Assembly: GCA_016124895.1 (NCBI GenBank) | Contig: WGMU01000148.1 | Span: forward strand, 1 to 37,908 | Direction of reading: 5' to 3' | Length of the DNA stretch: 37,908 nucleotides | DNA from: a bacterium | GTDB lineage: Bacteria; Planctomycetota; Planctomycetia; Planctomycetales; Planctomycetaceae | Shown here: one piece after another, positions 1-37,908 of the stretch | Layout: the number at the start of each line of letters is the position of its first letter | Position numbering within the stretch: position 1 is the first letter of the stretch | Notes under the pieces: model-generated | Databases searched by the model: none | The model's input: the letters and a program-made list of their open reading frames with translations, nothing else | Told to the model about the DNA's origin: nothing | Position numbers and translations under genes: made by a program

Positions 1-142
1 AGACTTCCGCGACATCTCCCACCACGAACTTGCCTTCCTCACCCGCCGACTGAACAATCGCCCCAGAAAGAGACTCAACTATCTCACACCCTGCGAAGTC
101 CTCAACGAGGCAGGCATTGCACTTCAGATGTGAATTCGCGCA
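1..142 (+). mobile_element. Right end of an IS30-family insertion sequence
   Basis: The window opens inside an insertion sequence. The transposase reading frame stops at 133, and the sequence around its stop (ttgcacttcagatgtgaatt, 117-136) resembles the terminal inverted repeat that overlaps the transposase stop in many IS30 elements. I place the element end near 142 from memory of the family; the exact base cannot be fixed without the left end or a target-site duplication. Confidence 0.6.
2..133 (+). CDS. IS30-family transposase, C-terminal fragment
   Basis: An open frame enters from the left edge and gives 43 residues before TGA. They contain ELAFLTRRLNNRPRKRLNYL followed by TPCEVLNEAG. 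This is the characteristic C-terminal end of IS30-type DDE transposases, where LNNRPRK and TP.EVL follow the last catalytic glutamate. The catalytic D, D and E residues lie outside the window, so activity cannot be judged. The downstream minus-strand gene appears to have been cut by this element, and its frame reads straight into the IS end. The fragment is short, but the motif is highly specific. Confidence 0.85.
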   Translation, partial: DFRDISHHELAFLTRRLNNRPRKRLNYLTPCEVLNEAGIALQM

Positions 143-430
143 GAGAAACCTGTGAATGAAAAGTCCAACGACCGGAACGACTACAACGATGGCAACAATG
201 TAAAGGCGACGCAGACAAACAATTCGCTGTAGACAGTCGGCGCAATACTGATTGCGATCAACGAGCGAGTTGAAGTCGACGGGATCGAGATCGTCAGGAT
301 CAGCACTGCCAACAGCGGCGATGGCGGCTGTGGATGGAACCGACGAGCAACGCAACTCACTGTGTGGCAATGATTCACCACAGCGGTGACACATCTTTTC
401 GTCAGATTTCTCGATCTCAGACTCGAACAT
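134..430 (-). pseudogene. Small zinc-ribbon/transmembrane protein, 3' end lost to IS30 insertion
   Basis: On the minus strand an ATG at 430 follows a good ribosome site (GGAGG, about 10 nt upstream). It opens a frame that runs through the IS30 end to the window edge without a stop. The native part begins MFESEIEKSDEKMCHRCGES. It has a CxxC pair at residues 14-17, a second CxxC (YCADC) near residue 74, and a hydrophobic span (YIVAIVVVVPVVGLFIH) near 83-100. Together these suggest a zinc-ribbon cytoplasmic part anchored by one membrane helix. Beyond about residue 100 the frame is only the antisense of the transposase end, so I infer truncation by the insertion. No named family is recognised. 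Confidence 0.5.
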
Positions 431-525
431 CAGCTTCTGCCTCCGTCCGCAACGATTCTGTAACACTCTCAGAGTAGCAACTGCTACCGTCTGGCTCGAA
501 ATCATTCCACGAGTTACCGCGATGT

Positions 526-1041
526 CTACTCTACGACCAGTTCGGCAACAGTGACTGGCGGCGCGTCGGAGTCGCGATTCATCGCCAGCCTGGCGAGCGC
601 ATCGAGATAGTCGTCGGCAGCAGAATCGTTCTGCTCGGACTGCCACAGCTCAAGCACGCGTTGACACGATTCCTGGCGGGCTTCTGGAGTGAATTCAGCC
701 AGCCGCCAAATGACCTGCAACTGGCGCGTCTGCTGAATACTGGAGTGAAACCGGTAGTGCGGCGACTGCCGGACGAACGGCGAAAACGTATTCACGCGAC
801 GCCAGTCTGGTTTTGCGACGACGTGTGAAAGTGCGAGACTCAGCGGTGACTCTTCGATCTGCGCATTGATGCACAGCCCGACCAGAAACCGCTGGCGGCG
901 AATGCGACCCGAGTTGATGTCGATCTCCTCGTGCCGGCAGTTGAGTAGCGACCATCTCACCAACGGATAACAGCCGAGCCCGACGACCCACACTCCAGTG
1001 AGTGCCAACACGGTCGCAATCGTCGCGTTTCTACGCTTCAT
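526..1041 (-). CDS. Membrane-anchored hypothetical protein
   Basis: The gene encodes 171 residues from ATG at 1041. Residues 8-30 are hydrophobic (IATVLALTGVWVVGLGCYPLV), consistent with one N-terminal membrane helix or an uncleaved signal. The following stretch (HEEIDINSGRIRRQRFLVGL) resembles a motif I associate with planctomycete hypothetical proteins. The rest is soluble and partly helical, with an acidic C-terminal region. It starts 15 bases after the stop of the aminotransferase gene, so the two are probably co-transcribed. No catalytic motif is visible and the function is unknown. Confidence 0.7.
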   Translation of the reverse strand: MKRRNATIATVLALTGVWVVGLGCYPLVRWSLLNCRHEEIDINSGRIRRQRFLVGLCINAQIEESPLSLALSHVVAKPDWRRVNTFSPFVRQSPHYRFHSSIQQTRQLQVIWRLAEFTPEARQESCQRVLELWQSEQNDSAADDYLDALARLAMNRDSDAPPVTVAELVVE

Positions 1042-1056
1042 CCTGCGATCAATCGA

Positions 1057-2274
1057 TCAAGCCGCCTTCGACTCCGGCAGCTCGAACGAAACGATCGAGC
1101 GACGCGGGACGACGCTGCGGCCGAGTGAGGCCGCGATGCCGCGGACGATCTGCTCCTGCTGAGAATCGGTCAGCTCGGCGAAGATCGGCAGCGAGAGAAC
1201 TTCAGCGCCTGCCTTCTCCGACTCTGGCATCTGCCCCGCCGAGTAGCCCAGACCTTTGAAGCACTGCTGCAGGTGCAGCGGTGTCGGGTAGTAGATCGCG
1301 CAGCCCAGCTCGGCGTGCCGCATCTTCTGCAGAAGTTCGTCGCGCCGCCCGTCATGGACACGGATCGTGAACTGATTGAACACGTGCCGCCGATCCGACA
1401 TTTCGACCGGCAGCGTTACGGCGTCCAGCAGATCATAGTCGGCGAACAGTTCGTTATAGAGTTCGGCGTTGTCACGACGGGCTTCAGTCCAGTCTTCCAG
1501 GTGCGCGAGTTTGACTTTCAGCACAGCCGCCTGCAGCGCATCGAGTCGGCTGTTGAAGCCCATCTCCTGATGCGAATAGCCGCCGAGGTCGCCATGCACG
1601 CGAAGCCGCCGCAGTCGGCCGGCCAGTTCGGAATCGTCCGTCGTGATGAGGCCGCCATCACCAGCGCCACCCAGATTCTTCGTCGGGAAGAAGCTGAAGC
1701 AGCCGGTGCGTCCCAGCACTCCAGCGCGGCGTCCGTTGTAGGTTGCTCCGATCGCCTGACACGCGTCTTCGATGACCGCGATGCCGTGCCGTGTCGCAAT
1801 CCGCCAGATCGGATCCATATCGGCGCACTGGCCGAACAGATGCACGGGCATGATCGCGCGGGTCTTCGAGGTCACCGCGGCTTCGATCAATGCTGTATTG
1901 ATGTTGTACGTGTCGGGGCGGATGTCGACAAATACGGGTGTCGCTCCCGTGCGGCAGATCGCTCCCGCCGTCGCGAAGAATGTAAACGGGGACGTGATGA
2001 CTTCGTCTCCAGGGCCGATTTCGAGCCCCATCAGCGACAGCAGCAGCGCGTCGGAGCCGGAAGCACAGCCGATAGCTTCGCGTGAATCGCAGTATTCGGC
2101 GATGTCGCACTCGAATTCAGAAACCTCGTCACCGAGGACGAATGCCTGGCTCTCAAAGACCCGTTCGACCGCTTCCAGAACCTCATCGCGGATTGCTGCG
2201 TGCTGAGCCTGCAGGTTGATAAACGGGACGGGAGTTGAGGCAGCGGAGGTGCCGGTGGGAAGCACGTCTGACAT
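1057..2274 (-). CDS. DegT/DnrJ/EryC1/StrS-family PLP-dependent sugar aminotransferase
   Basis: The protein has 405 residues from ATG at 2274, chosen because GGAG lies 6 nt upstream; in-frame upstream starts lack such a site. It shows the full pattern of the family. There is a substrate/PLP phosphate loop (GCASGSDALLLS, about 69-80). VIEDACQAIGA (168-178) holds the PLP-pyridine aspartate D170. FSFFPTKNLGGAGDGG (194-208) holds K199, the expected Schiff-base lysine. These enzymes transfer an amino group from glutamate to a keto sugar nucleotide for polysaccharide, O-antigen or glycan synthesis. The substrate cannot be read from sequence. It may share an operon with the downstream membrane hypothetical. 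The GT4 gene at 8346 could be a functional partner, but nothing here shows it. Confidence 0.9.
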   Translation of the reverse strand: MSDVLPTGTSAASTPVPFINLQAQHAAIRDEVLEAVERVFESQAFVLGDEVSEFECDIAEYCDSREAIGCASGSDALLLSLMGLEIGPGDEVITSPFTFFATAGAICRTGATPVFVDIRPDTYNINTALIEAAVTSKTRAIMPVHLFGQCADMDPIWRIATRHGIAVIEDACQAIGATYNGRRAGVLGRTGCFSFFPTKNLGGAGDGGLITTDDSELAGRLRRLRVHGDLGGYSHQEMGFNSRLDALQAAVLKVKLAHLEDWTEARRDNAELYNELFADYDLLDAVTLPVEMSDRRHVFNQFTIRVHDGRRDELLQKMRHAELGCAIYYPTPLHLQQCFKGLGYSAGQMPESEKAGAEVLSLPIFAELTDSQQEQIVRGIAASLGRSVVPRRSIVSFELPESKAA

Positions 2275-2470
2275 GTGCGACTCCATTCGCAGAAGAGGTG
2301 GGACCGGAAGTCCTTTCCGGGGTCGGGAATCTACGGTCAGTCGCAAAAAACTGTCAATACGGTGCAGCAGGGCCGGGCGCGAACGGCGAGCAGATCCGCC
2401 GGAGTCCCCAGGAACCAGCAGCGGCCGAGGCAGAGACATATCGTGCTGCGGGTTCCAGTCTGACGGAACG

Positions 2471-5400
2471 TTACTCAGAGCTGCCGTCAGAGGACTCGCT
2501 GCCCGATACGGAATCGGCAGCGGAAACTTCATTCCGTCGCGCGTCGGCGGCGGGCTTCGGCTGCCAGGGAGACACCAGCATTGACAGGTCGACCCCGGCG
2601 TCGTTGCCGTCCGTCGCGCCGTCAATCGCCGGATTCTCTCCAGAACTGGACAGAGCGAGCTGGAACGCAGTGAGCGGCAGACTGCTGAAATGGTCATCAA
2701 GAACGCCGGCAGGTCGCGTCGCTTCCGACCAGCTCAGCGTACCGCTCCACGGGCCGACTTCGAGAGACGAACCCCAATACTGTCGCCACTCCTCGAAGCC
2801 GTAGATCTCTTCTGCTGCCGCGATCGACAGATACGTTTCCAGCCGGTCATAAAAGTTCCGCTGCCCGCGCCAGACCAGCATCCGACGAATTTCGTCGGCG
2901 GGAACATCCGCATCGGTGGTGACCAGTGGTGTGTCGGGAGAAGCCGTCAGAATGCAGTTGCGAGGCTGCAGTTCAATGGTCGGACCGTCGACAGAAACCG
3001 GTCCGGAGATCCTCATCAGAGAGCCATGCAGCAGTGCAGAAACATGATCGAGAGAGAGCGAGAGGGACGGACGTTCGGTCACCGGCGAACCGGGTGGCAG
3101 CACATGGAACAGACCATCGAGGGCGGCGGCCGAATTCTCAACGGTCATTTCGAGCCGGCCCGTCACCGCGAGCCGGGCCAGTGTCGCCTCACCTCGCACA
3201 AAACAGTTTCGCAGATCAACGAGTGCTGTTGAGCGTACGTTCGTTGTGGGCATCGTCGTCGGATCGGGAGGCATTTGAGCCGGGTCGGCCGCAATCTCAA
3301 TCAGTGCCGCCGGGCGATGCGTCGGATTGATGATCGAGGCTGTCACCTGTTCAAGCTGCAGCGTCTCGTTTCTCGTCACACCGAACAGGGCGTAACTGTC
3401 CGCTGCCGCGTCGTCCGGAATCAACAGGCGGAATTCGACATTGATAATGTGCAGCGGGCTGCCGACGACGGAGACCATCCGGACGGCGGCATCCGTCGAA
3501 TCGAGATCTGTCGGCGCAAACTCAATCACAGGCCGGAATCCGCGAGCCGCGCGAATGGTGATATTCTTTCGCGCGATGCGGAACGAGCGTTCGGACAGCG
3601 TGCCGTTAAACCGCAGTTCAATCGTGCTGCCGTCGGCTGCTGCTGCGCAGGCGGATTCAAGCGTCCGATACGACTCTTCCTCCTGACTGTCACTCGAAAA
3701 CAGAGTGACGGGATACTCGGCATCGGCGTTTGCGACGGACGTTGCTGCCACTCCTGGCGTCGACTTGCCCGCACTGCTGACTCCCGGTCGCGAGGAACTT
3801 CCCGTCGTAGACGCTCCGGAGTCCGCGGATCTGACGACCGTATTTGCCGGCCGCGGAGTGACGGGCTCTGCGGTTGTCCGTTCGCCCGGTGATGCCGTCT
3901 TCGTTATTGATGATGCGGTGTCGCTGCCAGCAGAGGGCGTCCCTTTCGGAGCAGCATCATTGGTCGAGTCCACAGTGCCGTTTGGCTTATTCGACCCCTG
4001 AGCGATCTCGGCGGTCGTCGGGGCTCCGGGCGCCATTTCGCTGCGTGTGACATCTGCGCCGGTTGTCGTTCCTGAACCTTCCGTCTCGACGGAATTCGAG
4101 GAGGCACCGGATCCGAGCGCTGCGACGGCGTTGCCTGTCTCAGTCGATTCGCTTCCCGCGACCCCGGTTTCTGCTCCGTCTTCCCTGGCAACGATCGGAC
4201 CATCGACCGAATCGTGCCGGGACGAATGGCTGCCAAGTTGCGGAAACGCGGAAAGCAGTCCGACGACGCCAAACAGGATCGCGACGGTCGCAATCCAGCC
4301 AGCGTGCCGCGAGAGCCCGCCTGGTTCAACGGCCTTTGACGCGACCCAGACAAGTCCTTCTGGATTAACACCGCGCAGACCGAGCGTCGCAGCCACGTAG
4401 CTCAGATCGCGAATCAGCAGTTCCGGCGTCTGATACCGACGATTGCGATCGCTGTTCATCATCTTCCGCACGACGGCCGAAAGTTGTTCCGACACGCGAG
4501 GATTGATGGCCGCCGGGTCCGGCGCTTCCTTGCCCTGATGATCAAGCAGCTTCTGCAGAACGGTGCCTTCCGGATACGGCGGCTGCCCGGTCAGCATGTG
4601 ATAGATCGTGCAGCCGAGCGAGTAGATGTCGCTGCGGACGTCAACCGACCGCGGATCTTTCGCCTGCTCCGGCGAGATATAGTCGAACGTCCCGAGCGTC
4701 GTACCAGGCAGCGTCAGGTCGCCCTGCGATTCCGTATTGTCTTTTCGCGCGAGCCCCAGATCGACGAGTTTCGCACGGCCCGTCGGTGTGATGATCACAT
4801 TCGACGGCTTGATGTCTCGATGTACGACTCCCATTGCCGCCGTGTGTTTCAATGCGTAGGCGATCTGCAGCGCGTAATTCACCGCGTCACTCGGCGACAG
4901 GCGACCGTCCGTACGGATCATGTCGCGCACGTTCGAACCGGTGACGTACTCAAACGCAATAAAATGCAAGCCGTTTTCTTCGCCGATGTAGAACACACGG
5001 GCGACGTTTTCGTGATCGAGCCGGGCCGCCGCGCGCGCCTCGTTCTGAAACCGTTTGATCGAGGCATCGTCGTACGATTGCGACGGAGAGAGCAGTTTCA
5101 GTGCGACGTGCCGTTGCAGGCGGGTATCGACGGCACGGAACACGGCTCCCATGCCACCAAATCCGATCCGCTCTTCGATCCGGAAGTGGTCGAGTTCAAT
5201 TCCCGCAGGACTGAGACTCGAATACGTCGATCCGGCTTCGTTCGGCGATGGAAACAGACGGCGCATGATGCTCGCCGATTCGCCGCCAGCCTCCGGACCA
5301 GCAGACAGCGGGGTACTCGGAGTACCGGAATTGATAACGGTCTCGGAACTGGCGAGCCGCGGCACCTGCGCATGACTGGCGGAGTGAGAGCTGCCGTCAC

Positions 5401-5509
5401 GCATGGCTGATGGCAGCGGCTCGACGGAATTCGTCTCGGGCAACGCGGCATTCAGCTCCGCGGCCAAGCCGGGTTCTCGCGTGGATGTGCTGCCGTCGCC
5501 GGTGACCAT
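2471..5509 (-). CDS. Membrane-anchored serine/threonine protein kinase with large extracytoplasmic domain
   Basis: This 1012-residue PknB-like kinase starts at ATG 5509. A Ser/Thr/Pro-rich N-terminus of about 105 residues precedes the catalytic domain. The domain has a glycine loop (IGFGGMGAVF, about 115-124), an ATP-binding lysine in VALKLL (K138), HRDIKPSN with catalytic D232, DLG in place of DFG (D250) and SPEQ (279-282). A single membrane helix lies at about 404-421. The long outer part first has a low-complexity Ser/Thr/Gly linker. From about residue 620 it has a region (LESACAAAADGSTIELRFNG) that looks like the start of a pectin-lyase-like parallel beta-helix. The catalytic domain should be cytoplasmic and the helix-like part outside, which suggests a sensor, but the ligand is unknown. 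Neighbouring genes give no target. Confidence 0.92.
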   Translation of the reverse strand: MVTGDGSTSTREPGLAAELNAALPETNSVEPLPSAMRDGSSHSASHAQVPRLASSETVINSGTPSTPLSAGPEAGGESASIMRRLFPSPNEAGSTYSSLSPAGIELDHFRIEERIGFGGMGAVFRAVDTRLQRHVALKLLSPSQSYDDASIKRFQNEARAAARLDHENVARVFYIGEENGLHFIAFEYVTGSNVRDMIRTDGRLSPSDAVNYALQIAYALKHTAAMGVVHRDIKPSNVIITPTGRAKLVDLGLARKDNTESQGDLTLPGTTLGTFDYISPEQAKDPRSVDVRSDIYSLGCTIYHMLTGQPPYPEGTVLQKLLDHQGKEAPDPAAINPRVSEQLSAVVRKMMNSDRNRRYQTPELLIRDLSYVAATLGLRGVNPEGLVWVASKAVEPGGLSRHAGWIATVAILFGVVGLLSAFPQLGSHSSRHDSVDGPIVAREDGAETGVAGSESTETGNAVAALGSGASSNSVETEGSGTTTGADVTRSEMAPGAPTTAEIAQGSNKPNGTVDSTNDAAPKGTPSAGSDTASSITKTASPGERTTAEPVTPRPANTVVRSADSGASTTGSSSRPGVSSAGKSTPGVAATSVANADAEYPVTLFSSDSQEEESYRTLESACAAAADGSTIELRFNGTLSERSFRIARKNITIRAARGFRPVIEFAPTDLDSTDAAVRMVSVVGSPLHIINVEFRLLIPDDAAADSYALFGVTRNETLQLEQVTASIINPTHRPAALIEIAADPAQMPPDPTTMPTTNVRSTALVDLRNCFVRGEATLARLAVTGRLEMTVENSAAALDGLFHVLPPGSPVTERPSLSLSLDHVSALLHGSLMRISGPVSVDGPTIELQPRNCILTASPDTPLVTTDADVPADEIRRMLVWRGQRNFYDRLETYLSIAAAEEIYGFEEWRQYWGSSLEVGPWSGTLSWSEATRPAGVLDDHFSSLPLTAFQLALSSSGENPAIDGATDGNDAGVDLSMLVSPWQPKPAADARRNEVSAADSVSGSESSDGSSE

Positions 5510-5543
5510 GCTAACTTTGCCGTTCGTTTGGGCGGGCCAATTT

Positions 5544-5843
5544 TCAGTGGCCAGTGATTTCAGAGAGATGACTGTCGACCGATTCCAGATAGTCCCGGGT
5601 TTTCAGAAAGAATTCCTCAGCAAACCGCTGGCTTTCCAGCAGAGTCGCCACATGGTTCCGGACGGTGATGTCCTTGACGCCGGCTCCGGTCTCATCAAAC
5701 GGAGAGTCGGGTTTGACCAGTTCGTGCAGTTCTCGCGTCCGTGGAATCAGGTTTCGGTTCAGATGATCGATCACTTCGAGCGTCAAACGTTCGGCTTCCT
5801 TACAGACGTCCCTCAACGGAACATCTTTGAGAGAATCGCTCAT
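5544..5843 (-). CDS. Small helical hypothetical protein
   Basis: The gene encodes 99 residues from ATG at 5843, with GAGG about 7 nt upstream. The sequence is charged and predicted helical throughout (for example CKEAERLTLEVIDHLNRNLI and LLESQRFAEEFFLKTRDYLE). It has no signal, membrane span or cysteine cluster. It could be a small coiled-coil or adaptor protein. It ends 34 bases before the kinase start on the same strand, so co-transcription is likely and a role as kinase partner or substrate is possible but unproven. No family is recognised. Confidence 0.65.
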   Translation of the reverse strand: MSDSLKDVPLRDVCKEAERLTLEVIDHLNRNLIPRTRELHELVKPDSPFDETGAGVKDITVRNHVATLLESQRFAEEFFLKTRDYLESVDSHLSEITGH

Positions 5844-6156
5844 CAGAACCTCGCGCGCGGAAAATCAACTCGGGCTGGAGGGAAAAACTACGATCCCAAA
5901 GACAGGACTGGGGGCGGAACCGCAGCAGAGACGTGAGTAGACTGGTTATTTAATCGGTCGTTCGTCTGAGCCGTCAAGAACGGTTCATTGATTTCGCAGT
6001 CTCGCTCATCAGTCCGCACGTATTCATACCAACAGGTAAATACCACTCGGTCGCGTGTCAGATCGCACTGAATCGTGCAGGATTCCCGTCTGACTCGTTC
6101 GATGCTTCCTTGAGCCCTTGCTGACGGCGTCAGCGACCGGTTCAATTTGTCTGACC
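5844..6156. other. Divergent intergenic region between 5843 (-) and 6157 (+)
   Basis: These 313 bases separate two divergently read genes and should hold both promoters. A minus-strand open frame crosses the region, but it has no start with a ribosome site and overlaps the phosphoesterase start, so I do not call it. A perfect palindrome, GCTGAC-GGC-GTCAGC (6120-6134), lies 23 bases before the phosphoesterase start and could be an operator. No convincing -35/-10 pair was identified. Confidence 0.35.
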
Positions 6157-6894
6157 ATGAAAATCCTGCTCCTGGCCGATATTCACTCGAACTGGCCCGC
6201 ATTGCGAGCCATCACAGAAACGTTCGACGCGTGTCTGTTCGCAGGCGATCTCGTCGACTACGGCACCGATCCCGTTCCATGCCTCAACTGGATCCGGAAA
6301 CACGCAACCGCTTCCGTGCGCGGCAATCACGACCATGCAATCGCCCAGCGAATACCCGTCCGGAAACGAACGGGGCTGTCACGTCTGGCCGCGAAAGCGC
6401 GGCCTCTGCACTGGGAACTGCTCGGCAATGCACAGCTCCGATATCTCGCCCGCTTCCCGGTGACGCGCCGTCTCAATCTGGGAGGCCAGACGTTTTACAT
6501 GGTCCACGCGACGCCGCGTGATCCGTTCGACGAATACCTCAAACAGGATGCCGAGGGCTGGCGGCAGCGGCTGGAAGACGTCGACGCCGATTTTGTCTGC
6601 GTTGGGCATTCGCACATGCAGTTCTGTCTCGATCTGGGCGACAAACGCGTCGTTAATCCCGGTTCCGTCGGGCAGCCGCGCGATGGTGATCCGCGTGCAG
6701 CCTACTGCGTCATCGAGGACGGTGAGGTCCAGATGCGTCGTGTCGAGTACGACATTTCGGAAACGATCGATCAGATGCGCAGTTGCGGAGTCAACGGCGA
6801 TGCCCTCGAACTCGCGAACCACTTCCTCCGCACCGGAGGCCGTATGCTTCCCGAAGGGAACACCGACCTCGAAAAGAACGACGAGGAAGACTGA
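6157..6894 (+). CDS. YfcE/MJ0936-like metallophosphoesterase
   Basis: The protein has 245 residues from ATG at 6157. The N-terminus MKILLLADIHSN is the usual beginning of this family, which argues against longer in-frame starts. The two-metal site is complete: D8-x-H10 (ADIH), D31 (AGDLVDYG), N57-H58-D59 (GNHDH), H117 (MVHATP) and H151-x-H153 (GHSHMQF). Members are soluble phosphodiesterases or phosphatases. The sequence ends with an acidic tail (about 230-245). It is transcribed alone and ends head-on against the acyl-CoA-dehydrogenase-like gene. Its natural substrate cannot be inferred. Confidence 0.9.
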   Translation: MKILLLADIHSNWPALRAITETFDACLFAGDLVDYGTDPVPCLNWIRKHATASVRGNHDHAIAQRIPVRKRTGLSRLAAKARPLHWELLGNAQLRYLARFPVTRRLNLGGQTFYMVHATPRDPFDEYLKQDAEGWRQRLEDVDADFVCVGHSHMQFCLDLGDKRVVNPGSVGQPRDGDPRAAYCVIEDGEVQMRRVEYDISETIDQMRSCGVNGDALELANHFLRTGGRMLPEGNTDLEKNDEED

Positions 6895-6996
6895 CAGGCT
6901 CGTCGTCACATCCCGGATCACGCAACCGGAATTCACGTGATTATTGAGGTGACCGGCTGGCCGATCAGCGTCGGTGCCGGCGCATCCTGCCGAAGC

Positions 6997-8088
6997 TCAG
7001 CAACCGGGATCCCAGGATTCCTCACCAGTGGAGCAGACGCTCGCAAACTCGCGCAGATTGGCCATGACGACAGGCTGCGGGCACGACCAGACCAGGAAGA
7101 ACATCGCCTCAGCAACCAGCCGCCCGGCAGGATGCCCCGTCACGAAACCGGCGCCTTTGGAAGCCGCCAGTGCCGCCTGCGACGCACGCAAGGCCAGAGA
7201 ATTCGACCGGTGACGCAACGACTCGGCCGTCAGATGGCCGGGCAGCGGATTCTCGTCGGACGTCACAGCCTCATGCAGATGCGTCGAGACTTCAGCAACG
7301 TCGGAGGCCAGCGGTTCAAGAATCTCATTCAGCTCCGGCCGGCGCTCGGTTTCGGCCCGGAGTAACGAAACAGCATTCGCCGCGTGTCCGATGGCCAGAG
7401 CAGACGTTGTCAAAGTTCCGGCTCCACCACCACCCTGCTGCATCACGTTTTCTGCCGGGCCATGCAGCAGGTGCGTCCACGGAACAAAGACGTGGTTGAG
7501 GCCGATCGACCCGGTTCGCGAGGCATTCAGCGCGAGCATCGAAACCGGCTCGCGCATCTCAAGGCCTTCGCAGCACTTCTCGACTGCCAGCAGGACCTGA
7601 CGACCGTTCGCCAGCGTCCCGCCCGTCACAATGACGTCTGCCCGGTCGCCGCCGGTGACCCAGGGAATCTCGCCATTGAGGAGGAAGCCGCCATCAAGCA
7701 TCTCCACCGCAACGGTCGGCTGCTTCCAGTGCTGCCGTGACGTTGTGAGGTGCGAAATCCCGACGGTGACGAACTGTGAGTGATCGACCAGTTCCGGCAA
7801 CAGCTCTTTCTTAAGCTCTTCATTGCCGGATTTGACGATGCGCTGAATCGCCGCGTTGCGTTGCGTCAGCACGAACGTCGACGTCAGACACGCAGCGGCT
7901 AACTGCTCATAACCACTGACGAGTTCCGCCGCCGAAATATCGCTGCCGCCGAATTCCTGCGGAATCAGCCAGCCGAGCACCCCGGCACCGCCCATCGCAC
8001 CGAGTTGCTCGCCCGGCCAGGCGTCAACGCTGCCCAGTGTCGCAGCCTGATCTCGCAGTTGACCGCAGAGTTCGTTCAGTGAGTCCAT
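6997..8088 (-). CDS. Acyl-CoA dehydrogenase-like protein
   Basis: The protein has 363 residues from ATG at 8088, chosen because AGGA lies 6 nt upstream. An upstream in-frame start at 8205 would add 39 residues without clear similarity. The N-terminal helical half (LGWLIPQEFGGSDISAAELV) and the middle strand region (FLLNGEIPWVTGGDRADVIV) match the acyl-CoA dehydrogenase fold, where the second is normally the 'G.W.NG.K.WVTGA..AD' segment. The usual FAD-contacting TEP..GSD motif is replaced by GISHLTTSRQ. I could not place a catalytic glutamate with confidence. It may act on an unusual acyl substrate or a non-CoA compound. It is divergent from the glycosyltransferase gene with a 257-bp shared upstream region. 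Confidence 0.78.
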   Translation of the reverse strand: MDSLNELCGQLRDQAATLGSVDAWPGEQLGAMGGAGVLGWLIPQEFGGSDISAAELVSGYEQLAAACLTSTFVLTQRNAAIQRIVKSGNEELKKELLPELVDHSQFVTVGISHLTTSRQHWKQPTVAVEMLDGGFLLNGEIPWVTGGDRADVIVTGGTLANGRQVLLAVEKCCEGLEMREPVSMLALNASRTGSIGLNHVFVPWTHLLHGPAENVMQQGGGGAGTLTTSALAIGHAANAVSLLRAETERRPELNEILEPLASDVAEVSTHLHEAVTSDENPLPGHLTAESLRHRSNSLALRASQAALAASKGAGFVTGHPAGRLVAEAMFFLVWSCPQPVVMANLREFASVCSTGEESWDPGC

Positions 8089-8345
8089 TGTCGATCCTGC
8101 TTGCGCATTGAAGAACCCTTCACCGGGAATGATCTGGTCTCGCCCGGTTCGGATATTCCTGAAATACTCCGCTGCTTCTGCGGGCGCCAGGGGAGCTGTT
8201 TGCACCGCGAACGAAACGCGACTTGCCGCAACCCTCCTCAGCCCAGAGGGCGATCACCCCTGCCAGCTCAGTCGGGCATCAGGCATTTCCGTACAGACAT
8301 CCTGCTCATCATCGACGACTTTCGACCGGATTTCGAGGCAGTGTC

Positions 8346-9536
8346 ATGGACGACTCGCCACGCAACGTCTCTCGCCCGCGCGTTCTGATTGTCGGGACCG
8401 AGGCGCTCAATCTGCGGATCCCGTTGATGGATCAACTGGCCGAACATGGATTCGATCCGTGTGCCGCCGGCGCCCGCCCGCAGCCGGAATTCGACGAGAC
8501 GCCATACGACTACTTTCCGTACCCGATCTGCCGCACGATCAGCTTCCGGGGTTTCTGCGAGTCGGTGACTTCGTTGCGTGAGGTCATTCGCGCTGCCGGC
8601 CCGGACCTCGTTCACGCAGTCAATACAAAGCCCTGCCTGATCGCACCGCGCGCTGTGCGCGGGCTCGGCATTCCCTGCGTCAGAACGGTGACCGGACTCG
8701 GATCCGCATTCAGTTCCGACGGGCTGCTCTATCGCGGCCTGCGGTTCGCGTTTCGACAAATGCACCACCGCGTTGCTGATGACGTTGTCACCACTGTTTT
8801 TCAAAACCCCGACGACCGCGATTACTTCGTCGAGGCGGGCCTGTGTGTCGCAGACCGTACGCGACTGATCCTGGGGTCGGGCATCGACATCGATCAGATG
8901 CGTTCGGCAGCCAGCTCGCCGAAACGCCTCCACGAGCTGCGAACCGAACTCGATCTGCATGGTCGCACGGTAATCACGATGGTCTCGCGACTGATGCGGA
9001 CGAAAGGTGTTGAAGAACTTATTGACGCCGCGGCCGCCATCCGGCGGCGTTTCCCGAATGCAATCTTCCTGCTCGTCGGACCGCTTGTCGAATCCGGCCC
9101 TGCCGCGCTGTCCGCAGCCGCTGTCACCGGGAATGACTCAGTCAAGTGGATTGGCCTGCGCGATGATGTTGCCGACCTGCTGTCGATCAGCGACGTCTTC
9201 GTTCTGCCCAGCTATCTGCGTGAGGGAATTCCGCGCGTCCTGTTCGAAGCCGGTGCGTTCAAACTGCCGATCGTCACGACCGATATGCCCGGCTGCCGAG
9301 AAACGGTGCGCGACGGCTGGAACGGATTCCTTATCCCGCCGCGCGACAGCAACGCGATCGTCCGGGCACTCGAACCGCTGCTCGAATCTCCCGAACGGCG
9401 ATGGCAGATGGGGCAAAACAGCCTCCAACTGGTTCGCGAACGGTTCGACCTGAGCATCGTCTCGCAGAGCTACGCCGACGTTTACCGCGAAGCTCTCAAC
9501 ATGCCCGTCGAGCACTCACTGACCCGCGCGGCATAA
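8346..9536 (+). CDS. GT4-family glycosyltransferase (PglA-like)
   Basis: The protein has 396 residues from ATG at 8346, with GAGG 8 nt upstream. The N-terminal Rossmann half contains DLVHAVNTKPCLIAPRAVRG and VRTVTGLGSAF. The second is like the 'TKP...TGLG' pattern of PglA-type hexosaminyltransferases. The C-terminal GT-B half has SRLMRTKGVEELIDA (the usual 'RL...KG' donor-site region) and EGIPRVLFEAGAFKLPIVTT, the E-x7-E motif that binds the nucleotide-sugar donor. It most likely adds a sugar to a lipid-linked intermediate at the inner face of the cytoplasmic membrane, for exopolysaccharide, LPS or glycoprotein glycans. Donor and acceptor are unknown. A strong hairpin follows the stop. Confidence 0.9.
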   Translation: MDDSPRNVSRPRVLIVGTEALNLRIPLMDQLAEHGFDPCAAGARPQPEFDETPYDYFPYPICRTISFRGFCESVTSLREVIRAAGPDLVHAVNTKPCLIAPRAVRGLGIPCVRTVTGLGSAFSSDGLLYRGLRFAFRQMHHRVADDVVTTVFQNPDDRDYFVEAGLCVADRTRLILGSGIDIDQMRSAASSPKRLHELRTELDLHGRTVITMVSRLMRTKGVEELIDAAAAIRRRFPNAIFLLVGPLVESGPAALSAAAVTGNDSVKWIGLRDDVADLLSISDVFVLPSYLREGIPRVLFEAGAFKLPIVTTDMPGCRETVRDGWNGFLIPPRDSNAIVRALEPLLESPERRWQMGQNSLQLVRERFDLSIVSQSYADVYREALNMPVEHSLTRAA

Positions 9537-9540
9537 AACA

Positions 9541-9569
9541 GGCCCGGCGCTCTGTTTGAACGCCGGGCC
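9541..9569. terminator. Hairpin terminator between convergent genes
   Basis: There is a perfect 9-bp stem GGCCCGGCG / CGCCGGGCC with an 11-base loop, 4 bases after the glycosyltransferase stop codon. The next gene (9628) ends toward it from the other side, so it may serve both. No run of T follows on either strand, so termination may need Rho, or the hairpin may protect the 3' end. Confidence 0.6.
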
Positions 9570-9627
9570 ACAGTTTGCCGATTTGGTTGCGACGTCGGTC
9601 GATGAATGACGAGGCCGCAGGCAAGGG

Positions 9628-10851
9628 TCAGTTGCCGGACTCGCTGCCTGCGGAACCAGCCGCTGGTGCCGACTCGCTCGACTCGTCGCTTGCCGGCCGC
9701 TGAGGCCGCCCGCTGTCCCCTGCGGAACCGCCGCCTGCCCCGCCACGACCGCCGCCAAAGCCGCTGCGTTGCGGGCGTTCCGGTCCGGGTGGACCGAGCA
9801 GTTCTTTCCACTGAGACTTCTGCTCATCCGTCAGCAGGTCCTGAATCTTCTGCTCGGTCTGTTCGCGAATCTCTCCAAATGCCGCGAAGTTCTGAGTTTC
9901 CCGTGCAGCAGTTCGAGCGGCATCAGCGTCGGCAAGAATTCCGGCCAGCTCTGCGCTCTGCTCATCGCTCAGATTGAGCTGTGAGGCGACATTCTTCCGT
10001 CCCAGTGCAGCCAGGCCAGCTCGCTGCAGATCAATCTGCCAGACGCGACCAAACTGCTTTTCATCGAGCACGCCCTTAACGGCCGCTTCTGTATCGGTTC
10101 GCGATTTCTCCATCACAGCCGCCCGCTCTTCCGGCGAGGCGTCCTGCAGGGATCGGAAATCGACCTGCAGCGTTTCCGCGAGTCCGTCCAGCTTTTCCGT
10201 CTGTTCCGGCGTCAGATTGATTTCCGCAATGACGGCTTCCTCAGCCAGCATTCCCAGCAGTCCGCGCGGTCCCCGACCTCGCCCCTCACCTCCGGAGCCA
10301 CCACCTGAGCCTCCACCGCCGTCAGCTTGAGCGTCGTGACTGGGCGGTCCACCCCCCGCCATCCCAGCCGGCATGGAACCGCCACCCGCCATCATCCCCT
10401 GAGGATCAGCGGTTGCGCTCCCGTCGGCCGGCTCGTTCAAATCGACCACCCAGTTATCCGCCCCCATCTTGTACCAGGCAACGACAGGATCATCGTCACC
10501 TTTTTCAACGACCAGCGTCACCGAATACTTCTTCCAGGGACTGACCCACGAAACCTCGATTTCTTCCTGAGTCGACGAGTTCCCCGACTGGACCGGTTCC
10601 GCGAACTGAGTCAGACCAACGATCTGATGACGGACGTCACTCAATCGCTGAGTTTCGGGACTGGCATGATTAAAGACGTCATCCAGTGTCGCCATCGTCT
10701 TCTCGTAGCTCGTCTTCGCGTACAGCTCCAGACCCAGTCCCAGGATCACGAGAGCAATGATACCCCAGACAACTTTCTCGATGGGCGATCGGGACTTGCG
10801 ACGACTGAGCTGCTGCGTTTCCGACGCTGCATTGCTTGATTCATCCGACAT
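9628..10851 (-). CDS. Membrane-anchored Gly-rich protein with LTxxQ-like repeats
   Basis: The protein has 407 residues from ATG at 10851. A cytoplasmic Ser/Arg-rich start is followed by one membrane helix (about 26-46, VVWGIIALVILGLGLELYA). A soluble region (50-140) resembles a small beta domain with WYKMGADNWVVDL. A Met/Gly-rich linker (150-200) follows. The helical C-terminal part holds three related motifs: NLTPEQTEKL (about 212), NLSDEQSAEL (about 295) and LLTDEQKSQW (about 345). Such LT..Q motifs occur in the Spy/CpxP periplasmic stress proteins. The tail is a Gly/Arg/Ser low-complexity run. I infer an envelope protein; no direct function can be assigned. Confidence 0.75.
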   Translation of the reverse strand: MSDESSNAASETQQLSRRKSRSPIEKVVWGIIALVILGLGLELYAKTSYEKTMATLDDVFNHASPETQRLSDVRHQIVGLTQFAEPVQSGNSSTQEEIEVSWVSPWKKYSVTLVVEKGDDDPVVAWYKMGADNWVVDLNEPADGSATADPQGMMAGGGSMPAGMAGGGPPSHDAQADGGGGSGGGSGGEGRGRGPRGLLGMLAEEAVIAEINLTPEQTEKLDGLAETLQVDFRSLQDASPEERAAVMEKSRTDTEAAVKGVLDEKQFGRVWQIDLQRAGLAALGRKNVASQLNLSDEQSAELAGILADADAARTAARETQNFAAFGEIREQTEQKIQDLLTDEQKSQWKELLGPPGPERPQRSGFGGGRGGAGGGSAGDSGRPQRPASDESSESAPAAGSAGSESGN

Positions 10852-11029
10852 GAGCGTTCCCCTGGAAACAATGGAAGAATGAGGCAGTCCGCAGCCAGAA
10901 CGACTGCGGCAGAACGGCGGTAGCCAGCGAACAGAATGACGTCGTCACAACAAATAAAAAAGTGACGATCAATCACCGGACAGAGCACTCATCCCGAAAA
11001 CAGTCACCACTGAATCATCATCACAAGGC

Positions 11030-11058
11030 CATGATTCTGTGCCCCATCATTCTGTGCC
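11030..11058. repeat. Short tandem repeat, CATnATTCTGTGCC twice
   Basis: CATGATTCTGTGCC (11030-11043) and CATCATTCTGTGCC (11045-11058) form two copies with a 15-base period, just beyond the 3' end of the FAD oxidoreductase gene. Similar short arrays between genes are, to my memory, common in planctomycete genomes. No function is evident. Confidence 0.55.
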
Positions 11059-11085
11059 AAGCCGCGTCCACACGATCGTGTCCTG

Positions 11086-13665
11086 TCACCGCCGCACGAC
11101 GCGCAGCCAGTTGAGACACGTATTCGTCGAACGCCCCGGCAGTCCGATCTCGATCGTCAGCCGCCCGTCCGCAACGTCGACTGTGACCGTCTTCTCGATC
11201 CATTCGCCGGTCAACGTGTCGATGTCTCGAAGAGTTTCGTGGCCTTCAACTGTCACATTCTGCCCGGTCTGATCATGTCCCGAGTCACCGACGCAGACCG
11301 TGACCTCGTAGCGGCCATTGACCACGGCCAGTTCCCAGACATCGTGAGACCGCGTGAACAGAAACGTGTCGCGCTGCTCGCCGTCAATCTGGCCGCGTCG
11401 GCGGTTGCTGGCCGAAATATCCCGCTGCCAGCCGAAACCGCGTTTCCCATCAAACGCGCGGCCGTAATCGTTCACAAAGCCGTCAACCGGCTTCGAACCT
11501 TGCCCCGTAAAGTTGAAGAGTCGCACGTCAGTTGTCGTTCCTTCCGGCAGTGGATCCGGATGGCCATCCGCGTCAGCAGGCAGCGCTGTCTCCTCCCAGC
11601 TCGATTCCGCGGCGTTGAACGGCAGTGCGTCATCGCCATCGGGAATTCCGTCCGCGTCAGCATCATCAGCGCTCGCTTGCTCGAACGGCTGATCGGGCAA
11701 CGACCGGACCGCGGCCCACAATCGCCGTGCGAACTCGCCCCGCGTCTCTGCCCCGTCGAGTTCCAGGATCTCGAAGCCTGCCGGCGGCTGCTTCGTCGCC
11801 AGCGTCAGCCGCACCGCCTCTACCTTCCACTCCAGCGTCGCTGCTTCGTCCGGTTTGAATTCCGCCTTGCGAGGATGCACTGGCAGGCTGCCACGGACGG
11901 CCAGCAGATTCGCCGCCTCGAACGCCGGATGCCCAGGCTCCAGATCGCGAAACGGCCACAGTGTGTTCGGTACGGCACCGTCGATGCGGCTGCAGAGACC
12001 GGACCAGACCTCGCCGAGCAGTCCGCGATCGTACGGAATCTCTCGTGGCCGGCAGTCGCGTGTCACGGCAACGGCCGCGACCGCTCCGGCCGCCGCGCCG
12101 ATCGCCATGCTCTGATCATGCAACCGCACGGCTGAACTGACGATGCTCGAATAACCCAGGTTCTTCTGACAGCCAAGCAACCCGTCGATCTTCTCCGGCA
12201 CCAGGCTTCTCAGCGGGAACTGACTCAGTCCCGAGTACGGTGGTCCCCAAGTGCGGCCTTTGCGGAACGCGGCACGCCACGGTCCGGCGGGATTTCCGTC
12301 GTCGAGGAACTCGCGCCGCGTCGGATGAAAGTCGTACTCGAACTGCCAGCACGCGACGGCGTCGTGATACATGACGTTCGCAAAGTGGCGAGCGTTCCCG
12401 CCGACACCCGTCGTGTCCTGCTGCCGCAGCATGTACTGAGCCTTCAACCGCAGCGACTCGCGAACGTACGGCTTGAACGGCATCCGGTCCGGCGTACCGA
12501 ACTCGTCGGTCAGCTCGAAACGCCGGAAGCTGTGAGTTTTGTCTGGCATCGCGTCATGGACTTCGGTCTGCAGGTAATACAGAAAGCCCAGCGAGTACTG
12601 CTTCGCGTCTTCAAACACGAGCTGCCGCTGTTGCCGAGTCAACTCGACGATGTTCTTCCGCGACGCGCCGGCCTCGGTCGCTTCCAGAGCGTCGGCCAGC
12701 TTCTGTGGATGAACATCGAGCGGGTAATCGAACGCCGGAAAGCACAGCAGCAGCACGTCAGGCTGGGTGACGTCCTCGAAGTTGTAGTGGTCAATGACCC
12801 TCCGGCTCTCATACAGCCACAGCGGATCCTTCGGGTAGGTGTGCGTTCGGTAGTTTCGCACATCGTAGCCGACCGGCTGAGCGATCGGCTCGTACCGGTC
12901 GGTCTCGTTGAGCACCATGCAGTACGTGATCGGGTTCATATCGGTCAGCGGGTAACCCTCGCGCGATTCCGGCGCGAGCGGTTCGCCGTACTTCGACTTG
13001 AGGTCCGGCCCGAACTCGTACGCCGCCCCGGCCAGTTTGATCGCGTCACCCCAGTCCGACGCGTCGATGGTTAGCTTCGCCTCGACGGTCAGCCGCGAAT
13101 CCACATCGTCGGTCGCCGCAAACGTTATCGCCGTCAGCCGGTCCCCATCGCGCGTGGCCGCGATCGGATAATGATTCGAGACGATCGTCAGTTGCCCCGA
13201 ATCAACATACGGCCGCACGAGTTCCCGAAACGCCTGAGCCGCGTCGCTGGGCCGGCAGGTCGTAATCACCCGCGTGTTGCCCGGTCGAGCCCGGCCGTAC
13301 TTCTGCTTGTTGATCTGCTCGATCCGATCGATGACCTCTCGAAACATGCCGTTCCGTGGGAAGGGAACCGTATGGTCATACCCCGCCGGCCCACGATTCT
13401 CGTCGATCGCCAGCAGAGCCTCCGCCGAAAACTGCCCGCCGAGCCACTCGATATCGTTGACCAGAACAATCCGTCTGACGCCCATCCGAGCCGCCTGCAC
13501 CGCCGCCGCGCACCCGGACTCCGTCCCGCCAACGATGAGGACGTCGGCGGTCAGCGTGCGGTCTTTGGCAACTACTGCCTGAGAGTCCGCCATCATCAAC
13601 AACTGACAGCAGATCGAAGCAACGATCAAGCGCCAACAAATGCCGTCAGGAGGAGGTGATTTCAT
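11086..13665 (-). CDS. Secreted FAD-dependent oxidoreductase with calcium-repeat linker and C-terminal carbohydrate-binding-like domain
   Basis: The protein has 859 residues from ATG at 13665, chosen because GGAG lies 8 nt upstream. An earlier ATG at 13737 would push the signal peptide inward. Residues 1-33 form a signal peptide ending near ADSQAVVA. VLIVGGTESGCAAAVQAARM (43-62) is the dinucleotide-binding fold of the FAD_oxidored (PF12831-like) family, and EWLGGQFSAEAL follows it. The catalytic part reaches about residue 660. A thrombospondin-type-3/EF-like segment (DADADGIPDGDD, near 668) then leads to a beta-rich end (about 715-859). That end contains YGRAFDGKRGFGWQRD and NGRYEVTVCVGDSGH and resembles malectin-like or rhamnogalacturonan-acetylesterase N-terminal sugar-binding domains. 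I infer that it oxidises a polysaccharide-related substrate outside the cytoplasm. Confidence 0.85.
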   Translation of the reverse strand: MKSPPPDGICWRLIVASICCQLLMMADSQAVVAKDRTLTADVLIVGGTESGCAAAVQAARMGVRRIVLVNDIEWLGGQFSAEALLAIDENRGPAGYDHTVPFPRNGMFREVIDRIEQINKQKYGRARPGNTRVITTCRPSDAAQAFRELVRPYVDSGQLTIVSNHYPIAATRDGDRLTAITFAATDDVDSRLTVEAKLTIDASDWGDAIKLAGAAYEFGPDLKSKYGEPLAPESREGYPLTDMNPITYCMVLNETDRYEPIAQPVGYDVRNYRTHTYPKDPLWLYESRRVIDHYNFEDVTQPDVLLLCFPAFDYPLDVHPQKLADALEATEAGASRKNIVELTRQQRQLVFEDAKQYSLGFLYYLQTEVHDAMPDKTHSFRRFELTDEFGTPDRMPFKPYVRESLRLKAQYMLRQQDTTGVGGNARHFANVMYHDAVACWQFEYDFHPTRREFLDDGNPAGPWRAAFRKGRTWGPPYSGLSQFPLRSLVPEKIDGLLGCQKNLGYSSIVSSAVRLHDQSMAIGAAAGAVAAVAVTRDCRPREIPYDRGLLGEVWSGLCSRIDGAVPNTLWPFRDLEPGHPAFEAANLLAVRGSLPVHPRKAEFKPDEAATLEWKVEAVRLTLATKQPPAGFEILELDGAETRGEFARRLWAAVRSLPDQPFEQASADDADADGIPDGDDALPFNAAESSWEETALPADADGHPDPLPEGTTTDVRLFNFTGQGSKPVDGFVNDYGRAFDGKRGFGWQRDISASNRRRGQIDGEQRDTFLFTRSHDVWELAVVNGRYEVTVCVGDSGHDQTGQNVTVEGHETLRDIDTLTGEWIEKTVTVDVADGRLTIEIGLPGRSTNTCLNWLRVVRR

Positions 13666-13908
13666 GCAAAGAACTCCGCGCAACGAATGGTCGGGCTCAG
13701 GAAAAGAAAATGCCAAGTTTGATAACTCGCATGGCATTAAGGGGTTACGTGAATTCTTGGCGACCGGGAAATGTCTTGGCCCACCTTTTCATCGATTGAG
13801 TTGAGCATTCTCTCCGCGATCCAAGCAACACCGGCCCCTGACTGTGTACGCCGCTGACGTCGTGTGATGTCAAAGGCGACTTGTTAACTGTGAGGCAAGG
13901 AATCCTCA

Positions 13909-14064
13909 ATGCACAGTCAGTCTCTCCGTCTGCTTCTCCTGATTGGACTCCTGATCGTTCTGCTGCAAATCGGCAAGCTTCCCTTGCCGCATCTCACAGC
14001 ACTGGTTTCGCTCACGTTGGCACTGTCCAAACTCGTGATGCAGGAGGGCAACAAAAAACAATGA
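13909..14064 (+). CDS. Candidate 51-residue membrane protein
   Basis: This short open frame encodes 51 residues from ATG at 13909, with AGGA 8 nt upstream. It begins MHSQSLRLLLLIGLLIVLLQ, a strong membrane helix. A Lys/Pro turn (IGKLPLP) follows, then a second hydrophobic stretch (HLTALVSLTLALSKLVM), and it ends in a charged tail EGNKKQ. The composition and ribosome site look like a real small protein rather than noise. It stands alone in the gap between the FAD oxidoreductase start and rlmN, and its stop is 12 bases before a palindromic repeat. No family is recognised, and a longer plus-strand frame over the same DNA looks spurious. Confidence 0.5.
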   Translation: MHSQSLRLLLLIGLLIVLLQIGKLPLPHLTALVSLTLALSKLVMQEGNKKQ

Positions 14065-14076
14065 GGGGTAATCACG

Positions 14077-14155
14077 CTGGGTGCCACTGCCCGCTTGTCC
14101 GGCAGTGCTTGCACCGTCACCGGGGCACTGCTGGCAAGCCAGCAGTGGCACCCAG
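14077..14155. repeat. Nested palindromic repeat, CTGGGTGCCACTGC type
   Basis: The outer arms CTGGGTGCCACTGC (14077-14090) and GCAGTGGCACCCAG (14142-14155) are perfectly complementary. Two smaller hairpins sit inside. One is CACTGCC/GGCAGTG (14085-14107). The other is CACTGCTGGC-aa-GCCAGCAGTG (14126-14147). The block follows the small membrane gene and precedes another palindrome at 14181. It looks like an intergenic REP-like repeat. Confidence 0.75.
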
Positions 14156-14180
14156 GCGAATGCGATCATTGCCGCCTAAA

Positions 14181-14210
14181 GTAGCCATCTCGGCGGAGCG
14201 AGATGGCTAC
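14181..14210. repeat. Palindrome of the CATCTCGGCGGAGCGAGATG family, copy 1
   Basis: The arms GTAGCCATCTC and GAGATGGCTAC enclose the loop GGCGGAGC (perfect 11-bp stem). The same core occurs at 22305-22324 and, inverted with one change, at 22163-22182. The stop codon of rlmN (TAG, minus strand, 14207-14209) lies inside the right arm, so this repeat ends the gene. Confidence 0.85.
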
Positions 14211-15256
14211 TGTGGAGCTTCGAGCTGCACTGCTTCCTTGAGCCGTAACTGGCCGCAGGCGGCGTCGATGTCGGCGCCTTTGCGTTTGCGGACCGTCGCG
14301 GCGGTGCCGCTGGATTCGAGGATGTGGACGAACTCGTCGACTCGCGGGGCGGTCGGTTCGGCGAAGGGCAGGGTCTCGACGCCGTTCATCGGGATCAGGT
14401 TGACGTGAGCATTGCGATGGCGGAGCAGGGCGGCGAGCTGGCTCGCGTGTTCGGGGCCGTCGTTCAAACCGCCGAGCAGAACGTACTCGTATGTGACACG
14501 CCGGCCGGTGATCTCGAAGTAGCTGTCCGCGGCAGCGAGGATCGCGTCGATACCGATGTTTGAGTTGACCGGAACCAGCCGGGTTCGCAGCTCGTCATTC
14601 GGAGCGTGCAGCGAGACGGCCAGGTTGTACGGCTTTCCGCTGCGGGCGAGTTCCTCGATTTTCGCCGGCAGGCCGACGGTCGAGACCGTGATACGTCGCG
14701 GACTCAGGCCGAGCCCGTCGTCCGCCGTCACTTCGTCGAGCACGGACAGTAGCGTCGGCAGATTCTGCAGCGGCTCGCCGATCCCCATCACAACGATATT
14801 CGTCAGCCGCTCGTCAGGTTCGAGCAGTCGGTCGAGTCGCAGAATCTGCTCCAGAATCTCAGCCCGCGACAGGTTGCGTTTGAGCCCCAGCATTCCGCTC
14901 GCGCAGAACACGCAACCCATCGCACAGCCGACCTGCGTGCTGATGCAGATCGTCCGCCGGTCGGGCTCGCGCATCAGCACGCACTCGACCGTTTGTTTGT
15001 CCGGCTGCTCGATGAGCAGCTTCTCAGTCCGGTCCTTGGCGACCTGATGCCGGACGACCGAGCCGTCGAATAGAGTGAACTCATCCGCCAGCGTTTGACG
15101 CAACGCCTTCGGCAGGTCGTTCATCCCGTCGAACGAGGCCGCCCGCTTGCCAAACAGCCAGCCACGAATCTGTTTCACCCGAAACGCCCGCTCGCCGCGC
15201 GCAGAGCACCACTGGTCAAGCTCCGCAAGGCTGAGATCGAGGATGCTGCGTTTCAC
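14207..15256 (-). CDS. rlmN: 23S rRNA (adenine2503-C2)-methyltransferase / dual-specificity tRNA methyltransferase RlmN
   Basis: This radical-SAM enzyme methylates C2 of A2503 in 23S rRNA and often A37 of tRNAs. It has 349 residues if read from GTG at 15256, just before KRSILDLSLAELDQW, the usual N-terminal region. A longer GTG start at 15292 lies inside a palindromic repeat and is unlikely. CAMGCVFC (111-118) supplies the [4Fe-4S] cysteines. GIGEPLQN, SVSTVGLP-like and AVSLHAPNDELR segments follow, as is standard. The late cysteine in GADIDAACGQL is the expected methyl-transfer residue. It follows dnaB by 87 bases on the same strand. Its stop codon lies in a palindrome. Confidence 0.95.
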   Translation of the reverse strand: MKRSILDLSLAELDQWCSARGERAFRVKQIRGWLFGKRAASFDGMNDLPKALRQTLADEFTLFDGSVVRHQVAKDRTEKLLIEQPDKQTVECVLMREPDRRTICISTQVGCAMGCVFCASGMLGLKRNLSRAEILEQILRLDRLLEPDERLTNIVVMGIGEPLQNLPTLLSVLDEVTADDGLGLSPRRITVSTVGLPAKIEELARSGKPYNLAVSLHAPNDELRTRLVPVNSNIGIDAILAAADSYFEITGRRVTYEYVLLGGLNDGPEHASQLAALLRHRNAHVNLIPMNGVETLPFAEPTAPRVDEFVHILESSGTAATVRKRKGADIDAACGQLRLKEAVQLEAPQ

Positions 15257-15279
15257 GGTGCGATCGGGGTAGCCAGGTA

Positions 15280-15332
15280 GGCCGGTTCCCACCGGCCGAT
15301 CGGTTTTCGGATTTGGCCGGTGGGAACCGGCC
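15280..15332. repeat. Inverted pair of GGCCGGTTCCCACCGGCC palindromes
   Basis: GGCCGGTTCCCACCGGCC (15280-15297) and its exact reverse complement GGCCGGTGGGAACCGGCC (15315-15332) are 17 bases apart. Each is also a 7-bp hairpin with a 4-base loop. The block sits between the dnaB stop and the rlmN start, and its sequence creates a GTG that could be mistaken for the rlmN start codon. Confidence 0.85.
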
Positions 15333-15343
15333 CTACGGAGGGG

Positions 15344-16807
15344 CTATGAATGGAATCCGCTTCCGATGTCATCCGGCACACGGGCGAGGTTTCCAAATCG
15401 CATCGACTCGCTCATCCACGCCAGCGTGCAGAGGCCGGTCGGGCCGCTGCGGTTTTTGGCGATGATAACGTCGGCCTCGCCCGGCCGGTCTTCCGGATCG
15501 TACGCGGCCGGACGATGCAGAAACATGACCAGGTCCGCATCCTGTTCGATCGAACCCGACTCGCGCAGGTCGGCCAGTCGCGGACGTTTGTCTTCACGCA
15601 GTTCGACGCCGCGGTTGAGCTGTGCCAGCGCGATGACCGGAGCACTGATTTCCTTTGCGAGAAACTTCAGGCGGCGACTGATCAATGCAATCTGCTGTTC
15701 GCGCGGCGCGTTCTTGTCTTCCGGCTCGATGAGCTGCAGATAGTCGATGATGATCAGACCGAGCCCCTGGCGGCGTTTGATCCGGCGGCAGATCGCGCTG
15801 ATCTGAGCCATTGTCCGGCCAGGGTAATCGTCAATAAAAATCGGCAGTTCGCTGAGTTCCTGCGAGGCCGTCATGAGCATGTCCTGCTCGACCTCGTCCA
15901 GTTCGCCCGCCCGCACACGATGGCCGTTGACCTTCGCACGGATGCACAACAGGCGTTCGGCGAGTTCCAGCCTGGACTGTTCGAGGCTGAAGATAATGAC
16001 CGGCGTCTTCGCTCCAGTTTCCTTGTCGTACACTGCTTCGGCCGCGCCTTCGGCGATGTTACAGACGAGCGCCGTTTTTCCCATACTCGGGCGGGCCGCC
16101 AGGATGATCATCTCCGTCGGCTGCAGGCCGTTCGTCAGTCTGTCGAGATCCTGAAAGCCGGTCGTCAGCCCGCTGGTCGTGCCCTCAACTTCCAGCCGCG
16201 TGTTAATCCGGTCGAAGGCCTCAATCAGGATGTCGTGAAGCTGCATCTTCTCGACGTGTTCCTGCTGTTCGAGAATCGCAAAGATGCGCTGCTCGGCCGT
16301 TGACAGAACGTCGGCCGTTTCACGACCACCCTCGTAACACTGCGTGAGGATTTCAGTGCAGGCGTATGTGAGCGATCGTTGAATCCACTTGTCACGGACA
16401 ATGTCAGCGTAGTACCGCGCGTGTGCCGCGTGCGGGACGGACTCCATGACGCTGATGAGCATCTCGTCGCCGCCGATGGCTTCCAGAACGTTCTTGCTTT
16501 CGAGTTCGTTGTGTAGCGTGATGACATCAAGGCCTCGAATGCCGCGTTCATGCAGATCGAGAATCGCCTGAAAAATCTGCTGGTGCGCGTCGCTGTAGAA
16601 GTGCTGTGGCGTGAGAACCTCAGCGACTTCGTCGAGCGCTTCCGCCATCAGAATGACGCTGCCGAGCACGCCGCGTTCGGCTTCCAGGTTTTGCGGCGGC
16701 AGCTTGCCGGCGAACAGGTCCTGCGAAGACTTGCGCCCTTTGGAGCGTCCGTTGCTGTTGTCGGGCATCGGTTCGGAAGACTCCTGTGATAAGCGCTTGG
16801 GTGACAT
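15344..16807 (-). CDS. dnaB: Replicative DNA helicase DnaB
   Basis: DnaB is the ring-shaped helicase that unwinds DNA ahead of the replisome. The protein has 487 residues from ATG at 16807; ATG at 16768 (PDNSNGR) is a possible later start. The N-terminal DnaB_N domain begins at about 37 (PPQNLEAERGVLGSVI). The RecA-like C-terminal domain has Walker A ARPSMGKT (238-245, K244) and Walker B LIIIDYLQLIE. The sensor and hexamer regions (LRESGSIEQDADLVMFLHR) are intact. It lies downstream of rplI but is separated by a terminator, so it may have its own promoter in 16808-16918. No intein is present, as the length is normal. Confidence 0.97.
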   Translation of the reverse strand: MSPKRLSQESSEPMPDNSNGRSKGRKSSQDLFAGKLPPQNLEAERGVLGSVILMAEALDEVAEVLTPQHFYSDAHQQIFQAILDLHERGIRGLDVITLHNELESKNVLEAIGGDEMLISVMESVPHAAHARYYADIVRDKWIQRSLTYACTEILTQCYEGGRETADVLSTAEQRIFAILEQQEHVEKMQLHDILIEAFDRINTRLEVEGTTSGLTTGFQDLDRLTNGLQPTEMIILAARPSMGKTALVCNIAEGAAEAVYDKETGAKTPVIIFSLEQSRLELAERLLCIRAKVNGHRVRAGELDEVEQDMLMTASQELSELPIFIDDYPGRTMAQISAICRRIKRRQGLGLIIIDYLQLIEPEDKNAPREQQIALISRRLKFLAKEISAPVIALAQLNRGVELREDKRPRLADLRESGSIEQDADLVMFLHRPAAYDPEDRPGEADVIIAKNRSGPTGLCTLAWMSESMRFGNLARVPDDIGSGFHS

Positions 16808-16918
16808 GACAACGCAGAGTCAGCTTTTCGTCGCTGGATCCACCAGAATTCAGCCAGGGAGACGCGTCTGAATTCTGACGAATTCAGGGACGGAACGAAG
16901 CTCTCAGGTCAGGGCACG

Positions 16919-16950
16919 AAAAAAGCCCGGCCGAAATGGTTCGACCGGGC
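16919..16950 (-). terminator. Rho-independent terminator after rplI
   Basis: On the minus strand GCCCGGTCGAACC is followed by TTTCGGCCGGGC and then a run of six T (16924-16919). The stem has one mismatch. It is placed after the rplI stop and before dnaB, so it should end or reduce transcription from the ribosomal genes. Confidence 0.75.
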
Positions 16951-17035
16951 GGGAGGTTCGCAGACTTCAGCTCGAAGTCAACTCGTTGCCGAGGCGAATT
17001 GCTGCACGATGTTTCGGCAGCTTTTCGACACAGCG

Positions 17036-17542
17036 TCAGGCAGGCGAGCCGGCTTTCGGCACGACCCAGACCTTGACCTCGGCGTCGACTTTCTCATCGA
17101 ACTGCACCTTAACGGTGTACATGCCGGTTTCCTTCAGCGGACCTTCCAGCCTGATGTGCTCCGGTTCGACGCCGTAACTCGCGGCCTTGAGCTGCTCGCT
17201 GATATCGGCTGCCAGAATCGAGCCGAACAGGTGGCCGTCTTTGTTGGCGTTGGCTTCGATCGTCACGCTGTACTTGCTGATCGTATCGGCCAGATCTTTC
17301 CAGGCTTTGATCTGCGCTTTGCGCTGCTCTTCCTGCTTCTTGCGGTGCTGCTCGACAGCCGCTTTGTTCTCTTCGGTCGCAACGGTTGCCAGTCCCTGCG
17401 GGACCAGAAAGTTACGGGCGAAGCCGGCGCGTACTTTAACGATTTCGCCCTGCTGCCCGACTTGCGGAACGTTCTCAGCAAGCAACAGTTCTGTCATGCG
17501 GCGGCTGCCAGGAGTCGCCTTAATTCGATTGCTTCGTGGCAT
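17036..17542 (-). CDS. rplI: 50S ribosomal protein bL9
   Basis: The protein has 168 residues from ATG at 17542. After a 15-residue basic extension (PRSNRIKATPGSRR) it shows the bL9 N-domain: LLLAENVPQVGQQGEIVKVR and GFARNFLVPQGLA, which binds 23S rRNA near the L1 stalk. The long connecting helix (ENKAAVEQHRKKQEEQRKAQ) and the C-terminal domain with LFGSILAADISEQL follow. The extension is unusual in length compared with most bacteria, and an internal start at MTELLL would remove it. The gene lies between ssb and dnaB, the standard order of this cluster. Confidence 0.95.
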   Translation of the reverse strand: MPRSNRIKATPGSRRMTELLLAENVPQVGQQGEIVKVRAGFARNFLVPQGLATVATEENKAAVEQHRKKQEEQRKAQIKAWKDLADTISKYSVTIEANANKDGHLFGSILAADISEQLKAASYGVEPEHIRLEGPLKETGMYTVKVQFDEKVDAEVKVWVVPKAGSPA

Positions 17543-17636
17543 GGCTCTTCAGTCCTCAACCTGATCAGTTGATTGTTTCGATGAGAATCCGTGAGCGGAT
17601 TAAGTGGTTGATGGGAAAATGGTTTGCCCGCTGGCG

Positions 17637-18134
17637 TCAGAACGGAACGTCATCGTCAGGAATGCCGCCCCCGGAACTCGGTTCAAAGTCGCCGGAAGGT
17701 CCGCCTCCGGACGAACTGTCATTCGCTCCGCCGTAACTCTGCCCGTCATTGGACTGGCCACCCGGCGCCGACCGCGGGCCGCTGCTTCCGGAATCGCCTC
17801 GGCCGCCGAGCAACTGCATCGTCTCACCGACGACCCTCAGCTTCGACCGCTTCTGACCGGTTTCCTTGTCGTCCCAGGTATCCAGTTGCAGCCGACCCTC
17901 AATGAGCACCGGACGCCCTTTGGCGAGATACTCGCCCGCTACTTCCGCCTTGCGGTCCCACAAGGTCACGTCGACAAACGTTGTTTCTTCGCGACGTTCG
18001 TTAGCCTGCTTGTCAAACCAGTAACGGTTGACGGCCAGACGAAGTTCAGTAACCGCAGTACCACCCGCCGTGTAGCGGACCTCAGGATCAAACACCAGAT
18101 TGCCCATCAGGATGACTTTGTTGAAGCTCGCCAT
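17637..18134 (-). CDS. ssb: Single-stranded DNA-binding protein
   Basis: The protein has 165 residues from ATG at 18134, set by a perfect AGGAGG 6 nt upstream. A longer in-frame reading into the rpsF gap is rejected. The OB fold covers about 1-110: FNKVILMGNLVFDPEVRYT, then TFVDVTLWDRKAEV and PVLIEGRLQLDTWDDKETG. A Gly/Ser/Asn-rich flexible linker leads to the acidic tip DDDVPF, which recruits repair and replication proteins. It lies between rpsF and rplI, as in many bacteria. It binds single-stranded DNA during replication and repair. Confidence 0.96.
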   Translation of the reverse strand: MASFNKVILMGNLVFDPEVRYTAGGTAVTELRLAVNRYWFDKQANERREETTFVDVTLWDRKAEVAGEYLAKGRPVLIEGRLQLDTWDDKETGQKRSKLRVVGETMQLLGGRGDSGSSGPRSAPGGQSNDGQSYGGANDSSSGGGPSGDFEPSSGGGIPDDDVPF

Positions 18135-18234
18135 CTGGCTCCTCCTGTCCGCAAGCTTGAAGTTTGCCAACCGGTCAGTCGCTCGATCCCGCACCAACTC
18201 GTTCGACGTCAAACCAGCATCGCGAATACAGGTC

Positions 18235-18663
18235 TTATTCGTCGTCGTCCATGTCGTCATCACGATCACGACGTGACCGCACCGGAGCGTCGTCATCAAC
18301 TTCGACATCGGTGTCGACCAGCCGGAACGCGTCGCCGCCACTGATCATCTCGACCATTCGCGAGAACAGGTCTTTCTGGTGGCTGATAATCATGTGCCGG
18401 ATCACATTTTCATTGAGCTGCACAATGCGATTGATCTCGTTCAACCGCGTCGATTCCGCCGTAAAGAACACCAGATAATACAGACCCTTGCGATGTCCGT
18501 TGATCGGGTAGGCCAGCTTGGTGTCCTGCCACGGACGATGAGCGACGACTTCGCCACCGATCTTTTCGATGATTGCTGACACTTCCGCGCCAGCCGCTTC
18601 CGGATCGGATCCGAACTTGCCGCTGTTCAGAATGAACATGCCTTCGTAATGACCTGTTGCCAC
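18235..18663 (-). CDS. rpsF: 30S ribosomal protein bS6
   Basis: The protein has 142 residues if started at GTG 18663, where the product begins VATGHYEGMFIL, the expected bS6 N-terminus, with AAGGGG upstream. Longer readings up to 18873 add sequence unlike the family. The ferredoxin-like fold is seen in GGEVVAHRPWQDTKLAYPIN and KGLYYLVFFTAESTRLNEIN. The protein binds 16S rRNA with bS18 in the central domain of the small subunit. Its C-terminus is strongly acidic with an RRDRDDDMDDDE tail. No bS18 gene follows; ssb comes next, 100 bases downstream. Confidence 0.93.
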   Translation of the reverse strand: MATGHYEGMFILNSGKFGSDPEAAGAEVSAIIEKIGGEVVAHRPWQDTKLAYPINGHRKGLYYLVFFTAESTRLNEINRIVQLNENVIRHMIISHQKDLFSRMVEMISGGDAFRLVDTDVEVDDDAPVRSRRDRDDDMDDDE

Positions 18664-18894
18664 TGCAGTACCCCTTAAAGTCTGCGGGCGAAGTTCCGGC
18701 TGAAAGCCGGCTGCCCGGATTTCGGCTCCGGACACCATCGTCCGAAGACCTGTCTGAGCTGTCGAACGCTGCTCCGGATGGGGTGATGGGCGACGCGTCA
18801 CGGCAACGCATCGTCCGGAGTTGCGATCTCGAACTCGGAAGTTGTGAATGGAAACCTGAATCGCTGTTGCCACGGCGATCGACGCCGACGGCGC

Positions 18895-19464
18895 TTATTC
18901 TGCCGGACGATTGACCGCGTTCATCGCGGCATCCAGCCCCTGACTGACCCACAGGTCGAGCCCCGCCAGAGCGTCCTGCAGACTGACGTCGACCTCACGA
19001 CGTTCGTCATCCGTAAACTTCTGCAGAACAAAATCACTCGCATCCATGCGGCCGGGAGGGCGACCAATTCCAAACCGAAGTCGAGGAATCACGTCTGTTC
19101 CCAGATGACGGATGATATCCGCCAGTCCCTTCTGGCCTCCTGCCGAGCCTTTGCCCCGCATCCGCAAGCGGCCGAGGTCAAGGTTCAAATCGTCGAGCAG
19201 AACCAGAACGTTTTCCGGTTCGACCCGATAGAAGTCAACGCACTGCCGAACGCTGCGGCCACTCGCATTCATATAAGTCTGCGGGGCCAGCAGAACGACC
19301 TTTTCACTGCCGACGATCTGGTCCGTCAACAGGCCGTCAAACTTCCGGTTTGCCGGCGGAAAAAAGTGCCGATCTGCAAACGCATTCAGCAGTTCAAACC
19401 CGACGTTATGCCGCGTCTGAAAGTATCGAGAGCCGGGGTTCCCCAGCCCCACGATGAGTTTCAT
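18895..19464 (-). CDS. pth: Peptidyl-tRNA hydrolase
   Basis: Pth frees tRNAs stuck to peptides after premature release. The protein has 189 residues, the normal size, from ATG at 19464. MKLIVGLGNPGSRYFQTRHN contains N9 and the catalytic H19. LLAPQTYMNASG holds the substrate-binding asparagine. LVLLDDLNLDLGRLRMRGKG has the catalytic aspartate, and SAGGQKGLADIIRHLGT is the conserved helix. The neighbours rplY upstream and rpsF downstream match the conserved block. A gap of 231 bases lies before rpsF. Confidence 0.96.
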   Translation of the reverse strand: MKLIVGLGNPGSRYFQTRHNVGFELLNAFADRHFFPPANRKFDGLLTDQIVGSEKVVLLAPQTYMNASGRSVRQCVDFYRVEPENVLVLLDDLNLDLGRLRMRGKGSAGGQKGLADIIRHLGTDVIPRLRFGIGRPPGRMDASDFVLQKFTDDERREVDVSLQDALAGLDLWVSQGLDAAMNAVNRPAE

Positions 19465-19551
19465 GTGTCAGTCATCCTGTGCGGACAATCTGTCGGCGGG
19501 TTGCTGCTGAGTGACCAGCGGCGTTCGGCGACAGAGTCAACCGCACTGCGA

Positions 19552-20169
19552 TCAGGCGTCCTCGTCCTCATCAGCCGCCCGTCCAATCAGCTCTGGCTCG
19601 ACGCCTGCCCCGACGTCTTCCTGAACGATTTCGACGTCCTTCGCCTCGTGAAGACGAACAACGACCGAGTCGGCGGGCAGGTTGCAGGTCACACCTTCCG
19701 GCAGAACGAGATCAGCAACTGTGACCTGATCGCCAATGTGCAGCGTACCGATGCGGACATCGATCTGATCCGGAACCGCGTACGCCGGGCAGTTCAGCTC
19801 GACGCTGTGCAGGTGAAAATCAAGCACGCCTTCGTTGGCCGTACCACGCAGGTGGATGGCAACGTCGACGTCGATTCGGGCATTCGCGTCAATCCGTTGC
19901 AGGTCGACGTGCAGAATGTGCGTCAGGAACGTGTCCCACTGGACTTCCCGGATCATCGCCTTATCAACGGTTCCGTCGAATTCGACGTCGATCACGCGGT
20001 GTCCAGCCATCACGGCCGGAGTAATGACATCGGACGCGACACTCAAGGCGACCGGGTCTTTGCCCAGACCATACAGGTTCGCGGGAACTTTTCCTTCCAG
20101 ACGCAGCCGGCGCGAATGGCTGGTGCCAATCTGAGTTCTGCGTTCGACGGCAAGCACTTCGGTTGCCAT
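19552..20169 (-). CDS. rplY: 50S ribosomal protein bL25 (Ctc type)
   Basis: The protein has 205 residues from ATG at 20169. It has the two-domain Ctc form, with an N-terminal 5S-rRNA-binding part (about 1-95: RRLRLEGKVPANLYGLGKDP) and a C-terminal TL5-type beta domain (96-190). The tail is acidic (RAADEDEDA). It binds 5S rRNA in the central protuberance. It is the first gene of the minus-strand block rplY-pth-rpsF-ssb-rplI-dnaB-rlmN. The promoter should be in the 166-base gap above it. A prs gene often found at this position elsewhere is absent here and replaced by an M3 peptidase. Confidence 0.94.
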   Translation of the reverse strand: MATEVLAVERRTQIGTSHSRRLRLEGKVPANLYGLGKDPVALSVASDVITPAVMAGHRVIDVEFDGTVDKAMIREVQWDTFLTHILHVDLQRIDANARIDVDVAIHLRGTANEGVLDFHLHSVELNCPAYAVPDQIDVRIGTLHIGDQVTVADLVLPEGVTCNLPADSVVVRLHEAKDVEIVQEDVGAGVEPELIGRAADEDEDA

Positions 20170-20262
20170 GAGATTGTCTCGATCTGTAACGGTAGCAGGA
20201 AGTTATGGTGAATGATCCGAGCCTCGCGGAGGCTGGAAACAAGCATTCTGAACGAACCGGAA

Positions 20263-20287
20263 GCCGCACTTCGGCGAGCAGTGCGGC
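20263..20287 (-). terminator. Hairpin after the M3 peptidase gene
   Basis: The stem GCCGCACT / AGTGCGGC has an 8-bp perfect match and a 9-base loop, 49 bases past the peptidase stop. There is no strong T-run after it, so it may be a Rho-assisted terminator or another palindromic repeat. Confidence 0.4.
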
Positions 20288-20335
20288 GGAAGATAACGCG
20301 GCCGTCACGCACCTTCAACCAACGCCGTTGCCTGC

Positions 20336-22138
20336 TCAGACGCCTTTCGCCAGCTCCAGGAAGTGCGAAACGCGGGCTTCGACGACGTCCAGGCTGCGGT
20401 TCCAGAAGTCCGGCTCGCGCAGGTCATACCCGAAACTGTTCTGTACTGCGGACTCGGCCGACCGGCACCCGGTCGCGATCAGGAACTCATCGAACTGAGC
20501 CGGAAAACCATCGGACGCACGCGCCAGCGAAAACGTGCCCAGCGACAGCAGATACCCGAACGTGTACGGGAAGTTGTAGAACGGCCAGTCGGCGATATAG
20601 AAGTGCAGCTTCGAAACCCAGAACAGCGGGTTCCACCCGTCGTCGCTCAGCACGTCGAGATACGCCCGCCGCTGCGAGTCCGCCATCAGTTCGCTGAGCC
20701 GCTCCGTCGGCAACTCGCCAGCAGCCCGTTCGGAGTGCAACGCATCGTCGAACAGAAATCTTGCGTGAATGTTCATCAGAAAGGCAACCGCGTCGCTGAG
20801 CATCTGATCGAGCAGCTGCAGCCGGGTGTGCGGCGACGTCGATGCCGCGAGCCGGTTCTCGCCGAGCACCGCTTCCGCAAACGTCGACGCCGTCTCTGCC
20901 AGATTCATCGGATAGTCGCGGAGCAGCAGCGGCCGGTCGCGAAGCAGGTACGAGTGATAAGCGTGCCCGAGTTCGTGCGCCAGCGTCGACATTCCGTCGA
21001 CGGTCCCGGTAAACGTCATGAAAATCCGGGACTGCCCGCGCGTCGTAACATCGGTGCAGAAGCCGCCCTGCCGCTTGCCCGGCCGATCTTCGACTTCAAT
21101 CCAGCGATTTTCGATCGCCATCTGCGCAAAGTCACCGAGCTTCGGGCTGAACTCTGCAAACGCGTCGATCGTTTGCCCGCAGGCTGCGTCGTACGTCAGC
21201 TTTGACTCGCCCACCGCGGACACTGTCGCCAGTGGCGCCTGCAGGTCCCACCACGCAAGCCGTTCGACGCCGAGCAACTCCACCTTCTTCTGCAGATAGT
21301 CGACCAGGCAGGACTTCCGCTCGCCGATGGTCCGCCACATGGTGTCGAGTGTTTCGCGCGTCATCCGGTTCAGATGAAGCGGCACGGCCAGATGATCGAC
21401 CCCCAGCCGCCGGTACTTCGACAACCGACTGCCCGCGATATGGTTCAGCGAGTCGGCACAGGTCTCCGCGATCGTCGCCCAGGCTTTATTGGCCGCGAAG
21501 AAGTTGTTCTCTCGAACAGACCTCTCAGAAGATTCCAGCGTCACCTGCCCCGGCGATTTCTCGACGAGTTCGCCGCGTTCCATCACACGGACGCGAAGCT
21601 CGCCGGACAGCCGATCGTACAGGCGGCCCCACGCGTGCAGACCGTCGACCGCAAGATCAGCCGCCAGCAGTTCCTGCTCTTTCGGCAATCGCAACGCCGC
21701 ACTGCCACGAGCGGTCATCAGGAAAAACGCGTTCTCTGTCAAACGCGGCTCCGCGGCGATGAACGCGTCGAGCAACTGATCTGTCGCGGCCTGCAGAGCG
21801 AACTCGACGTTCGTCTGAATCTGAGCGAGCAGCGGTCCGAACGCCGATAACTCGCCTTCGTAGCGTTGAAACGTTTTGTTCGCCGCGTCCGCCGCGGCGT
21901 GACAGCCGACAAACGAATTCAGCGAAGCAAACTCCGCCTGCACCTCGGCGTACCGTTCAAGAAACTCCGCCCAGGTCATCACAACATCCGCCGAGTCCGC
22001 CACCGCCGGCAGTTCGGACTCGTCCGCCAGCGACTGCAGCGTCGAACGCAGTCCGTCAATCAGCCTGCGAAACTCCGACGACTCCGGGTTCGGATAGAGT
22101 AAGTCAAGTTCCCAGGTTAGCGGAAACGAATCAGCCAT
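20336..22138 (-). CDS. M3-family oligoendopeptidase (PepF-like)
   Basis: This zinc metallopeptidase cleaves short peptides in the cytoplasm. It has 600 residues from ATG at 22138. An earlier ATG at 22165 lies within a palindromic repeat and is rejected. The HELGHAYH site gives H388, E389 and H392, and the third ligand is E415 in NLAETASTFAE. A long helical N-terminal region precedes it, as in oligoendopeptidase F (about 600 residues). The C-terminal part (FYNFPYTFGYLLSLGTFSLA) is the usual substrate-side helix. No signal peptide is seen. It is upstream of rplY on the same strand, but a hairpin lies between them. Confidence 0.92.
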   Translation of the reverse strand: MADSFPLTWELDLLYPNPESSEFRRLIDGLRSTLQSLADESELPAVADSADVVMTWAEFLERYAEVQAEFASLNSFVGCHAAADAANKTFQRYEGELSAFGPLLAQIQTNVEFALQAATDQLLDAFIAAEPRLTENAFFLMTARGSAALRLPKEQELLAADLAVDGLHAWGRLYDRLSGELRVRVMERGELVEKSPGQVTLESSERSVRENNFFAANKAWATIAETCADSLNHIAGSRLSKYRRLGVDHLAVPLHLNRMTRETLDTMWRTIGERKSCLVDYLQKKVELLGVERLAWWDLQAPLATVSAVGESKLTYDAACGQTIDAFAEFSPKLGDFAQMAIENRWIEVEDRPGKRQGGFCTDVTTRGQSRIFMTFTGTVDGMSTLAHELGHAYHSYLLRDRPLLLRDYPMNLAETASTFAEAVLGENRLAASTSPHTRLQLLDQMLSDAVAFLMNIHARFLFDDALHSERAAGELPTERLSELMADSQRRAYLDVLSDDGWNPLFWVSKLHFYIADWPFYNFPYTFGYLLSLGTFSLARASDGFPAQFDEFLIATGCRSAESAVQNSFGYDLREPDFWNRSLDVVEARVSHFLELAKGV

Positions 22139-22162
22139 CAGCGAGCATCCTGTCAAAGTGGT

Positions 22163-22182
22163 CATCTCGCTCCGCCGCGATG
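22163..22182. repeat. Palindrome of the CATCTCGGCGGAGCGAGATG family, copy 2 (inverted)
   Basis: CATCTCGCTCCGCCGCGATG is the reverse complement of the family core with one changed base. It lies 24 bases above the peptidase start codon, and its left edge contains the rejected ATG (22163-22165). Confidence 0.8.
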
Positions 22183-22304
22183 AGCCGTTCGCAGTAAAAG
22201 CGTCGAAGTCGAATCAACTTTCCGACGTGCGCAAGGAACTGGGAGAGTAATTCCCCACAAAGATCGACTGCTCTGTGGCCGGAACGCCACTGGTCACGTC
22301 GGCT

Positions 22305-22324
22305 CATCTCGGCGGAGCGAGATG
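22305..22324. repeat. Palindrome of the CATCTCGGCGGAGCGAGATG family, copy 3
   Basis: CATCTC-GGCGGAGC-GAGATG is identical to the core of copy 1, with a 6-bp stem. It lies 65 bases past the stop of the DUF1501 gene. The sequence from 22183 to 22304 between copies 2 and 3 has no other recognised element. Confidence 0.85.
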
Positions 22325-22389
22325 GCGATATTGGGCGATCAGACGGTCATTTATCACCCGACGATGATCGCCGACAAGCGGCCAGCGAC

Positions 22390-23835
22390 TCAGCTCAACA
22401 CTTCGTCGACAACCCTGCCTTCCTGACCATCGGTCAGCGACTGCGCCCGTCCTCCCCAGCGATACGTCAGCTCGGTGTGATCGAGTCCGAACAGCCGCAG
22501 CAGCGTCGCGTGAATGTCGAAGTGGTTGACGGTGCCTTCGATCGCATAATGGCCCCACTCGTCGGTCGCTCCGTGAACGTGCCCGGCCTTGAAGCCGCCG
22601 CCCGCGTACCAGTGACTGAAGCCGTACGTGTTGTGATCGCGGCCAATTTTGTCGCGGCCGGCGTCGTTCTGAATGACCGGTAGCCGGCCCATCTCGCCGC
22701 CCCACTGCACGACCGTCGTATCGAGCAGCCCGAGCTGTTTGAGATCAGCCACCAGTGCCGCCGAGCCCTTGTCGACCTTTTTGCAGGCAGCCGGCAGACG
22801 GCTGATGATCGAACCGTGACTGTCCCAGAGCTGGTTCTGAGTAAAGACCTGGACGAACCGCACGCCACGCTCAACAAGCCGCCGTGCGATCAGACACCGG
22901 CTGCCGTACTCAGCCGTGTCGCCGCCGTCCATCATGCCGTACATCTGCTGCACAGTTTTCGATTCCTGACTCAGATCCATCGCCTCAGCCGCAGCGGTCT
23001 GCATGCGCGCGGCGAGTTCGTAACTGCGGATGCGGGCTTCCAGATCGAGCTGCCCCGGTCGGTGCTCGTAATGCCGTTCGTTGAGCTTCTGCAGAAAGGC
23101 CAGCGACCGATCCTGCACGTCGCCTTTCAGATGCTCCGGTGGCTGGAGATTCAGAATCCGCGGCTCCTGAGCACGAATCACGGTGCCCTGATAAATCGCC
23201 GGCAGAAAACCGTTCGACCAGTTCTCAACGCCCATCACCGGAAGCTGCCCCGGATCGATCAGTGCCATGTAGGCCGGCAGGTTCTGTGTCTCGCTGCCAA
23301 GAGCGTACGTCAGCCAGCTTCCGATGGTCGGCCGGCCGCCAAGGATCCTTCCGTTGATCAGTGCCCGGATCGACTGCCCGTGATTGTTGACGCCGGTCCG
23401 CATCGACCGAATCAGGCAGATGTCGTCTGCGATGCCGGCGATGTTTGGAATCAGCTCAGACAGCTCCATACCGCACTTACCATGCGAAGCAAACTGCCAC
23501 GGCGTCGCGAAGACCTTGGAACTTGCCTGCGCGGCGTTGTCGTATTTGATCTCGCCGGGAAACGTCTTGCCGTCATATTCCTTCATGAGCGGCTTTGGAT
23601 CGCAGAGGTCGTGATGCGACGGTCCTCCCTGCATCCAGAGCGAAATCATGGCCGTCGCCCGCGGCTTAAACTGCGGCTGCTTCGGCGTGAGATCGAATGA
23701 CTGCGGTTCGAGCGTCGGCTTTGCCGGATTTGCCCGAGCCTCGTCCTGCTGCAGCAGATAAGTGAGCGCGAGACTGGTCAGTCCGGCTGAGCCTGCCGTC
23801 AGGAAATGACGCCGCGAATGTTGTGCGTTGTTCAT
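22390..23835 (-). CDS. DUF1501 family protein (Tat-exported)
   Basis: The protein has 481 residues from ATG at 23835. It begins with a twin-arginine signal (SRRHFLTAGSAGLTSLALTY, about 8-27), so it is probably exported folded. The body has family hallmarks: FKPRATAMISLWMQGGPSHH, DICLIRSMRTGVNNHGQSIR, and near the end GRDKIGRDHNTYGFSHWYAG with GATDEWGHYAIEG. DUF1501 proteins belong to the alkaline-phosphatase/sulfatase fold group but have no proven reaction. The gene directly follows the DUF1549/DUF1553 cytochrome gene on the same strand, a pairing very common in planctomycetes. A palindrome-rich gap separates the two. Confidence 0.94.
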   Translation of the reverse strand: MNNAQHSRRHFLTAGSAGLTSLALTYLLQQDEARANPAKPTLEPQSFDLTPKQPQFKPRATAMISLWMQGGPSHHDLCDPKPLMKEYDGKTFPGEIKYDNAAQASSKVFATPWQFASHGKCGMELSELIPNIAGIADDICLIRSMRTGVNNHGQSIRALINGRILGGRPTIGSWLTYALGSETQNLPAYMALIDPGQLPVMGVENWSNGFLPAIYQGTVIRAQEPRILNLQPPEHLKGDVQDRSLAFLQKLNERHYEHRPGQLDLEARIRSYELAARMQTAAAEAMDLSQESKTVQQMYGMMDGGDTAEYGSRCLIARRLVERGVRFVQVFTQNQLWDSHGSIISRLPAACKKVDKGSAALVADLKQLGLLDTTVVQWGGEMGRLPVIQNDAGRDKIGRDHNTYGFSHWYAGGGFKAGHVHGATDEWGHYAIEGTVNHFDIHATLLRLFGLDHTELTYRWGGRAQSLTDGQEGRVVDEVLS

Positions 23836-23867
23836 TGTTCGATCGTCTTTATTCAGTCAGCGATTCA

Positions 23868-24054
23868 GCCGCGAAGCGGCGCCAGAATGTAGCCGTGGGC
23901 GTCAGCCCACGGTTGGCAGGCCAAAATGCTTCCAAGCCGCGAAGCGGCGGCAGATGACTGCTCCTGCTGCCGCCGCTTCGTGGCTCAAATCAGGTTGTTA
24001 TTCGAGATCTGCGGGCTAACGCCCGCAGCTACGTGCTGTCGCCGCTTCGCGGCT
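23868..24054. repeat. Cluster of five palindromes between DUF1501 and DUF1549 genes
   Basis: The 268-base gap holds five separate hairpins. GCCGC-gaa-GCGGC is at 23868-23880. CCGTGGGC-gtca-GCCCACGG is at 23893-23912. A 19-bp stem with one mismatch (arms 23935-23953 and 23967-23985, built on GCCGCGAAGCGGCGGCAG) follows. CTGCGGGC-taac-GCCCGCAG is at 24009-24028, and GCCGC-ttc-GCGGC is at 24041-24053. No protein frame is supported here. Confidence 0.85.
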
Positions 24055-24103
24055 TTCCCGCTCACACTTCCCTCCACACCGCACTCCGAATTCCGCATCG
24101 GAC

Positions 24104-26794
24104 TCAGTCGACGTACAGAAACTCATTCGAACTCAGCAACAACTGACACAGGTTGGCCAGCGCAACTTCGCCCGCATCCCGCGGGACGTCTTTCTTTGTC
24201 GCGGCGTCCCTGACCATCACCGGCTTGTCGGCGAAGTGCTGTGTCTGCTGTTCGAGGAACGCCAGCGCGTCGTTGATCTCTTCGTCGGTCGGGCCGCGAG
24301 TCAGAGCGAGTTGCCAGGCGAGGCGGACCTGCTCACCGGGATTTGTCCCTGCTTCTCTGCGAACCCTGACGGCGAAATCCTCGGCCATGTCCGTCACAAA
24401 CGTGCTGTTCATCAGAAACAGTGATTGAGTTGCGACCGTCGACGCGTTTCGCAATTCGCAGTTCGGTTCCATGCGCGGCAGGTCGAACGTGTCGAGCACC
24501 GTTAGCGGACGCGAGCGTCGCCATTGAACAAAGATGGATTTGCGGTGTTCCTCGCCGTTCATCGGAATGACCGCCCCCGGTCGTCCGGCGTTGAGGTTCT
24601 CTTTTCCAATCACAAACTGCCCGACGAGATCTGCCATGACGGGAACAGGCTCGCCGTAGCGCTTCGGGTTGAGGTCGCCGGTCACTGCGAGCACAGCGTC
24701 GCGGACGGTCTCAGCCTGCAGGCGTCGCAGCGGGAACTGCCAGTAGAGCGCGTTGTCGGGATCGATTGAAGTCGGAAGTCGGAGGTCGGAAGTCGGAGCA
24801 GCAGCGGCGCTGCTCGCTCCGGCCTGACGGTACACCGACGAGGTCAGGATCAGCCGGTGCAGGTGTTTGAGGCTCCAGCCGCTGGCGACGAACTCTGAAG
24901 CCATCCAGTCGAGCAGTTCCGGATGCGTCGGCCGAATACCGAGATAACCAAAGTCGCCTGGCGTGCTGACAAGCCCGCGGCCGAAATGCTGCATCCAGAC
25001 TCGATTGACGAGAACGCGAGCCACAAGCGGATGCTCGCCGCTGGTCAGCCGCTGTGCCCACGCAAGCCGGCGGCCGGTTGTTGGAAGCTGCGCGTCATTA
25101 AGCGGCAGCTTCGCGGACTCGGAGCTGTCATTGAGCACGGTCAGTCCGGCCGGTTCGAGTTCCTGCTTTGGCTGTTCGTGATCTCCGCGAGCGAAGAAAA
25201 ACGTCTTCGGCACCGATCCCGGAACCTCGGTCAGCGCCCGAACGAATTCTTCTTTCGGCTTCGTCTCCCTCAGCACTGCCGCTTCGTCAGCCATCTTCTG
25301 CAGCTCGTCCGCCGCCTTTTTGTCGTACAGGTACAGCGAGCCGGCCGAGACGTTGAGACTCGGATACTTCTTCATCAGCTCCTTCTGCTCCGGCGTCCGC
25401 TTCTTCGCATCGGTATCGCGAGCTTCGCGGGCCGCGGGCTGCATCTCTTCGGGCAGCTTTGCGAGTTCCTTTTCAAACGTGGCTTCGATGAACTCGTTCT
25501 GCTTCTTCGTCCGCTCGTCGAGAATCGTCTTCGCCTTCGCTTCGATCTCGGCAGCCTTTGCTTTTGCCGCGTCCGTGTAGAGCGAAACGCGGCGGGCATT
25601 CGGCGCCCGCCACTGTTTCCAGTCGTAAGCCGGCTCGAAGATCGCCCGCAACCGGTAATAGTCACTCTGAGGAATCGGGTCGTAACGGTGATCGTGACAC
25701 TGAGCGCAGCCGACCGTCAGCCCGAGCAGCGAACTTGACACGATCTTGATCGTCTCCGCGATGACCTCGTTTTTCGCGACGTTCACGTCGTCCGCTCCGC
25801 CGCCAGTTCCGTCTGGAGCCATCCGCAGAAAGCCGGTCGCTATCAGCTTCGCGATGTCTTCGGCCGGCAGCTCGGCATACGGCGGCTTGACCATTTCGTC
25901 GCCGGCGAGCTGCTCGCGGATGAACTCGTCAAACGGTTTGTCCGCATTCAGCGACTGAATCACCCAGTCGCGATATTTCCAGGCCCAGGCACGCTCAACA
26001 TCGTCGATCGTGTAGCCTTCCGAATCCGCGTACCCGGCGACGTCGAGCCAGTGCCGGCCCCAGCGGTCGCCGTAATCCGGCGTGGCGAGCAGACGATCAA
26101 TCAGCCGCTCGTACGCGTCCGGCGCGTCGTCCTCGACAAACTCCCGAACCATCTCCGGCGCCGGCGGCAGCCCGAGGAGGTCGAACGAAACACGTCGCAG
26201 CAGTGTGACGCGATCGGCATCCGGTGACAGCGAAAAACCCTGCGCTGCGAGCTTCCTCAGAACGAACGCATCGATCGGCGTCCGCACCTGATCGCCGGGT
26301 TTGACCGTCGGCACTTCAGGCCGGCGCACCGGCTGAAACGACCAGAAGCTGCGTTCCTCTTCAGTGAGATAGACCTCGTCGGCCAGCGATTCCGGCTCCG
26401 GCCGCGCGATGTTTGCTCCCTGAGCGATCCACTGCTCGATCGTCTTCAGTTCGGTCGCGGTGACTTTCTTCGACTCATCCTCGACCGGCGGCATTTCGCC
26501 GGAGCGAATCCGTTCGATCAGCAGACTCTCGTCCGGCTTGCCGGGAACAATCGCAGTTCCCGAGTCGCCGCCCTTCTCCAGAAACCGCCGCAGCCGGACG
26601 TCGAGCCCACCTTCGAGTTCGACTTCCTCACCGTGGCAGTGAAAACAGCGGGCTTTGAGAATCGGGCGCACGTCGCGTTCAAATGTCAGCGACGGCTTCA
26701 CGCTGGCACCGGATTGAGCATCCTGAGCACGGACGACGAAGCCAATTCCGCAGCACATCAGCACAACGAAGCAGCAGGGAACGAACCGACGCAT
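24104..26794 (-). CDS. Secreted c-type cytochrome with DUF1549 and DUF1553 (PSCyt1/PSD1) domains
   Basis: The protein has 896 residues from ATG at 26794, with GGAG 7 nt upstream. A longer frame to 26869 would bury the signal. The N-terminal signal (VPCCFVVLMCCGIGFVVRAQ) is followed by a planctomycete-type cytochrome c module with CFHCH (C50, C53, H54) and GEMPP as the likely distal-side loop. DUF1549 follows (LLRRVSFDLLGLPPAPEMVR, about 205 onward; WGRHWLDVAGYADSEGYT). A coiled Lys/Glu-rich middle (about 405-500) precedes DUF1553 (about 580-890; ARVLVNRVWMQHFGRGLVST). The reaction is unknown, with a redox role in envelope carbohydrate metabolism often suspected. It is paired with the DUF1501 gene. 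Confidence 0.95.
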   Translation of the reverse strand: MRRFVPCCFVVLMCCGIGFVVRAQDAQSGASVKPSLTFERDVRPILKARCFHCHGEEVELEGGLDVRLRRFLEKGGDSGTAIVPGKPDESLLIERIRSGEMPPVEDESKKVTATELKTIEQWIAQGANIARPEPESLADEVYLTEEERSFWSFQPVRRPEVPTVKPGDQVRTPIDAFVLRKLAAQGFSLSPDADRVTLLRRVSFDLLGLPPAPEMVREFVEDDAPDAYERLIDRLLATPDYGDRWGRHWLDVAGYADSEGYTIDDVERAWAWKYRDWVIQSLNADKPFDEFIREQLAGDEMVKPPYAELPAEDIAKLIATGFLRMAPDGTGGGADDVNVAKNEVIAETIKIVSSSLLGLTVGCAQCHDHRYDPIPQSDYYRLRAIFEPAYDWKQWRAPNARRVSLYTDAAKAKAAEIEAKAKTILDERTKKQNEFIEATFEKELAKLPEEMQPAAREARDTDAKKRTPEQKELMKKYPSLNVSAGSLYLYDKKAADELQKMADEAAVLRETKPKEEFVRALTEVPGSVPKTFFFARGDHEQPKQELEPAGLTVLNDSSESAKLPLNDAQLPTTGRRLAWAQRLTSGEHPLVARVLVNRVWMQHFGRGLVSTPGDFGYLGIRPTHPELLDWMASEFVASGWSLKHLHRLILTSSVYRQAGASSAAAAPTSDLRLPTSIDPDNALYWQFPLRRLQAETVRDAVLAVTGDLNPKRYGEPVPVMADLVGQFVIGKENLNAGRPGAVIPMNGEEHRKSIFVQWRRSRPLTVLDTFDLPRMEPNCELRNASTVATQSLFLMNSTFVTDMAEDFAVRVRREAGTNPGEQVRLAWQLALTRGPTDEEINDALAFLEQQTQHFADKPVMVRDAATKKDVPRDAGEVALANLCQLLLSSNEFLYVD

Positions 26795-27134
26795 GACGGC
26801 GCTCCGAAAAACAGGCGGGACAGCGACCTCGTGAAAAGGCCGCCGCAGTGGGCGGGACAGCGTTTGCAAGAGCGTCCAGAGTCTCCGATCCGACCGGGAT
26901 GAGTCAACTCAAACTGCAGCCTCGCTCAAAGCAGCGTTGTTCACAAAGCCAGATCGTCCACTTTCGGCGCGGCACTGGGTTGATTGTTACAGCGACCGGG
27001 ATAACTTCGCTCGCAATGACGTTCCCGAGTCGACACAAACACACTCAGCGAACTTTCTGCCCGTTGGACGCTCGCCGTGGTGCCAGCACCGTCGGCTGTA
27101 TCGCTGCCTCAAACACTCCGACTGAGCCCCGCCC
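26795..27134. promoter_or_regulatory. Divergent intergenic region upstream of the cytochrome and amidase genes
   Basis: These 340 bases should contain promoters for both genes. One weak candidate for the amidase is TTGATT (26981-26986), 16 bases, then TAACTT (27003-27008) on the plus strand. I found no palindromic repeat, RNA gene or credible short gene here. Confidence 0.25.
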
Positions 27135-28451
27135 ATGAGACTGCCCGAAGCCGACGAGTTCACTGTTTCGAGCCTGTCTGCCGCAATGACAAGCGGTGAG
27201 GAATCCAGCGAGTCGATTGTCTCGCAGTGTCTGTCGCGGATTGCCGAGCGCGAGGCCGACCTGCGGGCGTGGGTCGTTGTCGACCGTGACGGAGCCCTCG
27301 AACAGGCGCAACAGTGTGACCGCGACCGAGCGACAGGAACGATTCGCGGACCGCTGCACGGCATCCCGGTCGGCATCAAGGATATCGTCGACGTAAACGG
27401 ATTCGTGACGGGGGCCGGCTCACCGTGGTTCGCCCGGCGACCAGTTGCGACTGCAGATGCGACTCTGGTCACGGCGCTGCGCAACGCAGGAGCGGTCATC
27501 CTCGGCAAGACGGTGACAACACAGTTTGCGTGTTTCGATCCGCCGCCGACCCGCAATCCGTGGCACATCGACCGGACACCCGGCGGGTCGTCGAGCGGTT
27601 CCGCCGCAGCGGTGGCCGCTCGACTTGTCCCCATTGCGATTGGGTCACAGACCGGCGGTTCGATTACCCGACCGGCGTCTTTCTGTGGCGTCTGCGGACT
27701 GAAGCCGACATTCGGTACGGTCTCGCTGGACGGAGTCGTCCCGGTTGCCTCATCGCTCGATCATCCGGGACCGATCGCCCGCCGCGTCGCTGATCTGCGG
27801 ATGACACTCGCCGCTTTGACGCGTCAGCAGCTCGCGACTGAAATCAAGCTGGGCGATCCGAACGATCGTCCGCTGCGTCTCGGTCGGTTACGCGGCTTCT
27901 TTGAAGATCGAACCAGCTCTGCAATGACGGTCGCGTTGAACCGGACGCTCGACACTCTGATGGCCGCAGGAGTGCAGGTCTTTGATGTCGACGTGCCGCG
28001 TGGATTCTCAGACGTGCTGCAGCATCACCGCTGCATCATGGCGTGCGAAGCAGCGGCGTGGCATCGAACCAGTTTTGTCGAACATCGCGACGAATACGGT
28101 CCGTGCGTCGCATCGCTGATCGAAGAAGGACTCGCGGCATCAGCGATTGACTATCTTGCGGCGCGCGAGCACCAGGCGGCTTTGACGCAGGCGATGAACT
28201 CGCTGGTTGCGGACGGCGAGATCGATGCTCTCGTCACTCCAGCAACGACCGGGCCGGCTCCTGACGCGTCAACGACCGGCGACCCCTGCATGAACGCTCC
28301 GTGGAGCTATACCGGAATGCCGACGGTTTCGTTCCCGATCGCCCTGAGCGATGACGGCCTGCCGCTGGCCATTCAACTCACCGGCCCACGCGGCGGCGAC
28401 TGGCAACTGCTCGACATCGCCGAGGTCTGCGAACGAATCGTCCGCTGTTAG
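27135..28451 (+). CDS. Amidase signature family hydrolase
   Basis: The protein has 438 residues from ATG at 27135. The Ser-cisSer-Lys triad is visible as K82 (GIPVGIKDIVD), S152 (TPGGSSSGSAAAVAA) and nucleophile S176 (GSQTGGSITRPASFCG). The family hydrolyses amides and includes GatA, fatty-acid amide hydrolases and allophanate or indole-acetamide hydrolases. No GatB or GatC gene is nearby and the length is short for GatA, so a free amidase is more likely. No signal peptide is present. The gene is alone on this strand and its stop is next to a long nested inverted repeat. Confidence 0.9.
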   Translation: MRLPEADEFTVSSLSAAMTSGEESSESIVSQCLSRIAEREADLRAWVVVDRDGALEQAQQCDRDRATGTIRGPLHGIPVGIKDIVDVNGFVTGAGSPWFARRPVATADATLVTALRNAGAVILGKTVTTQFACFDPPPTRNPWHIDRTPGGSSSGSAAAVAARLVPIAIGSQTGGSITRPASFCGVCGLKPTFGTVSLDGVVPVASSLDHPGPIARRVADLRMTLAALTRQQLATEIKLGDPNDRPLRLGRLRGFFEDRTSSAMTVALNRTLDTLMAAGVQVFDVDVPRGFSDVLQHHRCIMACEAAAWHRTSFVEHRDEYGPCVASLIEEGLAASAIDYLAAREHQAALTQAMNSLVADGEIDALVTPATTGPAPDASTTGDPCMNAPWSYTGMPTVSFPIALSDDGLPLAIQLTGPRGGDWQLLDIAEVCERIVRC

Positions 28452-28579
28452 TTGGACAACGCCACTTTGGCGAAATCTGCGAGAATACAAGCACGAAGCG
28501 CAAGCGAGTGTGTTTGACGTCAGTGACTCACTCGCTTGCGCTTCGTGCTTGTATGGCAACCGCAAGTGGCGCTGTCCAA
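28452..28579. repeat. Long nested inverted repeat after the amidase gene
   Basis: The outer arms TTGGACAACGCCACTT (28452-28467) and AAGTGGCGCTGTCCAA (28564-28579) pair with one mismatch. The inner arms (28486-28510 and 28529-28553; core GCACGAAGCGCAAGCGAGTG) are a perfect 25-bp inverted repeat around an 18-base loop. The block starts at the base after the amidase stop codon. It may form a very stable stem in RNA or a cruciform in DNA. Confidence 0.9.
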
Positions 28580-28601
28580 TTAGACGGCCACGGGATTTGT
28601 G

Positions 28602-28622
28602 GGACGGATTGTCAATCCGTCC
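28602..28622. repeat. GGACGGATT palindrome
   Basis: GGACGGATT-gtc-AATCCGTCC is a perfect 9-bp stem with a 3-base loop, about 40 bases past the stop of the small acidic protein gene (which ends at 28661, minus strand). It could serve as its terminator, or be one more repeat family. Confidence 0.8.
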
Positions 28623-28660
28623 TGCTGCCGGTTCCGATTCTCGATTCGCAGGCTGCCTCG

Positions 28661-28879
28661 TTACTCGTCGGCCGCTTCGCCGCCGCTGCCGAGCGCTTCA
28701 CTGATGATGTTCGTCAGATTGAGATGCCCGTCGGCGATCGAGTCCATGACGGAGTAGAGCTGCGTCTCCGCTTCATATTCGCGGACGTGCGCAATGATCT
28801 TTTCGACTTCGAGTTCGGTGTGGCCGCGTTCGCGCAGGAAATCAGCAAGCTGGATGTAATCGTCATCGGACTCTGGCAT
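28661..28879 (-). CDS. Small acidic hypothetical protein
   Basis: The gene encodes 72 residues from ATG at 28879, which has GGAG 9 nt upstream. A GTG at 28930 would give 89 residues but has no ribosome site. The sequence (MPESDDDYIQLADFLRERGH, then ELEVEKIIAHVREYEAETQL) is acidic and mostly helical. It has no signal, membrane helix or cysteine. It is divergent from the STAS gene. No family is recognised. The reading frame composition and clear start make a real gene likely. Confidence 0.6.
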   Translation of the reverse strand: MPESDDDYIQLADFLRERGHTELEVEKIIAHVREYEAETQLYSVMDSIADGHLNLTNIISEALGSGGEAADE

Positions 28880-29102
28880 CTCGACATGCTCCGTGTCGGG
28901 GACGGGAAGAAGAGTTGTCTCGTGGTCCACAGCGTCTGACGCCGGCGGAACGAGGCGGCACGATAAGGGCTGCTGGCTCCGTGTGTCGAGAATCGATTGC
29001 TACCGCGGACCGTTGAGCGGAAAACCGCGTCACGAGGCGGTCGATTGCGGGAAACTCGCCCACGCGTCATCTTCCGACGCTCGTCCATTTCCGGAGCGAA
29101 TC

Positions 29103-29468
29103 ATGAGCGAATCGACGTTCTTCACGACCGAAGAAACCCGCGGCGTCACCATCGTCCATCTGCCCGATGACTACACCAGTGCGTACGAGAGCACGCTGGT
29201 CGACCTGCAGGGGATCCCCGAACTGGCTCGGAAGATCGAGCCGCCGCGGCTGATCATCGACCTGCGCCATGTGAAGTACATCGGGTCGGCATTTATCGGC
29301 TTTCTGATTTCACTGTCGACGCAGTTGCAGAGCCGCCCGAACGGTCGACTGGCTCTCAGCGGCGTGGCACCGTTCATCCGCATGGCGCTGGAGTCAACAC
29401 GTTCCGATCTGCTGTTCGAAATCCACGACACGCTGGAAGAGGCCATTGAAAGTCTCGCAACGTACTGA
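29103..29468 (+). CDS. STAS-domain protein (anti-sigma-factor-antagonist-like)
   Basis: The protein has 121 residues from ATG at 29103, with GGAG 6 nt upstream. Longer readings up to 28893 lack a site. A single STAS domain fills it: GVTIVHLPDDYTSAYESTLV, then LIIDLRHVKYIGSAFIGFLI. In SpoIIAA the helix begins DSSGLG and its second serine is phosphorylated by an anti-sigma kinase. Here the aligned bases read GSAFIG, so that serine seems replaced by alanine and S62 remains. Control by phosphorylation is therefore uncertain. It lies 69 bases before a YeiH-type transporter gene on the same strand, which hints at a transport-linked role as in SulP proteins. No sigma factor or kinase gene is adjacent. 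Confidence 0.87.
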   Translation: MSESTFFTTEETRGVTIVHLPDDYTSAYESTLVDLQGIPELARKIEPPRLIIDLRHVKYIGSAFIGFLISLSTQLQSRPNGRLALSGVAPFIRMALESTRSDLLFEIHDTLEEAIESLATY

Positions 29469-29537
29469 CGTCAGCCTCCACTTCTGATTCCGCCCCGACG
29501 TCAGAGCCATTCTGCACCTGTGCCTGCCTGCTTTGAG

Positions 29538-30986
29538 ATGCCTGAATTCATGCCTGACGAAACTCAATCGACCGATGAAGTCATCACGCCTAAACGTGGT
29601 TCTCTGTGGACCGATATGCGCAGGAGCGAGGACTGGTGGGCGATCTGGATTGGCGCCGTCATCCTTGCCGTCGCGTTTCTGCTCGTTTATCGCAGCCTGC
29701 CTTCCGACTGGAGCCAGACCGTGGCAGCCGGCGAGCCGGTCAAGATCAGCAGCCCGCTGAAAGGCTGGCTGGGAAAACCCGGTGGCTGGAAGTCGAATCC
29801 GATCACGTCCATTTACGAAGCCGGTGAGCGGAATGTTCTGCCGGGAATGGTGGGCGCGTTCTGTGTTTCGCTGGCCGTCTTTGGAGGCGGGCTGGCCGTT
29901 ATGGGTCACAATCCGCTGAAGTTCGCGATTGGCTTCATCGGTGTCTTCTGTCTGGCTGTTCTGGCGTATGTCCTCGCCGGCCAGGATGTCATCAAGTATT
30001 ACAACCTGGAATATGCACTGTGGGCACTGGCGGTCGGGATGATCATCAGCAACACAATTGGAACGCCTGCAGTTTTCAAGCCTGCGGTCCGGACTGAGTT
30101 CTACATCAAGACGGGACTGGTCCTGCTGGGGGCCGAGGTGCTGTTCAGTCGGCTGCTGGCGCTGGGAGCGCCCGGCATCGGCGTCGCCTGGCTGGTGACG
30201 CCCGTCGTCCTGATCAGCACCTACGCATTCGGTCAGGCCGTGCTGAAGATGGAGTCGAAGTCGCTCAACATGGTCATCTCGGCGGATATGTCCGTCTGCG
30301 GCGTTTCGGCCGCGATCGCGACAGCAGCCGCGTGCCGGGCAAAGAAAGAAGAACTGTCATTCGCCATCGGCCTGTCGCTGACATTCACCGTCATCATGAT
30401 GGCCGTCATGCCGGCTGTGATTAAGGCTCTGGGCATGAGCCAGGTGCTCGGTGGCGCCTGGATGGGCGGAACGATCGATTCAACAGGAGCGGTTGCCGCA
30501 GCGGGCGGGCTGCTGGGTGAGCAGGCTCTGGAGGTCGCTGCAACCGTCAAAATGATCCAGAACATTCTGATTGGAGTGACGGCGTTCGGCGTCGCGACCT
30601 ACTGGGTCACCTGCGTCGAAAAGACGGACTCCGGCATTCGGCCCGATGCCCGCGAAATCTGGTATCGGTTTCCGAAGTTCGTCCTCGGCTTCGTAGCGGC
30701 GTCGGCGGTTTTCTCGACGCTGTATGCAATGCTGCCGGCCGGCCAGGACATCGTCAGCGCCGTCGTCAAAGATACGAAGACGCTGCGCGGCTGGTTCTTC
30801 TGCCTGGCGTTTGTCAGCATCGGACTGGAGATCAACTTCCGTGATTTCGCCCAGTATCTGAAAGGCGGCAAGCCGCTGATTCTGTACGTGTGCGGTCAGT
30901 CGCTGAATCTGATCCTGACGCTGGCGATGTCCTGGCTGATGTTTGAAGTCATCTTCAAAGACACCGTTCAGGAACTGGTGAAGTAA
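29538..30986 (+). CDS. YeiH/PF03601-family putative anion (sulfate) exporter
   Basis: The protein has 482 residues from ATG at 29538; ATG at 29550 and GTG at 29520 are alternatives and no start has a strong ribosome site. About 10 to 11 membrane helices are visible, beginning [20 protein letters not shown]. Family segments are clear: [77 protein letters not shown] and [20 protein letters not shown]. The family is annotated as putative sulfate exporters, though the substrate is not proven. The region between helices 1 and 2 (about 50-90) is longer than in short YeiH proteins. STAS lies upstream and a small membrane gene starts 1 base after the stop. Confidence 0.9.
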
Positions 30987-30987
30987 C

Positions 30988-31287
30988 GTGTCCGAATCGA
31001 TTCCCCGCAGCACACCTGAGCAGCCACGCGCCGAAGCAGATTCCGCAAGCGGCCGATACCGTCTGGCGGCGGCCGTGGCTGTCGTCGCGCTGATCTGGCT
31101 CGGCGTACTGCCCGCGGCGGGAAACTCAGCTTCTCTGCGTTCTGCCATTGAGGCCCGACGCGAACGCGGCATCGACGCAAGTGCGATGTTCTATACCGAA
31201 CTGGAAGTCATGGATGACATCCTGGCCCGCAACCGGCAGTTTCGCCGCGACAATCCGGATGCGCTGTGGTCACCGGCTTCTCTCTGA
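30988..31287 (+). CDS. Small single-pass membrane protein coupled to the transporter gene
   Basis: The protein has 99 residues from GTG at 30988, one base after the transporter's TAA, so translation is probably coupled. An Arg/Glu/Ser-rich start is followed by one membrane helix (about 26-44, LAAAVAVVALIWLGVLPAA) and a charged helical end (SLRSAIEARRERGIDASAMF...ILARNRQFRRDN). No known family is recognised. Position and size suggest an accessory subunit or assembly factor of the transporter, which is an inference from gene order. A hairpin follows the stop. Confidence 0.72.
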   Translation: MSESIPRSTPEQPRAEADSASGRYRLAAAVAVVALIWLGVLPAAGNSASLRSAIEARRERGIDASAMFYTELEVMDDILARNRQFRRDNPDALWSPASL

Positions 31288-31316
31288 CGGAACTGCGTGT
31301 CGGCGCTGCGCGTTTC

Positions 31317-31331
31317 GTTCGCGGAGCGAAC
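31317..31331. terminator. Short hairpin between convergent genes
   Basis: GTTCGC-gga-GCGAAC (perfect 6-bp stem) lies 29 bases after the small membrane gene's stop and 8 bases from the xylA stop. A second stem CGACTGT/ACAGTCG overlaps the xylA stop codon. They may jointly terminate both transcripts; no T-run is present. Confidence 0.4.
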
Positions 31332-31339
31332 AACGACTG

Positions 31340-32650
<1,311 letters not shown>

Positions 32651-32887
32651 GACTGTGGAATCCCTGCGCAGAACAGATGGAGGTTGCGAAGCGCGGCAGG
32701 CTATCGGCTTTCGAGTCGAAAATAAACGATCGGCATGTGGCCGTCGTCCACACTCGAATTGACATGTCTGGATATGTTAATTGCCGGCATCGAGAGCAAT
32801 TGGCCAAACTGTGCGTTGTTCGGACCGGCGTTCAACTGTCACACACACACGCCCGCACTTGCCACAGTTAGCTGACCTGCAGCATCA

Positions 32888-33337
32888 TCAGTTTGCCCAG
32901 ACTCGATCGACCTGCGGTGGGTGACGGTTATTGCTGCGATCTGCGGCGCGAATTCGCTGGAGTTTGTCCGTCGTACCATGACGTTCACCGTTGAAGTCCA
33001 GCAGGTCGCGAGTGCCGCGTCCGACCTCGGTCAACGCAACGATCGAGAGAGCGTCGTGACTCCACGCAAAGTGGTCGTTCCAGCGGTCGGTCCGCGGGTT
33101 GAAGAGCGGAACCAGATTGCCGTCGACGACGCATTCAGTCCGAGCCTGCCGCCGTGTGTTGCAGTTGAAGCAGGCCAGTGCGAGGTTCTCGATGGTATCC
33201 GCTCCGCCTGCTGACTGCGGCACAATGTGGTCCATGGTGTGAGCCACAAACTGCCAGTCTTCGCTCGCATGGCAGTACTCGCACAGGCCCTGTGCTCTGT
33301 CTCGCACTAGCGCTTTTGAAGAAGGCGACACAGCCAT
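32888..33337 (-). CDS. HNH endonuclease family protein
   Basis: The protein has 149 residues from ATG at 33337 (an alternative GTG lies 6 bases earlier). The zinc pair CEYC (about 19-22) and CFNC (near 57-60) brackets DHIVPQSAGGADTIENLALA, the core H-N region of the bba-metal nuclease fold. LFNPRTDRWNDHFAW follows, as in a widespread family of small HNH nucleases. The third 'H' is represented by NTRR, as in many members. It starts 6 bases after the stop of the preceding hypothetical gene, so the two form an operon. Possible roles include homing, phage defence or repair; no methyltransferase is nearby. Confidence 0.85.
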   Translation of the reverse strand: MAVSPSSKALVRDRAQGLCEYCHASEDWQFVAHTMDHIVPQSAGGADTIENLALACFNCNTRRQARTECVVDGNLVPLFNPRTDRWNDHFAWSHDALSIVALTEVGRGTRDLLDFNGERHGTTDKLQRIRAADRSNNRHPPQVDRVWAN

Positions 33338-33343
33338 CCCCAC

Positions 33344-33766
33344 TCAGTCTTTCAACTTCAGACGCAAGACAGAGATTGCTGCACTTAGTGACTCGTTGAG
33401 CTGGGAAATAGCCTCAAACTCTTCCTGTTCAATCTGACTCAAGTGTCCGGAATTCCTTTTGTCGAGCAGTTGTTGCACCTTTTCAGCGAACTTGTCGGAC
33501 TTTCCGACCGTCGTCATAAATTCCAGGATCGTATCGCGGAATTCACAAACGCTTAGCCCAGCGACTCCACCGGGGGCGATGTCATTGCCGAGACGGATAA
33601 ACGCACTTGAATAGACTTCACTTGGGCTCAGAGGCTCTCCCGTCTGGCTGTCAGAATCGCGAATGGCACGTGCGATGACTTCATCGCTGATCTGACTGGT
33701 AGCTGAAGCGCACCCCAGGATTTGCTCGACCTCTTCAGCTTTCATTGATGCTTTATTCTCAGCCAT
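33344..33766 (-). CDS. Hypothetical helical protein in HNH cassette
   Basis: The protein has 140 residues from ATG at 33766, with GGAGA 7 nt upstream. The sequence is acidic and helical: AEEVEQILGCASATSQISDE, then FAEKVQQLLDKRNSGHLSQI and FEAISQLNESLSAAISVLRL. It has no signal or membrane span. Codon use and base composition look less GC-rich than the housekeeping genes, by eye. It sits between an 84-residue gene (20 bases upstream) and the HNH gene. No family is recognised, and an immunity or partner role is only a guess from position. Confidence 0.68.
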   Translation of the reverse strand: MAENKASMKAEEVEQILGCASATSQISDEVIARAIRDSDSQTGEPLSPSEVYSSAFIRLGNDIAPGGVAGLSVCEFRDTILEFMTTVGKSDKFAEKVQQLLDKRNSGHLSQIEQEEFEAISQLNESLSAAISVLRLKLKD

Positions 33767-33786
33767 ATCTCGTCTCCCGCCAGATG

Positions 33787-34041
33787 TCAGGCAACACGGT
33801 GAAGTTTGCGATTGGAATCCGTCGAGCTGTCAGTATCTGCCGCCGCTCTGAGCTGATCAATGGACTGTTGACATGCACTGATAAAAGCATCATGTACTTC
33901 TGCCTCTCCGACCGTCATTGAGGTGGTCGAATCATTCAGTCGTCTCGTGAACTCTTTAAGAAATACCTGACGGAAGAAGGCTGCTAGCCTGAGGAACTCA
34001 GTCACAGCGGTCAGTAACACACGACGATTTCTGATGCTCAC
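33787..34041 (-). CDS. Hypothetical small protein at start of HNH cassette
   Basis: The frame gives 84 residues from GTG at 34041 (SIRNRRVLLTAVTEFLRLAA at the front). It contains a basic, partly hydrophobic N-terminal helix (FFRQVFLKEFTRRLND) and an acidic end. The start is uncertain because the ribosome site (AGGGACGG) is weak. It is the first gene of a three-gene minus-strand group. No known domain is seen. Confidence 0.55.
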   Translation of the reverse strand: MSIRNRRVLLTAVTEFLRLAAFFRQVFLKEFTRRLNDSTTSMTVGEAEVHDAFISACQQSIDQLRAAADTDSSTDSNRKLHRVA

Positions 34042-34266
34042 TGTTTCCGTCCCTGGAAAGATGCAAAGTGGCAGTTGCTCAGGCCCGAATACTGCGTGTC
34101 GGATCGAGGCCGGAGTATTCGCGAATTGGAAAAACCCGTCAACGCGGGTTCCGTACGCATTGCCGGCTGAGAATTCCAGGACTCAAGCTGTGTCGCAGGC
34201 TCAGCAAGCGCACGAATTCTTTCTCGAACTCGAAAATGAGGCAGGTCTCCGATTACTCGGCGCTTC
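34042..34266. other. Gap between HNH cassette and alcohol dehydrogenase remnant
   Basis: No gene, RNA or clear repeat was found in these 225 bases. They probably hold the promoter of the HNH cassette and may be a boundary of the inserted segment; a short hairpin AACCCGtcaaCGCGGGTT-like stem lies near 34134-34151. Confidence 0.3.
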
Positions 34267-34506
34267 TCAAAGTATCGGCAGGCTCAATGAATTGCGGAAC
34301 AGCATCGCGAGTTCTTCGGGGCCGGTTTCGATGGGAGAGAGTTTCAGCAGGCGGGCCTGGACCAGAGTTCCATCGACCAAGCGGGGAATGTCGGCTCCCG
34401 TGTAGCCGAATTCGGCGATGCCCATCGGTTGTTCCCTCGCCCGCATGAAGTGCAGGGCTCGGCCAGTGAGGCTCTCACCAGCGCCAGCCTGAAGATTCCG
34501 TGACAA
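34267..34506 (-). pseudogene. 3' remnant of an iron-containing alcohol dehydrogenase gene
   Basis: The minus-strand frame ends at 34267. Its last ~70 residues (LHFMRAREQPMGIAEFGYTG, then ADIPRLVDGTLVQARLLKLS and ETGPEELAMLFRNSLSL) match the C-terminal end of hydroxyacid-oxoacid-transhydrogenase-type iron alcohol dehydrogenases, where 'GYTE.DIP.LV.GTL.Q.RLL' is usual. Nothing before about residue 15 fits, no start codon has a ribosome site, and the catalytic and metal-binding part is missing. The 5' part has therefore been deleted or moved. It abuts the DUF1583 gene, whose 3' end lies 10 bases away. Confidence 0.65.
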
Positions 34507-34516
34507 ATCGCAGCAG

Positions 34517-35728
34517 CTACGGTACCGACGTCAGCAGTTCTGCCCTGATTGCGATTCGCTGCCAGGTCACGGCTGATGTGCCTTCGCCGTCCAGGATCGA
34601 ATAGACGGAATTCATCAGACGCAGGCCGTCACGGATCGTCGCTTCGGACGCGACTTTCTCCGTGTGAATCAGGCGGAAGTTCTGTGAGTCGTTTTCCGCC
34701 AGCAGGCAGTACAGCAGGTTGCCGCGACGGGCGAGACGCAGTGTGCCGGACGTTGACTCTTCTGCGGTTTCTCCGGGAAACGTGACAACGTTTGTTCCCG
34801 ATCGATCCCGATTGAACTGCGTCTGAGCGATCTGGCGGTCATGCTTCCCGGGCCGTCGCAGAGTTCCGCGGAAGACACCCGCCTGCGTCCGTTCCGGGTC
34901 GTCTGTCACGGTCTTGAGAAAGATCCCGTTGGACGAATCGATCGGCCCCGTTGTCTGCAGATCGGCAAACCGGGCCTGTACGTCGAAGTCGCCGTGCAGT
35001 TGCAGTCGCGGTGACAGCCAGCCGGCGGCGTATCCTTTCGCGCCGCGGACCAGCAGGCGGGCTCCCCGATCCGGTAGAACGGTTGCTTCGGAATGCTTGC
35101 CGACAACGTCGAACATTCCGTCGGGCAGTCCCTCTTCTGCGAAGTCGTGCTCGAAAGTCGCTGTCAGTCCGGGCAGCCGTTCATCAAGAAAGGCCAGTTC
35201 GTGCGTCGCCAGTTCCTGTTCGTCGACCGGCGGCAGCGACTTCGGCCAGTCACCGCGCCACACGATGTTGCGCACGCGAGCTTCCGTCTGTTCCCCCCAG
35301 TGAAACAACCCGAACGTCCGCTGGCTGGCGGGGTCGATCGGACCGCGATAGATCGACTGCTCATTGAGCACAAGTTCGAGCACGTCGCCGGTAACGATCA
35401 GACGCAGACGGTTCCAGTCGTTGTCCCGCAACTTTGTCGGCGCGAGGGCGAGATTCGAAGTTTCGAGGGGCGACATCCCGGTGCGGTCAAACGCGCCATC
35501 GGTGATCCAGTGCTGCCGGACACCGTCGCGACCGATCACGAACGCCCGTCGGTCCAGCGCCGGGTACACGGCTGACTCGCGTTCACGGTAGTAGAAGTCG
35601 TACTCGATCGTGCCGTCTTCGAGCATCGGGCGGTGATACCGCAGCAGCCGCTCGACAATGAAGCCGTCGTGCCACGGTTCGCGCTGACCGATGATCGTCC
35701 CGCCGGAAAACAGCTCAAACGAATACTT
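34517..35728 (-). CDS. DUF1583 protein, C-terminal part after an in-frame TGA
   Basis: This is the continuation of the gene at 35729-37189 in the same frame. The sense codons right after the TGA read KYSFELFSGGTIIGQREPWH and then HRPMLEDGTIEYDFYYRERE. These are family-typical, so the two parts were once one reading frame. A separate start at ATG 35626 is possible but would remove about 34 conserved residues. The region holds beta-rich concanavalin-like or LamG-like segments (TFGLFHWGEQTEARVRNIVW, then FEHDFAEEGLPDGMFDVVGK). I count 403 codons here. It may be translated only by readthrough, or not at all. Confidence 0.75.
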   Translation of the reverse strand, partial: KYSFELFSGGTIIGQREPWHDGFIVERLLRYHRPMLEDGTIEYDFYYRERESAVYPALDRRAFVIGRDGVRQHWITDGAFDRTGMSPLETSNLALAPTKLRDNDWNRLRLIVTGDVLELVLNEQSIYRGPIDPASQRTFGLFHWGEQTEARVRNIVWRGDWPKSLPPVDEQELATHELAFLDERLPGLTATFEHDFAEEGLPDGMFDVVGKHSEATVLPDRGARLLVRGAKGYAAGWLSPRLQLHGDFDVQARFADLQTTGPIDSSNGIFLKTVTDDPERTQAGVFRGTLRRPGKHDRQIAQTQFNRDRSGTNVVTFPGETAEESTSGTLRLARRGNLLYCLLAENDSQNFRLIHTEKVASEATIRDGLRLMNSVYSILDGEGTSAVTWQRIAIRAELLTSVP

Positions 35729-37189
35729 TCAGTAGGCGTCCGGGCCGTCGAGTGGCTCACCGTGGCAGGCGTACCAGCCGGTCAGGCTGGGGCTGACGGA
35801 CAGATAAACCTGTTCGGGAATGACCGGGCTGCCGGTGATCCGCAGGTTCCGCACGCCACCGTCCGCATACGACGGGCTGCGAATTGCGAGCCACGGATCG
35901 CGACCGAACGGCAGCGGCTCGGTGTGAATCAGCCGGCCGTTGAAGTACGTCGCACATTGGCCGTTGCGGACGACGGCTCGATAGCGAATCCAGTCACCGC
36001 ACTCGGTTAGCCGCGGTTCGATTTTCCCGGACGGCCGAGCGCTGCGAAACGAACCAGTTCCATACGACAAGTGATCGTAAATCGGCGCGACATATGTGCC
36101 GGCAACCATCAGATGCGTGTCCCGCCAGTTGAAACTGCTGACCTCACATTCGACCTCGAAGTCGCCCATCATCGGGATGCGGTAATAGAGATAATCGTCA
36201 TCGTGACTGGCGATGTTTTCGACGCGGCCGCGCGACAGCACCCAGGCAGCCGTCGGCATTCCCAGCCCACGCGACCAGATGTCCGTTCGGCTGGCTGGAG
36301 CCCAGTTCTGCAGCGCGACCTGCGAACCGGAGAAGTTCAGCGAATGAACGTGTCCGGCCGACGCCGCGACCCAGCGATCCCAGGCCGTCGGGCCGTTCGC
36401 GACACCGACTCGAACCTGCGACTGCAACATCCTGTGCAGCGTTTCCGTCGCCGCATCGCGAGTCTGATCGTGCTGCAGGCACTCATGGACAGCCAGCGTT
36501 TCCGGCCAGCGGTCCCGGAAGTCCGGCCGAGTCGACGCCATGACGCGATCGAATAGCTCGTCCAGACTGACGAACGCCCGATCGAAGTCTTCGAGGGCGA
36601 CATCAACAAGCCCCAGCAGTGTGAGGCGGCACCGCTGTTGAATCTCGCCGCGTGGAGTCGACGCCTGGATCTGCTTCCGGATTTCAGGCAGCCGCCTCAA
36701 CTGAGCGGCCAGGTGAATCAGATCAAGCGCCGGCGCAACGAGTTCGCCTCCGGTCTGCACACGCGACGCGCCGGTGCGAGCCGCCGCGACAATACGTCGC
36801 TCATCGAGCGGGCCGCGCACCGGCGGTGCGGGATGTGTTGGTGAGAAGTCGATTGCGAGGCGAAACGTCTCGTGATCGTCGCCCGGCAGAACCCAGTTCA
36901 TCAGAAACTCAAAACGCTGCTCTGGTGGCATCGTCAGCGCCCGGCGATGAATTTCGAGCGCCGCCTCTTCGACGTGTTGATCCGCGAAGATTGTGCCAAG
37001 CACTTGTCGCGAAGAAGCAGACATACCCGCTGATCTTCGCTCGCCACCGTCTGGCGCACTGGCTGCTGAACTCAGTTTCAAGCCCGCGAGGATCAGCACA
37101 AGAGTCGTAACCGGCCAGTACAAGGCACCGGCATTCCGGCGCCGACCAGCCGAGGTTCTGCGTGGAAACGATAAACAAAAAGCGGACAT
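35729..37189 (-). CDS. DUF1583 protein, N-terminal part ending at an in-frame TGA
   Basis: The gene reads 486 residues from ATG at 37189, with GGAGG about 13 nt upstream (GTG at 37192 is an alternative). A signal-type hydrophobic stretch (LYWPVTTLVLILAGLKLSSA) follows the basic start. The helical middle precedes DUF1583 hallmarks: DIWSRGLGMPTAAWVLSRGR, YLYYRIPMMGDFEVECEVSS, FNWRDTHLMVAGTYVAPIYD and RYRAVVRNGQCATYFNGRLI. It stops at TGA (35729-35731) after GEPLDGPDAY. In related proteins I expect a tryptophan here, so TGG to TGA is a simple explanation. A longer N-terminal reading from TTG 37297 is rejected. Confidence 0.8.
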   Translation of the reverse strand: MSAFCLSFPRRTSAGRRRNAGALYWPVTTLVLILAGLKLSSAASAPDGGERRSAGMSASSRQVLGTIFADQHVEEAALEIHRRALTMPPEQRFEFLMNWVLPGDDHETFRLAIDFSPTHPAPPVRGPLDERRIVAAARTGASRVQTGGELVAPALDLIHLAAQLRRLPEIRKQIQASTPRGEIQQRCRLTLLGLVDVALEDFDRAFVSLDELFDRVMASTRPDFRDRWPETLAVHECLQHDQTRDAATETLHRMLQSQVRVGVANGPTAWDRWVAASAGHVHSLNFSGSQVALQNWAPASRTDIWSRGLGMPTAAWVLSRGRVENIASHDDDYLYYRIPMMGDFEVECEVSSFNWRDTHLMVAGTYVAPIYDHLSYGTGSFRSARPSGKIEPRLTECGDWIRYRAVVRNGQCATYFNGRLIHTEPLPFGRDPWLAIRSPSYADGGVRNLRITGSPVIPEQVYLSVSPSLTGWYACHGEPLDGPDAY

Positions 37190-37411
37190 CACGTACTCGT
37201 CGGCCTCCGGGGCGATTCGATCGAAATTACGGCACGACGATACAAAATCGCTCAGCGGCCAGAAATCACGCACTGCACCGAGGTCACTCGATGGCAACGA
37301 ACTTCGACATCTGCCTCAGGGCGGCCCAGTCATTTTGTCCGGGCGTTCAGCGACAGGAATCCTCTTCAGTCGTGCTGATCCGGATTCAACGCATCTGAAG
37401 AATTGAACGGA

Positions 37412-37449
37412 GCAGGTGCAGCATCCTGCACCTGCGGCCTCCAGCCGCA
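37412..37449. repeat. Two overlapping hairpins above the DUF1583 gene
   Basis: GCAGGTGCA-gcatcc-TGCACCTGC (37412-37435) overlaps TGCGGC-ctcca-GCCGCA (37433-37449). They lie about 220 bases upstream of the DUF1583 start, and the gene to the right ends toward them. Confidence 0.8.
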
Positions 37450-37784
37450 AGACAGTCCACCCTGCGATGCCGCAGTTCCATCCTTTGCTTCGCACACTGG
37501 TTGCAAGTGCTGCCCCGCTGCCACTTGAGGACGGGGACCGGCCATTCAACCACGTTCAACGTCACGACGCTGCGAGGGCTGTCCATCGATTGGGAGATTC
37601 CAGGACTGCCAGCACTCTGCAGTGTATGCCGTCCATGCAGCCACGACGTCCTCAAATGTCGGCTCTTCGCCAGCCATTCGCTTTGCCGAACAGCTTGATG
37701 CAGAACCGTAGCCCCTCATCCCAAGGAACTCTCCGTAACCAGAACGCGTATCTTCAGCTTTTCCAGTTAGGACCGTCCTGGGAA
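37450..37784. other. Gap with no confirmed gene near the right edge
   Basis: In these 335 bases I see no secure gene. A minus-strand frame (MAGEEPTFEDVVAAWTAYTA, ending at 37546) looks protein-like but has no ribosome site or recognised family and may be a decayed remnant. No RNA gene was identified. Confidence 0.3.
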
Positions 37785-37907
37785 TTACTGTCCATTTTGA
37801 GGGACGAGAGTGTAGTTCCACTTGGGGAGCAGGTCTTCGTAGCGGACGGTTTCGGCGAGGAACTGTTTGATTTCTTCAGTGGCGTTGCGGCCCGTTTCAT
37901 AGAGGCG
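37785..37907 (-). CDS. Unidentified protein, C-terminal fragment cut by window edge
   Basis: The minus-strand frame enters from the right edge and gives 40 residues before TAA at 37785-37787. The sequence RLYETGRNATEEIKQFLAET is helical, and the end VRYEDLLPKWNYTLVPQNGQ contains WNYT. WNYT also occurs near the C-terminus of some ISAzo13-type transposases, but the preceding residues do not match that family as I remember it. I therefore leave the function open. The rest of the gene lies beyond the window. Confidence 0.6.
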   Translation of the reverse strand, partial: RLYETGRNATEEIKQFLAETVRYEDLLPKWNYTLVPQNGQ

Positions 37908-37908
37908 G

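Follow-up and report, generated by a model that had tools for sequence, protein, structure and literature searches.

A gene of the DUF1581/DUF1583 family near the end of the window is interrupted by a TGA at codon 487, a position where its close relatives encode tryptophan. Probably one member of this multi-copy family has recently lost a conserved Trp codon to a G-to-A nonsense substitution. The window, meaning the whole stretch of DNA that was analysed (37,908 nucleotides), is contig C41 of a draft genome that totals 8.13 Mb, is spread over 195 contigs and is estimated to be 99.78% complete; the genes and the closest named relatives point to a planctomycete. One G-to-A change would have converted the TGG of codon 487 in this family member into TGA. 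If, as is probable, the base is really present in the genome, translation would end at the TGA and yield a product of 486 residues.

The TGA was located at positions 35731-35729 of the minus strand, in frame with both flanks and with no frameshift, as the sequence-only reading had described it. If the TGA is taken as Trp, the frame extends from the ATG at 37189 to a TAG at 34519-34517 and counts 890 codons, in good agreement with the protein of about 890 residues that had been proposed for a change of TGA to TGG. Apart from codon 487, no stop and no frameshift was found across these 890 codons. The N-terminal part, from the presumed start at ATG 37189 to the TGA (35729-37189, minus strand), comprises 486 residues, and the continuation (34517-35728, minus strand) adds 403 codons up to the TAG.

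Three Pfam domains were found in the read-through protein (P0001), in the order known for the family and all above the curated cut-offs. These were DUF1581 (PF07619; 35756-35980, residues 440-514 of P0001, 77.1 bits, E 1.2e-21), DUF1583_N (PF20407; 35240-35659, residues 547-686, 173.4 bits, E 3.3e-51) and DUF1583 (PF07622; 34526-35221, residues 693-924, 118.6 bits, E 3.7e-34), each on the minus strand. The frame through them is broken by the TGA at codon 487; when the two sides were scanned apart, DUF1581 was detected before the stop and DUF1583_N and DUF1583 after it. The orthologue from a congener aligns through the site as well, so that the shared frame of the two flanks is not a matter of chance. 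The gene shares the domains, their order and the conserved Trp positions with the planctomycete DUF1581/DUF1583 family, which has 14 matching places in this genome, and differs from it in having a stop between the first and the second domain. The NCBIfam scan of the interrupted protein gave no match. Of 20 other open frames in the window that were scanned against Pfam, 15 matched a family; no second interrupted gene was noticed. Two of the window's open frames, 1057-2700 and 2471-5509 (both minus strand), share 230 bases; in the former, an aminotransferase domain begins only at residue 170, so the true start of this frame probably lies downstream.

In order to establish the ancestral residue, homologues were compared at the site. 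Among the 14 matching places in the own genome, the only stop was that of the interrupted gene itself, the 13 others being stop-free. The homologous codon is TGG in 7 of the 9 paralogues examined (L010-L018); the exceptions are L017, which is cut by a contig end and has its Trp one residue off, and L012, which has no Trp there. A partial tandem copy on C59 (present in L015, L019 and L020) aligned a Gly to the site. Some of the paralogues are clustered, on C92, C59 and C46, in part within open frames of up to 1712 codons. The orthologue in G001, the single congener searched, is 68-69% identical through the site and has TGG there. Intact relatives therefore hold, one base away, the sense codon that is expected of a nonsense pseudogene (TGG in the orthologue and in 7/9 paralogues). 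A first scan of the genome contigs with a single protein had found no relative.

In loci from other genomes that overlap and cover the site, the best segment showed TGG in 15 of 25 cases and another codon in 10. All 10 of the latter are below 31% identity, so that the placement of a single column is unreliable in them. The comparison was also made with an independent query, the intact congener protein, against 37 named loci, in which the TGA of the window plays no part. The site was covered in 36 of the 37 loci (L109 being the congener's own gene, at 100% identity) and Trp was found in 33 of these 36; in L116 and L122 the Trp lies one column away and in L134 there is none. In alignment A2, built from 21 of the 37 named loci chosen for long unbroken frames, Trp occupied position 487 in 21/21 other rows, while the neighbouring columns were variable. 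These results agree with the earlier suggestion of a lost tryptophan codon. As to whether W is conserved in DUF1583 homologues, this was the case in close relatives, and below about 31% identity another residue is often found. The Trp is missing from many relatives below that identity and so is not shared by the family at large. None of the homologues that cover the site terminates at it, an outcome that would have spoken against the proposal. Neither a Cys residue nor a Cys codon was present at the site in the covered named loci, and no aligned homologue had Cys.

A conserved recoding site shared with the congener was also considered and was rejected, as G001 has TGG at the homologous codon within an unbroken frame of 894 codons. 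A TGA does occur at the congener locus, upstream and outside this frame.

Selection on the two halves of the gene was evaluated against the orthologue, from which it is separated by a dS near 1. The dN/dS value was 0.17 before the stop (codons 60-486, 427 codons) and 0.174 after it (403 codons). Lineage changes, counted for the window and the congener with the paralogue L010 as outgroup, were 27:25 before the stop and 25:24 after. Both sides were thus under purifying selection up to recently, and no relaxation after the lesion was seen in either the dN/dS values or the relative rates. Unconstrained time after the stop makes up at most some 23% of the lineage, by a rough 95% bound. Equal dN/dS and equal rates on either side, together with the lack of a further lesion, indicate that the stop is either young or not real, and that any loss of the gene is recent. 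Such a loss may be tolerated, since eight other nearly full-length family copies, besides partial ones, remain in the genome. Belinky et al. (2021, PMC7918605) report that in-frame stops in conserved bacterial genes tend to be short-lived, lasting about as long as population polymorphisms. The present stop resembles those stops: it is the lone nonsense codon of its gene, dN/dS is well below 1, and no further decay is seen. It differs from them in that one genome represents the species here.

The second half of that alternative, a stop that is not real, corresponds to an error of sequencing, assembly or population consensus, in which case the genome would have TGG and the gene would be intact. 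This explanation is considered somewhat unlikely, although several observations are in line with it. A single base is changed, dN/dS and relative rates are alike on either side, and a base-call or consensus error would account just as well for the missing decay. The assembly is in draft state, with 195 contigs, and frame breaks were found in 4 of the 37 named homologous loci, all four from metagenome assemblies, which shows that lesions of this type, genuine or artefactual, occur in drafts. On the other hand, stops were found in only 3 of 257 family matches in the own genome, a count that includes TGA 487 and a selenocysteine candidate described below, and the assembly is therefore not error-rich. 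Moreover, G-to-A changes are among the commonest real mutations. The loci with frame breaks, judged by segment coordinates, are L131, L132, L137 and L144. Internal stops were seen in L137 and in a neighbouring copy in L142; broken copies of the DUF1583 family are not rare.

In order to evaluate what termination at codon 487 would mean for the protein, the structure of the read-through form was predicted (mean pLDDT 86.1, pTM 0.83). The model shows a helical part at about residues 58-284 followed by three beta-rich domains, a division read from the strand list; the N-terminus, judged by eye, is hydrophobic and signal-like. The second beta-rich domain opens with a strand that begins at residue 487, and the stop is therefore predicted to sit at a domain boundary. 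Termination would leave 486 residues, made up of the helical part and the first beta-rich domain, and the second and third beta-rich domains would be missing. Given the predicted boundary, the truncated protein might still fold and be functional. The idea that the second half is translated separately was rejected: the first in-frame ATG, GTG or TTG past the stop (35624-35626, minus strand, the 35th codon on) lies inside the second beta-rich domain, and a start at 35626 would lose its first strands. The solved-structure profile search gave no match. The structure search retrieved laminin-G, neurexin and glycosidase-like folds with TM-scores, by query length, of at most 0.17 among the matches listed; with scores this low no function follows, and no enzyme function is claimed.

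The position of the stop between two predicted beta-rich domains is one of several observations that would suit a functional leaky stop. In such a case tRNA-Trp would misread UGA-A at some per cent, giving mainly the product of 486 residues and small amounts of the 890-residue one. The TGA is followed by A, a context in which tRNA-Trp of E. coli is described as prone to misread UGA (PMC5289835); readthrough of this kind would restore the ancestral Trp. Purifying selection extends past the stop, and in-frame bacterial stops with dN/dS below 1 are reported to be widespread (PMC7918605). The genome also has a second, odd tRNA-Trp(CCA) on C84. A recent mutation, however, yields the same dN/dS, and the stop occurs in no relative that covers the site, which gives no sign of retention. 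The tRNA-Trp(CCA) on C74 has a normal anticodon stem of 5 pairs. In the C84 copy the bottom pair of this stem is mismatched, in contrast to the tRNA form shown to read UGA, whose anticodon stem is unpinned at its top (PMC13092985). The reading as a functional leaky stop is thus regarded as improbable. Its more specific version, a UGA kept as a regulatory leaky stop at the domain boundary, with the 486-residue form as the main and the 890-residue form as the minor product, possibly by way of the C84 tRNA-Trp, is held to be highly improbable. Under the preferred reading of a recent nonsense substitution, the leakiness of UGA-A in E. coli (PMC5289835) still makes low-level misreading by tRNA-Trp possible, and the silencing of the gene may be incomplete.

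The tRNA complement was surveyed more widely. Besides tRNA-Sec, no tRNA with a UCA anticodon, and hence no UGA suppressor of this kind, was called among 46 candidate places (30 of them in individual loci and 16 in L085 and further stretches; a weak place on C167 was not called a tRNA). As 150 of 153 first-look candidates were scored, this survey may be incomplete. Neither a tRNA-Trp(UCA) nor a top-unpinned tRNA-Trp(CCA) with 4 pairs was found among the tRNAs examined. The odd tRNA-Trp(CCA) of C84 belongs to a group of 14 tRNA genes within 3 kb (L097, positions 8681-11720, minus strand) on a contig of 11.9 kb, several of them low-scoring.

If UGA were read as Trp throughout the genome, the orthologous codon would be expected to encode Trp, as it does. 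In-frame TGA at Trp sites should then be frequent, and this was not observed. Internal stops were found in 0/103 matches to PSD1, 1/60 to SBP_bac_10 and 1/80 to sulfatases, figures that refer to matches and not to genes (all first-look candidates were scored for PSD1 and SBP_bac_10, and 150 of 179 for sulfatases). The SBP_bac_10 stop lies at an Asn site and belongs to the selenocysteine candidate; that of the sulfatases is a TAA in a weak match, so that neither is a TGA at a Trp position. The interrupted gene itself has 20 TGG codons and 1 TGA. No tRNA-Trp(UCA) being at hand among the tRNAs examined, and the congener's orthologue using TGA as its own terminator, a general reading of UGA as Trp was rejected as vanishingly improbable. 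A sulfatase gene (C33:31985-32937, L146) extends over two frames and is apparently frameshifted.

The insertion of selenocysteine at UGA 487 was tested because the genome holds machinery for it. A tRNA-Sec with UCA anticodon was identified (73.8 bits), selA is present, and SelB was recognized by its wing domain only (63.9 bits). Selenoproteins have been reported in other planctomycetes, though not in all of them (PMC4807772). The interrupted gene does share with the bacterial selenoprotein genes described in PMC1794560 and PMC9312934 an in-frame UGA and a genome that encodes selA, SelB and tRNA-Sec. In those genes a SECIS element follows the UGA directly downstream. The likeness does not extend to the site. 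Nearly all selenoproteins have Cys homologues according to PMC9312934, whereas here the close relatives have Trp, none of the aligned homologues has Cys and the congener has a sense codon. The RNA past the TGA showed no SECIS-like fold either: segments of 46 and 66 bases from the TGA folded no better than shuffled sequences (z 0.18 and 0.97). Within 60 bases from the TGA (35672-35731, minus strand) only short hairpins were present, and none had the GGUC loop of the DUF1559-type comparison gene. Certain bacterial SECIS elements are known to depart from the consensus (PMC9312934). Selenocysteine at this position was rejected on residue, fold and conservation. Of the three origins that the sequence-only reading had offered, two are still tenable, a real nonsense mutation of recent date and an error in the sequencing, while readthrough by selenocysteine is practically excluded.

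The comparison gene is of the DUF1559/SBP_bac_10 type and lies on C24 (25355-26113, minus strand; L149:556-1314) of the same genome. It has an in-frame TGA at codon 41 (L149:1192-1194). The same codon is a TGA in this genome (G000), in the congener G001 (L151), in G051 and in G047 (L152 and L153). Within loci L150-L157 the TGA was present in 4 of 8, the other four having Asn, or Asn and Gly. It stands where ordinary paralogues have the first Asn of their NNLKQ motif. In 4/4 genomes a GGUC-loop hairpin with 4 to 7 pairs follows 23 bases past this TGA, inside a run of 16 invariant bases. Judged from these sequence features, the DUF1559-type gene is a candidate selenoprotein gene, with Asn and not Cys in its relatives. 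The two TGAs differ clearly: that of codon 487 is unshared, has Trp in the relatives and lacks the GGUC loop, whereas that of the DUF1559-type gene is shared and looped. Matches in G024 and G022 also hold a TGA, with Asn at the codon-41 site. Further TGA-holding matches of this type were noted in G014 and G038, and a second one in G051. The congener's copy (L151, C951:3272-4012) has an in-frame TAG further on, possibly a true nonsense codon or an assembly error. The gene gave no match to NCBIfam. As to earlier reports, the one paper found to mention DUF1559 together with selenocysteine or selenoproteins was PMC4807772, whose main text names DUF1559 once, for the size of the gene family, and the name does not occur in the main text of the 2026 selenoproteome review PMC13188914.

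Taken alone, TGA 487 carries little weight: it is a young nonsense allele or a base error in a multi-copy family. Selenocysteine insertion is probably possible with the machinery of this genome, so that automated scanning could label the interrupted gene a selenoprotein. It is in this respect that the gene is useful as a filter case, in which the tests of conservation and of SECIS structure speak against such a call. The same two tests gave a better candidate in the same genome, the DUF1559-type protein with its conserved UGA.
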